Assembly: GCF_018882295.1 (NCBI RefSeq)
Contig: NZ_JACVOR010000001.1
Span: forward strand, 620,001 to 684,000
Direction of reading: 5' to 3'
Length of the DNA stretch: 64,000 nt
Source of the DNA: Polynucleobacter sp. 80A-SIGWE
GTDB taxonomy: Bacteria > Pseudomonadota > Gammaproteobacteria > Burkholderiales > Burkholderiaceae
The position numbers and the translations under genes were made by a program. How positions within the stretch are numbered: the first letter of the stretch is position 1; the number at the start of each line of letters is the position of its first letter. Positions 1 through 64,000 of this stretch are shown here, in pieces. Below the pieces are notes generated by a model, which saw nothing but the letters and a program-made list of their open reading frames with translations, did not search any database and was not told the DNA's origin.

Positions 1-232
1 TGAAACCTGCTGCTTTGTAGCGCAAGATTTTATTTTTTAGCCCCAGAATGGCTCCAACACTAGATGCTAGGGCAACGGCACACAGCCCAATTGGAGCTGC
101 CTCTGCAATAGGGAGCCCCAGAAAGAAGACTAGCAAAGGAACTGACAAAATGCCGCCCCCAGCGCCGGTGAGGCCCATAAGTACGCCTACTAGGATTCCT
201 AGTGCTGGGCTGATGAGGGTTGAGTAGTCCAT
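1..232 (-). CDS. TauE/SafE family sulfite/sulfur-anion permease, N-terminal part (cut by window edge)
   Basis: About 77 N-terminal residues are visible, beginning MDYSTLISPALG and containing the family's glycine-rich first-helix signature GLTGAGGGIL, followed by a second hydrophobic segment. The gene continues beyond position 1. TauE/SafE proteins are inner-membrane permeases for sulfite, thiosulfate and related sulfur compounds. It diverges from a persulfide-dioxygenase-like hydrolase and a BigR-like repressor gene, and in known bigR operons a permease of this family exports the sulfite formed by sulfur oxidation. I infer the same role here. The start is the ATG just inside an AT-rich palindromic intergenic region that probably serves both directions. 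Confidence 0.85.
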   Translation of the reverse strand, partial: MDYSTLISPALGILVGVLMGLTGAGGGILSVPLLVFFLGLPIAEAAPIGLCAVALASSVGAILGLKNKILRYKAAGF

Positions 233-250
233 TGCAATTTATTTTAGGTT

Positions 251-278
251 AATATAGTATATAAATATATATAATATT
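251..278. promoter_or_regulatory. Candidate BigR/SqrR operator, AT-rich palindrome
   Basis: A 28-bp stretch equals its reverse complement at 22 of 28 positions: arms AATAT/ATATT outside and two TATATA blocks inside, centred near 264.5. It lies in the divergent gap between the permease and the hydrolase, and a BigR-type repressor gene follows. BigR-family repressors bind AT-rich palindromes, so this is the likely operator. That assignment is inference from position and symmetry. Confidence 0.6.
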
Positions 279-298
279 TGTTCAATCGAAAGAAAATT

Positions 299-1171
299 GT
301 GAGCACACAGCAAACCCCGCTAATTAAGGACTTTTTTGATCCAGAAACTTGGACCTATACCTATGTGGTCTATGAAAGCGATGCTAGCCCATGCGTCATC
401 ATCGACTCTGTATTGAACTACGATCCTAAGTCAGGCAGAACCAGCACCAAATCAGCTGATGAGGTCATTGCTTTTGTTAAAGAGCATAAGCTTCAGGTAA
501 GTTGGATTTTGGAGACCCATGCCCATGCAGACCATTTAACTGCTGCCCCTTACTTGCAAAGCCACTTGGGCGGTAAATTAGTGATTGGGGATCACATCAC
601 CAATGTCCAAACCGTGTTTAAAGGCGTCTTCAATCTGGATGATCGCTTTAAAGCTGATGGCGCCCAGTTTGACTACTTACTTAAAGAGGGTGAGTCACTC
701 GCTTTTGGAAATCTTTCTTTGAAAGCACTTTTTGTACCGGGCCATACTCCTGCTTGCATGGCATATGAAATCGGTGACGCAATTTTTGTGGGCGATACCT
801 TGTTTATGCCGGATGTCGGTACGGCTCGCTGTGACTTTCCTGGTGGCGATGCGAAGACACTCTATCGCTCGATTCAGAAGATCTTGTCTTACCCTGGCCA
901 GACCAAGCTGTATATGTGCCATGACTACCCGCCAAATAATCGTCCAGCCATGGGTGTGACTACCGTTGCTGATGAGAAGGCAAATAATATTCATGTGCAT
1001 GATGGTGTCACTGAGGATCAATTTGTACAGATGCGTACAGCGCGAGATAAAACCTTGGAAATGCCAACATTAATTTTGTCTTCTATTCAGGTGAATATTC
1101 GGGCTGGGCATTTTCCTGAGCCAGAAACCAATGGCATTGCGTACCTAAAAATTCCTTTAAACGCACTCTGA
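299..1171 (+). CDS. MBL-fold hydrolase, persulfide dioxygenase-like (ETHE1/Blh type)
   Basis: The metallo-beta-lactamase motif HAHADH (about residues 74-79 from this start), the downstream PGHTPA and VGDTLF motifs and the later CHDYPP segment are those of ETHE1/Blh-type persulfide dioxygenases, which oxidise glutathione persulfide to sulfite with a non-haem iron. The length of about 290 residues fits. I chose the GTG at 299, preceded by a GAAAG stretch; an in-frame TTG at 278 would put the start inside the palindromic operator. It is followed 7 bases later by the ArsR-type regulator, with which it is probably co-transcribed. Substrate is inferred from family and context. Confidence 0.85.
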   Translation: MSTQQTPLIKDFFDPETWTYTYVVYESDASPCVIIDSVLNYDPKSGRTSTKSADEVIAFVKEHKLQVSWILETHAHADHLTAAPYLQSHLGGKLVIGDHITNVQTVFKGVFNLDDRFKADGAQFDYLLKEGESLAFGNLSLKALFVPGHTPACMAYEIGDAIFVGDTLFMPDVGTARCDFPGGDAKTLYRSIQKILSYPGQTKLYMCHDYPPNNRPAMGVTTVADEKANNIHVHDGVTEDQFVQMRTARDKTLEMPTLILSSIQVNIRAGHFPEPETNGIAYLKIPLNAL

Positions 1172-1178
1172 TTGTGAG

Positions 1179-1502
1179 ATGACAATGAATATGCCTATCT
1201 CAAAAGCAGAGTTAAAAAAGATGCAGTCATCAGCAGATGATGCTTGCAAGCTCATGAAGGTCTTGTCTAACCGTGATCGCATGATGCTCTTATGTGAAAT
1301 TGGCCAAGCAGAAAAATGCGTTGGTGAGCTAGAAGCTGCATTAGATTTGCATCAGCCAACCCTTTCCCAGCAGCTAACCGTATTACGTAAGGAAAAGCTG
1401 GTTAAAACACGTAGAGAGGGTAAGCAAATTTACTACTCGCTATCAAGCCAGGTCGCCGTAGCAGTTATGAGCTTGCTATACAAGCACTACTGTAAGAAGT
1501 AA
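1179..1502 (+). CDS. bigR: ArsR/SmtB-family repressor, BigR/SqrR persulfide-sensor type
   Basis: A 107-residue winged-helix repressor with the recognition-helix region HQPTLSQQLTVLRK. Cysteines lie at 39 (MMLLCEIG) and 105 (KHYCKK). Their spacing of 66 is the spacing of the two sensor cysteines in BigR (42/108) and SqrR (41/107), which form a di- or tetrasulfide crosslink with reactive sulfur and release DNA. That makes a persulfide switch much more likely than a metal site. The gene lies between the dioxygenase-like hydrolase and a DUF2892 protein, as in known bigR operons. ATG codons at 1185 and 1191 are alternative starts. Confidence 0.82.
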   Translation: MTMNMPISKAELKKMQSSADDACKLMKVLSNRDRMMLLCEIGQAEKCVGELEAALDLHQPTLSQQLTVLRKEKLVKTRREGKQIYYSLSSQVAVAVMSLLYKHYCKK

Positions 1503-1542
1503 TGGTAAAGAATTATTTAATCGTTTTTAAAGGGAGTTCAAT

Positions 1543-1755
1543 ATGAAATGTAACGTTGGTGGTATCGATCGTATCTTAAGAATCTCGGTAGGTATTGTGC
1601 TGGTAGTACTTGCAGCTAACGATATCGTAGGCTGGTGGGGCTGGCTTGGACTAATTCCATTAGCTACGGGTATTTTCCGTTTCTGCCCAGCTTATCCATT
1701 GTTGGGGATTAATTCTTGTGGAGCATCTTGCGATAAGGATTCTTGCTGTAAGTAA
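1543..1755 (+). CDS. DUF2892 (YgaP-type transmembrane) protein with Cys-rich tail
   Basis: This 70-residue protein has the DUF2892 pattern: MKCNVGGIDRILR, two hydrophobic helices (about 13-28 and 30-45), then FCPAYPLLGI. It ends in a cysteine-rich tail (CGASCDKDSCCK). In E. coli YgaP such a membrane unit is fused to a rhodanese; free-standing copies occur in sulfide-response operons. A good Shine-Dalgarno (GGGAG) precedes the ATG. It is the last gene of the operon before a strong hairpin terminator. Its function is unknown; a membrane role in persulfide relay, using the tail cysteines, is a guess. Confidence 0.8.
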   Translation: MKCNVGGIDRILRISVGIVLVVLAANDIVGWWGWLGLIPLATGIFRFCPAYPLLGINSCGASCDKDSCCK

Positions 1756-1773
1756 GTTTTCCAATGTTTGATT

Positions 1774-1807
1774 AAGGCGCATTGAGCAATAAAACTCAAT
1801 GCGCCTT
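1774..1807. terminator. Intrinsic terminator, probably bidirectional
   Basis: A perfect 13-bp inverted repeat (arms 1774-1786 and 1795-1807, 8-base loop) lies between the converging sulfide-response operon and the flavin/haem operon. Short A- and T-rich flanks make it usable from both sides. Confidence 0.85.
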
Positions 1808-1824
1808 ATTTCTATTTGAGGGGA

Positions 1825-2241
1825 CTACTTTTTTGCATAAACACCATGTAATAAAAAGATAGCAAAGAATGCAAGGCCAATCACCCAGTGGGTTGTGATA
1901 ACACCATCTCGAATTTCTTCGGGGCCGTAGTACAACAAGGCGCCTGATATCAATAAAGTAGCTAAAAAAGCCAATTGGCTTAATCCGCTCCACAACTTCC
2001 CCTTAGACTTTAGGCCCGCCTTGAGGTGAAAGGGCAAGACCGAACCCAAAGCCATCGTAGCCATCATTGCGGCAATGCCATGCCACATCAATACAGAGTG
2101 AGCGCCCAATGCAGCGCCTTGAATATGAAATTCGTGTCCGAGTAAATAGGCTGTACCGGTAAGTGAGCAGCTCAACATACCAATGAGTACGAAGCGTCTT
2201 TGCCATGCCGGCATCTTGCCAAGGCGACTGGTATTTTTCAT
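1825..2241 (-). CDS. Four-helix His-rich membrane protein, possible b-type cytochrome
   Basis: 138 residues with four hydrophobic segments (about 16-34, 49-69, 83-104, 117-134). Histidines sit at 48 and 54 near helix 2 and at 118 and 132 in helix 4; the 14-residue spacing in helix 4 is of the kind seen for paired haem b ligands. I do not recognise a named family. Its ATG overlaps the TGA of apbE (ATGA), implying translational coupling, and it ends a Fur-type-regulated operon with an FMN-binding periplasmic protein. A quinol- or NADH-linked electron feed to that flavoprotein is an inference. A longer upstream reading exists but lies inside apbE. Confidence 0.65.
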   Translation of the reverse strand: MKNTSRLGKMPAWQRRFVLIGMLSCSLTGTAYLLGHEFHIQGAALGAHSVLMWHGIAAMMATMALGSVLPFHLKAGLKSKGKLWSGLSQLAFLATLLISGALLYYGPEEIRDGVITTHWVIGLAFFAIFLLHGVYAKK

Positions 2242-3065
2242 AAGGTGGTGACGTGAGGAATTTTGATGGCTTGGGCAGAGAAATGGCTCAAGCAAGCATG
2301 TTGGGTGTTGCCAGAAATGCTGACTACCTTTGTTAAGGCATCGGCATAGACGCAATCATTAGCTATGACTGAGTAAGACTCCGAAAACTCAATATGCTCT
2401 TGATTGAGGGGGTTGACCATATAGCTTTTGGCATCCGCGTCGCGCTTTGAAAAGTAGAGGCTACTAGTCGCAATAGCACCTAACTTCATACTGCCAATCT
2501 GAATTAACTCCAGAGGCTTCCTCGGATTTCGGATTTGAATATCCTGAGTGCAATTTCCAAAGACGCGCATATCACCACCAGCATTGACCGAGCCAGATGG
2601 GATGTCGTTAGCAAGTAAAGCCTCTACCGCCTTATCAACTGCATACCCTTTGGCAATGCCACCAAGATCAAGGCAGAGTGGAAGCTTAGATTGAACCAAG
2701 TTTGACTCAATAAAGCGAAGATCTTCAATGCCTCCGAATGAGTGATCATCCAGTCTGACATGCCTTGGAAGCAGACCTGCCTCTACCAAGCGATGGCCAA
2801 TTCCACAATTAAATATGCCTTTAGACTCAACATAAATCTCTTTGGCAATGGTTAGCACCTCAGCTGTCCAGGAGTGAATACGAATCGGCTCTAAATGGGA
2901 TCTAGTATTAATTTGAGAAAGCTCGCTGTCAGGATCATGAAAGCCCATCAGGGTTTGAACTTGTTCAATGGCTACAAATGCCTTCTCTATTGCATGAAGT
3001 GAATGCTCTTCATCTTCAGTTGAAATTTCAACAAAGGTACCTAAGAGTGGTTTGCAGCGAATCAT
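2238..3065 (-). CDS. apbE: FAD:protein FMN transferase
   Basis: 275 residues with the ApbE landmarks DLGGIAKGYAVD (133-144), NAGGD (161-165) and ADALTK (241-246, Mg2+ ligands). ApbE moves FMN from FAD to a Thr or Ser of a target protein. The neighbour upstream, overlapped by ATGA, is an FMN_bind-domain protein and is the obvious substrate. The protein begins MIRCKPLLGTFVEI, directly at the catalytic domain, and has no signal peptide or lipobox, whereas many ApbE proteins are periplasmic lipoproteins. Modification before export, or an unannotated export route, would be needed if the target is periplasmic. Confidence 0.92.
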   Translation of the reverse strand: MIRCKPLLGTFVEISTEDEEHSLHAIEKAFVAIEQVQTLMGFHDPDSELSQINTRSHLEPIRIHSWTAEVLTIAKEIYVESKGIFNCGIGHRLVEAGLLPRHVRLDDHSFGGIEDLRFIESNLVQSKLPLCLDLGGIAKGYAVDKAVEALLANDIPSGSVNAGGDMRVFGNCTQDIQIRNPRKPLELIQIGSMKLGAIATSSLYFSKRDADAKSYMVNPLNQEHIEFSESYSVIANDCVYADALTKVVSISGNTQHACLSHFSAQAIKIPHVTTL

Positions 3066-3619
3066 TTTGCTTTGGGTGCTTGGGATTGGTTTTTGAGTGC
3101 AATGTCATAAAGCACTGCAACACGTTTGACGCCATCAGTAAGATGTTTGCAGGAGAGGGTGGCGCCACCAATATTTTGAATGTCCTGATTAAGCTTAATG
3201 GGATCCACTGCCGTTTTGCCAACAAACTGCTTACGCCACTGGGCTTCCGCTACTTCGTAGCCATAGGATTCAACATATTCCAGGATCTCAATGCCGGTGA
3301 CTGCCCCCGATGGACTTAGTGCTACGGCATAAGTAATCATTTCGTGTTTACCGACTACCTCATCTACGATGAACCAACTTCCATCCGCCGCCTTCCAGAT
3401 GCGATCTCCTTGAAAGGGGTGGCGAACGCTTGAAGCCGAACGCATTTTGTCTTGAAGTTCATCTGTAATGATGATGGAATTTTTGACAAGCGGTTTATTG
3501 GGTACGAGTATCTTTTGCGCTTGCTCCACTGATACGTAAATCTTGGCTTGCGCTACGATCGGTGCTGTTGTTGCAGCAAGACCAACTATTAATAGAGGGT
3601 TAAGTTTCCAGTTCATCAT
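3062..3619 (-). CDS. Periplasmic FMN-binding domain protein (predicted ApbE substrate)
   Basis: 185 residues: an N-terminal signal peptide (cleavage near AQA-KIY, about residue 26) and an FMN_bind domain ending in IGGATLS (150-156). T154 in GGAT is the expected covalent FMN site by analogy with the SGAT motif of NqrC and RnfG. The position normally Ser or Thr before GA is Gly here, and the upstream Asp of the ApbE recognition motif is not in its usual register. It overlaps apbE by four bases. It probably carries electrons in the periplasm; the Fur-like boxes upstream suggest ferric reduction or iron acquisition, which is inference. Confidence 0.8.
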   Translation of the reverse strand: MMNWKLNPLLIVGLAATTAPIVAQAKIYVSVEQAQKILVPNKPLVKNSIIITDELQDKMRSASSVRHPFQGDRIWKAADGSWFIVDEVVGKHEMITYAVALSPSGAVTGIEILEYVESYGYEVAEAQWRKQFVGKTAVDPIKLNQDIQNIGGATLSCKHLTDGVKRVAVLYDIALKNQSQAPKAK

Positions 3620-3627
3620 CTTTTTCT

Positions 3628-4542
3628 TTAGTTGAGCGGAAATCCAACTTTGACAATGAATTCATTGACAGAGTGACTATCCCAAACTCGGGCATTGGAG
3701 CACTCGGCTTCACCGCCGCCCATGCAGCTGCCACCCTTCAGTTGATAACGCCAAGCACCAGTAAACCACCAGTCTTTTGCTGCGTAGTGCATGTTTGGCC
3801 CAACAAAGGTGGCGCGTTGTACTTGATTGCGTAAATTCAATTCTGAATAGTCGTTGTGGAAGCGAGCCTCAACACCAGCAGACCATTTGGGGGCGAATCG
3901 ATAGCTAGCGCCAACCAGAAAGTCGAGCATCGATTCAGGTACATTGCCATTCTCAATAAACTTTAGGCGTTCATTTGCTACAACTACGTTACCTGCCAAA
4001 ACCAATCGATCGTCAATGAAGTTAGATTGCAAGAGTAGGCGAGCTTCAATTTCATCTTTGTTTCTTCCCCAGGTGGGCTCTAAATACAAACCAACGCCAA
4101 CAGGTGATGTCACTGGATTGGTCAGTCGATAAATGGCTTCCAAGGACCCACCCTCAATGCCGCTCTTTCTGTAAGGAGTTGAGGGGTCATGGCCTGATGG
4201 CACTCCGTAGCCACCAGTGCAACTTGGGCTATCACCACAAGCTTCTGGATTGGTGTAGTTCTGATTAGCGTTGGTGTAGTAGGAGTTGATGTAACCGGCA
4301 ATTTGCAAATCATTGGTCAGGCCATATTCCAACTCGGTTCTCGCTGTCCATGCATCGTAGGTACCAGCAGCTTGCTGTTTATTGAGTTGCAAGCGCTGCT
4401 CAAGCTCGAGCTTTCCTTTTGGTTGTAGATCTAGGGTGTAAATCCATCCAAATGCACCTTCACCCGCATTGGCGAATGAGAAGTGCAAGGCAGTGGCTAA
4501 TAGGATGCTAAAGGCAACAAGTCTTTTAATGGTCATTTTCAT
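3628..4542 (-). CDS. Predicted outer-membrane beta-barrel protein, iron-regulated
   Basis: A signal peptide (MKMTIKRLVAF through FANA-GEG) is followed by about 280 residues of alternating amphipathic strands with many aromatic residues, typical of a non-TonB barrel (possibly DUF6662; not certain). Cysteine pairs occur in a loop (EACGDSPSC) and near the C-terminus. I chose the ATG at 4542; an upstream in-frame ATG at 4614 would translate through the promoter and both Fur-box-like palindromes. It is the first gene of an operon with the FMN-binding protein, ApbE and the small membrane protein. A pore or docking site for iron chelates is possible but unproven. Confidence 0.7.
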   Translation of the reverse strand: MKMTIKRLVAFSILLATALHFSFANAGEGAFGWIYTLDLQPKGKLELEQRLQLNKQQAAGTYDAWTARTELEYGLTNDLQIAGYINSYYTNANQNYTNPEACGDSPSCTGGYGVPSGHDPSTPYRKSGIEGGSLEAIYRLTNPVTSPVGVGLYLEPTWGRNKDEIEARLLLQSNFIDDRLVLAGNVVVANERLKFIENGNVPESMLDFLVGASYRFAPKWSAGVEARFHNDYSELNLRNQVQRATFVGPNMHYAAKDWWFTGAWRYQLKGGSCMGGGEAECSNARVWDSHSVNEFIVKVGFPLN

Positions 4543-4568
4543 AGTGAGGTGGTTTGGTGAATAAAAGT

Positions 4569-4616
4569 AAATGAGAATGATTCGCAATATACAGTAAATG
4601 AGAATAATTCTCAATT
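4569..4616 (-). promoter_or_regulatory. Promoter with two Fur-box-like palindromes
   Basis: On the minus strand there is a -35 TTGAGA (4614-4609), a 17-bp spacer and a -10 TATATT (4591-4586). Overlapping it are TGAGAATAATTCTCA (4599-4613, a perfect 15-bp palindrome) and TGAGAATGATTCGCA (4572-4586, one mismatched pair). Both match the GAGAAT/ATTCTC inverted hexamers of Fur sites, and their placement over the -35/spacer and the -10/start region is classical for repression by Fur with iron. Confidence 0.82.
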
Positions 4617-4683
4617 GAGAAAATGACCCTATGTGCCTAGGTGTTGAGATTTGCCCGGGGTGAATGCCAAGCTTGTAAGATTC

Positions 4684-4929
4684 ATGCCTATGGATTCAGA
4701 AGCCCTTGTGAAGCTAGTCACAATGAAGATGCCTTATGGCAAGCATGCTGGTCGCGCACTTGCGGACTTGCCTGGTAATTATTTGGCGTGGTTCGCTCGC
4801 GAAGGCTTTCCTAAGGGCGAGCTTGGCCAACTCCTGGAGCTAATGCATACCCTAGATCACAATGGATTACGAGGCTTGTTGGCGCCCATTCAGCGGGCCC
4901 ATGGAATTGCTCCCCGCACGCAGGGGTAA
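4684..4929 (+). CDS. DUF3820 family protein
   Basis: About 80 residues with the DUF3820 core MPYGKHAGRALADLPGNYL and FAREGFPKGELGQLL. The family is small, predicted cytoplasmic and of unknown function (some members are annotated as putative quorum-sensing-regulated virulence factors). The ATG at 4684 or 4690 matches family N-termini better than the upstream TTG at 4651. It stands alone, convergent with the nuclease gene 4 bases away. Confidence 0.75.
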   Translation: MPMDSEALVKLVTMKMPYGKHAGRALADLPGNYLAWFAREGFPKGELGQLLELMHTLDHNGLRGLLAPIQRAHGIAPRTQG

Positions 4930-4933
4930 TAAT

Positions 4934-5953
4934 TTATTTAGTGCGTACTATTGCGATGACGCGATTGCGTTCATAAGTCACATTAGGCGAATCCGGCGGA
5001 CTGCTTTGCGAGAGTGTGACCACGATTGAGCTCTGCGCTTCAATCTCTTTCGCTAGACTTTGAGCCAAATTGAGGTTGCGATCATATTGAAGCTCTATGC
5101 TGGCAACCCTTCCTGACTTGATATTGGAGACGAGTGCCGCCACCTTCTCAGATGAGTATTGGTCAAAAAAGACCGTATACCAGCCGCCCACTACTTGCTT
5201 GGGTGCTGGTGCGCCCTTCGTAGCCGATTTGATTGACTTACTTTCGGCGCTCTCAACTGGTAAGTGAAAGTCGATCCCGGTTTTCTGAATCAGATCAGCA
5301 TAGGAGATTGGTGCGCTCATTTGTGCATCGTCAGCATTCTCAACCCAATAAGCCCAAGCTAATTTTTTATTGGGGTCATAGACCAACTTATATAGATGGC
5401 TTGGAATAGTGACTCTGCTTTTGCCAATGCTGCCCGCATTACCAACCGATCCAGTAAACACATGCACATCGCCTTGCGCCCGCTTGATGTACATCCTCGT
5501 GGGCTCTTCAACCCGTTTTGCCCAGATACCCTGATTGTTTTGCCTAGCCTGCGGCATCATATTTGCCAATGAGAACGACTGCGCCATCCCCTTTTCGCTT
5601 GTCATATCGCCAGCTGGCACGTTGTGGCCACGGTCATATCCACTGCCGCGATAGTCTGCCAGTAGGGCGCGTTCATGAAAAGGTAGTCTGGCCTCTTCAT
5701 AAAACTGATTGGTACGTCGGGGGTGAGGCGCTTGGAGCTGTTCACCATTGAGTTTCTCAATGGTGTAGATGGGTTTTTTATCTGAAGGTGAGTAGTAGAT
5801 CGCAAAATCGTCGAAGCAAAGGTCTCGTCCTACCTGAGTCGTTGTCGGTATTTGCTGGGCCGGGAACAGATCTTTACATTGATCGAAGAGGGCGAACGCA
5901 CTGAGCGGTAGCCAAAGTAGGCTAAGTAAGAGTGGTTTGACCAGGAATTTCAT
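4934..5953 (-). CDS. Secreted DNA/RNA non-specific endonuclease (EndoG/NUC1 type) with extra C-terminal domain
   Basis: A signal peptide (residues 1-21, to AFA) precedes a beta-beta-alpha-metal nuclease domain with the DRGH motif at 107-110 (catalytic H110) and the metal-binding Asn/Glu region NNQGIWAKRVEE (139-150). These enzymes cut DNA and RNA with Mg2+ and act outside the cytoplasm. At 339 residues it is about 90 longer than a typical single-domain member. The extra C-terminal region (about 250-339) starts GGWYTVFFD and ends NRVIAIVR, recalling an OmpA-like peptidoglycan-binding fold, which would anchor the enzyme in the periplasm. That domain call is tentative. Confidence 0.85.
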   Translation of the reverse strand: MKFLVKPLLLSLLWLPLSAFALFDQCKDLFPAQQIPTTTQVGRDLCFDDFAIYYSPSDKKPIYTIEKLNGEQLQAPHPRRTNQFYEEARLPFHERALLADYRGSGYDRGHNVPAGDMTSEKGMAQSFSLANMMPQARQNNQGIWAKRVEEPTRMYIKRAQGDVHVFTGSVGNAGSIGKSRVTIPSHLYKLVYDPNKKLAWAYWVENADDAQMSAPISYADLIQKTGIDFHLPVESAESKSIKSATKGAPAPKQVVGGWYTVFFDQYSSEKVAALVSNIKSGRVASIELQYDRNLNLAQSLAKEIEAQSSIVVTLSQSSPPDSPNVTYERNRVIAIVRTK

Positions 5954-6295
5954 TGCATGTCAGTGTAATGAGTGGCGCTATCAAGAAGTAAAAGTTTTTC
6001 GTCTATCAGGCATTTAAGTTAGCTGTAGAGCTAGTGTGGATGAGGCTGTAGAGACGTTTTGCACCGCAGCTTTACATCCTCGTAAGGCGCAAAAATTGCA
6101 AGAGTCTCAACTGATAGGAAGGACTATCAGAACACTACTGGTAGAAAATCCTGCCCGGTGGAATACTAGATGTATGGGTTGGGCAGCTCTTTGGAAGTTG
6201 AAAAATAGTAAAAAAGTTGGATTTTGAGCACTTTTTTATTATATGAAATAAGTCCCCACTAACTTATTTAACTCATTGAATTTAAAGGATTAAAT

Positions 6296-6343
6296 ATGAA
6301 AATTAGGGACTTCGTTAGGGATCATCCTTATTTCGAGACCTAA
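6296..6343 (+). CDS. Possible very short ORF (15 residues)
   Basis: ATG preceded at good spacing by AAAGGA encodes MKIRDFVRDHPYFET and then TAA. There is no recognised homologue. It could be a leader peptide or the 5' stub of a lost gene. The only support is the ribosome site. Confidence 0.2.
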   Translation: MKIRDFVRDHPYFET

Positions 6344-6370
6344 AAGTTATGGAAATAGAGTCCTTTATTC

Positions 6371-6399
6371 TTGACTTGATATAAGAACCTTCTTAGGAT
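6371..6399 (+). promoter_or_regulatory. Sigma-70-like promoter
   Basis: TTGACT (6371-6376), a 17-bp spacer and TAGGAT (6394-6399) lie about 70 bp upstream of the lytic transglycosylase start. Confidence 0.5.
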
Positions 6400-6472
6400 G
6401 GCTCATGTTTTTTACTTATTGCATCGCAACATAAATTAGAAGTTTAATTTTCGGTGTGCTGCAAGACCATGA

Positions 6473-7456
6473 ATGATTAAATGTTTTTCTACCAATTCGA
6501 GTGACTTACAACTAGCGCAACCAGCAACGGTTAACGCTAAAGAGTTGTTAGCTCATGCACTGTCACCTGTGTATCGGGTGATGAATGGTTTATTGATCGT
6601 GACTGTTTTCATGATCGTGGGACTCTGGCTCTCCGGCAATGGAACTCAAGCAGGCGCTTTTGATTTAGCTCGTATCCTGGTTCCCGATGAAGCGCGCCAT
6701 ATGGTGTGGCAAAACGGTTTTGGAATGCTCGATCAGTACCAAGAAGAAACCCCAAAGGCCATTGCAGATAAAGAAATCGCCAATGTGATCTACGGAAAGG
6801 CTTCGGTCAGCCCTAATAGCGGCCTCATGAGCGCCAAGCAGCAAACAGTTGCTCTCTTGATGCCTTCAGTGGCTCATGCCCAGGTAAAGCCGATTTCTCA
6901 TTTATCAGATCGCATCCCGGCTTCGAAAATCGATCCGCAGGCGCTCGATTCAAAGTTGATGGTATCGATTCAGAATCAACGTGCAGTTGCTGACTTCTTT
7001 GAGAAGAAGTACAAGTTAGATCGTGCCAAGATTGAGGAATATGTTTCCAATACGGTATTGATTGCAAAAGAAGTCAACATTGATCCAGTTTTGTTGCTTG
7101 CCGTCATTTCTGTTGAGTCGAACTTTAATCCGCTGACTAAAAGTCAGGCTGGTGCCGAAGGTTTGATGCAGGTGATGACTACCATTCATAAAGATAAATA
7201 TGCTTTGTATGGTGGCGCTACTGATGCTGTTAAGCCTGAGGTGAATATTCGCGTAGGTGCTTATATTTTGAAATATTTGATTGCCACTAGCGGCTCATTG
7301 CGCAATGGCTTGAAATATTACGTTGGTGCTGCAAATGCAGAGACTGATGGTGGCTATGCTGATAAGGTGATGGCCGAAAGAAATCGTTTGATTGGCTTGT
7401 GTCAGCCAGCAGTGCAAAATAAATTAACCTTGAACGGAAAAGACTTGCGTTCGTAA
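6473..7456 (+). CDS. Membrane-anchored lytic transglycosylase (SLT domain)
   Basis: 327 residues. A single hydrophobic segment (about 37-55) follows a short cytoplasmic N-terminus and anchors the protein in the inner membrane. The C-terminal SLT domain shows VISVESNFNP with catalytic E215, GAEGLMQVM (228-235) and the later YVGAANAETDGGYADKV. Such enzymes cleave the MurNAc-GlcNAc bond of peptidoglycan in the periplasm, giving 1,6-anhydro products. A low-complexity linker of about 100 residues separates anchor and catalytic domain. It is a single-gene unit between a promoter-like site and a strong terminator. Confidence 0.85.
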   Translation: MIKCFSTNSSDLQLAQPATVNAKELLAHALSPVYRVMNGLLIVTVFMIVGLWLSGNGTQAGAFDLARILVPDEARHMVWQNGFGMLDQYQEETPKAIADKEIANVIYGKASVSPNSGLMSAKQQTVALLMPSVAHAQVKPISHLSDRIPASKIDPQALDSKLMVSIQNQRAVADFFEKKYKLDRAKIEEYVSNTVLIAKEVNIDPVLLLAVISVESNFNPLTKSQAGAEGLMQVMTTIHKDKYALYGGATDAVKPEVNIRVGAYILKYLIATSGSLRNGLKYYVGAANAETDGGYADKVMAERNRLIGLCQPAVQNKLTLNGKDLRS

Positions 7457-7482
7457 GGTCGGTAGTTTTTCCCCAGGTAAAA

Positions 7483-7511
7483 AATAAGGCCACTCATCGA
7501 GTGGCCTTATT
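7483..7511. terminator. Intrinsic terminator, bidirectional
   Basis: A 13-bp stem (centre GGCCACTC-ATC-GAGTGGCC) has an A-run before it and AT-rich sequence after it, between converging genes. Confidence 0.85.
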
Positions 7512-7533
7512 ACTTGCAGATGCCAGTGAGGAA

Positions 7534-7881
7534 TTAATTTACTCCGTGTAGCTCTACGTCAAATACTAAGGTTGCATTTGGGGGAATAACGCCACCAGCG
7601 CCGCGTGCGCCATAGCCCATCTCAGAAGGAATAATGAGAGTGCGTTTACCGCCGATCTTCATGCCTTGTACGCCTTGATCCCAGCCCTTGATTACATGGC
7701 CAGCACCCAGAGGGAAGCTAAACAGTTGGCCGCGGTCCAGCGAGCTATCAAACTTCTGACCTTTGTGATCGGGGGCTTTGTCGTCAAACAACCATCCGGT
7801 GTAATGTACGTCTACATGATTGCCGGCTGTCGCTTCTTTGCCATCACCAACAACGGTATCTATTTTTTGGAGTTCGCTCAC
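7534..7881 (-). CDS. FKBP-type peptidyl-prolyl isomerase
   Basis: 115 residues forming one FKBP domain: VDVHYTGWL, FDSSLDRGQ, FSFPLGAGHVIKGWDQG, GMKIGGKRTLIIP, GYGARG and IPPNATLVFDVEL. It catalyses cis-trans isomerisation of prolyl bonds in folding proteins; without a signal peptide it is cytoplasmic. I place the start at GTG 7881 because AGGAAG sits 6-8 bases upstream and the domain begins immediately; the longer reading to 7977 runs into the divergent gene. Confidence 0.9.
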   Translation of the reverse strand: MSELQKIDTVVGDGKEATAGNHVDVHYTGWLFDDKAPDHKGQKFDSSLDRGQLFSFPLGAGHVIKGWDQGVQGMKIGGKRTLIIPSEMGYGARGAGGVIPPNATLVFDVELHGVN

Positions 7882-7956
7882 GTTTATCTTCCTCTTTGGC
7901 TGAAATTGAAGGGCTAGTATATTCTGAGCGTAATCTTTTTGTTCGAGCAAACTAAC

Positions 7957-8973
7957 ATGACAAACTTTTGGCCCCATTCTGCGTATAAAACCCTTGCGGT
8001 TGGCTCGGACAATCAGCTGCAGGTGACCGATGATTTTCTGCGCACCTACTTATTGCGCCCGGAGTTAAACCTCGTTCCTGAATCCTGCGATGCAGAGCGT
8101 GCCCTACATCAGCGTCTAAACGAGAACCCTCGAGCAGCTATTTCAGATCAAGAAATTACCGCCATGTCGGATCCGGATATTCAAGTGAACTATCAAGTTT
8201 GGTTGAGATATCGAGCTAAGCTATTGGCGGCTAGCTCTTTAGAAAACTTCTATATGAGTCTGTTCAAAGGTGATGGCGTAGATGTACCGCCGTTATTCAT
8301 TTCTCAGCTGGCGCAAATATTTATTCGACATATCTTGGGTGAAGATTGCCATCCTTTAGATGCACGTATGGGTGAGATTTTCTTCCGGACTCAAAAGATT
8401 ACCGTACTAGAAGACGGCGTTGTGATGGGCGCGGATGATGAGGTTGTAACTCGCAATGCGCAAGCCGGCGAGACTGGCAATATTCTCGATCTTCTGAAGA
8501 GTAAGTCCATGTCCATGCGCTCGATTGATTTGGATGTATTGCATGAAGAAAATGCTGATCTGTATTGGGAGAAGAATGAAGATCATGATTTTGCGGTTCA
8601 GCTCAATTTTGGTCAGCCACCCATCAATCATTTTTGCCGCGTTCTCGAAAAATGGGTGCAACACTTTTTAGGTGCCCAGGTACGCATCACTCCAATGCAG
8701 CAAATATCCGATCCTAAGTGGTCTTGGCATGTTGGCCTAGATGCTGCTGCAACCGATATCTTGAATAAGCTCTATAACAAAGAGCCAGTTGACTCTGATG
8801 AGCTTGAGAAGGTGATTTGTTTATTCCGTCTAGACTTTATTGATGAGGCTGCTGTTACCCAGTCTCAGGCTGGAAAGCCGGTCTACATGGGCATTGCCAT
8901 GAACGATGAAAAGCAGCTCAAACTGAAGCCGCAAAACTTGCTCTTCAATTTACCCCTAGCTAAAGCTTCCTAA
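7957..8973 (+). CDS. Conserved hypothetical protein, DUF6352-like
   Basis: 338 residues beginning MTNFWPHSAYKTL, with TDDFLRTYLLRPELNLVPESC near the N-terminus; this opening matches what I recall of the betaproteobacterial DUF6352 family. There are no transmembrane segments or signal peptide, the composition is acidic, and no catalytic motif is recognised. Two HF/LF aromatic stretches in the C-terminal half (about 220-260) suggest a globular all-alpha protein. The ATG at 7957 is preferred over the TTG at 7939. It overlaps the converging MFS gene by four bases. Function unknown. Confidence 0.7.
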   Translation: MTNFWPHSAYKTLAVGSDNQLQVTDDFLRTYLLRPELNLVPESCDAERALHQRLNENPRAAISDQEITAMSDPDIQVNYQVWLRYRAKLLAASSLENFYMSLFKGDGVDVPPLFISQLAQIFIRHILGEDCHPLDARMGEIFFRTQKITVLEDGVVMGADDEVVTRNAQAGETGNILDLLKSKSMSMRSIDLDVLHEENADLYWEKNEDHDFAVQLNFGQPPINHFCRVLEKWVQHFLGAQVRITPMQQISDPKWSWHVGLDAAATDILNKLYNKEPVDSDELEKVICLFRLDFIDEAAVTQSQAGKPVYMGIAMNDEKQLKLKPQNLLFNLPLAKAS

Positions 8974-10172
8974 GTAGCAGAGGCTGCGCTAGTCTTCTTG
9001 CGATTAGCGCTAAGCCAAATTAATGCACCCGCTGTAACGGCTACGGGGAGTAGTGATCCGAAGTTCAGGATGTTCCAGCCCTGCGAAGTAATGAGCGCAC
9101 CAGATCCAAATGAAGTGAAGGCCATAGTGCCAAACACAAAGAAGTTAATTGCTGCCTGAGCTTTGTCACGTTCTTCTGGGCGGTAAGCTGTCATCGCCAA
9201 TGAGGTGGAGCCGGTAAATAAAAAGTTCCAACCAACACCCAATAAAAATAGTGCGATTAAGAATTGATGTAAATCGGTTCCGGAAAGTGCAATTGCAATA
9301 CACAGGAGATTGAGGATCACTCCAACGCCCATGATCTTGAGTGTGCCAAAGCGCTGAATGAGTGAGCCAGTAAAAAATCCAGGAGCGAACATACCAATCA
9401 CATGCCATTCCAATACCAGTGCCGTCTCAGAAAAGGGTAGCCCACAAATCTGCATGGCCAGTGGCGTAGCCGCCATCAGCAGGTTCATGACACCATAGCC
9501 CAGAGAGGCGCCAATCACGGCAACCATAAAGACGGGTTGGCGAAGAATGGTCTTTAGATCTCTGCCATCAGAAAGTGAGTGCTGGGTTTTGAATTCTTCT
9601 GGGAAATGGATGAACTGCATCACGATGATCCCGATGAAGCCCGCTATCGAGAGGGTGAGGTAAGCGCCCAGAAAGGCGGTATCAAAGAAGTCTTTCGTCC
9701 ATGAGGCAAGGTTGGGTCCTATGACAGCGCCAAGGATTCCCCCAGCCAACACCCAGGAGACCGCCTTATCCCTCTGGCTGACAACGGTTAGCTCAGCAGC
9801 CGCAAATCGATAGAGCTGCCCATTGGCGCTGTAGTAGCCCGCAATAAAGGTGCCAAGCACGAGAAGCCAGAAGTTCTTAGTAATGGCGGCATAGGCGCAA
9901 AGGAGTGCTGAAAAGACGGCTACTAATAGACCTAGTTGAAAGGAAATCTTCCGGCCAAAGTAATTTTGGGTTTTGGCCACAATCGAGGTCGAGAATGCTC
10001 CGCCTACAACGTAACCCATCACCGGCAAGGTAGCCATCCAGGCAACTGGGCTTAGACTGAGCCCAACTAGGCCGTTAATGGCGATAAAGGTCACATTATT
10101 GGTTAAAAACAAGCCCTGGCAGAGAATCAACAGTACGAGGTTTTTGTTGAGTAGGGGGTGCTTGTTGCTCAT
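8970..10172 (-). CDS. Major facilitator superfamily transporter
   Basis: 400 residues with twelve predicted hydrophobic helices in two halves. The A-motif-like loop between helices 2 and 3 (KTQNYFGRKISFQLG) and a long central cytoplasmic loop (FPEEFKTQHSLSDGRDLK, about 190-210) are visible. It carries a small solute by proton-coupled exchange or symport in the inner membrane; nothing in the sequence or neighbours fixes the substrate. It is transcribed divergently from icd across about 250 bases that contain an 8-bp inverted repeat. Confidence 0.85.
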   Translation of the reverse strand: MSNKHPLLNKNLVLLILCQGLFLTNNVTFIAINGLVGLSLSPVAWMATLPVMGYVVGGAFSTSIVAKTQNYFGRKISFQLGLLVAVFSALLCAYAAITKNFWLLVLGTFIAGYYSANGQLYRFAAAELTVVSQRDKAVSWVLAGGILGAVIGPNLASWTKDFFDTAFLGAYLTLSIAGFIGIIVMQFIHFPEEFKTQHSLSDGRDLKTILRQPVFMVAVIGASLGYGVMNLLMAATPLAMQICGLPFSETALVLEWHVIGMFAPGFFTGSLIQRFGTLKIMGVGVILNLLCIAIALSGTDLHQFLIALFLLGVGWNFLFTGSTSLAMTAYRPEERDKAQAAINFFVFGTMAFTSFGSGALITSQGWNILNFGSLLPVAVTAGALIWLSANRKKTSAASAT

Positions 10173-10225
10173 GTATCGCAGTTTACGTTGTAAGTGGATA
10201 GGGGGTTGGCTTGGTGGATTCCCTT

Positions 10226-10249
10226 AAATTGGCCAACTTCAGCCAATTT
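10226..10249. repeat. Inverted repeat in the MFS/icd divergent region
   Basis: Perfect arms AAATTGGC (10226-10233) and GCCAATTT (10242-10249) with an 8-base spacer, located 54 bp from the MFS start and about 175 bp from icd. The dyad shape suits a dimeric regulator; none is encoded nearby. Confidence 0.45.
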
Positions 10250-10423
10250 GGTGCCTAAAAGCCCTCAAATTGCCGGGGTCGATGATTTAAAATAGATGTC
10301 TCGGTCCAGTGCGTGAAATTACACCCAAGACAGCCAAAAGCGCCTGAAGTGTTGCGTGCGGAATGCGAGAGTGGTTCGGTATAAGACCGGGCCCTAATAT
10401 TTATCCATATCGAGGAAACATCA

Positions 10424-12658
10424 ATGGCTTCAGAGAAATCAAAGATCATTTACACGCTGACAGACGAAGCGCCCTTATTGGCGACCTGTGCATTTTTACC
10501 AATCATTCGTACTTTTACAGCTCCAGCTGGAGTACAGGTTGTAGAGAGCGACATTTCTGTTGCGGCACGTATCTTGTCAGAGTTCTCTGATTGTTTAACT
10601 GCTGAGCAGAAGGTTCCTGATAATTTGGCTGAGCTTGGCCGCATGACTTTATTGCCTGATACCAACATCATTAAGTTGCCGAATATCAGCGCTTCAGTTC
10701 CACAGTTGCTCGCCGCCATTAAAGAATTGCAATCCAAGGGCTACAAGCTCCCTGATTTCCCAGAAGATCCTAAGGACGATGCTGAAAAATCAATCCGCAC
10801 TCGTTACTCCAAGTGCTTGGGTAGTGCGGTAAACCCAGTATTGCGCGAAGGTAACTCAGATCGCCGTGCGCCTAATGCTGTTAAGCGTTATGCCCGCAAG
10901 AACCCACACTCGATGGGTGAGTGGAGTCAAGCCTCCCGTACACACGTATCCCACATGCATGGTGGCGACTTCTACGCAGGTGAGAAGTCAATGACTATGA
11001 CTAAGGCATGCGATGTGAAGATGGATTTGGTAACAAAGAGTGGCAAGACAATTGTTCTTAAGCCAAAAGTCTCTTTGCTTGCTGGTGAAATTATTGACAG
11101 CATGTACATGAGCAAGAAAGCACTCTGCGAGTTCTACGAAAAAGAAATCGAAGATGCTTACAAGACTGGCATGATGTTGTCCTTGCACGTGAAGGCAACC
11201 ATGATGAAGGTGTCGCACCCAATCGTGTTCGGTCACGCAGTCAAGATTTTCTATAAAGACGCATTTGAAAAGCATGCCAAGTTGTTTGAAGAGTTGGGTG
11301 TTAATCCAAACAACGGTATGAGCAGCTTGTACGACAAGATTAAAACTTTGCCAGAATCTAAGCGCGAAGAAATCATTCAAGATTTACACGCCTGTCATGA
11401 GCACCGCCCAGCATTGGCGATGGTGGATTCTGCTAAAGGTATTACCAACCTCCATTCACCAAGCGATGTGATTGTGGATGCGTCTATGCCAGCCATGATT
11501 CGTGTTGGCGGCAAGATGTGGGGTGCTGATGGCCGTTTGCATGACACCAAGGCAGTTATTCCAGAAAGTACCTTTGCCCGTATTTACCAAGAGATGATTA
11601 ACTTCTGCAAGACTCATGGTAACTTCGACCCAACAACGATGGGTACAGTGCCAAACGTGGGTTTGATGGCTCAGCAGGCAGAAGAGTATGGCTCACATGA
11701 CAAGACTTTTGAGATCCCTGAAGCTGGTGTAGCCCGCATTGTTGCGGATGACGGCACAGTATTGCTCGAGCAGAACGTTGAAGAGGGTGATATCTGGCGT
11801 ATGTGCCAAGTTAAAGATGCACCGATTCGTGACTGGGTCAAGTTGGCAGTCAACCGCGCGCGTTTATCTGGCACCCCAGCAGTGTTCTGGTTGGATGAGT
11901 ACCGTCCGCACGAAGCCGAATTGATCAAGAAGGTTCAAGCCTATTTGAAAGATCACGACTTAACTGGTGTAGATATTCAGATCATGTCTCAGACTCGTGC
12001 AATGCGCTTTACGTTAGAGCGCATCATCCGAGGTAAAGATACGATCTCTGTGACAGGTAATATTTTGCGTGACTACCTTACTGACTTGTTCCCAATTATG
12101 GAGCTTGGTACTAGCGCCAAGATGTTATCTATCGTGCCATTGATGGCTGGCGGCGGCCTCTTCGAAACTGGTGCGGGTGGCTCTGCTCCTAAGCACGTTC
12201 AACAGTTGGTTGAAGAAAACCATTTACGTTGGGATTCTTTAGGTGAGTTCTTGGCCTTGGCTGTTTCATTAGAAGATATCGGCGATAAAACCAATAATCC
12301 AAAAGTGAAAATCTTGGCTCGCACTCTAGACGAGGCAACCGGTACATTGTTAGACAACAATAAGTCACCATCACCACGCACTGGTGAGTTGGATAACCGT
12401 GGTAGCCAGTTCTACCTGGCAATGTACTGGGCTCAAGCCTTGGCTGCGCAAACCGAAGACAAAGAGCTACAAGCTCACTTTGCTCCGATTGCAAAAGCTT
12501 TGACCGAGAATGAGCAAAAGATTGTTGCTGAGTTCAAGGCAGTACAAGGCAAGCCAGCTGATATTGGTGGCTACTTTATGCCTGATCAAGCCAAGTTCAA
12601 AGCAGTGATGTGCCCAAGCACTACATTGAATGACATCTTGAAAAAAGCAGCAGCTTAA
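10424..12658 (+). CDS. icd: Isocitrate dehydrogenase (NADP+), monomeric type
   Basis: 744 residues, the usual size of the monomeric IDH-II class (about 740). Characteristic stretches are [14 protein letters not shown] (substrate-binding Ser and Arg, about 135-148), [13 protein letters not shown]-like sequence, and [20 protein letters not shown]. It oxidatively decarboxylates isocitrate to 2-oxoglutarate with NADP+ in the TCA cycle. The start follows a GAGGAAA ribosome site. It is a single-gene unit ended by a strong terminator. No anomalies are seen. Confidence 0.96.
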
Positions 12659-12674
12659 GCTGAGTTAGCTTCAC

Positions 12675-12706
12675 AAAAAAGGCAAACCACACGGTTTGCC
12701 TTTTTT
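12675..12706 (+). terminator. Intrinsic terminator of icd
   Basis: A6, GGCAAACC, ACAC loop, GGTTTGCC, T6: a perfect hairpin flanked by A- and T-tracts, so it may also serve the converging gene. Confidence 0.92.
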
Positions 12707-12726
12707 CTTGTGCGCAGCTGAAATAC

Positions 12727-13374
12727 TTAGGCGTTCATATACCGTTCTTCTTGATAAGTACTGACCCACTGCGGTCTATATACAAGGAGGATAGCCAGTA
12801 GCATCCCAGATAGTGAGCCCTCCATAAAGGAGAGTACAAGCAAGCCTAAAAACCAGCCCAAAGGATCGCTGGTTCCAAATGAGGTTATTTGAAAATACTG
12901 CTGCAAGCCGTAAATCAGTAAACCGGTTGCAAAGGTGCTAATGAATGCAGCCAAATAACCATTGCCCAAGATGAGAATAAATAAATGCTTGGGTAGGAGT
13001 CGTTGAACTGCCTTCATAACACCGCAAGCAATGAGTGCCGGTATGACGCTGACTAATAGGTAGTGTCTTGAGGTTTCCACTAAATCTCCGCTAATGCCAA
13101 ACACCCCAATTAAGGCGACGATGAACAGAAGGGTTATAGCGCTCCAGAAACCAAATAAGGCAACTAGGAGTGAGGCCCCAAAAAAGTGAAAAGAGAGATC
13201 GATCAAGTTATCGATATTGCTATTGGGGAGATGGGCGCGAATATTCCAGGCAAGCGCTAATAGCAGGATGCAGGAGATAAATATATTTCTTAGGCGCGGT
13301 TGCAGTAAGACGCCATGACGGCTTTTATAGATGCCCAATAAGAAAATGGAGGTTGCTGACAAAATCCAAGCCAT
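12727..13374 (-). CDS. CbiM/NikM-like energy-coupling-factor permease, orphan
   Basis: 215 residues with six or seven hydrophobic helices. The C-terminal stretch SFMEGSLSGMLLAILLVYRPQW resembles the last helix of CbiM/NikM S-components (PF01891). The N-terminal Met-His-Ile that supplies metal ligands in true CbiM/NikM is absent; the protein begins MAWILSATSIFLLG. No ECF ATPase or T-component is adjacent, and I see no cobalamin riboswitch box upstream. Family placement is moderate; transport of Co or Ni is doubtful. It might be a membrane protein that kept only the fold. Confidence 0.55.
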   Translation of the reverse strand: MAWILSATSIFLLGIYKSRHGVLLQPRLRNIFISCILLLALAWNIRAHLPNSNIDNLIDLSFHFFGASLLVALFGFWSAITLLFIVALIGVFGISGDLVETSRHYLLVSVIPALIACGVMKAVQRLLPKHLFILILGNGYLAAFISTFATGLLIYGLQQYFQITSFGTSDPLGWFLGLLVLSFMEGSLSGMLLAILLVYRPQWVSTYQEERYMNA

Positions 13375-13541
13375 AGCGGCCTCATAAAAGGGGTAAAAAC
13401 CCGATTTAACTCGTTTCTCTTACTTGAGGGTATTGGATTTAACCCTATTCGCTAAACAGAGGTTCAGCAATAAATCCCTAGGCGTAGGAGAATGATCCAT
13501 ATTCATCATGAAGAGCGACATCCATCTTAAGAGATATTGAT

Positions 13542-14504
13542 ATGAACCTAAATGATCCAAAACTACTTTCTCAGGAAATTACCCCCAAGGCAGTTTTTGA
13601 GGGACGTCGTGACTTGATTAAAAGTGCTGCTGCTGGCGCTTTTGGGCTCGCACTTGCGCCCTGGTTTTCGCGCGAGGCTCTTGCTAGTAATCCACAGAAG
13701 CTACTCGCTACACCGAACCCAAACTTTATTCTGAAGGATGAGTCGACTAGTTATAAGTATGTGACTGGCTATAACAACTTCTATGAATTTGGAACAGACA
13801 AGTCAGATCCAGCTGCTTATGCTGAGAGCTTGCAAACGCGTCCATGGACAGTAACGATTGAAGGTTTAGTTAAAAAGCCAGTGACTTTGGATATTGATGC
13901 ATTACTCAAGCTTGCCCCGATGGAGGAGCGCATCTATCGCATGCGCTGTGTTGAGGGTTGGTCGATGGTCATCCCATGGGATGGTTACTCTTTATCTAAG
14001 TTGCTGAATCAGGTTCAGCCTTTGGGTTCTGCCAAGTATGTCGAATTTATTTCCTTGGCGGATCGTAAGCAAATGCCAGGACTCAAGAGTCAGATTATTG
14101 AATGGCCTTATCGCGAAGGTCTGCGCTTGGATGAGGCAATGAATCCATTGACTTTATTGACCTTTGGTCTTTATGGCGAAACTCTGCCAAAGCAAAATGG
14201 TGCTCCAGTACGCATTGTGGTGCCCTGGAAGTATGGCTTCAAGAGCGCTAAGTCGATTGTGAAAATTCGTTTGACAGAAGAAATGCCCAAGACGAGCTGG
14301 AGTCAGTTCGACGCAAGGGAATACGGCTTCTATTCCAACGTCAATCCTTTGGTGGATCACCCGCGCTGGAGTCAGGCTACCGAGCGGCGTATTGGCGACC
14401 CTAAGGGTGTCTTTACTCCCAAAATTAAAACCCAAATGTTTAATGGATATGGTGATCAAGTGGCAAGCATGTATTCGGGGATGGACCTCAAGAAGTTTTA
14501 TTAA
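13542..14504 (+). CDS. msrP: Protein-methionine-sulfoxide reductase, molybdopterin catalytic subunit
   Basis: 320 residues with a twin-arginine signal ([23 protein letters not shown] at 22-23) and a sulfite-oxidase-fold Moco domain. The molybdenum-ligating cysteine is C136 in RMRCVEGWS. MsrP repairs methionine sulfoxide in periplasmic proteins using electrons from MsrQ. msrQ begins 23 bases after the stop, the usual arrangement. No regulatory motif is recognisable in the 167-base upstream gap. Confidence 0.95.
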
Positions 14505-14527
14505 GGCTACGTGATAAGTAAAGCTTG

Positions 14528-15115
14528 ATGAAGTTACTGATTTTTCTATTGGCGCTACTACCTTTAGATCGTTTGATCTGGCTAGGCTTTACCGATAGCC
14601 TGGGCGCCAACCCCATAGAATTCATTACACGTTCAACCGGTACATGGGCGCTAGTGTTCCTATGTTTGACACTGGCGATGACGCCATTGCGTTTGCTCAC
14701 AAATTCAGTAATGTGGATTCGGTATCGCAGAATGTTGGGCCTGTTCAGTTTTTTCTATGCCTGTCTGCATTTTGGTATTTGGCTGTGGTTGGATCAAGAT
14801 TTCGATCTAGCGGGGATGCTGAAAGATGTCGTGAAGCGGCCATTTATCACTATGGGCTTTATTAGCTTTGTGTTGCTAATTCCACTAGCCTTAACTTCTA
14901 CCCATTGGGCCCAAAGAAAGCTGGGCCGTCGTTGGGCGCAACTTCATCGACTGATCTATTTCATTGCTTGCACCGTGATCTTGCACTATTGGTGGCATAA
15001 GGCAGGTAAGAATGATCTTGATACTGTGACAATTTATGCAATCGTTTTGCTATTGCTGTTATGTTGTAGGATTCCTCATATCCGCAAGCTCTTGAGCAAG
15101 CAATTCATCACTTAA
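14528..15115 (+). CDS. msrQ: Haem-binding membrane subunit of the MsrPQ system
   Basis: 195 residues with about six transmembrane helices of the ferric-reductase-like fold. Conserved histidines appear in FYACLHFGIW, LHRLIYF and ILHYWWHKAG, which would bind haem b. It passes electrons from quinols (and possibly flavin reductase) to periplasmic MsrP. The ATG at 14528 is preferred to the overlapping TTG at 14525. It lies directly downstream of msrP and 13 bases before the lipocalin gene. Confidence 0.93.
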   Translation: MKLLIFLLALLPLDRLIWLGFTDSLGANPIEFITRSTGTWALVFLCLTLAMTPLRLLTNSVMWIRYRRMLGLFSFFYACLHFGIWLWLDQDFDLAGMLKDVVKRPFITMGFISFVLLIPLALTSTHWAQRKLGRRWAQLHRLIYFIACTVILHYWWHKAGKNDLDTVTIYAIVLLLLLCCRIPHIRKLLSKQFIT

Positions 15116-15128
15116 CATCACCCCATCT

Positions 15129-15704
15129 ATGACCCTGTTTTCACATTCTCGCGTTTCACTTATTTCGATATTGGGCGCGCTGCTGATTGGCCTAGGATCG
15201 TCGCAGGCCACAGCTCAGCAAGCCGACCAAGCAGTGAAGACTATAGCCTCTCTAGATGTCCCTCGATACTTAGGAACTTGGTATGAGATTGCCAAGTTTC
15301 CGAACTGGTTTCAGAAAAAATGCGTTTCGAATACCAAGGCTGTATATACCGCTAAACCAGATGGCAATCTTCGAGTGCTCAATAGCTGCAAAACTGCTGG
15401 CGGAGAGACTTCAGAGGCGGAGGGCTTGGCTCGTCAAATTGGCGCTAAGGATTCCCCAAAATTAGAAGTACGCTTTGCGCCAGAGTGGCTTTCATTTCTA
15501 CCGATGGTATGGGGTGATTATTGGGTGATCGATATAGATCCGCAATATCAGGTGGCGGCTGTAAGTGATCCGAGAAGAGAGTATCTTTGGGTTTTATCAA
15601 GAACTCCTCAGCTTGATCCTAAAGTCTATGCGGAATTATTACAGCGCTTGAAGCAGCAGCAATTCGACATTCAAAAGCTTGAGCTCACTCCTCAGAAAAA
15701 TTAA
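15129..15704 (+). CDS. Lipocalin (Blc-like), periplasmic
   Basis: 191 residues. A signal peptide (about 1-29, ATAQQ) precedes the lipocalin hallmark GTWYEIAKFPNWFQKKC (about 48-64) and the later YWVIDIDPQYQVAAVSDP and YLWVLSRTP, as in bacterial lipocalin Blc, which binds fatty acids or lysophospholipids. Unlike E. coli Blc there is no lipobox cysteine, so it should be soluble in the periplasm. It follows msrPQ closely and is followed one base after its stop by a hydrolase gene, suggesting a four-gene envelope stress-repair unit (inference). Confidence 0.88.
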   Translation: MTLFSHSRVSLISILGALLIGLGSSQATAQQADQAVKTIASLDVPRYLGTWYEIAKFPNWFQKKCVSNTKAVYTAKPDGNLRVLNSCKTAGGETSEAEGLARQIGAKDSPKLEVRFAPEWLSFLPMVWGDYWVIDIDPQYQVAAVSDPRREYLWVLSRTPQLDPKVYAELLQRLKQQQFDIQKLELTPQKN

Positions 15705-15705
15705 C

Positions 15706-16644
15706 GTGCCTGAAAAGCGAATCGGCAATTACTTGCTGCCTCCCGGAATCGATATCTTCGAACGCGGGTGGTTATCAGCAAACAATATTTTTCTTTTTGG
15801 TAATGATGATGTTTCCTTGGTTGATACGGGCTACTGTGCCCATCAACAGATGACGGTTGATTTAGTCATCAGCGCCCTTAAGCAGCATGGCTTGAAAGCG
15901 CTTAATAAAGTAGTTAACACCCATTTGCACTCAGATCATTGTGGTGGCAATGCGGCTCTATCAGAGCGATTTGATTGTGAGATCTGGATACCAGAAGCCG
16001 AGGCAATTGCTGTGCAAAACTGGGATGAGAGCCTACTTAGTTTTCAACAATTAGGGCAGGAGTGCCCACGCTTTGATCATCATGCCCTCTTGCTGCCTGG
16101 CGAAGAAATTATCCTAGGCCCGTATCGCTGGCAAATTCTTGCGGCTCCTGGTCACGACAACCATTCAGTCATGCTGTACCAAGAGCAACATCAAATCTTG
16201 ATCTCTGCGGATGCGCTGTGGGAGGAGGGCTTTGGAGTCATCTTTCCTGAGCTCTGGGGCGAGGGTGGCTTTGAAGAGGTGGCGCAGACGCTAGAACTGA
16301 TTGAAGGGCTTCAGGTTGCCTTGGTTATTCCAGGGCATGGTAAACCTTTTACTGATGTAAGGAAGTCTATTGAGACAGCTAAATCCCGCCTGGATTACCT
16401 CTCAAGTGATGCCGATCGCAATGCCCGTCATGGGGCTAAGGTGCTCCTAAAATACAAATTATTGGAATGGCGCAATCAGGATTTGGCAAAGGTTCACCAG
16501 TGGATTTCGGCTACGCCGGCAATGGAAGGTATTCGACAGCAAATGAATCTCGATATAGAGGGATTTCAAGATTGGTTAGTGCAGGCTTTAGTGAAATCTA
16601 AAGCTGCAACTATCGAGAAGGATCATCTCATCAATCTTGATTAA
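15706..16644 (+). CDS. MBL-fold metallo-hydrolase
   Basis: 312 residues from GTG 15706, which lies one base after the lipocalin stop and starts MPEKRIGNYLLPPGID. Metal-binding motifs: THLHSDHCGG, APGHDNHSV, SADALW and IPGHGKP. There is no signal peptide. The C-terminal half has a helical extension (about 225-310) of the kind seen in several uncharacterised MBL hydrolases. Substrate is unknown; thioesters or lactones are common in this subgroup. An in-frame TTG at 15679 lies inside the lipocalin gene and is less likely. Confidence 0.85.
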   Translation: MPEKRIGNYLLPPGIDIFERGWLSANNIFLFGNDDVSLVDTGYCAHQQMTVDLVISALKQHGLKALNKVVNTHLHSDHCGGNAALSERFDCEIWIPEAEAIAVQNWDESLLSFQQLGQECPRFDHHALLLPGEEIILGPYRWQILAAPGHDNHSVMLYQEQHQILISADALWEEGFGVIFPELWGEGGFEEVAQTLELIEGLQVALVIPGHGKPFTDVRKSIETAKSRLDYLSSDADRNARHGAKVLLKYKLLEWRNQDLAKVHQWISATPAMEGIRQQMNLDIEGFQDWLVQALVKSKAATIEKDHLINLD

Positions 16645-16654
16645 CTTCTTTTAA

Positions 16655-17488
16655 TCAGAAATTAAACGATAGCTTTCCATAAAAAGACCAGTCATAAACA
16701 GGATAGCTCTGCACTATCTGTTTACTAGCGCCCACCGCAAATAAGAAGTGTTTATTGAGTCGATGAGTCACCATGGCATCAATTGGCACAAACCAGCCGC
16801 CGCCTCCACCGGTATTCCACGCAATCCCGTTTTCATCCCAAAAACGAATTTGAGTATCGGTAAAGATGTTAAATCCTAGCGTTGGAAAAATATTCAGATT
16901 GCGAACTAAAGGTGGCTGGTTGGAATTATTGGCAAATGAATTGCCTTTGGTGTTAAACCCGTACATATATCGCAAGAGTGGTGAAAAATCTGAGAGCCGC
17001 GAGCCAGATCCTTCTTTGGGAACATATACGGTCCCTATCTGAGGTCCAGCTGCCCACTGCCCATAATTACCAAATGGAAAGATGATTCGACCGCCCAAAG
17101 TGCCTTCCCAATTTTTTAGAATGCTAGGATGGTTTCCCCAGACGGTAAGCATGGTGTTACCCGCGCTATAGGTTCCAGATGATTGCTCTGGAAGTTGTGG
17201 CCCATAAGCAGATACATAGGAGGTATCTAAGCGCAATGTGCCCCGCCATTGATCAAGCTGTAGAGGTTGGTAGTAGCGCAGTTTCAGGGTGTCGCTTTGA
17301 GTTTGCTCTCCGAAGGTATTGTGGTATCCCCAAAATTCGAGAACTCGTTGACTAGAGTACTGATCAGAAGCTTTCTCAAGGTCTAAAAATCCGCCTGAGA
17401 ATTTGCTTTCATCGGCCAAAGCTGACCCCATTAATCCCAGAAGAGCTAGGGAAATTAGGTGGTGAGTAAAAATCCGCAGCAATGTCAT
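16655..17488 (-). CDS. Predicted outer-membrane beta-barrel protein
   Basis: 277 residues with a signal peptide ending near ALADES (about 25). The rest is rich in Gly, Asn, Trp and Tyr with alternating hydrophobic strands, and it ends in YGKLSFNF, a typical barrel-assembly C-terminal strand with terminal Phe. Repeated WGN, WDEN and YGF patterns suggest eight to twelve strands. I do not recognise the family. It is monocistronic, converging on the MBL hydrolase gene 10 bases away and diverging from the SDR gene. Confidence 0.7.
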   Translation of the reverse strand: MTLLRIFTHHLISLALLGLMGSALADESKFSGGFLDLEKASDQYSSQRVLEFWGYHNTFGEQTQSDTLKLRYYQPLQLDQWRGTLRLDTSYVSAYGPQLPEQSSGTYSAGNTMLTVWGNHPSILKNWEGTLGGRIIFPFGNYGQWAAGPQIGTVYVPKEGSGSRLSDFSPLLRYMYGFNTKGNSFANNSNQPPLVRNLNIFPTLGFNIFTDTQIRFWDENGIAWNTGGGGGWFVPIDAMVTHRLNKHFLFAVGASKQIVQSYPVYDWSFYGKLSFNF

Positions 17489-17541
17489 ATAGGCATTAAT
17501 ATAAATGACTCGGTCAATTAAAAAAGATAAGCAGAAAGAAT

Positions 17542-18312
17542 ATGGAACATACAGTTTTAGTAACCGGCGCTACCGCTGGCTTTGGAGAGGCAACCGCTAA
17601 ACGATTTTTAGCGAATGGCCATAAAGTGATTGCTGTAGGCAGAAGGGTGGAGCGCTTAGAGGCTTTAAAAGCATCTCTTCCGGCAGAGCAGCAGAAGAAA
17701 TTACTTACCTTGGCTGTAGATGTATGTGACAGCGCAAAGGTTGATGTTCTTGCGGCAATATTGCCGGCAGACTTTGCCAAGGTGACGGTGCTGGTCAATA
17801 ACGCTGGGTTGGCTTTAGGTTTAGAGCCAGCGCATCAAGCGTTCCTCTCAGATTGGGATCAAATGATTGATACCAACATCAAGGGTCTAGTGCATATGAC
17901 GCGCGCTTTCTTGCCTGGAATGGTGGAACGCAAATGTGGTCATGTCATCAACTTAGGCTCTGTAGCGGCGAACTATCCCTACCCAGGTGGCAATGTTTAC
18001 GGTGGCACTAAAGCCTTTGTGCAGCAATTTAGTTTGAACCTTAGGGCGGATTTAATTGGTACACCATTGCGCGTTACTTGCGTTGAGCCTGGCATGTGTT
18101 CTGGAACAGAGTTTTCCAATGTGCGCTTTAAGGGTGATGACGATAAAGCAGGCAAGGTCTATACCGGCGTTAAGGCATTAAGCGCAGATGATGTTGCTGA
18201 GGCTATTTACTGGTCTGCCAACCTGCCAAGCCATATGAACATTAATTTAGTTGAGCTGATGCCAGTGCAGCAAGCCTTCAACGGATTTAATGTTCACCGT
18301 GGCGAGTTTTAA
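17542..18312 (+). CDS. SDR-family NADP-dependent oxidoreductase, YdfG type
   Basis: 256 residues. Rossmann motif TGATAGFGEATAKRF (7-21), NNAG in the fourth strand, catalytic Ser in NLGSVAANYPYPGG and the YGGTK Tyr/Lys pair are all present. Closest by eye to E. coli YdfG, which reduces malonic semialdehyde and oxidises 3-hydroxy acids such as L-allo-threonine with NADP. Lone gene; it converges on the DUF2889 gene 6 bases downstream. Confidence 0.88.
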   Translation: MEHTVLVTGATAGFGEATAKRFLANGHKVIAVGRRVERLEALKASLPAEQQKKLLTLAVDVCDSAKVDVLAAILPADFAKVTVLVNNAGLALGLEPAHQAFLSDWDQMIDTNIKGLVHMTRAFLPGMVERKCGHVINLGSVAANYPYPGGNVYGGTKAFVQQFSLNLRADLIGTPLRVTCVEPGMCSGTEFSNVRFKGDDDKAGKVYTGVKALSADDVAEAIYWSANLPSHMNINLVELMPVQQAFNGFNVHRGEF

Positions 18313-18318
18313 AGAAAT

Positions 18319-18858
18319 CTAGACTGTAGGTTTCCACTTGTAAAACTTGGGATAGACGCGCATCACTACTGGTCCATCAAAGTCCCAAGATTTACAGGTT
18401 CCCAAATAGAGGGGTGGCTTGTTGTCATCCGGATCAAATAAGGCTCCAGGAATCGATTGGAAAGCCGCTGTTGCAATATTGCTCAGCAGCTCTCGCAGGT
18501 GCGTGCACCCTTTAATTCCGCCAAGATGTTCATTGATAGTTTTGCGCCAACCTTTGCCAAGGCGTGTACCAATTAGCGCATCCATTGGAGGGATGACTTG
18601 GGGGCATTCTGGGTGAGGATGGCTATCCATTGCCACCTCAATTGCTTGAATAACTAATTCTGTATTGAGGGTAATGCGAACCCACATGTCGTGAAAAGCT
18701 TGGCCAGGCTCCCAGGTTTTCCCACCAGTGGTGAAGGGCTGAAATTTGAAATCCCGTAAATGGGCTTCAATATCCCAAAGGCCATCCTCTCGGGCATAAC
18801 CCTGAAAGGTAATTTCACGGGTGTGCAAGGGATTTCTAGGGGCTGGGGTTGAGAGCAT
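18319..18858 (-). CDS. DUF2889 family protein
   Basis: 179 residues starting MLSTPAPRNPLHTREITFQGY. The DUF2889 pattern is clear: REDGLWDIEAHLRD, PGQAFHDMWVRIT and GCTHLRELLSNIAT. The family is widespread in proteobacteria and has no known function; some members lie beside aromatic or thiol metabolism genes. The Cys/His in GCTHL and the many conserved Asp and His may bind metal, which is speculation. The ATG at 18858 is chosen over a TTG at 18873. Confidence 0.8.
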   Translation of the reverse strand: MLSTPAPRNPLHTREITFQGYAREDGLWDIEAHLRDFKFQPFTTGGKTWEPGQAFHDMWVRITLNTELVIQAIEVAMDSHPHPECPQVIPPMDALIGTRLGKGWRKTINEHLGGIKGCTHLRELLSNIATAAFQSIPGALFDPDDNKPPLYLGTCKSWDFDGPVVMRVYPKFYKWKPTV

Positions 18859-18959
18859 GGCGGCAGTAAGCAAGAAGCTAAGAGAGGGTATATATCAATC
18901 ATAACGGCTTCATTTCGTGGTCGCGTAGTCAGTCTGCTTTGTAGTATTCTCGGCAACAT

Positions 18960-19694
18960 ATGGCCAAACCAATTTCTCTCGAAAAAATATTATTTAGCCA
19001 AGGATTTGGCACACGACGCTTTTGCAGCGATTTAGTCTATGCCGACCTAGTCAAGGTCAATGGTGTTTTGGCAGAAGATCCTGAAGAGCGGATTCCGACA
19101 GAGGGCTTGATGCTGAATGTGGAAGGCAAGGACTGGGAGTTTCATGAAAAAGCCTATATCGCCTTTAACAAGCCTCCAAACTATGAGTGCTCTCACAAAA
19201 CTACGCATCATCCAAGCGTCTATAGCTTATTGCCTAAGCCCTTTGTAGAGCGAGGCTTGCAATGTGTTGGCCGCTTAGATTTTGATACTACTGGCTTAAT
19301 TCTGATTTCAGATGATGGTCAGTTTATTCATAAGATGACCACGCCAAAAAAGAATATTGGTAAGGTGTATGAGATCACCACCCCAGAGCCTATTACCCAA
19401 AAACAGATCGACCACTTGCTCAATGGTGTTGTGCTGGATGACGATCCAAAACCTTGTTTTGCCACAGCGTGCAAACAGCTTGGCGAAAATATATTAGCAA
19501 TGACTATCGTTGAAGGCCGCTACCATCAGGTGAAGCGCATGATGGCTGCAGTAGGCAATCATGTGGCCAAACTACACCGTACTGAAATCGGCCAATACCT
19601 GATGCCTGCGGATTTGGCTGAAGGTGAGTGGCGTTGGCTATACCCAGAAGATTTACAAAAATTGTCTAAAAGCGTGGATGCCCCTAGTGTCTAA
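18960..19694 (+). CDS. rsuA: Pseudouridine synthase, RsuA type
   Basis: 244 residues: an S4 RNA-binding domain (about 5-45, EKILFSQGFGTRRFCSDLVYADLVKVNG) and a catalytic domain with GRLDFDTTGLIL containing the catalytic Asp. YHQVKRMMAAVGNHV matches RsuA, which makes pseudouridine 516 in 16S rRNA. RluB/RluE relatives are an alternative. The next gene begins inside its 3' end, so the two are probably co-translated. Confidence 0.85.
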   Translation: MAKPISLEKILFSQGFGTRRFCSDLVYADLVKVNGVLAEDPEERIPTEGLMLNVEGKDWEFHEKAYIAFNKPPNYECSHKTTHHPSVYSLLPKPFVERGLQCVGRLDFDTTGLILISDDGQFIHKMTTPKKNIGKVYEITTPEPITQKQIDHLLNGVVLDDDPKPCFATACKQLGENILAMTIVEGRYHQVKRMMAAVGNHVAKLHRTEIGQYLMPADLAEGEWRWLYPEDLQKLSKSVDAPSV

Positions 19695-19989
19695 GCCAAA
19701 GCTAGTTCCAAGCGATTTTGATTTTGAAAAAATACTGCCCGAGTGGCATGTGAACCTGAACACTCAAGAGTTAACTCGAGTATTTGAATTTAAAGACTTT
19801 AAAGATGCCTTTGAGTTTATGACGCTCTGTGCAGACTTTGCTGAAGAGCTGGATCATCATCCAGATTGGTCTAATTCTTGGAATAGGGTGTCAGTTCGCT
19901 TGAGCACCCATTCGATGAAAGCCTTGACTGAGCTGGATGTGGCCATGGCAAGCGCCATGGATCAATTTGCTCGTCAAGTCTCGGCTTAA
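19678..19989 (+). CDS. phhB: Pterin-4a-carbinolamine dehydratase
   Basis: About 103 residues of PCD/DCoH fold with the active-site stretch EELDHHPDWSNSWNRVSVRLSTHS. It dehydrates 4a-hydroxytetrahydrobiopterin formed by aromatic amino acid hydroxylases. The ATG at 19678 overlaps rsuA by 17 bases; a GTG at 19687 would give a slightly shorter protein. No phenylalanine hydroxylase gene is in the window. Confidence 0.9.
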   Translation: MPLVSKPKLVPSDFDFEKILPEWHVNLNTQELTRVFEFKDFKDAFEFMTLCADFAEELDHHPDWSNSWNRVSVRLSTHSMKALTELDVAMASAMDQFARQVSA

Positions 19990-19993
19990 CTCT

Positions 19994-20212
19994 TTACTGA
20001 ACTTCCTCGTCATCTTCATCTTCGGAAGTAATGCTCATGAGGATAGTTGCTAGCAGACCATAAACAACTTCTGTTGCGATCATGCCATCTTCATCAAGCT
20101 CGTCAATCAGATCATTAAGGCAATCTTCTGTCGGCTCATTTAAGAGTGTCATGGCGCATTCACACCCATAGTCAAAGTCTTCGTCGTTTTGGGTTTGAGT
20201 GTCGTTTGTCAT
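19994..20212 (-). CDS. Small acidic hypothetical protein
   Basis: 72 residues, very acidic at both ends (NDEDFDYGCEC; EDEDDEEVQ) with a hydrophobic centre (ATEVVYGLLATILMSI). Nothing is recognised. The ATG is preceded by AAGGATCC-type sequence, a usable ribosome site, and codon use looks like that of its neighbours. It sits alone between convergent phhB and a co-directional isochorismatase. Charge and size would suit a protein inhibitor or chaperone-like factor, but this is not evidence. Confidence 0.6.
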   Translation of the reverse strand: MTNDTQTQNDEDFDYGCECAMTLLNEPTEDCLNDLIDELDEDGMIATEVVYGLLATILMSITSEDEDDEEVQ

Positions 20213-20270
20213 ATGGATCCTTTAAGTGATGATGCAGAATAGCAAATAAAGCCTCGCTAGCCCAGCTCTA

Positions 20271-20828
20271 TTATTTCAGTAGCGCAAGAACTTCCTTGAA
20301 GACTGGATTTTGAGCATTCTTGAGCCATTCAAATCCCAGCATCTCTCCGGTGATGAGTCTAGCCCCGGCGTTTTGCAGCCGGTCTAGTGCGATTTGCTTG
20401 TCGAGCGCTCTGCGTGAGCCAACTCCGTCCACCACCACTGATACATCGTAGCCTTCATCGATGAGTTTAAGTGCTGTTTGCATTAAGCAAACGTGGGTTT
20501 CGCATCCCATCAAAATGCATTGCTGGCGATTGCTGGGAATTGCTGCAGTAAGACCATCAGCGCAGGCATTGAAATGCTCTTTGCTAATGGTTGTGCTGCA
20601 AAAAGACTTTATGGAATCGACATTGCTCCCTAGGCTAGTCGGATTCTGCTCCGTGCCGATAATCGGAATCTCGAGCAGTTGGGCAATCTTAGCGGTGCGG
20701 ATGCATTGATTCAGTACTGCCTCACCTTGATCTATTGCGGGCATCAGGCGCCCTTGCAAATCGATCAAGATCAAGATGGATGAGTCTGAATGAATTTGAT
20801 TAGATGTATTCATAGCTATTGAGTTCAT
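20271..20828 (-). CDS. Isochorismatase-family cysteine hydrolase
   Basis: 185 residues with the family's catalytic triad regions: SILILIDLQG (Asp), STTISKEHFNAC (Lys) and ILMGCETHVCLMQTA (Cys nucleophile in GCETH). Similar to YcaC-like hydrolases and nicotinamidase-related enzymes; the physiological substrate is unknown. The first ATG (20828) overlaps the TGA of the upstream GNAT gene (ATGA), so the two are translationally coupled. An internal ATG at residue 6 is possible. Confidence 0.82.
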   Translation of the reverse strand: MNSIAMNTSNQIHSDSSILILIDLQGRLMPAIDQGEAVLNQCIRTAKIAQLLEIPIIGTEQNPTSLGSNVDSIKSFCSTTISKEHFNACADGLTAAIPSNRQQCILMGCETHVCLMQTALKLIDEGYDVSVVVDGVGSRRALDKQIALDRLQNAGARLITGEMLGFEWLKNAQNPVFKEVLALLK

Positions 20829-21355
20829 AGATAAAGACTGACGGTTTTAAAGTCGGGGTCATCATCGAGATTGGTAATTTGAAAACCTAGATCAGAAACC
20901 AGGTGCAACATTTTGAGATTATTGCTTAAGACATAACCTAGCATTTCTTGCAATCCATTTTCTTTTGCATGTGTGATGAGGTCAAGCATCAAATGTGTAC
21001 CAATACCATGTGCAGCATGGATATCACTTACGCTCAGTGAGAATTCACAACTACTTTTCTTGGGTGGCGTCACATAACGTGAAATTCCAACAATCTCATC
21101 CTCGCCTGAATGATTTTTAATGACTGCAACTAAGGCCATCTCTTTTTTATAGTCTAAATGCAGGATGTCATCCAGAAAATCATCCGGTAACTTTGAAATG
21201 GCATGTGCAAAGCGCAGGTAGCGGCTTTCGGGTGAGAGATGATTAAAGAGCCCAATAATTCGCTCTCGATCATCCGGCTGGATAGGGCGAATAAGGTAGT
21301 GCGACTTACTGTCAAGCGCATACGTCTTATTGGAAAATGAAATTGGTGTCTTCAT
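20825..21355 (-). CDS. GNAT-family N-acetyltransferase
   Basis: About 176 residues with a GNAT fold: IRPIQPDDRERIIGLF at the N-terminus, the acetyl-CoA pocket around HAAHGIGTHLMLDLITHA (motif A, with the Q/RxxGxG/A pattern as AHGIGT) and a C-terminal ENGLQEMLGYVLSNNLKMLHLVSDLGF. The N-terminal part resembles the acetyltransferase domain of PatZ/Pka proteins that act on lysines, but the CoA-ligase domain is absent. I start it at ATG 21355, leaving room for a divergent promoter; a GTG at 21412 is the alternative. Substrate unknown. Confidence 0.8.
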   Translation of the reverse strand: MKTPISFSNKTYALDSKSHYLIRPIQPDDRERIIGLFNHLSPESRYLRFAHAISKLPDDFLDDILHLDYKKEMALVAVIKNHSGEDEIVGISRYVTPPKKSSCEFSLSVSDIHAAHGIGTHLMLDLITHAKENGLQEMLGYVLSNNLKMLHLVSDLGFQITNLDDDPDFKTVSLYL

Positions 21356-21429
21356 CAGTTGGATATGGGCGAGGCTCTTTTCTTCAGAATACCTTTTTAT
21401 AGCTACCCCCACAGTGTTTTAGCTCTAAA

Positions 21430-22239
21430 ATGAGCTTTCACCCTATCGCACTTGGCAATTCCCCCATGATTTCTTTGGTTCAGGCTTTCAACGACCATTC
21501 CCTGCTCTTCTTCGTATTGGCGGTTCTGAGCGTCATCATTGTAGGAATCTCTAAAAGTGGGTTCGGTGCCGGCTTGGGGGTTCTTTCCTTACCGCTGATG
21601 GCAAGCCAGTCCAGCATCAATGAGGCTTTAGCAATTCTGCTGCCACTATTGATTGCAATTGATTTAGTGGGATTACGACGATTTCTCAGAAACGCCGATT
21701 GGAGAATACTAAAGTTAGTCTTATTACCGGCTGCGTTCGGAATGCTTTTGGGATACCTCTTCTTTTCTGCCATTACACCCAAAATCCTTTCGCTTTCCAT
21801 CGGTATCTTTACCTTACTCTTTTTGATACAAAGCTTGGTGATCTCGCGCTTGAATCTTAAAGAAGCTAAACCATTTCCTTGGCTTGGAAGATTGATGGGG
21901 GGAGTTTCAGGTTTTACTTCATTTATTGCCCATATAGGCGGTCCACCAATCACAATCTATATGCTGAGAGAGAAGGTTTCACCAATGGTGTACACCTCAA
22001 CATTGGGTATATTTTTTACAGTGATTAATTTTGGCAAATTAGTTCCATACGCCTATCTTGATTTACTGAACTTTAGTCAGTTAGCCACCTCAATACTCTT
22101 GCTGCCTTTAGTGCCGGTAGGGGTCTATCTAGGTTTTTATTTGGCCAAGAGGATTTCGGCTAAGTGGTATTACATCATTGTCCAATTTTTCTTATTGGTA
22201 GCTAGTATTAAATTAATTGCTGATGGCTTGCTGGCCTAA
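21430..22239 (+). CDS. TauE/SafE family permease
   Basis: About 269 residues with eight hydrophobic helices. Signature pieces GISKSGFGAGLGVLSLPLM (helix 2 region) and a repeated second-half element (GFTSFIAHIGGPPITIYML) mark the DUF81/TauE family, permeases for sulfonates, sulfite and other anions. ATG 21466 (MISLVQAF) is an equally plausible start. A small exported protein gene follows 19 bases downstream. It is a different copy from the permease at the left edge and has no sulfur genes around it. Confidence 0.85.
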   Translation: MSFHPIALGNSPMISLVQAFNDHSLLFFVLAVLSVIIVGISKSGFGAGLGVLSLPLMASQSSINEALAILLPLLIAIDLVGLRRFLRNADWRILKLVLLPAAFGMLLGYLFFSAITPKILSLSIGIFTLLFLIQSLVISRLNLKEAKPFPWLGRLMGGVSGFTSFIAHIGGPPITIYMLREKVSPMVYTSTLGIFFTVINFGKLVPYAYLDLLNFSQLATSILLLPLVPVGVYLGFYLAKRISAKWYYIIVQFFLLVASIKLIADGLLA

Positions 22240-22258
22240 GTACAACCAAGAAAGATTT

Positions 22259-22576
22259 ATGAATCACTCAATTCGGCTTAAAACGTGTTTGATCTTCGGG
22301 ACTACTTTTAGCTTTGTATTTCCTGTTGGTGTTAATGCGCAGACATTCTCGCCCTATACTCCCGAGCAAATTCAAGAGTTTAATAATCAGCCGATTGCGC
22401 CGGTGGAGACCCCCTCAGGCCCGGTTTACTTAAACCCACCACCCGTTAGTCAGAAGCCGAAGGTTCCTTTTGATTCACGCTATGTCAAAAATCCAGATGG
22501 TGAAGAGCAGGCCGAAGCACAGGAGACCGAATCCGCTGCGCCTTTTGAGCCAATACCTGCCACCTTTACCTTCTAG
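22259..22576 (+). CDS. Small exported proline-rich hypothetical protein
   Basis: 105 residues: a signal peptide (MNHSIRLKTCLIFG through VNAQ, about 1-27), then a Pro/Glu-rich, probably disordered chain with IAPVETPSGPVYLNPPPV and a Glu/Ala run before FEPIPATFTF. No family is recognised. AGAAAG lies 5-10 bases before the ATG. It sits between the permease and a periplasmic parvulin and may be co-transcribed with either. Confidence 0.65.
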   Translation: MNHSIRLKTCLIFGTTFSFVFPVGVNAQTFSPYTPEQIQEFNNQPIAPVETPSGPVYLNPPPVSQKPKVPFDSRYVKNPDGEEQAEAQETESAAPFEPIPATFTF

Positions 22577-22624
22577 AAAGACCTAACTGTTAATATTGCT
22601 TCTACATTTTAGAAAAGAGTTCCC

Positions 22625-23443
22625 ATGAGATTACATTCCATTCGTTTAATTGCAAGCGCTGTATTGGCACTAGGCTTTGTTACATTGGCTCATTCCCAGA
22701 ATACGCTGCCGATCAACGCGGCCGCCTCTGTTAATGGATACATTATTTCCAACGACCTTGTTGAGCAAGGTATTCAAGCAGCTTTGTCTCAAGGTCAAAA
22801 AGATTCTCCAGAGCTTCGCAAGGCGGTCTTGGCTAAGATGATTGAAATTTCCCTCTTGTCACAACAAGCTGATAAAGATGGCCTCGCAAATTCTGATAGA
22901 GCTAATAGTCAGTTGGCTATGATTCGTCAAAATTATTTAGCCGACTTAGAGCTATCTACTTATATGTCGAAAAATCCCGTCAGTGATGCAGATGTTCAAG
23001 CGGAGTACAACCGCGAGATTGCTTCTTTGGGTTCGCAGGGCATGATCGTGGAATATAAGGTGAGTGATATTGCTGTTGCTACTGAAGCAGATGCACAAGC
23101 TGCCTTGGCCAGAATTAAAAAAGGTGAGTCCTTCGATAAAGTGGCTAAGAGTGTTTCATTGGCCCCAAATAAAGTTCAGGGTGGCGCTGTAGGTTGGGTG
23201 CAAGCGGGTCAGACCTTGCCACAAATTGCCAGCGTTCTGACAACTCTTTCCAAGGGTCAGGTTTCTCCAGCGCCAATTCAGATGCCGCAAGGTTGGTATT
23301 TAATTAAGTTGGAAGATAAAAAATCCAGCAAGCCGCCAACTTTTGAGCAGGCTAAAGCCGCTATTCGTAATGGTTTGATGCAGAAGAAGCAGTTTGAATT
23401 CTTATCCCAATTGCGTCAGGGCGCTACTATCGTCGTACGTTAA
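22625..23443 (+). CDS. Periplasmic parvulin-type peptidyl-prolyl isomerase
   Basis: 272 residues: a signal peptide (1-25, ending AHSQ), a SurA/PrsA-like helical N-domain, and a rotamase domain (about 140-235) with EYKVSDIAVATEADAQAALARI, KGESFDKVAKSVSLAP, GGAVGWV and PQGWYLIKLED. It would assist folding of outer-membrane and periplasmic proteins. Ribosome site AGAGTTCCC is weak. It ends at a hairpin terminator. Confidence 0.88.
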   Translation: MRLHSIRLIASAVLALGFVTLAHSQNTLPINAAASVNGYIISNDLVEQGIQAALSQGQKDSPELRKAVLAKMIEISLLSQQADKDGLANSDRANSQLAMIRQNYLADLELSTYMSKNPVSDADVQAEYNREIASLGSQGMIVEYKVSDIAVATEADAQAALARIKKGESFDKVAKSVSLAPNKVQGGAVGWVQAGQTLPQIASVLTTLSKGQVSPAPIQMPQGWYLIKLEDKKSSKPPTFEQAKAAIRNGLMQKKQFEFLSQLRQGATIVVR

Positions 23444-23460
23444 ATCAGGTCAAATGATTA

Positions 23461-23486
23461 AAAAGGGCGCCTGAGGGCGCTCTTTT
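23461..23486 (+). terminator. Intrinsic terminator
   Basis: AAAAGGGCGC (23461-23470) pairs with GCGCTCTTTT (23477-23486) with one G-U pair and a 6-base loop, ending in T4. Confidence 0.8.
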
Positions 23487-23580
23487 GCATTTCTGGCAGT
23501 CTCTAGTGGTATTTCTCTATCTCCTTGCCAATCATTCGGGAGTAGATTGAAAAAATCACTGATTAACTAAGGGAGTGCAA

Positions 23581-24144
23581 ATGAGCAAGAATCCATTTGA
23601 TTTAGGTGCAATGGCAAATCAGAACAAGGGAATGAAAGCCGCCCAAGCAGTTGGTCAAGCCGCACTGACAAGCGCTCAGGAGATCGCCCAATTAAATCAG
23701 CGCGCCGCACAAGAGCTATCTTCTCGATTGCAGGCCAAAGTTGCAGAGCTCATGAAAACTCAGGATCCAAAGGCGGCCTTTGATTATGTGCATGCCGAGG
23801 TATTGCAAGATGCCGCAAAAGAGGTGGCCGACTATCAAGCCCAACTTTTTCAAGCTTTCGCCAGTGGAAATAAGGAGCTAGCAAAAATTGCGGAAACGAT
23901 GATTAAAGAATCGCAACATGATTTAATTCATTTTGTGAATGAGGCCACTCAAAATGCTCCGGCGGGAACTGAGCCCTATACCTCGGTATTCAAAACCTCA
24001 TTTAACAATGCGCTCCAGAATTTTGAATTGATCCGTGCGGCAATGGCAGACTCATTTGTAAGCTTTGAGAAGAGCGTAGAAAATATGAGTCAGTTTTCGT
24101 CAGTACAAAAAGGTAGCGCTACACCGAAACCAAAAAAGAAATAG
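23581..24144 (+). CDS. phaP: Phasin family protein (PHA granule-associated)
   Basis: 187 residues, mostly amphipathic helix rich in Ala, Gln and Lys, with the phasin_2 pattern (SAQEIAQLNQRAAQELSSRLQAKV, about 30-55) and a Lys/Pro-rich C-terminus (TPKPKKK). Phasins coat polyhydroxyalkanoate granules. The ATG follows GGGAG at good spacing; an upstream in-frame GTG is less likely. No PHA synthase is in the window. Confidence 0.85.
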   Translation: MSKNPFDLGAMANQNKGMKAAQAVGQAALTSAQEIAQLNQRAAQELSSRLQAKVAELMKTQDPKAAFDYVHAEVLQDAAKEVADYQAQLFQAFASGNKELAKIAETMIKESQHDLIHFVNEATQNAPAGTEPYTSVFKTSFNNALQNFELIRAAMADSFVSFEKSVENMSQFSSVQKGSATPKPKKK

Positions 24145-24149
24145 CGCGT

Positions 24150-25118
24150 TTATAGGACTAGCTTAGCAATCATGGCATACAGAGGAATGCCTAAAATAAT
24201 GTTGAACGGGAAGGTGATGCCCAGGGACATGCCCATATAGAGGGCGGGATTCACCTCCGGTAAGGCGTGTCGTAAAACAGCTGGCACGGCAATATAGGAA
24301 GCGCTTGAAGCAAGGACCATCAGCAAAATAGTATTGCCAAGTGGTAAACCTATCAACTTGCAGAGCGCCAATGCGATCAGAGCATGTGACAGTGGGGAGG
24401 CAATTGCATAGAGCAGGGTAATGGGCGGTTTTCCCTTCAAGCCTTTGATATTTCTGGCTGCCATTAAGCCCATATCCAGCAGAAAAAATGCGAGCATTCC
24501 CTTGAAAAGATCGATGGAAAAGGGTGCCATGAGTTTTTGACCCGCATCCCCACTGACTAAGCCAACCACCATGGATCCAAGCAGTAAAAGTTGTGCGCCA
24601 TCGGTAAAGGACTCATGCAGTATTTTTGAGATCCCTGTTTGTGTAACTTCAGTTTGAGTTTGTTTTGCGTGTGCGGCCCTTGCTTTGTTTGCTAGCACTA
24701 TTGCGAGGATGATCGCCGGAGATTCCATGAGGGCCATCGCCGCCGCCATATGGCCGCCATAACTGATATTGAATTGATCTAGGTATTGGGTAGCTGTGAT
24801 GAATGTCACGGCACTGACAGAGCCATAAGTAGCCGCAACAGCTGCCGCATCAAATGCATTGAGTTTGGTTCTGAGGATTTGATAGCCAACGATAGGAATC
24901 AAGACTGCCAAAAATATTGCGAGGCCAAGAGAGAGGGCGATTTCTGTTGTAAAGCCTGATTTATGTAGTGCGAATCCGCCCTTGAGGCCCAATGCCATTA
25001 ATAGGTAGAGCGATAGAAAGCGGGCAATGGGCTGAGGGATTTCCAGGTTCGATTTCACGGCGCCCGCAAATGCGCCAAATATAAAAAATAGGATTGCCGG
25101 ATCTAAAAAATTTGCCAT
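24150..25118 (-). CDS. sbtA: SbtA-type sodium-dependent bicarbonate permease
   Basis: 322 residues in ten hydrophobic helices of the SbtA (DUF897) family: LDPAILFFIFGAFAGAVKSNLEIP at the N-terminus, then YLLMALGLKGG, AATYGSVSAVTFITA (about 95-110) and GHMAAAMALMESPAIILA. Cyanobacterial SbtA imports bicarbonate with Na+. In a heterotroph it may supply bicarbonate for anaplerotic carboxylation. It lies 3 bases downstream of a NhaR-like LysR gene, so regulator and transporter are one unit. No SbtB-like PII gene is adjacent; the PII-like gene near 34 kb belongs to a different family. Confidence 0.88.
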   Translation of the reverse strand: MANFLDPAILFFIFGAFAGAVKSNLEIPQPIARFLSLYLLMALGLKGGFALHKSGFTTEIALSLGLAIFLAVLIPIVGYQILRTKLNAFDAAAVAATYGSVSAVTFITATQYLDQFNISYGGHMAAAMALMESPAIILAIVLANKARAAHAKQTQTEVTQTGISKILHESFTDGAQLLLLGSMVVGLVSGDAGQKLMAPFSIDLFKGMLAFFLLDMGLMAARNIKGLKGKPPITLLYAIASPLSHALIALALCKLIGLPLGNTILLMVLASSASYIAVPAVLRHALPEVNPALYMGMSLGITFPFNIILGIPLYAMIAKLVL

Positions 25119-25121
25119 CGC

Positions 25122-25994
25122 CTAACGCCTGATAATTGCTTCTACTAGTGGGTGCTGAATTTTCTTCTCTGAGCGAATGGCATAAAAATATTCGTAGATA
25201 TCCTCGCACTTACCAATCATTTCGATGTGATAAGTTTCTTGTAAGTCTTTCTTGATACTTTCTCCAGCTGGAAAGACTCCAAGGCCACTAGCTGCGAAGG
25301 TTTTTAGTAGGGCGCTATCCTCAAACTCCCCTGCAATATTGGGATTAATGCCATTTTCAGCGAACCATTGGTCTATCAAATGACGAACCTTCGAGTGAGA
25401 GGTTGGCAGAAGAATGGGTAACTCATTCAGGCACGCAGGAAAGGCTTTTTTAGATTGTTTGAGTAGTTTCTTGGGCCCAAACCATGCAATGGATGACTTG
25501 ATTAATTCTTCACTGTAGACGTGAAGATTTTTGTTGATTGGAGCGGGTCTGTCAGCCAGCACGATATCCAATCTATGTAAGGCCAAGTCTGCTAAGAGAT
25601 CTTCAAACTCACCTTCATGCGCAATCAGCTGCACATCATTTTTTTCTAGGATAGGCTCCAACAACTGCCTGGTTACCAGCTTGGGTAGGCCATCCGATAC
25701 GCCAACTGTAATTTTGGTTTTAGGAGAGCTTGCTGCCTCCCTCACTGCCTCAGGCAAGCGCTCGCCCAAGAGAAAGATTTGATCTGCAATTTCTAAGGCG
25801 GCAAACCCAGATTCGGTTAAGGCGATACCCCGTCCAGCCGGCTTAAATAGTAGATATCCCAGTGATTTCTCTAATTCATGTACTTGGGCGCTAATCGTCT
25901 GGATCGCAATATTAAGGCGTTCGGCAGCCTTAGACATACTGCCTTCTTTGGCTACTACCCAGAAATAGTAAAGGTGACGGTAGTTATAGAGCAT
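25122..25994 (-). CDS. LysR-type regulator, NhaR-like
   Basis: 290 residues. The N-terminal winged helix NYRHLYYFWVVAKEGSMSKAAERLNIAIQTISAQVHELEKSLG strongly resembles NhaR, the Na+-responsive activator of nhaA, followed by a LysR substrate-binding domain. Here the partner is an SbtA-type Na+/bicarbonate permease, so Na+ or bicarbonate is a plausible inducer. It is co-directional with and upstream of sbtA, which is not the usual divergent LysR layout. Confidence 0.85.
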   Translation of the reverse strand: MLYNYRHLYYFWVVAKEGSMSKAAERLNIAIQTISAQVHELEKSLGYLLFKPAGRGIALTESGFAALEIADQIFLLGERLPEAVREAASSPKTKITVGVSDGLPKLVTRQLLEPILEKNDVQLIAHEGEFEDLLADLALHRLDIVLADRPAPINKNLHVYSEELIKSSIAWFGPKKLLKQSKKAFPACLNELPILLPTSHSKVRHLIDQWFAENGINPNIAGEFEDSALLKTFAASGLGVFPAGESIKKDLQETYHIEMIGKCEDIYEYFYAIRSEKKIQHPLVEAIIRR

Positions 25995-26071
25995 TTTGAT
26001 TATCAGGTTTTTACGAAATTACTATCAATATATCTCTGCTTTTTGTTAAGTGCAAATCAGCCTAAATTAAC

Positions 26072-26098
26072 CCCATGGAAATCCATGGAATTCATGGG
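26072..26098. repeat. Three spaced CATGG repeats upstream of the TerC-UspA gene
   Basis: CCATGG at 26073-26078 and 26083-26088 plus CATGGG at 26093-26098; the outer CCCATG/CATGGG pair forms an inverted repeat. It ends 10 bases before the ribosome site, so it could be an operator or a 5'-UTR hairpin. Confidence 0.45.
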
Positions 26099-26119
26099 TA
26101 ATTAAATGAGGAGATGAAA

Positions 26120-27385
26120 TTGGAACTATTTAGCCCCGAATTTTTTTCGGCTTTGCTGGCAATCATTGTGATTGACTTGGTGCTCGCGGGTGATAACGCC
26201 ATTGTGATTGCGATGGCCGCTAGAAACCTCCCTGCCCATTTGCAGAAAAAGGCAATTGTCTGGGGCGCTGTCGGTGCGATTGCAGTCCGAAGCGCAATGA
26301 CGCTATTGGTTGTCTACTTATTAAAGATCCCTGGTTTGATGCTGATAGGCGGCTTGCTATTGGTTTGGATTGCTTACCGCTTGCTAAATCCCGAGCAAGA
26401 GAATGATGAGCATGGCCAAGCATCCACCACTTTTTGGGGTGCTATGAAAACGATTGTGATTGCAGACGCCATCATGGGCCTAGACAACGTTCTCGCGGTG
26501 GCAGGCGCTTCGCACGGTAGCTATGTGCTGGTTGTCCTTGGATTGTTAATTAGCATTCCCGTGGTTATCTGGGGTTCAACTCAAATCCTCAAGCTGGTCG
26601 AGCGCTACCCTTCAGTTACCTACTTGGGGGCTGGCGTACTGGCATGGACAGCCGCAAAAATGATGATCTCTGAGCCTCTCTCTCAAGATTGGCTTGTCTC
26701 CCAGAGCCCCGCTTTGGAATACGTGATTCAAGTGGCTGTTGTATTGGGTGTATTAACTAGTGGGTTTATTAGAAGTAGGCGTGCGCTTGAAGGTGTGATT
26801 GCTCCTTCGGTTGTAGTTCCCGAGTCTGCAAATGTCGTTTTACAAGAGCAGTCCCCTAATTATGGAGAAAGCAAAATGAATAAAATTTTAATTCCTGTAG
26901 ATGGTTCAAAAAATTCAGATATGGCAGTAAAGCATGCCGTGAAGACTTATGGGCAGGATCCCGGTGCACATTTTCACTTGTGCAATGTGCAGCCTACCTT
27001 ATATCGCCACATCGGCAAATTTTTTAGCAAGCAAGATATTAATGAGTGGCATGCTGAACGTGCGGCACAGGCGGCAGCCTCTGCATCTGCATACCTTGAA
27101 AATCGCGGCCTAAACTTTTCCTTTGCTTATGTGTGCGGAGATAAAGGTAACGCCATTCGTGATGAAGCAGTGCGACTTGAATGCAATCGTATTGTGATTG
27201 GCACTTCAAAGCAAAACTCCCTGAGTCGTTTATTTGAAAACTCTACTACCGCTAAGTTGCTTGAAATCAGCGATATTCCAGTCGAGGTGGTAACAGGTAG
27301 CTCCTTGCCTGCACTTGAGCGTTGGGGTATTCCGGCTCTGGGTGCTGGCGCTGCCACTGCACTGATGGCTGTTGTGATCGATTAG
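26120..27385 (+). CDS. TerC-family membrane protein fused to a universal stress protein domain
   Basis: About 421 residues. The N-terminal half (about 1-215) is a TerC/YjbE integral membrane unit with IDLVLAGDNAIVIAMAARNLP and DAIMGLDNVLAVAG, whose acidic residues bind metal; TerC proteins of the Alx/YceF type export Mn2+. The C-terminal part (from about 253) is a UspA domain starting MNKILIPVDGSKNSDMAVKHA with IVIGTSKQNSLSRLF near its end, then a short hydrophobic tail. TTG 26120 gives the family-typical MELFSPEFF and a 6-base gap from AGGAG; ATG 26114 abuts AGGAG with no gap. An internal ATG with its own ribosome site begins the UspA part. Confidence 0.85.
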   Translation: MELFSPEFFSALLAIIVIDLVLAGDNAIVIAMAARNLPAHLQKKAIVWGAVGAIAVRSAMTLLVVYLLKIPGLMLIGGLLLVWIAYRLLNPEQENDEHGQASTTFWGAMKTIVIADAIMGLDNVLAVAGASHGSYVLVVLGLLISIPVVIWGSTQILKLVERYPSVTYLGAGVLAWTAAKMMISEPLSQDWLVSQSPALEYVIQVAVVLGVLTSGFIRSRRALEGVIAPSVVVPESANVVLQEQSPNYGESKMNKILIPVDGSKNSDMAVKHAVKTYGQDPGAHFHLCNVQPTLYRHIGKFFSKQDINEWHAERAAQAAASASAYLENRGLNFSFAYVCGDKGNAIRDEAVRLECNRIVIGTSKQNSLSRLFENSTTAKLLEISDIPVEVVTGSSLPALERWGIPALGAGAATALMAVVID

Positions 27386-27408
27386 TTTTAATCCAGCTGT
27401 TCTCTTTT

Positions 27409-27436
27409 ATGCCCTCGTTCTGAGGGCATTTTTTTG
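27409..27436 (+). terminator. Intrinsic terminator of the TerC-UspA gene
   Basis: ATGCCCTC (27409-27416), 5-base loop, GAGGGCAT (27422-27429), followed by a run of seven T. Confidence 0.92.
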
Positions 27437-27445
27437 CCCATCTAT

Positions 27446-27464
27446 ATTCAGTTAAATACTGAAT
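27446..27464. promoter_or_regulatory. Palindromic operator candidate upstream of the HPF-like gene
   Basis: Perfect arms ATTCAGT and ACTGAAT with spacer TAAAT, 80 bp before the HPF-like start and just after the preceding terminator. It is AT-rich and dyadic, as a metal- or stress-responsive repressor site would be. Confidence 0.4.
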
Positions 27465-27543
27465 TAAAGTCAATTAAATTCTGCTTTATTAGAAGTAAAG
27501 ATTGTCCTATTCTGAGTCTGTGTTTAACAAAGGAGAGATGGCA

Positions 27544-27876
27544 ATGAATGTGATCTTAGATGCGAGAGAAGAAGTTGAGTCGGAATTAAAAGTCTTCACA
27601 GAGAATCGGGTGAAGTTTTCATTAAAGCGGCTCTTTTGGATGGTACGAAAAATCAAGATTCAATATTCTGCAGTCCCGTCATCTAAGACGACTTGCAATC
27701 AACATTGCATGATTAGTTTAGAGACATTTGACCACCATCAAATCGAAGTGAGTATGACCGCAAGAGATAAACGGATGGCTCTGGAAATGTGCCTTAAGAA
27801 AATCTATAAGCTGATTCAGAAGGCGTTTCATAAAAGTCAAAAATATGGGCGATTTTCAAAACACGTCTACGTATGA
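27544..27876 (+). CDS. Small HPF/RaiA-like (ribosome hibernation factor-related) protein
   Basis: 110 residues from ATG 27544, chosen because GGAG lies 8 bases upstream (ATG 27538 is too close). MNVILDAREEVESELKVFTENRVKFSLKRL, then a central strand pair (KIKIQYSAVP, CMISLETFDHHQIEVSMTAR) and a helix (RMALEMCLKKIYKLIQKAF) follow the beta-alpha-beta-beta-beta-alpha order of the S30AE fold of HPF/RaiA. Identity to classical HPF is low, so a different RNA-binding or regulatory role is possible. It ends 60 bp before a manganese riboswitch. Confidence 0.5.
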   Translation: MNVILDAREEVESELKVFTENRVKFSLKRLFWMVRKIKIQYSAVPSSKTTCNQHCMISLETFDHHQIEVSMTARDKRMALEMCLKKIYKLIQKAFHKSQKYGRFSKHVYV

Positions 27877-27910
27877 GAAATTCACCCATAATTCAATTTA
27901 TTCGTCATAA

Positions 27911-27933
27911 GTATGATCTAATTACTGTCATAC
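27911..27933 (+). promoter_or_regulatory. Promoter -10 inside an inverted repeat, start of the RND-operon leader
   Basis: TATGAT at 27912-27917 is a good -10 element; the -35 region is poor, suggesting activation or weak basal use. GTATGA (27911-27916) and TCATAC (27928-27933) form a perfect 6-bp inverted repeat across the -10 and the predicted start, so a regulator could also bind here. Transcription from it would begin just before the riboswitch aptamer. Confidence 0.4.
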
Positions 27934-28034
27934 ACATGGGGAGTAGCCTGCTCAGTTTTCTGAGTCCCTTATGCCGACAATTCGACCTTTGGGTCCGGTA
28001 TAAGGGTGATTCAATCTCAAGGCAAGACCATTTT
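27934..28034 (+). promoter_or_regulatory. yybP-ykoY manganese riboswitch (aptamer)
   Basis: The conserved pieces of the yybP-ykoY (Mn2+) riboswitch occur in order: GGGGAGUAGCC at 27938-27948 (L1), a hairpin CUCAG-UUUU-CUGAG at 27951-27964, then a long arm CCCUUAUGCC / GGUAUAAGGG (27966-27975 with 27997-28006). That arm encloses the L3-type bulge GACAAUUC (27976-27983) and the inner hairpin GACC/GGUC. GGCAAGACC (28021-28029) closes the junction. AUGG (27936-27939) pairs with CCAU (28028-28031) as P1. GGGGAGUAGC, CAAUUCG and GCAAGACC match the Lactococcus Mn2+ riboswitch as I remember it. This family switches expression on when Mn2+ is high. Confidence 0.92.
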
Positions 28035-28058
28035 AATTTTTATAAATGGTTTTCTTTT
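28027..28058 (+). terminator. Riboswitch expression platform: terminator competing with P1
   Basis: ACCAUUU (28027-28033), a 10-base loop, AAAUGGU (28044-28050), then UUUCUUUU. The bases CCAU (28028-28031) that close aptamer helix P1 are the same ones that build the left arm of this terminator, so the two structures exclude each other: metal-bound P1 gives read-through, metal-free RNA terminates. The stem is AU-rich and modest, which suits a switch. Confidence 0.8.
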
Positions 28059-28156
28059 GAATTTGCTACACCAATCTTTGATACACCTACTCAAAACCGT
28101 GCTCAGATCCCTGATTTGGGGAATTTCTCGCCTATTTGTCGTCTCAGGGACGGATA

Positions 28157-28192
28157 ATGAGAAGTCACATCTTTTTTCTAAAATTGTCGTAA
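28157..28192 (+). CDS. Possible leader peptide coupled to the efflux operon
   Basis: ATG 28157 with AGGGA six bases upstream encodes MRSHIFFLKLS and stops in TAATG, overlapping the ATG of the next gene, whose own ribosome site is poor. AGGGA lies in UCAGGGA (28144-28150), which can pair with UCCCUGA (28108-28114). Translation of the operon's first gene may therefore depend on this short frame. No homology support is possible at this length. Confidence 0.3.
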   Translation: MRSHIFFLKLS

Positions 28193-29457
28193 TGAATCGC
28201 TTAACGTCTGCATCGATACTGACCCTCTGCATCCTGCTCTCAGGTGGAGTTAGTGCGCAAGGTAAAAAGCCACTTACGCTCAATGAGTTGATTGTCATTG
28301 CATTGGAATCGAGCCCTCAAGTCTTGGCTGCACGAGATCAATCTAAGGCTATCAAAGGACAACTTTCTACAGCTCGCGCAATTCCTAATCCGGAGTTTGA
28401 GTTAAACACTGGCCAACAAAGATCGGTATCGGGCCCATTAACTACAGGTAATGTGTCATCGTGGTCAGTAACGCAACCTCTAGACATGCCCTATACCCGT
28501 TATCCCAGAGTGAATGCTGCTGAGGCGAATGTTCGGGCTGCGGATGCGACACGAATTGCATTCGAGATTGAAATGATTTCAAGAGTGCAACAGCGTTTTT
28601 ATGAATTAATGCGTCGTGATGCAGAGCTAAAAGCTGCTGAAGAAGATTTGGGGTTAACGAAGCAAATTCGTGATCGCATGCAAATTCGGTATGACGTTGG
28701 CGAGACTGCTCGATTTGAATTAATTCGCGCACAAACTGAGTTCCTAAATGCGCAAATTAATACGGAATCTAGCAAGCTTAGGGTTGAGCAGGCTAAGGGG
28801 CAACTCAGGCAGGTGGTCGGACATAACTTGCCCGCTGATTATGAGGTGGTTTCTCAAATCTTCAAGATTGAGCCTTTACCCCCTTTACCAACCTTGCTCA
28901 GTGAGTTGCACTCGCAGAGTCCTGAGTTACAAAGAGCAAAAGCAGAGGTTGAGGCGACTGAATCTAGACTCAGTTTCGAGCAGAACTCTCGCTTACCAAA
29001 GCTATCCATCAAGGCACAACAATATAACGACCCTAACTTTACTGACCGCCTCTATGGTTTAGTGGTGAGCATTCCTATCTGGGACTTTAAGGGTGGTCAG
29101 ATTGCAGAGGCGGAAGCCAATGCATCCAAAGCTAAGAATCAATTTAATGCACAAAGCCAGAGTCTGGAGCAGCAGTTAGAAACAGCATACAAGCTCTATC
29201 AAATGACTAGTTATCAGGTAAAGATTCTGGATCAAGATGTGGTTCAGTTGGCCTCAAGTGCACGACGGATTGCGGAGGTTTCTTACCGCTACGGCGAGCG
29301 GGGCATGCTCGAGTATTTGGATGCGCAAAGAACATTTAGAGTGGCTCGTAATGACTTAATTAAAGCGCGGTTTGATTTGGCTTCGGTTGTTACAGAGATT
29401 CAGCGTTTAAGAGCAACTCCGGAGTGGATTGCAAAAATTGAGAGTGGAAAGCAATGA
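28192..29457 (+). CDS. Outer-membrane efflux factor, CzcC/TolC family
   Basis: 421 residues with a signal peptide (MNRLTSASILTLCILLSGGVSAQ) and two TolC-type repeats of long coiled helices (e.g. EAEANASKAKNQFNAQSQSLEQQLETAYKLYQ). It forms the outer-membrane channel of a tripartite metal efflux system. I place the start at the signal-peptide ATG; a longer in-frame reading from 28006 would translate the riboswitch and its terminator. It follows the Mn2+ riboswitch leader and overlaps the adaptor gene by four bases. Confidence 0.88.
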   Translation: MNRLTSASILTLCILLSGGVSAQGKKPLTLNELIVIALESSPQVLAARDQSKAIKGQLSTARAIPNPEFELNTGQQRSVSGPLTTGNVSSWSVTQPLDMPYTRYPRVNAAEANVRAADATRIAFEIEMISRVQQRFYELMRRDAELKAAEEDLGLTKQIRDRMQIRYDVGETARFELIRAQTEFLNAQINTESSKLRVEQAKGQLRQVVGHNLPADYEVVSQIFKIEPLPPLPTLLSELHSQSPELQRAKAEVEATESRLSFEQNSRLPKLSIKAQQYNDPNFTDRLYGLVVSIPIWDFKGGQIAEAEANASKAKNQFNAQSQSLEQQLETAYKLYQMTSYQVKILDQDVVQLASSARRIAEVSYRYGERGMLEYLDAQRTFRVARNDLIKARFDLASVVTEIQRLRATPEWIAKIESGKQ

Positions 29458-30800
29458 AGCAAGAATTCATAGCAAAAATTGACAAATTAAAGGAGCTTTA
29501 TGCTCGTTATAGGGCAGTGGCAAAGGTTTATGTTCAGAAATGGATTGCCATCGTCATTAAAACTCAGAACGACTGGTATGCACTGACCCATGAGTGGTTT
29601 AGTACGCATTTACCTCGCGTTGCTCAGCAATACGATAAGAGCCCTCAGTGGACGCAGAAAGGACTTTTTTACTTTCCTTGGTTTTGTTTATTTTTGATCA
29701 TCCTAAATTACTTCAATGTGTTTGATCGTAGTCCAACCATTAAGTCGGTCCAGGATCCCAATATAGTTATTGTTAATGCCGATTTGCGCAAAATGATTAC
29801 AGATGGCAATCTTTATACAGGCTCATTTGTTGAGGAGTTGCGAGCATCTGGTCGCATTGATTTCAACGAGCTCTTTTTATCCCGCATTGGCGCTAATGTC
29901 ACGGGGCGAGTTTCTGAAATCTTGGGCGTTCCTGGTCAGATCGTAAAGCAGGGGGATATCCTCGCTAAAATTACATCAACTGAATTAACGCAATCCCAAC
30001 TCGCTTACCTAAAGGCCAAGAGCGCCAGTCAGTTAGCTGATCAAGCTGCTAATCGGGCCAGAATTTTGTACAAAGAAGATGTGATCGCATTAGCTGAGTT
30101 GCAAAGACGTGAGTCAGAGGCTAGTAGCGCAAAGGCAGAATTTCGTGCGGCTAATGATCAGCTGAGAGTGCAAGGCATGGATCAGCCTAGCATTGATCGA
30201 CTGGCTAAATCTGGTGTGATTGAATCCACCAATAATGTCATTGCCACTATTCCTGGCGAAATCGTTGAGCGCAAGATTAATAAGGGTCAAGTCGTTCAGC
30301 CTGCAGAAGCACTCTTTACGGTGGCTGATTTGAGTACTTTATGGGCCGTATCTGAAATACCCGAGAGTAACGCCTACTTGATTCACAAGGGGCAAAAAAT
30401 TACCTTGATTATTCCAGCCCTTAGGAATGCCGAGGTTGAAGGTGTAGTTGCTCACGTGGACTCGATTGTGAATCCTCAAACACGTACGGTAGTTGTCAGA
30501 ATGGAAGTACCCAATAAAGACAGTCTGATCAAACCTGGCATGTTGGCAACCATGATGATCGAAAGTCAGCCTACCGAGAGACTATTGGTGCCGGTAAGTG
30601 CTGTGATTCGTCAAGATAATCATGATCATGTTTTTATTCGCGAAGATGAAGATACTTATCGCATGGTCACTGTTAAATTGGGGCCAGAAGGGAAGGGCTA
30701 TCGCCCTGTAATTTCCGGGCTTAAAGAGGGTCAGGAAATTGCTGTTAACGGTGCCTTTCATTTGAATGCCGAACGTAAGCGACAGTTGAGCGGTGGATAG
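29454..30800 (+). CDS. Periplasmic adaptor (membrane fusion protein) of an RND metal-efflux system, CzcB/CusB-like
   Basis: 448 residues. The membrane-fusion core is clear: barrel-sandwich halves (NVTGRVSEILGVPGQIVKQGDILAKI and VIATIPGEIVERKINKGQVVQPAEALFTVADLSTLW), an alpha-hairpin between them, then beta-barrel and membrane-proximal domains. Unusually, the transmembrane anchor (about 70-90) is preceded by about 70 residues of charged, helical cytoplasmic sequence; most adaptors start with the anchor. HDH (about 388) near the C-terminus could bind metal. It overlaps the preceding gene by ATGA, and the pump gene starts 5 bases downstream. Confidence 0.88.
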   Translation: MKQEFIAKIDKLKELYARYRAVAKVYVQKWIAIVIKTQNDWYALTHEWFSTHLPRVAQQYDKSPQWTQKGLFYFPWFCLFLIILNYFNVFDRSPTIKSVQDPNIVIVNADLRKMITDGNLYTGSFVEELRASGRIDFNELFLSRIGANVTGRVSEILGVPGQIVKQGDILAKITSTELTQSQLAYLKAKSASQLADQAANRARILYKEDVIALAELQRRESEASSAKAEFRAANDQLRVQGMDQPSIDRLAKSGVIESTNNVIATIPGEIVERKINKGQVVQPAEALFTVADLSTLWAVSEIPESNAYLIHKGQKITLIIPALRNAEVEGVVAHVDSIVNPQTRTVVVRMEVPNKDSLIKPGMLATMMIESQPTERLLVPVSAVIRQDNHDHVFIREDEDTYRMVTVKLGPEGKGYRPVISGLKEGQEIAVNGAFHLNAERKRQLSGG

Positions 30801-30805
30801 ATCTC

Positions 30806-33800
30806 ATGATTGAGAAAATTGTTCGACTTTCACTTCAGCAACGTCTTCTAGTTGTCATTATTGCGCTCGTCCTTTTTGTAGCTGGACTATTGGCAACAAA
30901 GCGTTTGTCAGTCGACGCTTTCCCGGATGTCACCAACGTACAGGTGCAAATTGCCTCTGAGGCACCAGGACGCTCACCTGAAGAGGTGGAGCGCTTTGTC
31001 ACGGTGCCAATTGAGTTGGGAATGACGGGCCTTCCAGGGTTAACAGAAATGCGTTCCCTGAACCGTAACGGCTTGTCTGTGATTACCTTGGTATTTACTG
31101 AAAAAACAGATTTGTATTTCGCTCGTCAATTGGTTACCGAGCGTTTGATTGAGGTGGCTTCCAAAATGCCGGAGGGTATTACTCCAGTAATGGCGCCTCC
31201 ATCTACGGGGCTGGGAGAGATCTACCAATACACCCTAGACCATCCCTCCGATGGAGATAGGCAGCTAACAGTAGAAGAGCTCGAGGAACGTCGTACGATT
31301 CAAGATTGGGTTGTTCGTCCAATGTTGCGGTCTATCGCAGGTGTTGCGGAAATTAATACGCAGGGTGGTTTTGCCCGTGAATATCAAGTACTTGTTAATC
31401 CAGAACGATTGCGCCATTACCAAGTTAGTTTGCGCGAAGTGTATGAGGCACTTGCTAGAAATAATGCCAATTCTGGTGGTGGGCAGTTGCCTAGCTACGC
31501 AGAGCGTTTCTTGATTCGAGGCGTGGGATTAGTTACCAAGCCTGAAGATATCGGAAAAATTATTCTCAAAGAGGTTAAGGGGATTCCGGTTTACGTTAAG
31601 AATGTCGCGGAAGTGACTATCGGTAGTGAGGTTAGGCAGGGCGCCGCTATTAAGAATGGTTATACCGAGAGTGTTGCCGGCATCATTCAGATGATTCGTG
31701 GTGGTAATGCGCGAGAGGTAGTCAATCGCATTAAACAAAAGGTTGCCGAGATTAATGAGGGTAAGTTATTGCCTGATGGCCTGCAGATTGTGCCTTTTTA
31801 TGATCGTACGGACTTAGTAAATGCTGCGATGTTCAACGTAGCAAAAGTGTTGATTGAGGGTGTGATCTTGGTGGTGATCCTGCTCTTCCTGTTCCTAGGT
31901 GACGTGCGCTCCTCTCTCATTGTGGTGGCAACCTTAATCCTCACGCCGCTACTGACATTCTTAGTGATGAACCGCTACGGCATTTCTGCCAACCTCATGT
32001 CGCTTGGAGGTTTGGCGATTGCAATCGGCATCATGGTCGATGGCTCGGTAGTGGTAGTAGAAAATACCTTTGCCAAGCTAGGCGAAAGACTGAAGACTGG
32101 TGAGTCAAAGATTCGTATTATTTTGGAGGCCGCTACCGAGGTTGGTACACCGGTACTCTTTGGTGTTGGCATCATTATTTTAGTTTTCATGCCTCTGCTA
32201 TCTCTGGAAGGTATGGAAGGAAAGATGTTTGCGCCAATGGCTATTACGATCGCCATCGCACTCACTATTTCACTAATTCTTTCTTTCACCTTATCCCCAG
32301 TTCTTTGCTCTTACATCTTGAAGGGCGGAAGTGAGGATGACACAAAAATTGTGGCTCGTTTACGCGCACCATATGAGCGTTGGTTGCATTGGTGTCTTGC
32401 TAATCCAAAGTTAGTTGTCAAAAGGTCTTTAATAGGATTAGCAGCTAGTATTGTTGGATTTACCTTGCTTGGAAAAGCATTTATTCCAGTGATGCAAGAG
32501 GGTTCTATTACCCCAGTGATTGTGCGAGCCCCGAATATCTCTTTGGATGAATCCATTAAGTTGGAGTTTGAGGCGATTAAACGCATCATGACTATTCCAG
32601 ACGTTCAGATGGCAGTATCTCGCCTGGGTAAAGGGGAATCCCCTGCAGACCCAGGTCAGCCTAATGAATCTGACCCGATTGTGACTCTCAAGCCCTTGGG
32701 TGATCGCAAGCTCAGCCAGGAAGAGATCGCGCAAGAGATTCGCGATAAGTTGAAGACCTTACCGGGGATTGAGCTCTCTATTTCTCAGCCAATTGCTGCG
32801 CGTGTAGATGAGATGGTTTCTGGTGTGCGCTCTCAAGTGGCAATTAAAATTTTTGGAGATGATATGGCTACACTCCAAAAGCTGGGCGCTCAGATCAGTC
32901 AAATTCTGACTAAGATGAAAGGTAGCAATGACTTGCGCATCGAGCAAGCCACCGGGCAAAATTATCTAAACATCAACATCAATCGCGATGCAATCGCTCG
33001 ATATGGAATTAATGTTTCCGACGTGAATGATGTTATTGAGACGGCGATAGGTGGTAAGCAGGCAAGTACGGTGTATGAAGGGGAGAGACGCTTTCCTTTA
33101 GTTCTACGCTATCCAGCCCCATATCGGGATAAGGTTGATGCAATTGAAAACATTATTTTGCATTCACCTGATGGTGCTCAAGTCTTGATGCGTGACTTAG
33201 CTGATATTTCTTTGGTTGATGGCCCAGCACAGATTTCTCGAGAGTCTGGTAAGCGACGTTTAGTCGTTGGCGTCAATGTGGATGGTCGAGATCTTGGTGG
33301 ATTCGTAAAAGAGGCGCAAAGTCTCATCGCTAAGCAGGTGGAGTTACCGCAAGGCTATAGCCTGGAGTGGGGCGGGCAATTTGAAAACATGGAACGCGCT
33401 ATGGCTCGTTTGATGATCATCATCCCGATAACGATTTTGGCGATCTATTTCTTACTCTTCATGCTTTTTAAGTCGATGCGCTTGGCGGGTTTGATTATTT
33501 TGGTTTTGCCATTTGCTTCGATTGGCGGCGTGTTTGGACTCTTTATTACTGGAGAGTACCTCTCGGTTCCGGCTGCAGTGGGTTTTATTAACCTCTGGGG
33601 TATCGCTGTACTCAATGGCGTGGTGCTGATTTCGTTTATTAAGCAATTGCGTGAGAATGGCTACTCAATGGAAGATGCTCTACTGCATGGCTGTGGCCAT
33701 CGCTTTAGGCCGGTCATGATGACTGCTTCAGTGGCGATGTTGGCCTTAGTTCCAATGCTCTTTTCTGGTGGACCTGGTTCTGAGGTTACTCGCCCATTGG

Positions 33801-33901
33801 CGGCTGTAGTAATCTCAGGGCTAATAACCTCAACCGCATTAACATTACTAGTACTCCCAGTCTTATATAGATGGTTTGAAGATAAAGAGGTGGAAGCATG
33901 A
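30806..33901 (+). CDS. Heavy-metal efflux RND pump, CzcA/CusA family
   Basis: 1031 residues with the RND layout: helix 1 near the N-terminus, two large periplasmic loops (about 33-340 and 555-880) and helix bundles after each. The proton-relay region in helix 4 reads AIGIMVDGSVVVVEN (406-420). Asp412 and Glu419 are kept but the first Asp of the CzcA DFG...DGA...EN signature is Ala, closer to the CusA/AIG type, while DGS resembles CzcA. The pump therefore fits neither the Zn/Co/Cd nor the Cu/Ag subgroup cleanly. Under a Mn2+ riboswitch its substrate may be Mn2+ (inference). Confidence 0.92.
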   Translation: MIEKIVRLSLQQRLLVVIIALVLFVAGLLATKRLSVDAFPDVTNVQVQIASEAPGRSPEEVERFVTVPIELGMTGLPGLTEMRSLNRNGLSVITLVFTEKTDLYFARQLVTERLIEVASKMPEGITPVMAPPSTGLGEIYQYTLDHPSDGDRQLTVEELEERRTIQDWVVRPMLRSIAGVAEINTQGGFAREYQVLVNPERLRHYQVSLREVYEALARNNANSGGGQLPSYAERFLIRGVGLVTKPEDIGKIILKEVKGIPVYVKNVAEVTIGSEVRQGAAIKNGYTESVAGIIQMIRGGNAREVVNRIKQKVAEINEGKLLPDGLQIVPFYDRTDLVNAAMFNVAKVLIEGVILVVILLFLFLGDVRSSLIVVATLILTPLLTFLVMNRYGISANLMSLGGLAIAIGIMVDGSVVVVENTFAKLGERLKTGESKIRIILEAATEVGTPVLFGVGIIILVFMPLLSLEGMEGKMFAPMAITIAIALTISLILSFTLSPVLCSYILKGGSEDDTKIVARLRAPYERWLHWCLANPKLVVKRSLIGLAASIVGFTLLGKAFIPVMQEGSITPVIVRAPNISLDESIKLEFEAIKRIMTIPDVQMAVSRLGKGESPADPGQPNESDPIVTLKPLGDRKLSQEEIAQEIRDKLKTLPGIELSISQPIAARVDEMVSGVRSQVAIKIFGDDMATLQKLGAQISQILTKMKGSNDLRIEQATGQNYLNININRDAIARYGINVSDVNDVIETAIGGKQASTVYEGERRFPLVLRYPAPYRDKVDAIENIILHSPDGAQVLMRDLADISLVDGPAQISRESGKRRLVVGVNVDGRDLGGFVKEAQSLIAKQVELPQGYSLEWGGQFENMERAMARLMIIIPITILAIYFLLFMLFKSMRLAGLIILVLPFASIGGVFGLFITGEYLSVPAAVGFINLWGIAVLNGVVLISFIKQLRENGYSMEDALLHGCGHRFRPVMMTASVAMLALVPMLFSGGPGSEVTRPLAAVVISGLITSTALTLLVLPVLYRWFEDKEVEA

Positions 33902-34221
33902 TGGAAGTGAAGGCGGTCATTCGCCCAAATAAATTAGCTGCTCTCAGAACGGCATTATTGGAGACCCCAGGTTTCCCGGGGATGACGGTAACTAAAGTTG
34001 AGGGATGTAGCGCTCCCAATCGCACCGGTAAGTTCAATATCAAAGATGAGCTCACGGACTACTCTGCGAAAGTGAAGGTTGAAATTGTTTGCAATGATGA
34101 GGTTGCGCAGATTTTCATGGACCGGATTGTGACTATTTGCCAAACAGGTCAAGTAGGGGACGGTGTAGTTTGGTGTACTGAGGTTCCTAAAGCCTTCTTT
34201 ATTGCAAAATCCACGCCATAA
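33898..34221 (+). CDS. PII-like signalling protein of the metal-efflux operon (PII-NG type)
   Basis: 107 residues with the PII fold: MMEVKAVIRPNKLAALRTALLE (strand 1, helix 1), PGMTVTKVEGC, and the B-loop-like TGQVGDGVVWCTEVPKAFFI. The T-loop region (SAPNRTGKFNIKDELTDYSAKVKVEIV) lacks the uridylylated Tyr context of GlnB/GlnK. PII-like proteins of this group are known beside heavy-metal RND operons, where they are thought to sense metal or nucleotide. ATG overlaps the pump's TGA (ATGA). Cysteines in VEGCS, IVCN, TICQ and VWCT could bind metal. Confidence 0.82.
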   Translation: MMEVKAVIRPNKLAALRTALLETPGFPGMTVTKVEGCSAPNRTGKFNIKDELTDYSAKVKVEIVCNDEVAQIFMDRIVTICQTGQVGDGVVWCTEVPKAFFIAKSTP

Positions 34222-34333
34222 ACAAGCATAAATTCAGCATATTTGAATAATCTGCCGGGAATCACAAAACAGCAGAAATTGTTAGAATGGACGGTGCCCA
34301 ATCAGGGGTAAGTGCATCTAACAAGGATTGAAT

Positions 34334-37231
34334 ATGGGTGGTATTTCTCAGTGGGAGCAGCTCAACGTTGAGCTCACAGCAGCTCTTGGAAGCTCTGTTC
34401 ATTTCGATACTGCTCACCAGGCTGTATACGCCTCTGAAGCATCGAACTATCGCCAAATTCCGATTGGGGTTGTTACCCCTAAAAATACCGAAGAATTTAT
34501 AAAAGGTATCGAGATCTGTCATCGCAATAAGGCTCCGGTGCTGATGCGTGGTGCGGGCACCTCTATGAATGGCCAAACAGTGAATAACGCTGTGGTATTC
34601 GATATTTCCAAGTACTGCAATCACATTCTTGCTTTGGATCCGGCCGCTGGTAATGCGGTTGTTGAGCCGGGCGTGATTTGTGACTCCTTGCGCGACGCTG
34701 CTGAGTTGCATGGCCTAACTTTTGCCCCAGACCCATCTACCCATAGCCGCTGCACTTTAGGCGGTATGGTTGCCAATAACTCCTGTGGCGCGCATTCAGT
34801 GATGGCAGGAAAAACGCTTGAGAACACTGAGGCTCTAGAAATTCTGACTTATGATGGCGAACGTTTTTGGGTTGGCCCAACATCTGATCAAGAGTTGCAA
34901 GAAATTATTGCTGCTGGTGGGCGTAAAGGTCAGATCTACCAAGACCTGCTTACCTTGCGTGATCGCTATGCCGATTTGATTCGTGCGCGCTTCCCCAATA
35001 TTAAGCGTCGCGTTTCTGGATATAACCTAGATCAACTCTTGCCCGAGAATGGCTTTAACGTTGCACGTGCATTGGTTGGTACTGAAGGTACTTGTGCACT
35101 TACTTTGGCTGCTAAGGTGAGATTGGTAAAGAGCCCTGCTAAGCGGGTAGTTTTGGTATTGGGTTTCGATGACATCTATTTGGCCGGTGATGCTGTTCCT
35201 GAATACCAATCCTTTAATCCCATTGCGATCGAAGGTTTGGATTACAAAATTATTCGTGGCTTGCAAGAGCGTAATTTAGCTAAAGCGGAAATTGATTTAC
35301 TGCCCCCTGGAAATGCGTGGGTGGTTGTAGAGTTTGGTGATGACACGCTAGAAGGTGCTATAGCTCAGGCTGAAAAAGCACAAGAGTATTTCAAGTCTCG
35401 AACCAAGGGGCCCCAACCATCGACATGGCTCGAGCCGGATCCATTGGTGCAAAAGCGTATTTGGTCTATTCGTGAGAATGGGGCATCTGCTACCCATTTA
35501 TCAATTGATCCGAACTCCCCTGACCCGGTAGTAGGCTGGGAGGATGCTGCTGTAGATCCGGCACGTTTGGGTGAGTATTTACGTTCATTCCAAGCGTTGG
35601 TGGATTCTTACGAGTATGAGACCTCACTCTACGGGCACTTTGGCGATGGATGTATTCATGCGCGTATTACCTTTAACTTGCGTTCTGCAGAAGGTGTAGC
35701 CAAATTTAGATCCTTTATTCGGGATGCGGCAACCTTAGTCGTTGCGTTTGGTGGTTCGCTTACTGGCGAGCACGGTGATGGCCAAGCCAGAGCAGAATTC
35801 CTCCCAATTATGTTCGGCGAAGAGTTAATGGGTGCGATGCATGAGTTCAAGCGCATCTGGGATCCACAGAACAAACTCAATCCAGGCAAAGTAGTGCACC
35901 CATATCGCGTAGATGAAAACCTCCGCATGGGTCCGGAATACAAAGTTGTGAATATCAAGACGCGCCTGAATTTCTTGAGCCAAGAAGGTAACGGCTTCCA
36001 GAGAGCAGTCGAGCGTTGCGTTGGTATGGGTAAGTGTCGTAGTGAAAAAATCGGCACGATGTGTCCAAGCTATCGCGCTACTAAAGAAGAACGCTTCTCC
36101 ACTCGTGGACGCTCACGACTCTTTTGGGAAATGCTCCAGGGCGAAGTGATTAAAGATGGCTGGGAAAGTGAGGAGCTTAAAGATGCTCTCGATACTTGTC
36201 TCTCCTGTAAAGGTTGCAAGTCGGATTGTCCTGCGCACGTGGATATGGCGTCTTATAAGGCAGAGTTCTTATCTCACTATCACGAGACTAACAGCAGGCC
36301 ACGTCAGGCCCTAACAATGGGTCGCATTGGAGATTGGGCGCCACTGGCGAGCAAGTTCTCATGGCTTATCAATGCGGTAATGCAAACGCCTGTGATTTCT
36401 ACCTTTGCTAAATGGGTTGGTGGTGTGGCACAAGAGCGCACTTTGCCAAAGTTTGCAAACCAAACTTTCAGAAAGCAATTTGAGAAAGCAAAGGGTGTAA
36501 GTACTGGGCAGAAGAAAGTCATTCTCTGGGTAGATACTTTCTGCGAGCATTTCCATCCTGAGGTGGCTAATGCGGCAGTAGAAGTTCTGGCTTACGCAGG
36601 CTTTGAAGCAACCCTGCCAAAGACCCCGCTTTGCTGTGGCCGCCCTTTGTATGACTTCGGTTATTTGGATCTCGCCAAGCAAAAACTAGAGAAGATTCTG
36701 GATGCTATTGGAGATGAAATTAATGCAGATCCAAATTCACCGATTGCTGTAGTGGGTCTTGAACCTGGCTGTATGTCAGTCTTTAAAGATGAGTTGTTAA
36801 AGTTCTTCCCTCATGATCCAAGAGCTCAGCTCTTGGCGTCAAGCACCTATTTGCTTGGAGATTTCTTGCATGAGAAGGGCTACACACCACCACCTCTAGA
36901 CTGCAATATCTTAGTTCACTCTCATTGTCACCAAAAGTCTCTCTTTGGTACAAAGGGAGATGTAGCTCTGTTGGCTGCTTTGGGTGCTAAGGCAAATTAC
37001 ATTGATAGTGGCTGCTGCGGTATGGCAGGATCATTTGGATTTAATCCTGAGCATGTGGAGATATCTAAAGCGGTTGGAGAATTGGTACTACTTCCAGCTG
37101 TCCGAGCCGCCGATCAAGAAACGATCATTCTTACTAATGGCTTTAGCTGCCGAGAGCAGATCGAACAAGAAACTGGCCGCAAGGTAAAGCATTTGGCAGA
37201 GCTTTTACTGATGGCGCATCAAGCAAAGTAA
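34334..37231 (+). CDS. FAD-binding and Fe-S 2-hydroxyacid dehydrogenase (D-lactate/D-2-hydroxyglutarate type)
   Basis: 965 residues. The order is: FAD_binding_4 (about 30-260, with LMRGAGTSMNGQ and TLGGMVANNSCGAHS), FAD-oxidase_C (to about 520, EHGDGQARAEF), a two-cluster ferredoxin segment (CVGMGKC ... CPSYR and CLSCKGCKSDCP), then two CCG motifs (LCCGRPLYDFG, SCCGMAGSFG). This is the fused Dld/GlcD-plus-GlcF layout of YdiJ-type enzymes, which oxidise D-2-hydroxyacids and pass electrons to a carrier. Start at ATG 34334 after AAGGA. It is a paralogue of the gene at 48.2-51.3 kb; no regulator is adjacent. Confidence 0.9.
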   Translation: MGGISQWEQLNVELTAALGSSVHFDTAHQAVYASEASNYRQIPIGVVTPKNTEEFIKGIEICHRNKAPVLMRGAGTSMNGQTVNNAVVFDISKYCNHILALDPAAGNAVVEPGVICDSLRDAAELHGLTFAPDPSTHSRCTLGGMVANNSCGAHSVMAGKTLENTEALEILTYDGERFWVGPTSDQELQEIIAAGGRKGQIYQDLLTLRDRYADLIRARFPNIKRRVSGYNLDQLLPENGFNVARALVGTEGTCALTLAAKVRLVKSPAKRVVLVLGFDDIYLAGDAVPEYQSFNPIAIEGLDYKIIRGLQERNLAKAEIDLLPPGNAWVVVEFGDDTLEGAIAQAEKAQEYFKSRTKGPQPSTWLEPDPLVQKRIWSIRENGASATHLSIDPNSPDPVVGWEDAAVDPARLGEYLRSFQALVDSYEYETSLYGHFGDGCIHARITFNLRSAEGVAKFRSFIRDAATLVVAFGGSLTGEHGDGQARAEFLPIMFGEELMGAMHEFKRIWDPQNKLNPGKVVHPYRVDENLRMGPEYKVVNIKTRLNFLSQEGNGFQRAVERCVGMGKCRSEKIGTMCPSYRATKEERFSTRGRSRLFWEMLQGEVIKDGWESEELKDALDTCLSCKGCKSDCPAHVDMASYKAEFLSHYHETNSRPRQALTMGRIGDWAPLASKFSWLINAVMQTPVISTFAKWVGGVAQERTLPKFANQTFRKQFEKAKGVSTGQKKVILWVDTFCEHFHPEVANAAVEVLAYAGFEATLPKTPLCCGRPLYDFGYLDLAKQKLEKILDAIGDEINADPNSPIAVVGLEPGCMSVFKDELLKFFPHDPRAQLLASSTYLLGDFLHEKGYTPPPLDCNILVHSHCHQKSLFGTKGDVALLAALGAKANYIDSGCCGMAGSFGFNPEHVEISKAVGELVLLPAVRAADQETIILTNGFSCREQIEQETGRKVKHLAELLLMAHQAK

Positions 37232-37254
37232 CAAATTTACAACTTAAGATAAAG

Positions 37255-37290
37255 AATCCTCCGAGGGTCTATTCGGGGGATTTTTTATTT
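37255..37290 (+). terminator. Intrinsic terminator
   Basis: AATCCTCCGA (37255-37264) pairs with TCGGGGGATT (37273-37282, one G-U pair), followed by a T-rich tail. Confidence 0.88.
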
Positions 37291-37400
37291 GCACCCCCAA
37301 TTAAACGTATTGGCAATATGGGAATCTAGATATTGGGCATGTTGCTCAATCTAAGGCGTAATATGTACTTTAGTTAATTACATCACTTTCTGGAGCGCCT

Positions 37401-38675
37401 ATGAGTCATGAAATCGCATCTTATTTGGACCCTAAAAATCTTGGTGCTTGGGGCACATACCTCGAACAGATTGATCGTGTAACTCCTTATCTAGGCCCGC
37501 TGACACGCTGGGTAGAGACTTTAAAGCGACCCAAGCGATCTTTAATTGTGGATGTGCCTATCGAGTTAGATAACGGCACGATTGCCCATTTTGAAGGGTA
37601 TCGAGTGCATCACAATTTATCTCGAGGTCCAGGTAAGGGTGGTATCCGCTTTCACCCGGATGTCACGTTATCTGAGGTCACTGCTTTATCAGCATGGATG
37701 TCAATTAAAACTGCCGTTGTGAACGTCCCGTTTGGCGGCGCAAAAGGGGGTATTCGTGTTGATCCTAAAAAGCTATCTCAATCCGAGCTTGAAAGAATGA
37801 CTAGGCGCTTTACTAGTGAGATCAATATGATGATTGGTCCTCAAAAAGATATTCCAGCGCCTGATGTCAATACCAACGAGCAAATAATGGCGTGGATGAT
37901 GGACACCTATTGCGTTAATCAGGGTTACACCACCTCCGGCGTTGTTACGGGCAAACCCATTTCACTTGGTGGAAGTTTAGGTAGAAGGGACGCAACCGGT
38001 CGAGGTGTATTCGTAGTGGCTAGAGAGGCTTACGGGCAAATGAATCGTGAGCTCTCTGGAGCGCGGATCGCGATTCAAGGTCTAGGCAACGTTGGTGGTC
38101 ATGCTGCTCGTCTATTTGCTCAGGCTGGTGCCAAGGTGGTGGCGATCCAAGATCACTCTGGTGCTTTATATAACCCCAATGGCTTCGATGTAGATGCCTT
38201 GCTTGATCATGTTTCGCTTGCCCGTGAGATTAACGGTTTTCCTGGTGAAGCTATCACCAGTCAACAGTTTTGGTCATCACCATGCGATATCTTGATACCA
38301 GCCGCATTAGAGTCTCAAATTACTCCCGCAAATGCTGCGAGTATTCAGGCGAAATTGATTGTGGAGGGTGCGAATGGGCCTACGACACCAGAAGCGGATG
38401 ACATCTTGAGGGATATGAATATCACTGTTGTGCCTGATGTGATTGCCAATGCTGGTGGTGTGACTGTAAGTTACTTCGAGTGGGTACAGGATTTTTCTAG
38501 CTTCTTCTGGACTGAGGAAGAAATTAACAATCGCCTGGATATCTTAATGGTCGATGCCTTCAAGGGTATTTGCGATGTAGCTAAGAAACATGATGTGAGC
38601 TTGAGAACTGCTACCTTTATTGTTGGGTGCGAACGTATTCTGAAGGCTAGGCAGATGCGGGGTTTATACCCTTAA
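37401..38675 (+). CDS. gdhA: Glutamate dehydrogenase (Glu/Leu/Phe/Val family)
   Basis: 424 residues. Substrate-binding and catalytic motifs [13 protein letters not shown] and [14 protein letters not shown] (catalytic Lys in GGAKGG), and the Rossmann signature [15 protein letters not shown] (about 216-230). It interconverts glutamate and 2-oxoglutarate plus ammonia. Length and motifs suit the hexameric NAD-type enzyme (GudB/RocG class). Monocistronic, between two terminators. Confidence 0.93.
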
Positions 38676-38706
38676 TGATGCGTGGGAAGTTGCCCATTTG
38701 AAATGA

Positions 38707-38733
38707 AAAAGCCCCGAGTGATTCGGGGCTTTT
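38707..38733. terminator. Intrinsic terminator, bidirectional
   Basis: AAAAGCCCCGA (38707-38717), GTGAT loop, TCGGGGCTTTT (38723-38733), between converging gdhA and ahpF. Confidence 0.92.
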
Positions 38734-38758
38734 CTACTTTCAGGGTGCTTTGAAGATC

Positions 38759-40303
38759 TTATGATCGAATCAAATAATCAAATGCTGAGAGCGATGCCTT
38801 AGCGCCTTCACCCATGGCAATGATGATTTGCTTGTAAGGTACAGTAGTGCAATCCCCTGCAGCAAATACACCTGGCATAGACGTCTCTCCTTTAGCATCA
38901 ATAATGACCTCGCCGCGAGGGGATAAATCAATGACGCCTTTGAGCCAATCAGTATTTGGCAATAAACCAATTTGCACAAAGATACCTTCAAGGGCAATGT
39001 CATGCATCTGGTTATTGGCACGATCTTCATATCTCAAGGTAGTTACTTTGCCATCCGCGCCCAAAACCTCTTTACTCAAAGCATTGGTAATGATGGTTAC
39101 GTTAGGCATGCTATTTAATTTCTTTTGAAGGACTGCATCAGCACGTAACTTGGTGTCGAATTCAATCAAGGTGACATGACTGACAATGCCTGCCAAATCA
39201 ATTGCTGCCTCAACCCCAGAGTTTCCCCCGCCGATTACTGCTACACGCTTGCCCTTGTAGAGGGGGCCATCACAGTGTGGGCAGTAGGCTACACCTTTAC
39301 CGCGGTACTCTTGCTCGCCCGGCACATTCATTTCGCGCCAGCGTGCACCAGTACTTAAGATGACGGTCTTACTTTTCAGAACTGCGCCGTTTTCTAGGGT
39401 GATGGCAATTTCTTCGCCAGTCTTGCTTAAGCTCTTAGCAGTTTGCAAGTTCATGACATCAACTTCGTATTCCTTCACGTGCTGCTCAAGCGCCATCACT
39501 AATTTAGGGCCTTCAGTTTCTTTAACAGAAATGAAATTTTCAATGCCAACAGTATCAGCAACTTGACCGCCGAATTTCTGAGCTACTACGCCAGTTCTAA
39601 TGCCTTTACGAGCAGAGTAGATCGCTGCTGAGGCACCTGCTGGACCACCGCCAATAATTAAAGAATCATAGGCATCTTTAGCGTTTAATTTTTCTGCATC
39701 GCGGGCTGAAGAGTTAGTGTCTAGTTTGGCGGCAATTTCTTCAACACTCATACGACCTTGACCAAAGACTTCCCCATTCAGAATCACGGTAGGTACAGCC
39801 ATGATTTGATATTGATCGACTAAGCCTTGAAAGAGGGCGCCATCAATCATTTCATGTTCGATATTCGGATTGAGCGCAGCCATGAGGTTCAAAGCCTGAA
39901 CAACATCAGGGCAGTTGTGGCATGACAAAGAGATGAAAGTCTGAAAGCGCTTCTTGCCTTCTAAGCCTTTGATGCTATCAATAACATCTTGCTCAACTTT
40001 AGGCGGGTAGCCGCTTGATTGCAAAATAGCCAAGATGAAAGAAGTCATCTCATGACCCATTGGTAGGCCTGAGAATGTAATCCGCGCAACTTCATCAACT
40101 TTAGCTACAGTAAAGCTAGGAATGTTTTTGCTGCTACCAGAAGTCTTTACTGTGATCTTGCCAGATTGCTCGGCAACCTCATTCAATAACTCCAGCATCT
40201 GGGCGGACTGGGTGCTGTCGTCCAAAGTAGCCTCTAAAACAATCGGACTTTCAATTTTTTCAAAATAGGCCTTGAGCTGTGCCTTGATGTTTGCATCTAA
40301 CAT
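38759..40303 (-). CDS. ahpF: Alkyl hydroperoxide reductase subunit F
   Basis: 514 residues: an N-terminal tandem thioredoxin-like domain with redox pair CHNC (in [10 protein letters not shown]), a linker, then a thioredoxin-reductase-like module with [17 protein letters not shown] (FAD), the CPHC redox pair in AYCPHCDGP and [14 protein letters not shown] (NADH). It transfers electrons from NADH to AhpC. It lies downstream of ahpC with a 120-base gap containing unusual alternative hairpins. No truncation is seen. Confidence 0.96.
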
Positions 40304-40331
40304 GATGTGTTCCTTGGTATTTAATCCTGAT

Positions 40332-40396
40332 GAGTCTATTGGGCAGGGCTTCTGCTTCTCATCCTGCCCAATAGACTCTCCGAAGAGAGTCTATTG
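40332..40396 (-). repeat. Three-armed repeat giving mutually exclusive hairpins between ahpC and ahpF
   Basis: Arms: A (40332-40347), B (40363-40378, perfect 16-bp inverse of A) and C (40387-40396, same as the first ten bases of A). In the minus-strand mRNA, C plus flanking bases pairs with B as a perfect 12-bp stem closed by a cUUCGg tetraloop (40369-40396). Alternatively B pairs with A over 16 bp. Both cannot form. There is no U-tract, so simple termination is unlikely. Confidence 0.88.
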
Positions 40397-40423
40397 ATTG
40401 CTAGTTACTGCTGACTTCTATGA

Positions 40424-40987
40424 TTAGATCTTGCCTACGAGGTCTAAAGATGGAGTCAATGTAGCTGCGCCTTCTTTCCACTTAGCTGGGCATACTTCAC
40501 CTGGGTGAGCTGCTGTGTACTGAGCAGCTTTGAGCTTACGCAATGTCTCAGAGATATCGCGAGCGATTTCATTTGAGTGAACTTCAGCTGTTTTGATAAC
40601 GCCTTCTGGATTGATGATGAATGTGCCGCGCAATGCGAGACCTTCTTCTTCAATGTGTACGCCAAAACCACGTGTCAATGTATGAGTTGGATCGCCAACC
40701 AATGGGAACTTAGCCTTGCCTACAGCAGGTGAAGTCTCATGCCATACTTTGTGTGAGAAATGTGTATCAGTAGTAACGATGTATACCTCTGCGCCCATCT
40801 TCTGGAATTCTGCATAGTTATCAGCTGCATCTTCAATTTCTGTTGGGCAGTTGAATGTGAATGCTGCTGGCATGAAAATCAATACTGACCATTTGCCTTT
40901 GAGAGTCTCATCGGAAATAGTTACAAACTTACCGTTGTGGAAAGCTTGGGTCTTGAATGGTGGAACTTGCGTGTTAATTAGTGACAT
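40424..40987 (-). CDS. ahpC: Alkyl hydroperoxide reductase subunit C (2-Cys peroxiredoxin)
   Basis: 187 residues, starting MSLINTQVPPFKTQAF at ATG 40987 after AGGAGA; an upstream ATG at 41035 is in poor context. Peroxidatic C47 (FTFNCPTE) and resolving C166 (GEVCPAKW) match the E. coli enzyme. It reduces H2O2, organic peroxides and peroxynitrite and is recycled by AhpF. The upstream 200 bases are AT-rich with overlapping dyads suited to OxyR. Confidence 0.96.
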   Translation of the reverse strand: MSLINTQVPPFKTQAFHNGKFVTISDETLKGKWSVLIFMPAAFTFNCPTEIEDAADNYAEFQKMGAEVYIVTTDTHFSHKVWHETSPAVGKAKFPLVGDPTHTLTRGFGVHIEEEGLALRGTFIINPEGVIKTAEVHSNEIARDISETLRKLKAAQYTAAHPGEVCPAKWKEGAATLTPSLDLVGKI

Positions 40988-41072
40988 AGGTTTCTCCTGT
41001 AAAAAATAAAATAGTTGATTCACAACAGGAACCATTCTAGAGACTATTTATTTATTTGCATAATGAATAATT

Positions 41073-41099
41073 TAGATATTAATGATCTATTTATTAGAT
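41073..41099. promoter_or_regulatory. AT-rich overlapping dyads upstream of ahpC, possible OxyR site
   Basis: TAGAT (41073-41077), ATCTA (41085-41089) and TAGAT (41095-41099) form two overlapping inverted repeats of the ATAG/CTAT kind used by OxyR. They lie about 90-110 bases before the ahpC start. The match is loose and no OxyR gene is in view. Confidence 0.3.
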
Positions 41100-41203
41100 A
41101 ACTAATGGGGGCTCAATATAAGCCCAAATCGAAGCTTTTGACTGCTGGAATTTGATTGGGCTTCACTTGGAAGAATCAAAAGCACCCGTTATAAACTGGA
41201 CCT

Positions 41204-41812
41204 ATGACCCCTATCTTGTACTCTTACCGAAGATGCCCATATGCAATGCGGGCTCGTATGGCATTGAAATATGCTGGTATTCAGGTTGAGCACAGAGAGA
41301 TTGAGTTAAGAAACAAGCCACATTCAATGTTAATTGCTTCACCTAAGGGCACTGTGCCAGTTTTATGTGCTGATGGACTTGTGTTGGACCAAAGCTTGGA
41401 TATCATGCGCTGGGCTTTAGATAAGTCTGACCCAGATGGTTGGAGGGAAGTTGATAAAGGGGTCTCTCAAGCGTGGATTGAGAAAAACGATGGCCAATTT
41501 AAAGTGCTGCTAGACCAGTACAAGTATCCAAATCGATTTCCAGATCTGAGCCAAGGGGATGTTCTCAATAGCGCTATAGAGCTCATGCTCAAGCCCATGG
41601 AGGCGGCACTGCAATCTAGCAAGTATTTAATGGGCAACAAGATGTCTTTGGTGGATATAGCCATCTTTCCATTCATCAGGCAGTTTGCTGCAGTCAATCC
41701 AGAACAGTTTGATGCTTTGCCATTTTCCTCAGTCAAAACATGGCTAAATCAACAACTTGAGTCAGACCTATTTAACTCCGTGATGGATAAACACCCAACC
41801 TGGCTTGATTAA
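41204..41812 (+). CDS. Glutathione S-transferase-like protein
   Basis: 202 residues. The N-terminal thioredoxin-fold begins ILYSYRRCPYAMRARMALKYAG with a CPYA glutaredoxin-like active site, then KGTVPVLCADGLVLDQSLDIMRW (cis-Pro and glutathione-binding DQS), and a helical C-terminal domain ending in LVDIAIFPFIRQF. The CPYA site suggests a glutathione-dependent reductase rather than a classical transferase. Divergent from ahpC, so both may answer peroxide stress (inference). Confidence 0.85.
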   Translation: MTPILYSYRRCPYAMRARMALKYAGIQVEHREIELRNKPHSMLIASPKGTVPVLCADGLVLDQSLDIMRWALDKSDPDGWREVDKGVSQAWIEKNDGQFKVLLDQYKYPNRFPDLSQGDVLNSAIELMLKPMEAALQSSKYLMGNKMSLVDIAIFPFIRQFAAVNPEQFDALPFSSVKTWLNQQLESDLFNSVMDKHPTWLD

Positions 41813-41853
41813 TATTAGCGGGCGAGAATGACTTCATCCATTCATTTCTTGCC

Positions 41854-42621
41854 TTACTTTGTTATCTGCAAATAAGGCGCATTGGATATGGAAATCAAGC
41901 CTTGATAGGGGTTACTAAAAGTCAAGGAGATGATGCAAAGCGGTGTGATGATGGTGAGAGTTGAGATGAGCATTGCTAGTATCAAAGCCTTGGGCTTAGA
42001 TGAGTGCGTGAAGGCAACGGTTATCAGCACCAAAACACCTAAAAATAGTAATGCATACCAGCGAATAGGATGGACGTCGATGGTGGCATAGGCTAATCGA
42101 GTTTCTCGGGAGGTATTAACTAAATTGAATGCGCTTAATAGCGCTTTAGATTCCGCCTTATCCGGGAGCATATTTGCTGCTTTAAATGTAGTTGCTCTCA
42201 AGGTGGTAAATTTTTCATCCGCTTCTGCTGATATAGATCGACTTTTGGATAATGTTTTCCACTCGTCATGAATGATGGACTGTGTATATTCCTTTGCGGC
42301 TCCAGGCAGATCAATTTCCTTGGGGATTGGGATCGAATTAGCAAGGCTAATAATGTTGAGGATTCCCTGACTCTCGTTTTTAATAGCCTTAGTGGCGATA
42401 CTATAGTTATCCCAGATAGATGTTGCGAGTAGGGCGGCAGTCAGTGAAAACAGCACAGCAGGAAGGCTAAAGAAGGGAGCAACAATCCCTTCATATTGTC
42501 CAATGAAGTGTTTGTTCTTTGGGTGAATAACAAGCCAAACAATCAGAATGGAAAGGCTTGTGAAGCCGATCAAAAGCGCTAGGATTAGGGTAGTGTCGCT
42601 TTGGAAAATTAAGTTTTGCAA
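41854..42621 (-). CDS. DUF4239 membrane protein
   Basis: 255 residues with two transmembrane segments near each end (about 10-30 and 45-67; 188-206 and 212-232) and a central hydrophilic helical domain. This is the layout of the DUF4239/bestrophin-like family, possible ion channels of unknown function. The start is a TTG; no in-frame ATG lies upstream before a stop, and AAGAG precedes it. Monocistronic. Confidence 0.7.
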   Translation of the reverse strand: MQNLIFQSDTTLILALLIGFTSLSILIVWLVIHPKNKHFIGQYEGIVAPFFSLPAVLFSLTAALLATSIWDNYSIATKAIKNESQGILNIISLANSIPIPKEIDLPGAAKEYTQSIIHDEWKTLSKSRSISAEADEKFTTLRATTFKAANMLPDKAESKALLSAFNLVNTSRETRLAYATIDVHPIRWYALLFLGVLVLITVAFTHSSKPKALILAMLISTLTIITPLCIISLTFSNPYQGLISISNAPYLQITK

Positions 42622-42713
42622 TTTGCACTCTTTTGAATGGGACGCATTATGTATGAAGCTATGTAATCAGTGTAGTTGATTTCATGGCGATCGGAGCTGC
42701 GTTTCATTTGGCC

Positions 42714-42747
42714 AAAAGAAAAGGGACCGCATTTCTGTGATCCCTTT
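42714..42747 (-). terminator. Intrinsic terminator of the alpha/beta hydrolase gene
   Basis: Read on the minus strand, AAAGGGATCAC pairs with GCGGTCCCTTT (one mismatch and one G-U) and is followed by TCTTTT. Confidence 0.7.
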
Positions 42748-42770
42748 GAGTTACTGGTGAGCCCGGCTAG

Positions 42771-43679
42771 TTAATCTTTTTGCAGGAATACATTAACGGT
42801 TTCTGAAAGTTTCTTATAGCTTTGGAATAAGAATGCATGCCCGCCTTCATAAAAGGCCAGCCAAGCAAAAGGAATTTGATTGGCGATTACGACTGAGTTT
42901 TTGGGATTGTCGATGATATCTTCACGACCATCTGCAACTAGAACAGGAACTTTAATATTCTTTAAGTCCTTGTAATTTTGATTGTCTGCATCCCACAGGG
43001 TAATGCGAGCACGAACTTGGCGCGCCTTTGTTTCCTTGGATACTATAAAGTCGTCAGGGATAGTTCCTGCAGCTTTTGCTGCTGCCCACCTCTCGTATAC
43101 AACCTTAGCAGCTGCTTTGCCTTCAGGCGTTATTGGGAATAGCAACTCGAAATTCTCCATCGGAGAAAGGTTTGGATTATTTAATTCCTCGCCAACTTTT
43201 TTATTGATGGCAATTTGATATTTTCCACCTGGATTCGGGGCGCACAGAATTACTTTGTTGATTAGCTCCGGGTGTCTGATAACCAGTTGTTGTCCAATCC
43301 GGGCACCCATTGACCAGGAGAATACGTTGACCTTTTTAAAGCCCAGTGCTTTGACTAGACCCGCGGCATCATCTGCCATTTGCGGAATGGTGGTGTTATT
43401 TTCTTTAGTATCAGTAGAGAGTCCGGCGCCACGATTATCAAAAATAATGAGCTGGTTATTCTTAGCTAACTCATCAAGAAGGGCTGGATCCCATGCACTC
43501 AAGGTGCCGGCATAACCCATAATCAGAATCATCGGATCGCCTTTGCCTTTGAGGTAATAGGCTAACTTCACACCATTAACTGGAGCATACTTAATTTCAG
43601 GCTTTTCTTGGGCTTGCGCTGGAATGCTTAGGCTCAGAGAGATGAAAAGGGTGGCAATAGTTAAATAAATGCTTCGCAT
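42771..43679 (-). CDS. Exported alpha/beta-hydrolase
   Basis: 302 residues from ATG 43679, chosen because MRSIYLTIATLFISLSLS through AQAQ is a good signal peptide; a start at 43724 would add 15 residues in front. Hydrolase landmarks: oxyanion-hole region LIMGYAGT, nucleophile elbow FSWSMGARIG (GxSxG variant W-S-M-G), acid in VADGREDIID and catalytic His in YEGGHAFLFQ. It acts in the periplasm on an ester or similar bond; the substrate is not indicated. Confidence 0.82.
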   Translation of the reverse strand: MRSIYLTIATLFISLSLSIPAQAQEKPEIKYAPVNGVKLAYYLKGKGDPMILIMGYAGTLSAWDPALLDELAKNNQLIIFDNRGAGLSTDTKENNTTIPQMADDAAGLVKALGFKKVNVFSWSMGARIGQQLVIRHPELINKVILCAPNPGGKYQIAINKKVGEELNNPNLSPMENFELLFPITPEGKAAAKVVYERWAAAKAAGTIPDDFIVSKETKARQVRARITLWDADNQNYKDLKNIKVPVLVADGREDIIDNPKNSVVIANQIPFAWLAFYEGGHAFLFQSYKKLSETVNVFLQKD

Positions 43680-43802
43680 AAGGGCGACATTTAAAAAAGG
43701 CGAGATCTTAACGATGGGCTTCATGGCGGTCTATTGTTTTGGATAAAGGGAAATATTAGCATTTGAAGGTCAGCTCAAGAAAACAGAGTGTTCCGGAAAT
43801 GA

Positions 43803-43826
43803 AAAAGCCACCCGAAGGTGGCTTTT
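43803..43826 (-). terminator. Intrinsic terminator of tRNA-Lys
   Basis: AAAAGCCACC (43803-43812), CGAA loop, GGTGGCTTTT (43817-43826); on the minus strand the U-tract follows the stem, directly after the tRNA. Confidence 0.88.
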
Positions 43827-43834
43827 GGTATTAC

Positions 43835-43910
43835 TGGTGGGTCGGGCGAGATTCGAACTCGCGACCAACGGATTAAAAGTCCGCTGCTCTACCGACTGAG
43901 CTACCGACCC
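43835..43910 (-). tRNA. tRNA-Lys, anticodon UUU
   Basis: A 76-base cloverleaf read on the minus strand: acceptor GGGTCGG pairs with CCGACCC, D-arm GCTC/GAGC, anticodon stem CGGAC/GTCCG-type with loop CTTTTAA giving anticodon TTT, TpsiC arm with GTTCGAATC, and an encoded CCA end. A hairpin terminator follows. Confidence 0.96.
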
Positions 43911-43996
43911 AGTAAGACAGAAATTATAGCAAGAACTTGGTTTGACTTCCCTCGGTTTGCTGGGTTTTCCCTCTACGCCTTGTAGTTACAAGAGCG

Positions 43997-45334
43997 CTAC
44001 GCGTTTGCCCGTCTTGCTACCGGTGGGTTTTTTGAGAAATAGTCCTTAATTCCCCTCAAGATTGCCTCCGCAATGCGGTCTTGGTAGGCGTCGTCATTGA
44101 GGCGAGCTTCCTCCTGGGGGTTACTGATAAAGGCAGTTTCTACCAAGATGGATGGGATATCGGGGGCCTTAAGAACCGCAAAGCTGGCTTGCTCAACTTT
44201 GGCTTTATGTAATGGGGCAAAACCACTAATTTGCTTGAGGATCGATGTGCCTACCTGAAGTGAGTCTTTGATCTGGGCGGTGGTCGACATATCCAGCAAT
44301 AAATTCGCAACCTGTTTATCTTGCGTCTTGATATTGATGCCACCAATTAAGTCGGAAGCATTTTCTTTATTGGCCATCCAGCGCGCTGTTGTGCTACTGG
44401 CACCCATTTGGGATAGGGCAAAAACTGATGCTCCTTTTGCCCTGGGTTCAATAAAGGCGTCAGCATGAATGGAAACAAATAGATCCGCCTCTACTCGGCG
44501 TGCTTTTTGTACGCGAGTATGCAGAGGTACAAAGTAATCGCCATCTCTGGTGAGAAATGGGCGCATGTATGGATCATTTTCAATCTTGTCACGCAAGCGT
44601 TTGGCAATCGAGAGCACTACATGCTTTTCTTTAGAGCCCATAGTGCCAATTGCGCCCGGATCTTCTCCACCATGACCAGCATCGATTGCAATAGTAATAA
44701 GGCGCTTATGTTTTGCTTGAGCAGGCGGCTCTTTTACATCCGGAATTGCTTGAGCCACCGGAGCCTTTGGAGCCTCTTTTTCTTTCTTGGTGGCGAACTG
44801 TGCAATCAGGTCAATTTCTTCATTGGCTTTTTCTAGAGCACTTTCTTTGCGCGCGCTGCTCTTGACTAATTCCATCAAAGGGTCGGGCGGAATGGCTGGG
44901 TAGAGATCCAGCACCATGCGGTATTGATATTCCGCAATAGGATCTAGCGTAAAGAGCTGAGGTTTCACTGGCTCCTTAAGGTCAAATACCAAGCGCACCA
45001 GTCCAGGCTGGAATTGACCCACTCGAATTTGTGAAACATAAGGATCATTCGGTTTGACCTTGGCAACCAAGTCTTTCAGGGTGGAATTCAATTCCATGCC
45101 TTGAACATCGACTACTAGACGATCGGGATTCGTGAGTAATTGTTGTGTAATCGGCAATGCTTTATCTGACTCCAGGGTGATGCGCGTGTAATCCTCTGCT
45201 GGCCAAATACGTACGCCCAAGATCTTGGCGCCCCAAGCGATCTCTGCCTCGCTGAAAAAGAGGATGAAGCCCAACATCTTTGCTGAAGTCTTGAGATGCT
45301 TTCTTCTGGAGGAATTAATCAGGGGCTTGCTCAT
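43997..45334 (-). CDS. amiC: N-acetylmuramoyl-L-alanine amidase, AmiC type
   Basis: 445 residues. The N-terminus carries SSRRKHLKTSAKMLGF, a twin-arginine-like signal as in E. coli AmiC. Then an AMIN domain (about 38-140, septal peptidoglycan targeting), a low-complexity linker, and an Amidase_3 domain (about 215-435) with Zn ligands in IDAGHGGEDPGAIG and SIHADAF and the catalytic Glu in VETAFISNPQEE. It splits septal peptidoglycan during division. It starts 2 bases after tsaE, with which it is co-transcribed. Confidence 0.93.
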   Translation of the reverse strand: MSKPLINSSRRKHLKTSAKMLGFILFFSEAEIAWGAKILGVRIWPAEDYTRITLESDKALPITQQLLTNPDRLVVDVQGMELNSTLKDLVAKVKPNDPYVSQIRVGQFQPGLVRLVFDLKEPVKPQLFTLDPIAEYQYRMVLDLYPAIPPDPLMELVKSSARKESALEKANEEIDLIAQFATKKEKEAPKAPVAQAIPDVKEPPAQAKHKRLITIAIDAGHGGEDPGAIGTMGSKEKHVVLSIAKRLRDKIENDPYMRPFLTRDGDYFVPLHTRVQKARRVEADLFVSIHADAFIEPRAKGASVFALSQMGASSTTARWMANKENASDLIGGINIKTQDKQVANLLLDMSTTAQIKDSLQVGTSILKQISGFAPLHKAKVEQASFAVLKAPDIPSILVETAFISNPQEEARLNDDAYQDRIAEAILRGIKDYFSKNPPVARRANA

Positions 45335-45336
45335 CT

Positions 45337-45867
45337 CTATTGGGTTTGCATCTTTTCGATAACAGCTATGCCCTGGCTAGAGTTTGCTTTGAAGCTAAGG
45401 TTTCTTGCGTTCTCATCATCGCCAGCAATGAGATGAATTTCAATATCAAAAGCGGGCAGGGTGCCTTCGGCTTTTTCTGGCCACTCCACTAAACAAAATC
45501 CGGGCTCATCAAAATGTTCTGCAAAGCCAGCCTCTTGCCATTCCAGTGAATCCCGCATGCGGTAGAGGTCGAAGTGGTGGGCTGTGATATTAGTAGCGGT
45601 GGATGGATTGCTGCTATTGATTTGAATGGGATATGGCTCACACAAGGTATAGGTAGGACTCTTGACGCGACCCTCGTATCCCAGGGCTTGTATTAGATGG
45701 CGAGCAAAGGTGGTCTTGCCGGCCCCCAGATCGCCCTCTAGGGAGATATTGAGGTGTGTGCTGTGAACTGCTTCGAAAAGATGGCTAAGGCTGCTGGCAA
45801 GCTTTTTCGCTAAAGCAGTGGTATCCGCTTCTTGCCTACAATATTGATTAAATGAATTCTGAGCCAT
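45337..45867 (-). CDS. tsaE: tRNA threonylcarbamoyladenosine biosynthesis ATPase
   Basis: 176 residues with the Walker A loop GDLGAGKTTF (45-54), the TsaE motif SPTYTLCEPY and the Walker-B-like HHFDLYRM followed by LVEWPEKA. With TsaB and TsaD it helps make t6A37 in ANN-decoding tRNAs. Operon with amiC; divergent from queG across 43 bases. Confidence 0.94.
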   Translation of the reverse strand: MAQNSFNQYCRQEADTTALAKKLASSLSHLFEAVHSTHLNISLEGDLGAGKTTFARHLIQALGYEGRVKSPTYTLCEPYPIQINSSNPSTATNITAHHFDLYRMRDSLEWQEAGFAEHFDEPGFCLVEWPEKAEGTLPAFDIEIHLIAGDDENARNLSFKANSSQGIAVIEKMQTQ

Positions 45868-45910
45868 TTGCCTAGTTTATTCAATTATTAAGCTACATTC
45901 TGTATTCCTA

Positions 45911-47005
45911 ATGACTTCTTCCCAAATACCGAACCCTGTTGATCAGGCCAATCTTCGCGAATGGCTGGATGAACAGTCTCGTTCATTGGGTTTTGATGGA
46001 TTGCGTATTACTGATACCCATCTTGGATCGGCCACAGAGCGGCTTCACGAGTGGTTGGAGCAGGGGCGTCATGGCGAAATGGAATACATGGCTAGGCATG
46101 CCAATGTACGCTCTGATCCGGGCATGCTAGTTCCAGGAGCTGTCAGGGTAATCTGCGTCACCATGAATTACCTATCACCCGCAATTGATTTTGACCATGA
46201 GTGGGATAGATTGAGAGATCCCACTCAAGCTGTGGTCTCGATGTATGCTCGAGGGCGCGACTATCACAAGGTCATGCGCAATCGTTTGCAAGAATTTGCG
46301 CAGTTGATTGAAAAGAAAATTGGATCGTTTGGTTATCGTGTCTTTACGGATTCAGCGCCATTGATGGAGGTCGAGTTGGCTCGTAAGGCCGGCCTGGGGT
46401 GGCGAGGTAAACATACATTACTGCTCAATCGCGAATTCGGATCGACATTCTTTTTGGGAGAAATCCTAGTCGATGTTCCCCTACCGATTGATCAAGAAGA
46501 AGAATCGCATTGCGGAACTTGCCAAGCATGTATTGATGTTTGTCCAACACAGGCAATTACTGCGCCTTACCAATTAGATGCGCGACGTTGCATCTCCTAT
46601 TTGACGATTGAAAATCCGGATGCCATTCCGGTAGAGTTTCGTAGGGCGATGGGTAATCGCGTTTACGGATGCGATGACTGCCAATTGATTTGCCCTTGGA
46701 ATAAATTTGCGCAACGATCTGCCTTGCCAGATTTTGCTGAGCGTCATGGTCTTGGTAGAGCAAGTCTCTTGCAACTATGGTCTTGGACTGAAGATGAGTT
46801 TGAGAAGCGCCACGAGGGCAGCGCCATTCGCCGTATCGGTTATTCTCGCTGGCGCAGAAACTTGGCGGTCGCTATAGGTAATGCTTTGGCTGAGAACACT
46901 GTGCCTGAGGCAGATAAAGACTTGCTGCGAAAAGCTCTGCGTGATGCTTTGCCCATGGCAGATGTCTTAGTAGCTGAGCATATTGACTGGGCGCTAGGTT
47001 CTTAA
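45911..47005 (+). CDS. queG: Epoxyqueuosine reductase
   Basis: 364 residues. N-terminal cobalamin-binding region with TDSAPLMEVELARKAGLGWRGKHTLL, then two 4Fe-4S motifs (CGTCQACIDVCPTQAI and CDDCQLICPWNKF with the linking Cys in ARRCISY). QueG reduces epoxyqueuosine to queuosine at tRNA position 34, using B12. The typical C-terminal tail is present. A single-gene unit divergent from tsaE. Confidence 0.95.
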   Translation: MTSSQIPNPVDQANLREWLDEQSRSLGFDGLRITDTHLGSATERLHEWLEQGRHGEMEYMARHANVRSDPGMLVPGAVRVICVTMNYLSPAIDFDHEWDRLRDPTQAVVSMYARGRDYHKVMRNRLQEFAQLIEKKIGSFGYRVFTDSAPLMEVELARKAGLGWRGKHTLLLNREFGSTFFLGEILVDVPLPIDQEEESHCGTCQACIDVCPTQAITAPYQLDARRCISYLTIENPDAIPVEFRRAMGNRVYGCDDCQLICPWNKFAQRSALPDFAERHGLGRASLLQLWSWTEDEFEKRHEGSAIRRIGYSRWRRNLAVAIGNALAENTVPEADKDLLRKALRDALPMADVLVAEHIDWALGS

Positions 47006-47049
47006 GCCCTCCTTACCAATTATGTTTCCATCTCACTTACAATGATTTC

Positions 47050-47835
47050 ATGTCATCAGCCGATCAACCCTATATGGACCCTAGCGAAATTGCTCTAGAG
47101 GGTTCGGCAGCACAGCGTTTTAAAAATCGCAGCGATGCTTTCTGGACTGGCATTCGGGATGCTGCAGGCGCGCCAGCCATGGTCTTATTTGCTGGCATGG
47201 TGGGCTTTGGAGCAATGGGTAAAACCAATGGCTTAGATGTTTGGTTTACTGGGGCGACTAGTTTCTTAATGTTTGCCTTGCCTGGCCAAGTAGTTTTGTT
47301 GGAGATGGCGATCACTGGATCATCAGTCTTGGCAATCATTTTGGCAGTCTCTCTGACGTCTACTCGCTTTATCACGATGACGGTAACCCTCTTTCCGCAG
47401 TTCCACGAAAAAGATCGCAATCATCGCCTCTACGCTTCGGTGCATTTGTTGGCAATGACTGCTTGGGCTATCTCGATGCGCGAGTTTCAGACGATGGAAG
47501 CAAAACATCGCCTAAGCTACTTTGTTGGATTGGGATTGTTGTGTTGGTTAATCTCTATCCCGGGAACTATCTTGGGGTATTTTCTGGCCGGCATGGTTCC
47601 GGCTGCAATCACACTTGGTCTTGTCTTTATCAACCCATTATTCTTTTTGCTGACCTTTACCGAGGTAAAGCCTTGGATTAATCGGATTGCGATTGGCTTA
47701 GGATTTGTGCTCGGGCCTTTTTTCTTTATCTTAGACCGTGATACCAGCTTGCTCACTACTGGCTTGGTAGCGGGTACGGCTGCTTACTTCTTTGATCGCA
47801 AAGTATTGCGTAAGAAAGCAGGGGTCATTAGCTGA
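47050..47835 (+). CDS. azlC: AzlC-family branched-chain amino acid exporter, large subunit
   Basis: 261 residues with about seven hydrophobic helices and the AzlC opening RSDAFWTGIRDAAGAPAMVLFAGMVGFGAMG. With AzlD it exports branched-chain amino acids or analogues. Its TGA shares a base with the ATG of azlD (TGATG), so the two subunits are translationally coupled. No Lrp-type regulator is adjacent. Confidence 0.88.
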   Translation: MSSADQPYMDPSEIALEGSAAQRFKNRSDAFWTGIRDAAGAPAMVLFAGMVGFGAMGKTNGLDVWFTGATSFLMFALPGQVVLLEMAITGSSVLAIILAVSLTSTRFITMTVTLFPQFHEKDRNHRLYASVHLLAMTAWAISMREFQTMEAKHRLSYFVGLGLLCWLISIPGTILGYFLAGMVPAAITLGLVFINPLFFLLTFTEVKPWINRIAIGLGFVLGPFFFILDRDTSLLTTGLVAGTAAYFFDRKVLRKKAGVIS

Positions 47836-48176
47836 TGAATGCCGCTCTTCAAGGATGGGGTTTATGGATTGCCCTAGCGGGCGCCACAATCGGGACCTAC
47901 TTCTGTCGCGCGATTGGTGTCCTACTCGCAAAACGAATTAATCAAGATAGCGAGATCTTTCGCTGGCTTGCAGCGGTAACTTATGCAATGGTTGCCGCCT
48001 TAGTTGTCAGAATGATTTTGATGCCGATTGGTCTTCTAGCAACCGTCCCTGTATGGATTCGGATTCTCATTTGCGTGCTCAGTATCGGCGTGATGGTTTC
48101 TAAGCCAACACGCCGTCTCGTCCCAGCCTTATTGACTGGAACGCTCTTGATGCTCGCTTACGGCGTAATGCGCTAA
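47835..48176 (+). CDS. azlD: AzlD-family small subunit of the branched-chain amino acid exporter
   Basis: 113 residues with four hydrophobic helices, typical for AzlD (GTYFCRAIGVLLAKRI, AAVTYAMVAALVVRMIL, PTRRLVPALLTGTLLMLAYG). It starts on the last base of the azlC stop codon. It converges on the FAD/Fe-S oxidase gene. Confidence 0.86.
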   Translation: MNAALQGWGLWIALAGATIGTYFCRAIGVLLAKRINQDSEIFRWLAAVTYAMVAALVVRMILMPIGLLATVPVWIRILICVLSIGVMVSKPTRRLVPALLTGTLLMLAYGVMR

Positions 48177-48199
48177 GTCAATCGCCTCAGTAATTTGGT

Positions 48200-51100
48200 T
48201 TAGAGATGGGCTGCCAAAATTTTGGCAATGTGTACGGCGTCTCTTTGTGTGCCATCAGCAATTTGGTGGCGACAGCTTGTCCCATCTGCAACGACCCAAC
48301 TATCTGGCGCTTTCCGTATTGCGGGCAATAGACTAGCTTCTGCCATTTGCTTAGACACTGCAATGTGCTCTGCCTCATAACCAAAACTTCCAGCCATGCC
48401 GCAACAAGAAGACTCAATGAGTTTGGGCTCCGCATTAGGGATCAGCTTTAAGAGTTCCATTGCTGGTGTAACAGCGGCAAATGATTTTTGATGGCAATGT
48501 CCATGAAATAAGACGGGGCGCGAAGCAGGTTTTAATTGCAGCTTGAGCTTCCCACTCTTTACTTCGCTAGCCAAGAACTCTTCTAAAAGCTGTACATGCT
48601 GACTTACAGCAACTGCGCGTTCACCAAAACCCATCACCAATGCTTCATCCTTTAAGGTAAAGAGGCATGAAGGCTCGAGACCAATAATCGGGATGTCTTT
48701 TTCAGCAAATGGGGCAAGATGATTTACCAATTCATCTAGGCTAGCTTTGGCCTTGTCAACCATACCGGCAGCTAAATAGGTGCGACCACAGCAGAATTCC
48801 TTAGAGCAGGTGTTTTGTGTTGAGTCTGATTTTGAGTTTTCTTTATCCAGGCTTTTCTGAGGAATATGTACACGATATCCAGCGGCTTTCAGAACTGCTA
48901 ATGCAGCTTGTAAGTTTTCATCTTCGAAGTAAGCGTTGAAAGTGTCAGCTAAAAGTACCACGCCCTTATTACCATTTGTATCAGTCTTACTCAGCTCCGC
49001 TGGCGTAAATTGATAGGGTGTAATAGCGCTCTTATTACTCCAGAATGTTTTGGCTTTCCAGATTGGCAGACTTCTTTGTGCGGAAATGCCCATGATCCAC
49101 TCTTGCAATTTAGCAATCGGCGCGATGTGGTTGCGAAGATTGAGTAGGGCAGGAAGGCCGGGAATACTGCTAATAATTGGGGCGTATTTAGGTAAATAGG
49201 CAACTGCTAAATCGCGCAGCGTATGACCGGTTCGCTTTTTATAGGCTGACAGAAACTCAATTTTCATCTTCGCCATATCAACGCCGGTAGGACATTCACG
49301 ACGGCAGGCTTTGCAACTGACACAGAGCTCCATTACTTCTTTAATGGCATCGCTTCCGAGTGGTGAACTTTCGTTTTTGATATCTAGTTGATTGGAGAGT
49401 GCGAGACGCAGGGTGTTGGCGCGACCACGGGTGAGGTGTTTTTCATCACGTGTAACCCGATAACTTGGGCACATCACTTCAGCATCGAACTTGCGGCAGT
49501 GACCATTGTTATTACACATCTCGACTGCTTTAGCTAAGCCCATCGCAGGGTCGCCACCAGTACCGGGCGCACTCGTTTCTTCTGTAACGGGATTGTTTTG
49601 CACATTCCATGCAGACCAATCTAATGCCGGTTGTAGTGGAATGACTTTATAGCTTGGCGGAAAGCGGAAGTTGCTAGCGTCATCCATCTTAGGTGGATCA
49701 ATGATCTTGCCAGGATTAAATAATCCATTCGGATCAAACGCATGCTTGATCTCTGCGAGAGCTTCAGTAATCTTGGGGCCAAACTGCCAAGAGATCCATT
49801 CGCCACGGCAGAGTCCATCACCGTGCTCACCGCTGTAGGCACCTTTGTATTTGCGAACAAGTGCTGAAGCCTCTTCTGCAACTGCCCGCATCTTTTGTGC
49901 CCCATCGCGACGCATATCTAAGATCGGGCGGACGTGGAGGGTGCCAACAGAGGCATGCGCATACCAGGTCCCACGTGAACCATATTTTGAAAATACATCT
50001 GTCAGTGCTTGGGTGTATTCAGCAAGACTTTCTAATGGGACTGCGCAGTCCTCAATGAAGCTGACTGGCTTTCCATCGCCCTTGAGGCTCATCATGATGT
50101 TCAGGCCTGCCTTGCGCACTTCCCATAAATTCTTTTGCAAGCCGGCATCAGGCATTGCAACTACTGAACCCGGAAGCCCTAGGTCACCCATGAGGCTTTG
50201 CAAGGACTTGAGTTTCTCGAGCAAGGGCGCATGCGCCTCTCCTGAGAACTCTACTAATAAAATGGCTTCAGGTGTTTGAGCATCAGCATCAATCAGCGCT
50301 GTCTCAATGGTTTTCTTGAAGCTTGGGTTGTGACGCGCTAAGTCAATCATAGTGCGATCCACCAATTCAACGGCGGTAGGCCCTAGTTTGACAATATGCT
50401 GAGCGCTGTCCATCGCCTTAAAGAAACTCGCGAAGTTCACCACTCCGAGCACCTTGTGTTGCGGCAAGGGTGCCAGTTTCAGTTCAAGCGATTTGAAGTA
50501 AGCCAAAGTACCTTCGCTGCCTACTAAGAGGTGCGCTAAATTGACGCTACCATCTTGAGTGTAAGGACGCTCACTTTGCGGATGGAACACATCGAGGTTA
50601 TATCCAGCAACACGTCTTAATACTTTCGGAAAGCGCGCTTCGATTTCAGGTTGGAGTGTATTAGCGAGGCCTTTTACAAAATCCCCCAGTTGTTTTGCGG
50701 CGCCAGAGCTATGTGCGTAATTGCCAAAGTTGGCGACCTGTCCATTTGCTAACCAGGCATCAATTCCTAAAACGTTGTGCACCATATTCCCATAGGCAAT
50801 GGATCGGCTACCACAAGAGTTGTTGCCTGCCATGCCACCAATCGTTGCCTGCCCAGCAGTAGAGACATCTACGGGATACCAAAGGCCGTGCGGCTTGAGA
50901 GCAGCGTTGAGGTGATCTAAAACAATGCCAGGCTCAACGACTGCAGTTGCCTTCTCTGGATCGGCATGCAAGAGTTTGCGAAAGTATTTAGTGTTATCAA
51001 TAACGAGTGCCGTACCTGTAGTCTGACCGCACTGACTAGTACCTCCGCCACGCGGCAGAACTGGGACACCTAGGTCAGCTGCAATTTGGATAGCGGTCGC

Positions 51101-51292
51101 AATATCTTCAGCAGTTTTCGGCACAAATACTGCAACAGGCATAGCTTGATAGATCGACGCATCGGTTGCATAACGTCCACGACTAGCCATGTCAGTCATG
51201 ACTTCACCGGTGGTTTCTTGTTTGAGTCGCTTTGCTAACTCTGCCTTATTAGCAACGAATTCCGGTAAGGGCAAATCCAGTGGCTTGTTCAT
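48200..51292 (-). CDS. FAD-linked oxidase with Fe-S (YdiJ-like D-2-hydroxyacid dehydrogenase)
   Basis: 1030 residues. FAD_binding_4 (about 45-270, LPRGGGTSQCGQTTG, TIGGMAGNNSCGSRS), FAD-oxidase_C (to about 540, SGEHGDGLCRGEW), ferredoxin-type clusters (CNNNGHCRKFDAEVMCPSYR, CVSCKACRRECP) and two CCG motifs (EFCCGRTYLAAG, SSCCGMAGSFG). The size matches E. coli YdiJ, which oxidises D-2-hydroxyglutarate and D-lactate. Its ATG overlaps the TGA of the upstream GntR gene. Divergence from a glyoxylate aminotransferase suggests glycolate or a related 2-hydroxyacid as substrate (inference). Confidence 0.9.
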   Translation of the reverse strand: MNKPLDLPLPEFVANKAELAKRLKQETTGEVMTDMASRGRYATDASIYQAMPVAVFVPKTAEDIATAIQIAADLGVPVLPRGGGTSQCGQTTGTALVIDNTKYFRKLLHADPEKATAVVEPGIVLDHLNAALKPHGLWYPVDVSTAGQATIGGMAGNNSCGSRSIAYGNMVHNVLGIDAWLANGQVANFGNYAHSSGAAKQLGDFVKGLANTLQPEIEARFPKVLRRVAGYNLDVFHPQSERPYTQDGSVNLAHLLVGSEGTLAYFKSLELKLAPLPQHKVLGVVNFASFFKAMDSAQHIVKLGPTAVELVDRTMIDLARHNPSFKKTIETALIDADAQTPEAILLVEFSGEAHAPLLEKLKSLQSLMGDLGLPGSVVAMPDAGLQKNLWEVRKAGLNIMMSLKGDGKPVSFIEDCAVPLESLAEYTQALTDVFSKYGSRGTWYAHASVGTLHVRPILDMRRDGAQKMRAVAEEASALVRKYKGAYSGEHGDGLCRGEWISWQFGPKITEALAEIKHAFDPNGLFNPGKIIDPPKMDDASNFRFPPSYKVIPLQPALDWSAWNVQNNPVTEETSAPGTGGDPAMGLAKAVEMCNNNGHCRKFDAEVMCPSYRVTRDEKHLTRGRANTLRLALSNQLDIKNESSPLGSDAIKEVMELCVSCKACRRECPTGVDMAKMKIEFLSAYKKRTGHTLRDLAVAYLPKYAPIISSIPGLPALLNLRNHIAPIAKLQEWIMGISAQRSLPIWKAKTFWSNKSAITPYQFTPAELSKTDTNGNKGVVLLADTFNAYFEDENLQAALAVLKAAGYRVHIPQKSLDKENSKSDSTQNTCSKEFCCGRTYLAAGMVDKAKASLDELVNHLAPFAEKDIPIIGLEPSCLFTLKDEALVMGFGERAVAVSQHVQLLEEFLASEVKSGKLKLQLKPASRPVLFHGHCHQKSFAAVTPAMELLKLIPNAEPKLIESSCCGMAGSFGYEAEHIAVSKQMAEASLLPAIRKAPDSWVVADGTSCRHQIADGTQRDAVHIAKILAAHL

Positions 51293-51972
51293 GCTGCAAC
51301 TTTCTCGTTAGATTCTGAGTCAACTAATTGAATAACCACATCACGCTTATTCATGACATGTTGCATCATGACTTTGCGCATACGTACGCTATCGCGCGCC
51401 TTTAGTGCATCCAACATTTCTTGATGTTCCCCAACAGCCTTTTCCCATTTCACGCCATCTTGATTGGAGCGAAAGCGGAGCGCCTCGATGCGCGCGTTAA
51501 CCTGAGTAAATAGCTGACTCAAGACGGGGTTGTTCGCAGCGTGATTAATTGCTTGATGAATCTTGAGATTGAGTCGGTAGTAGCTAGAGAGATCTCTGCG
51601 CGCATACGAGGCCATCATTTCATATTGAAGCGCTTCAAGTTCAATGAGCGCTTGATCGCTAATGTTTTGAGCTGCTAACTCCCCAGAGTAGCCCTCTAAG
51701 TTTGCGATCACATCAAAGGTGTGAATGATGTCGTCCCGAGTTAATTGCACTGCGATCGCACCACGATTGGCGATCAGTTCAACTAATCCATCGGCAGCCA
51801 GACGTCTAATCGCCTCGCGGATAGGGGTACGAGAAACATTGAGTTGCTCTGCCAACTCACGTTCATTCAGTTTGCTGCCGGGAGTGATCGCACCCTCCAC
51901 CAATAAAGATCGGAGCTTTTGAAAGGTCGCTTCGTGTAAGTTTTGGGTATTTGGAGGTGCTGTGAGCATCAT
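51289..51972 (-). CDS. GntR-family regulator, FadR/FCD subfamily
   Basis: About 227 residues from ATG 51972 (AAGG ribosome site); the longer frame to 52017 would cover the palindrome in front. The winged helix LRSLLVEGAITPGSKLNERELAEQLNVSRTPIREAIRRLAADGLVE is followed by a helical FCD ligand domain whose Asp/His metal or carboxylate ligands are visible (LKIHQAINHAANNPV, GEHQEMLDALKARD). It very likely controls its own operon with the FAD oxidase and the divergent aminotransferase, with a 2-hydroxyacid or glyoxylate as effector. Confidence 0.88.
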   Translation of the reverse strand: MMLTAPPNTQNLHEATFQKLRSLLVEGAITPGSKLNERELAEQLNVSRTPIREAIRRLAADGLVELIANRGAIAVQLTRDDIIHTFDVIANLEGYSGELAAQNISDQALIELEALQYEMMASYARRDLSSYYRLNLKIHQAINHAANNPVLSQLFTQVNARIEALRFRSNQDGVKWEKAVGEHQEMLDALKARDSVRMRKVMMQHVMNKRDVVIQLVDSESNEKVAA

Positions 51973-51983
51973 TTGAAATGCCT

Positions 51984-52003
51984 TAAATTTGTATACATAT
52001 TTA
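51984..52003. promoter_or_regulatory. Operator candidate 1 for the GntR regulator
   Basis: A 20-bp palindrome with 18 of 20 positions symmetrical, core TGTATACA (51990-51997) flanked by TAAAT/ATTTA. It lies 12 bp in front of the regulator's start. Confidence 0.72.
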
Positions 52004-52025
52004 CTATAACCCATCAATAAGGATA

Positions 52026-52052
52026 AATAAGGCTATAAAAGCCTTATTTTTT
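52026..52052 (+). terminator. Hairpin with T-tract in the divergent region
   Basis: AATAAGGC (52026-52033) and GCCTTATT (52041-52048) form a perfect 8-bp stem followed by T6 in the plus direction. It could stop rightward readthrough before the aminotransferase promoter, or act as an attenuator if transcription starts upstream of it. Confidence 0.55.
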
Positions 52053-52068
52053 ACTTATTTGATAAATA

Positions 52069-52082
52069 TTTTGCATACAAAA
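52069..52082. promoter_or_regulatory. Operator candidate 2 for the GntR regulator
   Basis: TTTTGCATACAAAA, symmetrical at 12 of 14 positions, resembles site 1 (TTTGTATACAT). It lies about 70 bp before the aminotransferase start, so one regulator could govern both directions. Confidence 0.6.
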
Positions 52083-52151
52083 TTGTAAATTGCCAAAAAG
52101 TACCTTACACTGGCTTGCAAGATTAACTACAAAAACCAAGCGAGACTCAGC

Positions 52152-53336
52152 ATGCTAAAACTAGATAACCACCTCTCAGGACGTCATTTCTTACACATTC
52201 CTGGTCCAAGTCCAGTGCCTTCACGCATTTTGCGGGCAATTAGCTATCAAACGATTGATCACCGCGGCCCCGAATTTGGTGCATTTGGCCTTAAGGTTTT
52301 GGATGGCATCAAGAAGATTTTTAAGACCGAGCAGCCCGTGATTATTTATTCTGCTTCTGGAACTGGCTCCTGGGAAGGTGCTTTAGTTAATGTCCTCAAT
52401 CCTGGCGATAAGGTGCTCTTTTATGAAACCGGTCACTTCGCAAACTTGTGGCGTGCTCTAGCCAAAAAGATTGGCATTGAAGTTGAGGTAGTAGGTAAAG
52501 CAGGTGCGGATACTTGGCGTTGGGGTGTTGATGCATCTGTGATTGAAGAGCGCTTACGCAAAGATACTCAGCATGAAATCAAGGCGGTTTGTGTAGTACA
52601 CAACGAAACTTCAACTGGTATGACATCCAATATTGCTGCGGTTCGCAAGGCGATGGATGATGCAAAACATCCAGCGCTATTACTCGTGGATAGCGTATCT
52701 GGCTTGGGTTCAGCGGACTATGAGCATGACAAATGGGGTGCTGACGTAACCGTTTCCGGCTCACAAAAAGGTTTGATGTTGCCTCCAGGGATTGGCTTTA
52801 ATGCTTTGTCACCAAAAGCGATTGAAGCAAGTAAGCACAGCAAAATTCCAAAGGCTTATTTAGCCTGGGATGAAATTTTAGAATCGAATAAAACAGGTTA
52901 CTGGCCGACTACACCAAGTACCAATCTGATGTACGGTTTGCATGAAGCAATCGATATGATGCAGACCGAGGGCATGGATACGATTTTTGCTCGCCATCAA
53001 CGCTTAGCTGAGGCTTGTCGTCGCGCAGTTGCAGCCTGGGGTCTTGAGAACCAGTGTTTGGATCCAAATGCTTATTCACCAGTATTAACAGCGATTGTGG
53101 TTCCAGAGGGAATGGATGCGGATGTACTGCGTAAGCATGCCCTTGAAAAGTTCAATCTTTCGCTCGGAACTGGCTTAGGCAAGCTCAAAGGCAAGATTTT
53201 CCGTATCGGCCACCTTGGCGATTGCAATGAATTGAGCCTCATGGCTGCTTTGAGTGGGGTAGAGATGAGTTTTAGCTCTATTGGCTACAAACCCAAGGCC
53301 AGCGGTGTAGTTGCGGCCCAAGAGTACCTAAAGTAA
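52152..53336 (+). CDS. Serine-glyoxylate / alanine-glyoxylate aminotransferase family protein
   Basis: 394 residues, class V PLP enzyme. N-terminal HIPGPSPVPSRILRAISYQTIDHRGPEF is the SGA/AGT signature, followed by SASGTGSWEGALVNVLNPGD. The PLP lysine lies in VSGSQKGLMLPPG (about 213). It transfers an amino group to glyoxylate, giving glycine. Divergent from the GntR regulator and the FAD-linked oxidase, and followed by a GlcG-like gene, it fits a route in which a 2-hydroxyacid (glycolate) is oxidised to glyoxylate and aminated. Confidence 0.9.
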   Translation: MLKLDNHLSGRHFLHIPGPSPVPSRILRAISYQTIDHRGPEFGAFGLKVLDGIKKIFKTEQPVIIYSASGTGSWEGALVNVLNPGDKVLFYETGHFANLWRALAKKIGIEVEVVGKAGADTWRWGVDASVIEERLRKDTQHEIKAVCVVHNETSTGMTSNIAAVRKAMDDAKHPALLLVDSVSGLGSADYEHDKWGADVTVSGSQKGLMLPPGIGFNALSPKAIEASKHSKIPKAYLAWDEILESNKTGYWPTTPSTNLMYGLHEAIDMMQTEGMDTIFARHQRLAEACRRAVAAWGLENQCLDPNAYSPVLTAIVVPEGMDADVLRKHALEKFNLSLGTGLGKLKGKIFRIGHLGDCNELSLMAALSGVEMSFSSIGYKPKASGVVAAQEYLK

Positions 53337-53406
53337 GGCTTGGTCGGCAGACTCAACCTATAATTCACCATATATATCAATAGCATTAGAGACAGAGAGA
53401 TTAATC

Positions 53407-53814
53407 ATGTTGGCAACTAAACCGTATTTAACTCAGGCTGATGTTCAAAAGATTTTGGATGCAGCAGATAAGCATGCAGCAGCGAATAACTGGGCAGTGA
53501 CTATCGCCGTTTGTGATGATGGCGGCCATGTGTTGGGTTTAACTCGTCGTGATGGTTGCGCTCCTGTCTCCGCTTACATCGCCCAAGAAAAAGCACGCAC
53601 TGCTGCAATGGGTAAACGCGAGAGCCGCGTTTACGAAGAAATTATTAATAACGGACGTATTTCCTTTTTATCTGCCCCACATATTTCGGGCATGTTGGAA
53701 GGTGGCGTCAATATCGAGGTAAATGGGTTTACCATCGGCGCAGTCGGCGTTTCCGGCGTTAAATCGACTGAGGATGCCGAAACCGCGAAGGCCGGCATTG
53801 CAGCCATTCTGTAA
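53407..53814 (+). CDS. GlcG/HbpS-family protein
   Basis: 135 residues with the HbpS-like pattern: YLTQADVQKILDAADKHAAANNWAVTIAVCDDGGHVLGLTRRDG, then AYIAQEKARTAAM and a Gly-rich end GGVNIEVNGFTIGAVGVSG. The family includes GlcG of the E. coli glycolate operon and haem-binding HbpS; there is no signal peptide here. A 70-base gap separates it from the aminotransferase, with which it is probably co-transcribed. Its function in glycolate metabolism is not established. Confidence 0.85.
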   Translation: MLATKPYLTQADVQKILDAADKHAAANNWAVTIAVCDDGGHVLGLTRRDGCAPVSAYIAQEKARTAAMGKRESRVYEEIINNGRISFLSAPHISGMLEGGVNIEVNGFTIGAVGVSGVKSTEDAETAKAGIAAIL

Positions 53815-53820
53815 GTTACC

Positions 53821-55239
53821 TTGACAAATACTGTTCCTGAAATAAATTCTCCTACCGGCGCTACTGAGAGTAGCGCCACCCCAGCAACAATTACCTTTGC
53901 TGACTTTGGATTAGATCCAAAGATTCAAAAAGCGGTATCTGAGCAGGGTTACAACACCCCAACTCCGATTCAAGCGCAATCTATCCCGCACGTTTTGGCG
54001 GGAAGTGATTTGATGGGCGCAGCCCAAACGGGTACTGGTAAGACGGCTGCCTTTGTGTTGCCGATCATTCAAAAGATTCTGCGTCACGCGAGTAGTAGTG
54101 CATCGCCTGCTCGTCATCCCATCCGTGCCTTGGTGTTGACACCGACACGTGAGTTAGCTGTTCAAGTTGCTGAAAATGCAGCGAGCTATTCCAAGCACAC
54201 CGATTTACGTGCCGCCGTGGTTTATGGTGGTGTGGATATGAAAGAGCAAGTTGCCACATTGCGTGGCGGTGTAGAAATTTTGATTGCTACTCCTGGCCGC
54301 TTGCTTGACCACATTGGCTCCAAAGTAGCCAATCTCTCTCAAGTAGAAATTCTGGTGTTGGATGAAGCAGATCGCATGCTCGATATGGGTTTCTTACCTG
54401 ACTTGCAACGCATTATTGATTTGATTCCAGCACAGCGTCAAACGCTCTTGTTCTCAGCAACGTTTTCTCCAGAGATTAAGAAGTTAGCGCAAAGTTATTT
54501 ACGTACACCAGTCACTGTTGAAGTGGCTCGCCAAAATGCTGCGGCCGATACTGTGAAGCAAGTGGTGCATATGGTGTCCAGTGCTGACAAGCAACGCGCG
54601 ATTGTGAAAGTGCTTGAAGCACGTACGCGTCAAGGCTTATCTCGCCAGTGCATCATCTTTACTAATAGCCGTTTGGGTTGTGCTCGATTGGCTCGCTCAT
54701 TGGAGCGCGATGGTATTAAGGCGGGCGCGATTCATGGAGATAAGAGTCAAGGTGAACGTACTTTAACGCTGGATGCATTTAAGTCTGGCGCGATTGAAGC
54801 TCTCGTTGCAACAGACGTAGCTGCACGTGGTTTAGATATTCCTTCGATGCCTTGTGTGATTAATCATGAATTGCCATTTAATGCGGAAGACTTTATTCAC
54901 CGCATTGGTCGCACAGGTCGTGCAGGCAGTAAGGGCGATGCGATTGCATTGGTCGATGCCAGTGAAAAACGTTTGCTCGACGATATTGAAAAGTTGATGA
55001 AGCGGAAGTTGGACGTGCAGCCATTGCCTGAAGGTAGTCCTAGTTCCGCACCGAGCAGAAGCTCATCAAGATCAGATGCGCCAGCCAAAATGTCAGATCC
55101 ATTTTTCTATAAGCCGTATGAGCCTAGTGCTGCTGCACAGCCGAGCGCTAGCGCTACAAATGCTGAAGAGAAAAAAGTCGGCATCACGCCCGCAAGGCCA
55201 GCTGTTGGTGCTTTGCTCGGTGGCTTTAAGAAGAAGTAA
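53821..55239 (+). CDS. rhlE: DEAD-box RNA helicase, RhlE-like
   Basis: 472 residues. Q motif (FADFGLDPKIQKAVSEQGYNTPTPIQAQSIP), Walker A AQTGTGKT, PTRELA, TPGRLLD, DEAD in VLDEADRMLDMGF, SATF, then ARGLDIP and HRIGRTGRAG in the second RecA domain. The C-terminal tail is Ser/Pro/Ala-rich and basic at the end (GGFKKK). It unwinds structured RNA in ribosome biogenesis or decay. No ATG lies before the Q motif; the start must be TTG 53821, six bases after the preceding stop. Its 3' end overlaps gluQRS tail-to-tail by 14 bases. Confidence 0.92.
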   Translation: MTNTVPEINSPTGATESSATPATITFADFGLDPKIQKAVSEQGYNTPTPIQAQSIPHVLAGSDLMGAAQTGTGKTAAFVLPIIQKILRHASSSASPARHPIRALVLTPTRELAVQVAENAASYSKHTDLRAAVVYGGVDMKEQVATLRGGVEILIATPGRLLDHIGSKVANLSQVEILVLDEADRMLDMGFLPDLQRIIDLIPAQRQTLLFSATFSPEIKKLAQSYLRTPVTVEVARQNAAADTVKQVVHMVSSADKQRAIVKVLEARTRQGLSRQCIIFTNSRLGCARLARSLERDGIKAGAIHGDKSQGERTLTLDAFKSGAIEALVATDVAARGLDIPSMPCVINHELPFNAEDFIHRIGRTGRAGSKGDAIALVDASEKRLLDDIEKLMKRKLDVQPLPEGSPSSAPSRSSSRSDAPAKMSDPFFYKPYEPSAAAQPSASATNAEEKKVGITPARPAVGALLGGFKKK

Positions 55240-56179
55240 TCTTTCTATCCCAAGCCTGAGTGGCTGCTAAAAGCCACTCAGCAATCGAAGTATCTTTTCC
55301 GTCCGGAAGATCTCTCAATCCTAAATGTCCTGCAGCTTTACGTAACTCCTGTAAAGCCTGTTGCGCATTCTCAGTTTGAATACCACTCGCTAAAGTTTGC
55401 TTACTAAGCTTTTCACCATGCTCATCTAGCACCAGGGGTAGATGTAAATAATTTGGTGTTGAATATCCTAAAACATCCTGAAGATGAATTTGTCGTGCCG
55501 TGTTATTGAGTAAATCTGCACCACGCACAATGTGAGTGATTCCTTGTTCAGCATCATCCACCACTACCGCCAGTTGATAGGTGAATACGCCATCACGACG
55601 ACGCAGTACAAAATCTCCCACTTCTCGATTGAGATCTTGGCTTTGTTTGCCTAGGGCTAGATCTTCAAAATGAATGGCGAGATCAGGGGGGAGGGCGAGC
55701 CGCCAAGCTACTTCAGCCGAGAGGGTGTTTTCACCCCCATAGGCTGGTATTTCTTGGGGGCGGCAACTTCCTGGGTAGATCATCTCTTGATTGCGAGGGG
55801 TAATAACTCCACGAGCCTCTAGGGTGTTTGCAATGCTTTGCCGGGAGCAGGTGCATGGATAGGCGATTTGAAGCTCATTTAAGCGCTTTAGAGCCCATTC
55901 ATAGCGCTCTTGACGCTTGGATTGCCAAGTCGGCTCCTCGTCCCAGGTGAGGCCGCAGGCAAGCAATTGGCGTAGTATTTCCTGATCCGCCCCCGGAATG
56001 CAGCGGGGGGTATCTAAATCCTCGATTCTGAGCAGCCATTCCCCTTGATTTTGTCGGGCATCTAGCCAGCTTCCAAGGGCCGCAACTAGCGATCCTGCAT
56101 GAAGCGGGCCAGTAGGCGAGGGGGCAAAGCGCCCGCGATAGCCGTCGGCTGGGGATGAGGGGTTTTTAAGGTTCGGCAC
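55226..56179 (-). CDS. gluQRS: Glutamyl-Q tRNA(Asp) synthetase
   Basis: 317 residues, a truncated class I glutamyl-tRNA synthetase with the HIGH-like GRFAPSPTGPLHAGSLVAAL, KMSKS-like GEKLSKQ and no anticodon-binding domain. Zn ligands appear in CTCSRQS and YPGSCR. It attaches glutamate to the queuosine base of tRNA-Asp, so it belongs to the same modification route as queG in this window. Divergent from dnaE with a 15-base gap. Confidence 0.93.
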   Translation of the reverse strand: MPNLKNPSSPADGYRGRFAPSPTGPLHAGSLVAALGSWLDARQNQGEWLLRIEDLDTPRCIPGADQEILRQLLACGLTWDEEPTWQSKRQERYEWALKRLNELQIAYPCTCSRQSIANTLEARGVITPRNQEMIYPGSCRPQEIPAYGGENTLSAEVAWRLALPPDLAIHFEDLALGKQSQDLNREVGDFVLRRRDGVFTYQLAVVVDDAEQGITHIVRGADLLNNTARQIHLQDVLGYSTPNYLHLPLVLDEHGEKLSKQTLASGIQTENAQQALQELRKAAGHLGLRDLPDGKDTSIAEWLLAATQAWDRKITSS

Positions 56180-56194
56180 AGCTAAAATGATCTC

Positions 56195-59100
56195 ATGGCT
56201 TCACCCCGTTTTGTTCATCTGCGCGTCCATTCCGAGTTTTCAATTACGGATGGCGTCGTTCGCATTGATGATGCGGTTGCTGCAGCCGAAAAAGACGGGA
56301 TGGGGGCCTTAGCGCTCACCGATTTAAGTAATTTATTTGGTTTGGTTCGTTTTTATAGCGCCGCACGCTCTGGTGGAATTAAGCCAATTGCGGGCGCGGA
56401 TGTTTGGGTGAGCAATCCTCAGGACCCAGATCAACCCTATCGTCTATTACTCTTGGTTCAAAACCATTCTGGTTACCTTAATCTATGCCAGTTGTTGAGT
56501 AAGGCTTCCCTAGAAAATCAGACACGTGGTCGTGCTGAAGTGGATCCCAAATGGTTTAGTGAGCCTGCCTCCAAAGCTGAAGATAAGGCTGTAAAAAGAA
56601 CGTTGGCCTACGGATTAATTGCGCTCTCGAGCGGACGTTGGGGTGATGTTGGTTCTGCGCTGTTGGCTGGTCAAGAGGATCAAGCTAAAGACGCCGCCAA
56701 GCGCTGGGCAACATTATTTCCAAATTCTTTTTACATAGAAGTTCAACGTGGCGGTCATCCTCAGGATGAAAAGCAGTTGCAGCTTGCCTGTCACTTAGCG
56801 AGTGAATTGGATTTGCCAATCGTTGCTACGCATCCTGTGCAGTTTATGCAACGCAGTGATTTCACAGCTCATGAGGCGCGCGTGTGTATTGCGGAAGGTG
56901 AGCTCTTGGGTAATCCTCGTCGCACCAAAAAATTTAATGAAGAGCAATATTTTTTATCTCAAGAGGAGATGGAAAAGCGCTTTGCAGATTTGCCTGTTGC
57001 ACTCGCTAATTCAGTAGAGATTGCTAAGCGATGCAATCTTTCCTTAACCTTGGGTCAGCCACGCTTACCGGATTTCCCAACACCACCTGGTATTACGCTC
57101 GACGATTATTTATTACAGCAATCGGAGATTGGCTTGAAGCGCCACATGGAGCGCAACTTCCCTGATCCAGAAGAGCGCGCCAAGGAAGAGGCGCGTTATC
57201 ACGAGCGCCTCGTGTTTGAGGTGAAGACGATTGCTCAAATGGGCTTCCCAGGTTACTTCTTGATTGTTGCGGACTTCATTAACTGGGCAAAAAATAATGG
57301 TGTACCAGTAGGCCCAGGTCGTGGATCTGGAGCTGGATCTTTGGTTGCTTATTCACTTGGCATTACTGACCTGGATCCATTGCGCTACAACTTGCTCTTT
57401 GAGCGCTTTCTCAATCCTGAGCGAGTTTCAATGCCCGACTTCGATATTGACTTCTGTCAGCATGGGCGCGATCGCGTTATTCAGTACGTAAAAGATAAGT
57501 ACGGAAAAGATGCGGTCAGTCAAATCGCTACCTTCGGAACAATGGCTGCGCGCGCAGCCATTCGTGACGTGGGTCGTGTACTCGAGCAGGGCTATAACTT
57601 CGTTGATGGTATTGCTAAGTTGATTCCAAATAAGCCAGGTCAGTACATGACTATTGAAATGGCGAAGAAGGAGGAGAAGCAATTAGGCGAACGCGAAAAA
57701 AATGAAGATGAAGTACGTCAGCTTCTATCGCTTGCTCAACAGTTAGAAGGTATGACCCGCAACGTCGGTATGCATGCGGGTGGCGTATTAATTGCTCCTG
57801 GCCGTTTAACTGATTTTTGCCCGCTATATACACAAGAAGCAAAAGACTCTAAAGATCAAGAGAGTGGCTCCGTCATTAGTCAGTTTGATAAAGATGACGT
57901 TGAGGCAATCGGCTTAGTAAAGTTTGACTTCTTGGGCCTAACAACGCTGACGATTTTGGCGGCTGCTGAAAAATGGATTAAGACATTACATGCTGATCGT
58001 AAAGATTGGAATATTGGTGAAATCCCTCTTGATGATCAAAAAGCTTTTGAAGTTTTAAAGAATGCTAATACAGTCGCCGTCTTCCAGCTAGAAAGTCGCG
58101 GCATGCAAGGCATGCTTCGTGAGGCCAAGCCTGACCGCTTCGAAGACATTATTGCGCTCGTCGCGCTTTACCGTCCAGGTCCAATGGACTTGATCCCAGA
58201 CTTTATTGAACGTAAGCATGGGCGTCAGAAAGTAGAGTATCCAGATCCGCGTATTGAGCCGGTTCTGCAAGAAACCTACGGCATCATGGTCTATCAAGAG
58301 CAGGTGATGCAGATGGCTCAGATGATCGGCGGCTACTCACTCGGTGGCGCAGACATGTTGCGTCGTGCGATGGGTAAGAAGAAGCCTGAAGAGATGGCGC
58401 AGCATCGCAAGATTTTTAGTGATGGCGCAAAAGCGGGTGGTATTACCGAAGGTAAGGCCAACGAGATTTATGACTTAATGGAGCGTTTTGCAGGCTATGG
58501 ATTTAATAAATCCCATGCTGCCGCTTATGCGCTCCTAGCGTATCAAACTGCCTGGTTAAAAGCCTACTACCCTGCTGAATTTATGGCAGCCAACTTATCG
58601 CTCGCAATGGATGACACCGATAAGGTGAAGATTCTGTATGACGATTGTTTAGCAAATAATATTCGCGTGTTCTCGCCTGATATTAATACTGGTGTTTATG
58701 TGTTCACACCATTGCGTGCGCCAGATGCTGCCCCGGATTCTCCGATCAGTCATATTCGTTATGGCTTAGGTGCAGTGAGGGGTACTGGTGAGGCGGCGAT
58801 TGAAGTAATCGTGAAGGCACGTGAGGCGGGTGGTCCGTTTAAAGATCTGTTTGATTTCTGTGCCCGCGTCGATCGTCGGCAAGTGAACCGTCGTGCGATT
58901 GAGGCTTTGATGCGTGCCGGTGCTTTTGATGGTTTGTACAAAGACTCCATTCCTGCCGGTGGCAATCCTTACGATATTCGATCTACCTTATTGGCCTCTT
59001 TGGCGCGTGCAATTGAGGCGGCAGAACAAGCAGAAGCCTCAATCAATCAGGTGAGTTTGTTTGAGGTGGCAGGCGAAGAGGATCGTCACTTACCCGAGTT

Positions 59101-59821
59101 AGTACGCGAGCCAGTCTGGTCTGAGAAGAAGCGCCTACAGGATGAGAAAAGCGCTCTAGGGCTCTGTTTAACTGGCCACATGTTTGACGCCTATCGTGAC
59201 GAGACTGCGCATTTTATTCGCCAGCCATTGTCTAAGGTGACTGAGGGCAAAGATCAGTTGATCGCCGGCATTATTACTTCTGCTCGTATGCTAACTGGTC
59301 AGCGTGGCCGTATGATGATTGCAACCATTGATGATGGCACTGCTGCAATTGAGGTGACTCTTTATAGCGAAGTCTATGAACCGAATCGCTCTTGGCTTAA
59401 AGAAGACGAGTTGCTAGTAGCTAAGGTAAACGTTACGCCAGATAAGTTTTCTGGAGGGATGCGGATCGTGTCGGAGGCAGTGATGGATATTACGGGTGCC
59501 CGCATGCGTTTTGCGCGCAACGTGCATCTATCGATCGATTCAGCGATTGATCTCAAATCCTTACGTAGCCAAATCGGACCCTACTTAATGAGTAATCGTG
59601 TGCGGGATCCTAAGTTAGGGCCTGCAGCAGCCTCTATGCCAAGCGCTAGTGAAGGCCTCAAAGGTTTAATGCTTACGGCCGCAGTTACTACCAGTGGTGG
59701 TGCCTGTCTGATGCAATTCCCAGAAGAGTTGCGCATCTATCCTGATGATGCTTGCTTGCATGGCTTGAATCAAATTTTGGCTGCCAAGCAATCCAATACC
59801 GTTCAGGTTCAGTACCACTAA
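56195..59821 (+). CDS. dnaE: DNA polymerase III subunit alpha
   Basis: 1208 residues, slightly longer than E. coli DnaE. PHP domain at the N-terminus (FVHLRVHSEFSITDGVVRI), catalytic Asp pair in PDFDIDFCQHGRD, GPGRGSGAGSLVAYSLGITDLDP, the helix-hairpin-helix region around GLGAVRGTGEAAIEVIVKA, and the OB fold near the C-terminus (LIAGIITSARMLTGQRGRMMIATIDDGTAAIEV). It is the replicative polymerase. The ATG is 15 bases from divergent gluQRS, so its promoter lies in that gene. Confidence 0.97.
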   Translation: MASPRFVHLRVHSEFSITDGVVRIDDAVAAAEKDGMGALALTDLSNLFGLVRFYSAARSGGIKPIAGADVWVSNPQDPDQPYRLLLLVQNHSGYLNLCQLLSKASLENQTRGRAEVDPKWFSEPASKAEDKAVKRTLAYGLIALSSGRWGDVGSALLAGQEDQAKDAAKRWATLFPNSFYIEVQRGGHPQDEKQLQLACHLASELDLPIVATHPVQFMQRSDFTAHEARVCIAEGELLGNPRRTKKFNEEQYFLSQEEMEKRFADLPVALANSVEIAKRCNLSLTLGQPRLPDFPTPPGITLDDYLLQQSEIGLKRHMERNFPDPEERAKEEARYHERLVFEVKTIAQMGFPGYFLIVADFINWAKNNGVPVGPGRGSGAGSLVAYSLGITDLDPLRYNLLFERFLNPERVSMPDFDIDFCQHGRDRVIQYVKDKYGKDAVSQIATFGTMAARAAIRDVGRVLEQGYNFVDGIAKLIPNKPGQYMTIEMAKKEEKQLGEREKNEDEVRQLLSLAQQLEGMTRNVGMHAGGVLIAPGRLTDFCPLYTQEAKDSKDQESGSVISQFDKDDVEAIGLVKFDFLGLTTLTILAAAEKWIKTLHADRKDWNIGEIPLDDQKAFEVLKNANTVAVFQLESRGMQGMLREAKPDRFEDIIALVALYRPGPMDLIPDFIERKHGRQKVEYPDPRIEPVLQETYGIMVYQEQVMQMAQMIGGYSLGGADMLRRAMGKKKPEEMAQHRKIFSDGAKAGGITEGKANEIYDLMERFAGYGFNKSHAAAYALLAYQTAWLKAYYPAEFMAANLSLAMDDTDKVKILYDDCLANNIRVFSPDINTGVYVFTPLRAPDAAPDSPISHIRYGLGAVRGTGEAAIEVIVKAREAGGPFKDLFDFCARVDRRQVNRRAIEALMRAGAFDGLYKDSIPAGGNPYDIRSTLLASLARAIEAAEQAEASINQVSLFEVAGEEDRHLPELVREPVWSEKKRLQDEKSALGLCLTGHMFDAYRDETAHFIRQPLSKVTEGKDQLIAGIITSARMLTGQRGRMMIATIDDGTAAIEVTLYSEVYEPNRSWLKEDELLVAKVNVTPDKFSGGMRIVSEAVMDITGARMRFARNVHLSIDSAIDLKSLRSQIGPYLMSNRVRDPKLGPAAASMPSASEGLKGLMLTAAVTTSGGACLMQFPEELRIYPDDACLHGLNQILAAKQSNTVQVQYH

Positions 59822-59851
59822 ATCGGCGGCAGTAAAACTATACGGAGTTCG

Positions 59852-61009
59852 TTATTTATTTGTAGCGGCTTGAAGTGCTGTAATTACTTGATTTGGTTCC
59901 AAGTGATCCAAGCATTCGCTATTACTGCTTGCGCGGTCTTCGCAACCTGCTTTGCGGCAGGGGACGCATTCACCAGGCCCTTGCAAAATCGTGACATTAC
60001 CAACTGTCTGCGAGCGAGCTCTTAATTGATAGGGTTGTGCGCCAATAAAGCCATTTGGCCATGGGCCAAAGTTGGTAGGTGGCGTTGGACCAAATAGGGC
60101 AATCGTAGGCGTGTTGCATGCTGCTGCAAGATGGGTGATCGAGGTATCGACCCCAACATAAGCTATCGCTCCACGAATCAGGGTGCCCGCCTGTGGGATA
60201 GTAAGTAGACCCGTAGTATCAACCACATGCTTACGGGTTTCCTCATCAAGCAATGAAAGAATATCTTGATTGAGTTGAAGATCTTGCTTAGCAGGGGATG
60301 CGCTCAGCACCACTTGCCAGCCTTGTTTAGTAATCCATGTCAGCAATGTTTGCCAATAAGCCAGCGGCCAGCGCTTATAAGCGGTTAAAGGTCCGGGATG
60401 AACCACTACATAGGGAGAATGAAGTTGAGCAGCAATGCTTGGGGTAATGGGATCACCAGCTGGGGCTGTTACTGAGACTGGTTTTTTAAATAATTCCAGT
60501 GGATTCCGATAAAAGATCTCGAGGAGGCGAAGCTTTTCGGTAATGACATGTTGTGCAAAATAATCCACATCAACTGTATGTAAGCTGATAGCCTTTTTCC
60601 AGACGTTTTGTTGATCACTTTTACTTTTTTTGGTTTTATCTTGCTCTGTGAGGCCTTGAGGATGGCCACCCAACACGCCTACGCGTTGATGAGCTGCTAC
60701 TAAGCCATAGAAATAGGCGCGATCGCTCGGTTGCGTAACTACAGCTAAGTCGTAACGTTGAAAGAGTCTAAAAAATAAGCAAAGATATTCTTTGAGTTTG
60801 GGGTGGTCTGAAGTTTCGATTGTCTGAGCAATATCAGGATTACCCTTGAGCATGTCGAGCTTACCGCGATGACCCAAGAAGTGAAACTCAGCATCAGGCC
60901 ACAGTTCACGTGCTTGTGAAATTAACGGTGTAGTGACAAGGACATCTCCAATTTGGCGAGTCGCAATAAATAAAACTTTTTTCGGCTTTAGCGCTGAGAA
61001 TGCAGTCAT
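59852..61009 (-). CDS. Glycosyltransferase family 9 (heptosyltransferase-like)
   Basis: 385 residues from ATG 61009; the TTG at 61027 is an alternative. KKVLFIATRQIGDVLVTTPLISQARELWPDAEFHFLGH at the N-terminus and VVHPGPLTAYKRWPLAYWQTLL, GVDTSITHLAAACNTPTIALFGPTPPTNFGPW in the second Rossmann domain are GT9 motifs (ADP-heptose transferases WaaC/F/Q). The C-terminal CVPCRKAGCEDR cluster is typical. It adds heptose or a related sugar to the LPS inner core. Last gene of a three-glycosyltransferase operon. Confidence 0.88.
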   Translation of the reverse strand: MTAFSALKPKKVLFIATRQIGDVLVTTPLISQARELWPDAEFHFLGHRGKLDMLKGNPDIAQTIETSDHPKLKEYLCLFFRLFQRYDLAVVTQPSDRAYFYGLVAAHQRVGVLGGHPQGLTEQDKTKKSKSDQQNVWKKAISLHTVDVDYFAQHVITEKLRLLEIFYRNPLELFKKPVSVTAPAGDPITPSIAAQLHSPYVVVHPGPLTAYKRWPLAYWQTLLTWITKQGWQVVLSASPAKQDLQLNQDILSLLDEETRKHVVDTTGLLTIPQAGTLIRGAIAYVGVDTSITHLAAACNTPTIALFGPTPPTNFGPWPNGFIGAQPYQLRARSQTVGNVTILQGPGECVPCRKAGCEDRASSNSECLDHLEPNQVITALQAATNK

Positions 61010-61029
61010 GGAGTTAATGTAACTCAATC

Positions 61030-61812
61030 CTACTGGGCTTTAGCCAGAATTTTTTCGCGAACGCGACGCGCATTTTCTGCGGCATTGGATTGATCATTCA
61101 TGCGGTGGTAGAGGTGAAGTACTTCAGTGGACCACGATCCAGATTTACGAATCAAACCCCTGTTTTGTAGTCTGAAAACAAAATCGGCATCTTCATGACC
61201 CCAACCCGTCATGGTTTCATCAAAGCCACCTATGGCTAGGGCATCTGCTTTCCAGCAGGCTAGATTGCAGCCCTTAATGCGTCGCCAGACGAATTTCTTG
61301 TAATCACGCCAGGTGCCATCACCCAACTTGATTTTGATTGGCCAATACTTGTTGACGCCGCCCGATAGTCGATAGCTTAACAAGTGACTGGAAAATTTAT
61401 TGAAGTCCCAGCGGGGCCAAGAAAGAATATCTTTTGTTAAAGCTTCATTGAGTAAGACTCGACTGCCGGTAATGAAGCAACCTTTTTTTGCCAGCGTTCG
61501 ATGTTGTGCTACAAAGTCGGGCTGCACTACGCAGTCCCCATCTAGATATATGAAGTATTCGCCCGAAGCCTCTGCGCTTGCAAGGTTGCGAATGAGGGCC
61601 AAACGAAATCCTAAATCTTCATGCCAGACATGCTTAATCTGCCGTTTAGATTTGAGCTTAAACGAATCAATAAAGTCTTTGGTATCCGGTCTTGAGCCAT
61701 CATCGGCAATAAGGATCTCAAAGTTGGAGTCAGTTTGAGTTTCGAGGGATTGCAAAACAAAATCGAGGGCATCGATTCTGTTGTAAGTTGCAACGATGAC
61801 GCTGATCTTCAT
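61030..61812 (-). CDS. Glycosyltransferase family 2 (with galactosyltransferase-type C-terminus)
   Basis: 260 residues starting MKISVIVATYNRIDALDFVLQSL, with the DxD-type metal site in YIYLDGDCVVQP and the C-terminal Glyco_transf_7C motif GGFDETMTGWGHEDADFVFRLQNRG. It is probably an LPS core or O-unit sugar transferase, membrane-associated without helices. Its ATG (61812) overlaps the TGA of the upstream gene (ATGA), so I prefer it over the ATG nine codons upstream. Confidence 0.87.
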   Translation of the reverse strand: MKISVIVATYNRIDALDFVLQSLETQTDSNFEILIADDGSRPDTKDFIDSFKLKSKRQIKHVWHEDLGFRLALIRNLASAEASGEYFIYLDGDCVVQPDFVAQHRTLAKKGCFITGSRVLLNEALTKDILSWPRWDFNKFSSHLLSYRLSGGVNKYWPIKIKLGDGTWRDYKKFVWRRIKGCNLACWKADALAIGGFDETMTGWGHEDADFVFRLQNRGLIRKSGSWSTEVLHLYHRMNDQSNAAENARRVREKILAKAQ

Positions 61813-62570
61813 TTTTCTGTTTGGTTTTGAATGAGCCAAATTTTCATGTAGCGGTAGTAACTACCTTCAGCATTTGAGAGGGCTAAAGCAAGTCCCTGAT
61901 AACCATCCAGAAATCCCGCTCTAATGAAGTAGGTTCTGATGAAGGCCCACATGCCGTGCAGAATTGCTTTAAGGGGATTGCTTCGCCTTCCCTTAGCAAA
62001 AGCCTGTTCAGCCGATGCTGTTGAATAACGATCAATTTTTTGTAGAACCTGTGAAAAGTTCATAAAACTGAAGTGCAGCATGGAATTTTCTAGCCTCGCT
62101 ACTTGTCCACTTGGGATCAGGCGCTCATGCACGAGGTCATCGGAGAAGCGGGCAGTACCGCGCTTAAATAACCGGTCTACATAATCGGGACTCCAACCAG
62201 AATGGCGAATAAAGCGGCCGCAATACCAAGATAAGCGTGGAATCGCAAAGCAGTCGACGTGAGCGGGGTGATTGATAGCGGTCAGAATTTCACTTCTGAG
62301 GGCCGGGGTGAGGCGCTCATCAGCATCCAGGGAGAGAACCCATTCACCTGTTGCTAAGTCCAGGGCGCGGTTCTTTTGGGGGCCAAATCCAGGCCAATCA
62401 GCTGGTTGGCTAAGGACTGCCCCGTGGTTTTTGGCGATTTCTAGGGTGCTATCGCTGCTGTTGGTATCAACCACCACAATTTGCTGGGCAATCCCCTCTA
62501 GGGAGGCCAGACAATCGGCCAAATTGGCCTCTTCATTGCGAGTGATGAGTATGACGGATAAGGTGGGCAT
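61809..62570 (-). CDS. Glycosyltransferase family 2, WaaE/KdtX-like
   Basis: 253 residues. PTLSVILITRNEEANLADCLASLEGIAQQIVVVDTNSSDSTLEIAKNHGA, the acceptor region DWPGFGPQKNRALDLATGEWVLSLDADERLTP and a later GWSPDYVDRLFKRGTARFSDDLVHERL are those of WaaE/KdtX beta-1,4-glucosyltransferases of the LPS inner core. First gene of the operon; its ATG is 10 bases from the divergent msbA start, so both promoters lie inside coding sequence or overlap. Confidence 0.88.
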   Translation of the reverse strand: MPTLSVILITRNEEANLADCLASLEGIAQQIVVVDTNSSDSTLEIAKNHGAVLSQPADWPGFGPQKNRALDLATGEWVLSLDADERLTPALRSEILTAINHPAHVDCFAIPRLSWYCGRFIRHSGWSPDYVDRLFKRGTARFSDDLVHERLIPSGQVARLENSMLHFSFMNFSQVLQKIDRYSTASAEQAFAKGRRSNPLKAILHGMWAFIRTYFIRAGFLDGYQGLALALSNAEGSYYRYMKIWLIQNQTEK

Positions 62571-62580
62571 AATTCATTAT

Positions 62581-64000
62581 ATGAATGCTCAAGACCGAAT
62601 CGCACTAAATCGCTTAATTCAGTACCTCAAGCCCCATATTGGCTTAATTATTGGCTCTTTATTAGCTATGGCGCTAGTAGCTGGCGCTGAAACCTCCATC
62701 CCTGCGCTGATGAAGCCCTTGTTAGATCGCGGCTTCACTGGACAGATGGATAACAAGCTCTGGCAGGTGCCGGTTTTCTTGGTCGGATTGGCTTTTGTCC
62801 GAGGAATGGCGCAATTTTTATCTAGCTATCTTCTGAATCGCGTCATCAATGCGGTTTTGCTAAAGATGCGTTTGCAGATGTTTAAGGTCTTACTGCATTC
62901 AAGCACCACTTTCTTCCAAAAGAACTCCGCATCAAGCTTGATTAATGCAGTCGTTTTTGAAGTCAACAACGCCCTCTCAATTATGGGCTCAATGTTGATC
63001 AGTCTGGTGCGTGATTCTCTTACGGTCGTTGGGTTGATTGGCTATTTAATTTATCTAAATTGGCAACTTACCTTAGTAGTGCTAATGATTTTCCCAGTCA
63101 TCGCGTTAATTATTGGCAGAATTAATAAACGCTTGCGCTCACTCAATCGTGAGCAGCAAACAATGACCAGCGAGCTTGCTTATATCGTTGAGGAATCTGC
63201 CGCTGGATACAAGATTGTGAAAGTGCATGGCGCAGAAGAGTATGAGATGCGTCGCTTTATGGAAAAGGCTGACCGCTTACGCCAATTTGCTTTGAAGTCA
63301 GCAGTTGCTGGCGGACTGAATCAACCCATTACGCAACTCATTGCTTCTATGGCGCTTTCAATTGTATTGGTCATTGCCTTGATGCAGTCGTCCTCTGAAG
63401 GCACTACGGTGGGTGGTTTTGCCTCATTTATTACTGCCATGATGTTGGTGATTTCACCGATTAAACATTTGGCGGATATTAATCAGCCTTTGCAGCGCGG
63501 CTTAACTGCTTCAGAGATGATTTTCTCGCTCATGGATCAACCTTTTGAAGAGGACGAATCCCGCAAAGAGAATATGAAGTCCTTAAGTAAGGCTAAAGGC
63601 GGAATTCGATTTGAGGATGTTGGCTTCTCTTATCAGCAAGAGGTTGGGCGCAAAGATGCGCTTACAGGCGTGAATTTAAATATCAAGCCTGGTGAAGTGG
63701 TTGCCTTTGTTGGCCCATCTGGTGGCGGTAAATCCACTCTAGTCAATTTGCTCCCACGTTTCTTTAAACCAACACATGGTCAAATTTTCCTGGACGATAT
63801 TCCTCTTGAGGATATTGTTCTGGCGGATGTACGCAAGCAAATTGCTTTTGTAAGTCAGGATGTCATTTTATTTAATGACAGCATTGCAGCTAACGTTGCA
63901 TATGGTGCGGTAGGCCCAGAGGGTATCGACCGAGGACGTGTGATGGAAGCGCTTGAGGCGGCAAATTTATCTGCGCTCATGAAGGAAATGCCTGAAGGTA
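62581..64000 (+). CDS. msbA: Lipid A export ABC transporter, permease/ATPase (cut by window edge)
   Basis: 473 residues are visible and the gene runs off the right edge. It starts MNAQDRIALNRLIQYLKPH. Six transmembrane helices (first about 20-40) form the ABC exporter domain; the ATPase follows with Walker A GPSGGGKSTLVNLLPRFF (about 378-395) and the Q-loop AFVSQDVILFND. The signature and Walker B lie past the edge. MsbA flips lipid A-core across the inner membrane, consistent with the divergent LPS glycosyltransferases. No ribosome site is obvious before the ATG. Confidence 0.94.
   Translation, partial: MNAQDRIALNRLIQYLKPHIGLIIGSLLAMALVAGAETSIPALMKPLLDRGFTGQMDNKLWQVPVFLVGLAFVRGMAQFLSSYLLNRVINAVLLKMRLQMFKVLLHSSTTFFQKNSASSLINAVVFEVNNALSIMGSMLISLVRDSLTVVGLIGYLIYLNWQLTLVVLMIFPVIALIIGRINKRLRSLNREQQTMTSELAYIVEESAAGYKIVKVHGAEEYEMRRFMEKADRLRQFALKSAVAGGLNQPITQLIASMALSIVLVIALMQSSSEGTTVGGFASFITAMMLVISPIKHLADINQPLQRGLTASEMIFSLMDQPFEEDESRKENMKSLSKAKGGIRFEDVGFSYQQEVGRKDALTGVNLNIKPGEVVAFVGPSGGGKSTLVNLLPRFFKPTHGQIFLDDIPLEDIVLADVRKQIAFVSQDVILFNDSIAANVAYGAVGPEGIDRGRVMEALEAANLSALMKEMPEG

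Follow-up and report, generated by a model that had tools for sequence, protein, structure and literature searches.

The leader of a heavy-metal RND efflux operon in the freshwater genus Polynucleobacter raises two questions: whether its RNA is a Mn2+ riboswitch of the yybP-ykoY class, and whether the pump that follows it exports manganese. We addressed both in a 64,000-nucleotide stretch of the Polynucleobacter sp. 80A-SIGWE genome (the window, to which coordinates refer unless a locus is named) and by comparison with related genomes. Our reading, to which we give a probability of roughly two in three, is that a divergent yybP-ykoY Mn2+ riboswitch leads a four-gene RND/PII operon, that high Mn2+ brings about expression of the operon, and that the pump lowers Mn2+.

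A leader with the hallmarks of the yybP-ykoY aptamer

On the forward strand, positions 27936-28031 carry the hallmarks of the yybP-ykoY (Mn2+) aptamer, recognised from an RF00080 match, the fold, an alignment of relatives and covariation, and they lie ahead of the gene for an outer-membrane factor (OMF). Every aptamer piece that the preliminary description had named is there, in the right order. The switch helix P1.1 pairs 27936-27939 with 28028-28031; L1, GGGGAGUAG, reads GGGGAGTAG at 27938-27946; P1.2 joins 27946-27948 to 28021-28023; and the P2 hairpin (27950-27955/27960-27965) spans 27950-27965. The long arm (27966-28006) comprises P3.1 (27966-27976/27996-28006), the asymmetric loop L3 (27977-27983) and P3.2 (27984-27987/27992-27995), and is followed by P4 (28007-28009/28017-28019) and the 3' element GGCAAGACC (28021-28029). 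P1, P2, P3 and P4 meet in a four-way junction that is supported by covariation, and the fold of 27930-28062 beats those of 200 of 200 dinucleotide shuffles (z -4.31).

The available part of PMC6754395 attributes Mn2+ specificity in this class to N7 of an invariable L3 adenosine, A41 in the L. lactis aptamer (loop UCAAUUC, numbered UCA41AUUC) and A48 in that of X. oryzae (loop ACAUACU). The window loop, ACAATTC in the DNA and ACAAUUC in the RNA, is one base off the loop of the crystallised L. lactis aptamer and retains the Mn-contacting adenine, the equivalent position being A27979.

Just 5' of the leader, at 27914-27922 (+), the sequence TGATCTAAT resembles an extended -10 promoter element. 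The pattern TGnTC[TA]AAT, or the looser TGnTnW[AG]AT, was present within 60 nt upstream at 68 of the 70 RND-linked loci described below (a raw count, with no shuffled control), and at 65 of the 70 the match lay 13-18 nt 5' of GGGAGTAG. An extended -10 element so near would accord with a transcription start belonging to the leader itself.

Standing with respect to Rfam and to chance

The search with the RF00080 covariance model that had been proposed as a check gave a divided answer. RF00080 was the best Rfam match within 25900-28300 (22.5 bits, E 0.0014), but its score fell short of the gathering score of 45 bits, so that the leader is not an RF00080 member by Rfam's own rule; that score is an annotation threshold, not a biochemical property. 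An Rfam gathering scan of the whole window did not report the leader and returned a tRNA and the icd-II RNA motif alone. The latter, at 10279-10415 (121.7 bits), belongs to a riboswitch candidate found mostly in Polynucleobacter (PMC8632094, in the portion available).

An E-value near 0.0014 is in itself no proof of a riboswitch, because RF00080 matches in two other genomic loci, L035 (E 0.0019) and L038 (E 0.0055), look chance-like at similar E: they fall in coding sequence, lack the 3' half by eye, and give no match to R1, a second model that we built from 22 Polynucleobacter variants only, with no canonical sequences. In the 2.0 Mb genome of the window RF00080 gave two further, far weaker matches (E 0.04 and 0.3), both resembling coding sequence by eye, and R1 gave a single match; the score of R1 on the window copy follows by construction, that copy being in the training set. 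Across 186 genomes of the genus RF00080 had matches at E<=0.01 in 35 and above the cut-off in eight, and R1 had 83 matches in 81 (E<=0.001), both searches having used stricter filters by which some weak matches were lost. All eight genomes above the RF00080 cut-off owe it to a form linked to MneA-type genes, and no RND- or TerC-linked copy among the RF00080 matches listed attains it.

It is conservation and covariation in the 22 relatives, not the RF00080 E-value, that place the element beyond chance. We aligned the 22 sequences, including the window copy, to a hand-written structure of 31 pairs. Both sides had changed in 14 of the 31 pairs, with 81 double-change cells (31.7 in shuffles), 95.2% of cells paired (85.3% in shuffles) and a covariation score of 0.374 (0.193 in shuffles); further pair types were not in excess of shuffles (31 vs 32.0). 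Shifting the partners by 1-3 columns brought pairing down to 24-47%. The double-changed pairs are distributed over P1.1 (one), P2 (three), P3.1 (five), P3.2 (one) and P4 (four); the G-C pairs of P1.1 and the whole of P1.2 are uninformative on covariation because they never vary. A consensus fold computed independently of the written structure agrees with it on P1.2, P2, P3.1 and P4, omits P3.2, and puts some of the P1 pairing in a different register.

Kinship with accepted riboswitches could be read from the reach of R1 beyond the genus. A family-level scan matched 181 of 398 genomes, genus members counted in. In 20 loci of other genera, hand-picked mostly for high R1 scores, R1 gave 21 matches, and 19 of these overlap with RF00080 matches above the cut-off, at 54-112 bits; by these comparisons the variants and accepted RF00080 members are homologous in sequence and structure. 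Genes identified by eye after 18 of the 21 are mntP (six), UPF0016/MneA (six) and a Na+/Ca2+ exchanger-like multi-pass protein (six), and none of the 21 has the pump's OMF or RND gene downstream. Two matches of 40-43 bits that are not above the RF00080 cut-off, L118 1308-1443 (+) and L124 5880-6014 (-), precede a gene for a small secreted-looking protein of 175-186 aa, with a terC-like gene next in L124 (by eye). Locus L109 carries two back-to-back Mn riboswitches, 6240-6352 (-) and 6447-6571 (+), both above the RF00080 cut-off, one ahead of mntP and the other ahead of a UPF0016/MneA-type gene.

The assignment to the yybP-ykoY class thus proved right in kind, through homology, binding-site residues and covariation, but below the Rfam threshold, a cut-off that leaves a conserved sub-type of yybP-ykoY undetected.

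Linkage to the pump operon across Polynucleobacter

That the aptamer is the leader of an OMF/adaptor/RND/PII operon was part of the preliminary description, and the linkage is kept in dozens of related genomes. At 70 of the 83 genus R1 matches the pump's OMF is the next gene downstream. We typed 90 leaders, the 83 R1 matches and seven further canonical ones, by their next gene, an OMF match downstream defining the RND type: 70 precede the OMF of the pump operon, nine terC, eight an MneA-type gene and three a LysR-type gene. The terC gene after the nine copies is a second terC gene. The eight MneA-linked (UPF0016) leaders are high-scoring and canonical, with MDSLLISTGVVALAEMGDKTQ or near it by eye. 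The LysR-linked leaders, L105 6314-6445 (-), L106 1223-1355 (+) and L107 3385-3516 (-), contain TGGGAGTAG, have the loops TCAATTC, TCAATAC and TCAATCC, score 33-38 bits and lie about 15 nt ahead of a LysR-type regulator gene.

Starting from the pump gave a similar picture. Orthologs of the RND protein (74-100% identity; paralogs at most 42%) were present in 84 genus genomes, hand-read among the matches listed at >=74% identity, a procedure that misses unlisted fragments. The leader stands directly ahead of the operon in 67 of these 84. Four of the other 17 are at contig ends, and inspection of the remaining 13 by eye found two decayed leaders (L129, L145), one partial deletion (L133), two with another hairpin (L131, L144) and eight with nothing recognised; Rfam reported no other known RNA at the 13 loci at E<=0.5. 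The pump therefore persists without the switch where the leader has been lost or has decayed. In L129, L133 and L145 the OMF and adaptor genes still align beside the decayed or partly deleted leader. In the aptamer's stead, L131 (1513-1597) and L144 (same place, other strand) share a long hairpin, ATGCGAGT...ACTCGCAT, about 120-200 nt 5' of the OMF gene. Rfam has no match to it, and it may be an alternative leader RNA of this pump. Three genomes (G027, G033, G172) have leader and OMF and no listed RND ortholog; G033 and G172 had no RND match at E<=1e-100, and the sole match of G027 fell outside those listed. The RND genes of G031 and G051 contain several in-frame stop codons and that of G036 contains one, which may reflect decay of the pump in some species; R1 still detects the leader.

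We considered whether the leader might instead belong to the genes upstream of it. In the window these are a TerC (YjbE family)-Usp fusion at 26114-27385 (+) (TIGR03717, PF03741, PF00582), for which RF00080 searches of the region and genome found no riboswitch of its own, and a small ORF between it and the leader with no Pfam match. This candidate was rejected, as the upstream neighbour varies by clade and the OMF is constant downstream: L001, L016, L020 and others have terC and the small ORF there, L012 and L023 a same-strand tRNA-Leu gene immediately ahead of the leader, and L022, L028, L030 and L032 an Sbt gene in divergent orientation. In many genus loci terC adjoins the pump. Strict phyletic complementation with other Mn exporters was of no use as a guide, a GDT1/UPF0016 gene being present in 178 of 186 genus genomes and MntP above its cut-off in none (two weak matches lie beneath it); with GDT1/UPF0016 so widespread, the pump fills no gap in Mn export. 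A search of the window's genome for Nramp came up empty.

Binding-site residues in the linked leaders

The third L3 base, counted in an alignment fitted to R1, is A in all leaders of every type: 70/70 RND-linked, 9/9 TerC-linked, 8/8 MneA-linked and 3/3 LysR-linked. L1 (GGGGAGUAG/GGGGAGTAG) is exact in 69 of the 70 RND-linked leaders, and the 3' GGCAAGACC in 61, the others having GGCCAGACC (seven), GGCAAGACU (one) and GGCGAGACC (one). Around the fixed adenine the RND-linked loops comprise 14 heptamers in 70 leaders, with UCAUUAC the commonest (19), UCAAUUC in 18 and the window's ACAAUUC in four. Every RND and terC loop listed fits the pattern NCANNNC, whereas the eight MneA-linked leaders have the X. 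oryzae loop ACAUACU; the genus thus holds two L3 loop types, of which the RND and terC copies have the Lactococcus kind.

An alternative hairpin and the output step

Downstream of the aptamer, 28024-28033 can pair with 28044-28053, and this hairpin with its U-rich tail (28024-28059, +) forms a terminator-like expression platform in the predicted fold. The CCAU at 28028-28031 is shared: it closes P1.1 with 27936-27939 and also lies inside the hairpin 28024-28053. The earlier claim that P1 bases also form a terminator holds in that the P1 3' strand enters an alternative hairpin, but a standard terminator scan called nothing in the window, the stem having two G-C pairs where the scan demands three. 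In the available text of PMC11087558, Mn2+ stabilises P1.1 of the L. lactis riboswitch, whose 3' strand otherwise enters a terminator hairpin.

A P1.1-capturing hairpin recurs in 51 of the 56 distinct leaders linked to RND (20% of shuffles have one) and is missing from all eight distinct leaders linked to TerC (16% of shuffles have one). Exchange of the P1.1 strand with a downstream hairpin thus has good support from sequence. In the window's clade the hairpin tail is UUUUCUUUUG, and intrinsic termination is plausible there. Among the 51 hairpin-bearing leaders, the 10 nt after the hairpin contain 5-8 U in 28 and 1-4 U in 23, and it is this weak U-tract in 23/51 that makes intrinsic termination doubtful in other clades. 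In the TerC-linked copies a stretch resembling a ribosome site, and the start codon, follow P1.1 by no more than about 30 nt.

The operon and its pump

The four genes run in the direction of the leader. The OMF (OEP/TolC-type, Pfam PF02321) is encoded at 28192-29457 (+), its start set at the ATG at 28192 because a signal-peptide-like stretch comes next by eye. It is followed by a periplasmic adaptor of the HlyD_D23/CzcB type (29454-30800, +; PF16576 and TIGR01730 above cut-off), an RND permease of the CusA/CzcA heavy-metal family (30806-33901, +; TIGR00914 at 1115 bits against a cut-off of 701, and PF00873), and a PII-like protein whose gene overlaps the end of the RND gene (33898-34221, +; PF00543 at 51 bits against a cut-off of 25). 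A P-II domain (PF00543) beside a Czc-type pump is a feature of PII-NG. Genes for an Sbt-type bicarbonate transporter (PF05982; 24150-25118 and 25122-25994, both on the reverse strand) recur near the RND-PII operon inside and outside the genus, also in L169, L181 and L186; by analogy with SbtA-SbtB, the comparison for such a pairing, the PII-like protein might go with the Sbt transporter.

Pairwise HMMER alignments, with the register counted along them, were used to compare the permease with CusA, whose copper site we take to be Met573/Met623/Met672, and with ZneA, whose site residues are presumably E136, D654 and D658. The window protein has V at CusA Met573, E621 at Met623 and E669 at Met672; ZneA E136 is conserved as E138, D658 is replaced by E669 and D654 by A665. 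All 65 ortholog sequences, among them repeats from overlapping loci, have E138, E621 and E669. The V/E621/E669 set would fit a hard divalent ion and argues against a CusA-like Cu+/Ag+ site. The acidic residues are not specific to Mn2+, however, since pump relatives at 55-74% identity have them too (E138 in 48/48, E621 in 45/48 and E669 in 48/48, repeats included). Nor does the TM4 motif, AIGX3DGSX3VEN, name a substrate, as it departs from the HME1/HME2 signature DFGX3DGAX3VEN (PMC3637150, in the part available).

Relatives of the permease are frequent in other betaproteobacteria; within the order 124 of 330 genomes carry one at E<=1e-250, a figure that takes in several members of the genus and family. 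Among the best 80 named relatives, 34 loci belong to the genus by identity and name, including P. aenigmaticus, P. sinensis, P. yangtzensis, P. hirudinilacicola and P. bastaniensis, and 46 lie outside it. R1 matched 24 of the 34 genus loci (L154 at just 19.8 bits) against one of the 46 outside; it found no aptamer at the other 45, and at 32 of the 46 an OMF was identified with 1.5 kb or more of sequence ahead of it. An Rfam gathering scan of 12 outside-genus loci gave no RF00080. The PII gene is present at 33 of the 46. The one outside-genus match, L186 from a Burkholderiales MAG, has aptamer, terC, OMF, adaptor, RND and PII in one direction (terC, OMF and PII confirmed by Pfam), with an R1 score of 22.1 bits, the loop UCAAUAC, GGGGAGUAG and GCGAGACC, and links terC, Mn aptamer and pump for a second time. 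Rfam did not recognise the L186 leader at E<=1, nor those of L105-L107 at E<=0.1, although R1 detects them and their motifs can be seen at a glance.

Proposed mechanism and alternatives

At high cytosolic Mn2+, the ion would bind between L1 and L3, with A27979 giving a soft N7 contact; bound Mn2+ would hold P1.1, block the hairpin 28024-28053 and let the pump operon be transcribed. At low Mn2+ the hairpin would form and expression would stop early. The pump would in turn reduce cellular Mn2+. The architecture, binding-site residues, RF00080 homology, pump linkage and mutually exclusive pairing on which this proposal is built are observed; Mn2+ binding and ON-switch logic we infer from the L. 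lactis and X. oryzae RNAs. Mn2+ as the pump's substrate comes from genomic context and is the best and most economical reading of it.

A functionless element, resembling the aptamer by chance or through decay, is hardly conceivable. The sub-threshold score, the similar E-values of L035 and L038 and the decayed copies in some genomes are what it could appeal to, and covariation, invariant binding-site bases and conserved linkage rule out chance and already refute it for the group as a whole. We consider it quite improbable, too, that a variant L3 has changed the specificity of the leader to another transition metal (e.g. Cd2+, Co2+, Ni2+ or Fe2+), one matching a Czc-like pump: the adenine is invariant in 70/70 and the exact L. 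lactis UCAAUUC occurs in 18/70, against the diversity of 14 heptamers in 70 RND leaders, the score of the window copy below the RF00080 cut-off, and the observation that Cd2+ too gives a stably docked X. oryzae RNA (PMC6754395, available part).

An unlikely but weightier alternative accepts a true Mn2+ riboswitch and has the pump export one or more other divalent metals, Mn2+ serving as a proxy for overload. The literature ties terC and MneA-type genes to Mn2+, and in the same genus relatives of the aptamer stand ahead of both; terC is moreover a neighbour of the pump at many loci of the genus and, outside it, at L186. These contexts speak for manganese, and against them stand the many pump relatives in the order (124/330) with an aptamer at 1/46 named loci outside the genus, a TM4 motif unlike the HME1/HME2 signature, which indicates no substrate, and the Geobacter PII-NG-czcABC operon, upregulated by Co(II) in the available part of PMC7726332. 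Rho-dependent or translational control in place of intrinsic termination, at least in clades that have no U-tract, is somewhat doubtful and, being compatible with a Mn2+ riboswitch leading the pump operon, would change the output step only. The weak U-tract (<=4 U per 10 nt) in 23/51 hairpin-bearing leaders, the 0/8 TerC-linked hairpins with their ribosome-site-like stretch and start at most about 30 nt from P1.1, and E. coli mntP, whose control involves Rho as well as a translational riboswitch (PMC11647493, in part), favour it; the window-clade tail UUUUCUUUUG and a hairpin that recurs far above shuffles favour termination.

Comparison with known systems

The leader is confirmed, at the level of sequence comparison, as a real sub-threshold yybP-ykoY variant with a conserved operon link and a regulon that we did not find in print. 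Among the openly licensed PMC papers searched, none of those listed by title treated yybP-ykoY ahead of an RND system, the co-mention of yybP and CzcA concerned cobalt and B12, none joined a Mn2+ riboswitch to RND efflux, and no listed title or abstract opening named an RND manganese pump. The yybP-ykoY target lists in the parts seen of PMC3766115 and PMC7011215 include no RND pump. RNA motifs were found in Polynucleobacter necessarius and the similar Beta proteobacterium CB (PMC8632094, in the portion available), and yybP, Mn2+ and manganese are all absent from the main text of that paper.

The leader resembles the L. lactis type of RF00080 in P1.1, L1, the four-way junction, an L3 with the Mn-contact adenine, a GCAAGACC 3' end, and a P1.1 strand shared with a downstream hairpin. 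It differs in scoring 22.5 against 45 bits, in a hairpin poor in G-C, and in preceding a tripartite RND operon and not mntP, mneA, terC or a P-type ATPase. The operon is like CusCBA and CzcCBA in uniting OMF, adaptor and RND genes, with TIGR00914 well above cut-off. Regulation of CusCBA and CzcCBA is by two-component or other protein regulators, whereas the window operon has a riboswitch-like leader and a PII-like fourth gene; its permease has V/E/E in place of the Met triad of CusA (HME4), and a TM4 that is not the DFGX3DGAX3VEN of HME1/HME2 (Czc, Cnr). A PII-like gene within a Czc-type RND operon is shared with PII-NG-czcABC of Geobacter sulfurreducens, where PII comes first and the operon is cobalt- and Fur-responsive (PMC7726332, available part); the word riboswitch is absent from that paper.

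The aptamer-like leader suggests that a pump of this kind can be dedicated to Mn2+ export. The larger proposal, of a Mn2+-dedicated, riboswitch-controlled and PII-coupled tripartite RND pump as a fixture of Mn2+ homeostasis in numerous Polynucleobacter, with Lactococcus-type aptamers under the Rfam cut-off perhaps hiding further such regulons, seems to us evenly poised between right and wrong. If true, it would be, as far as we know, the first RND system assigned to manganese, and would offer a substrate prediction for a large heavy-metal RND branch that often has a PII partner. The Mn2+ exporters MntP, MneA/UPF0016, the MntE-type CDF proteins, P-type ATPases and TerC/Alx are of the inner membrane. 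Among those under yybP-ykoY control, terC/alx and UPF0016 (mneA) are led by the same aptamer family and both are present in the genus, but their products are single membrane proteins, unlike the window pump; an RND system under a Mn2+ sensor would give Mn2+ a route out across the whole envelope.
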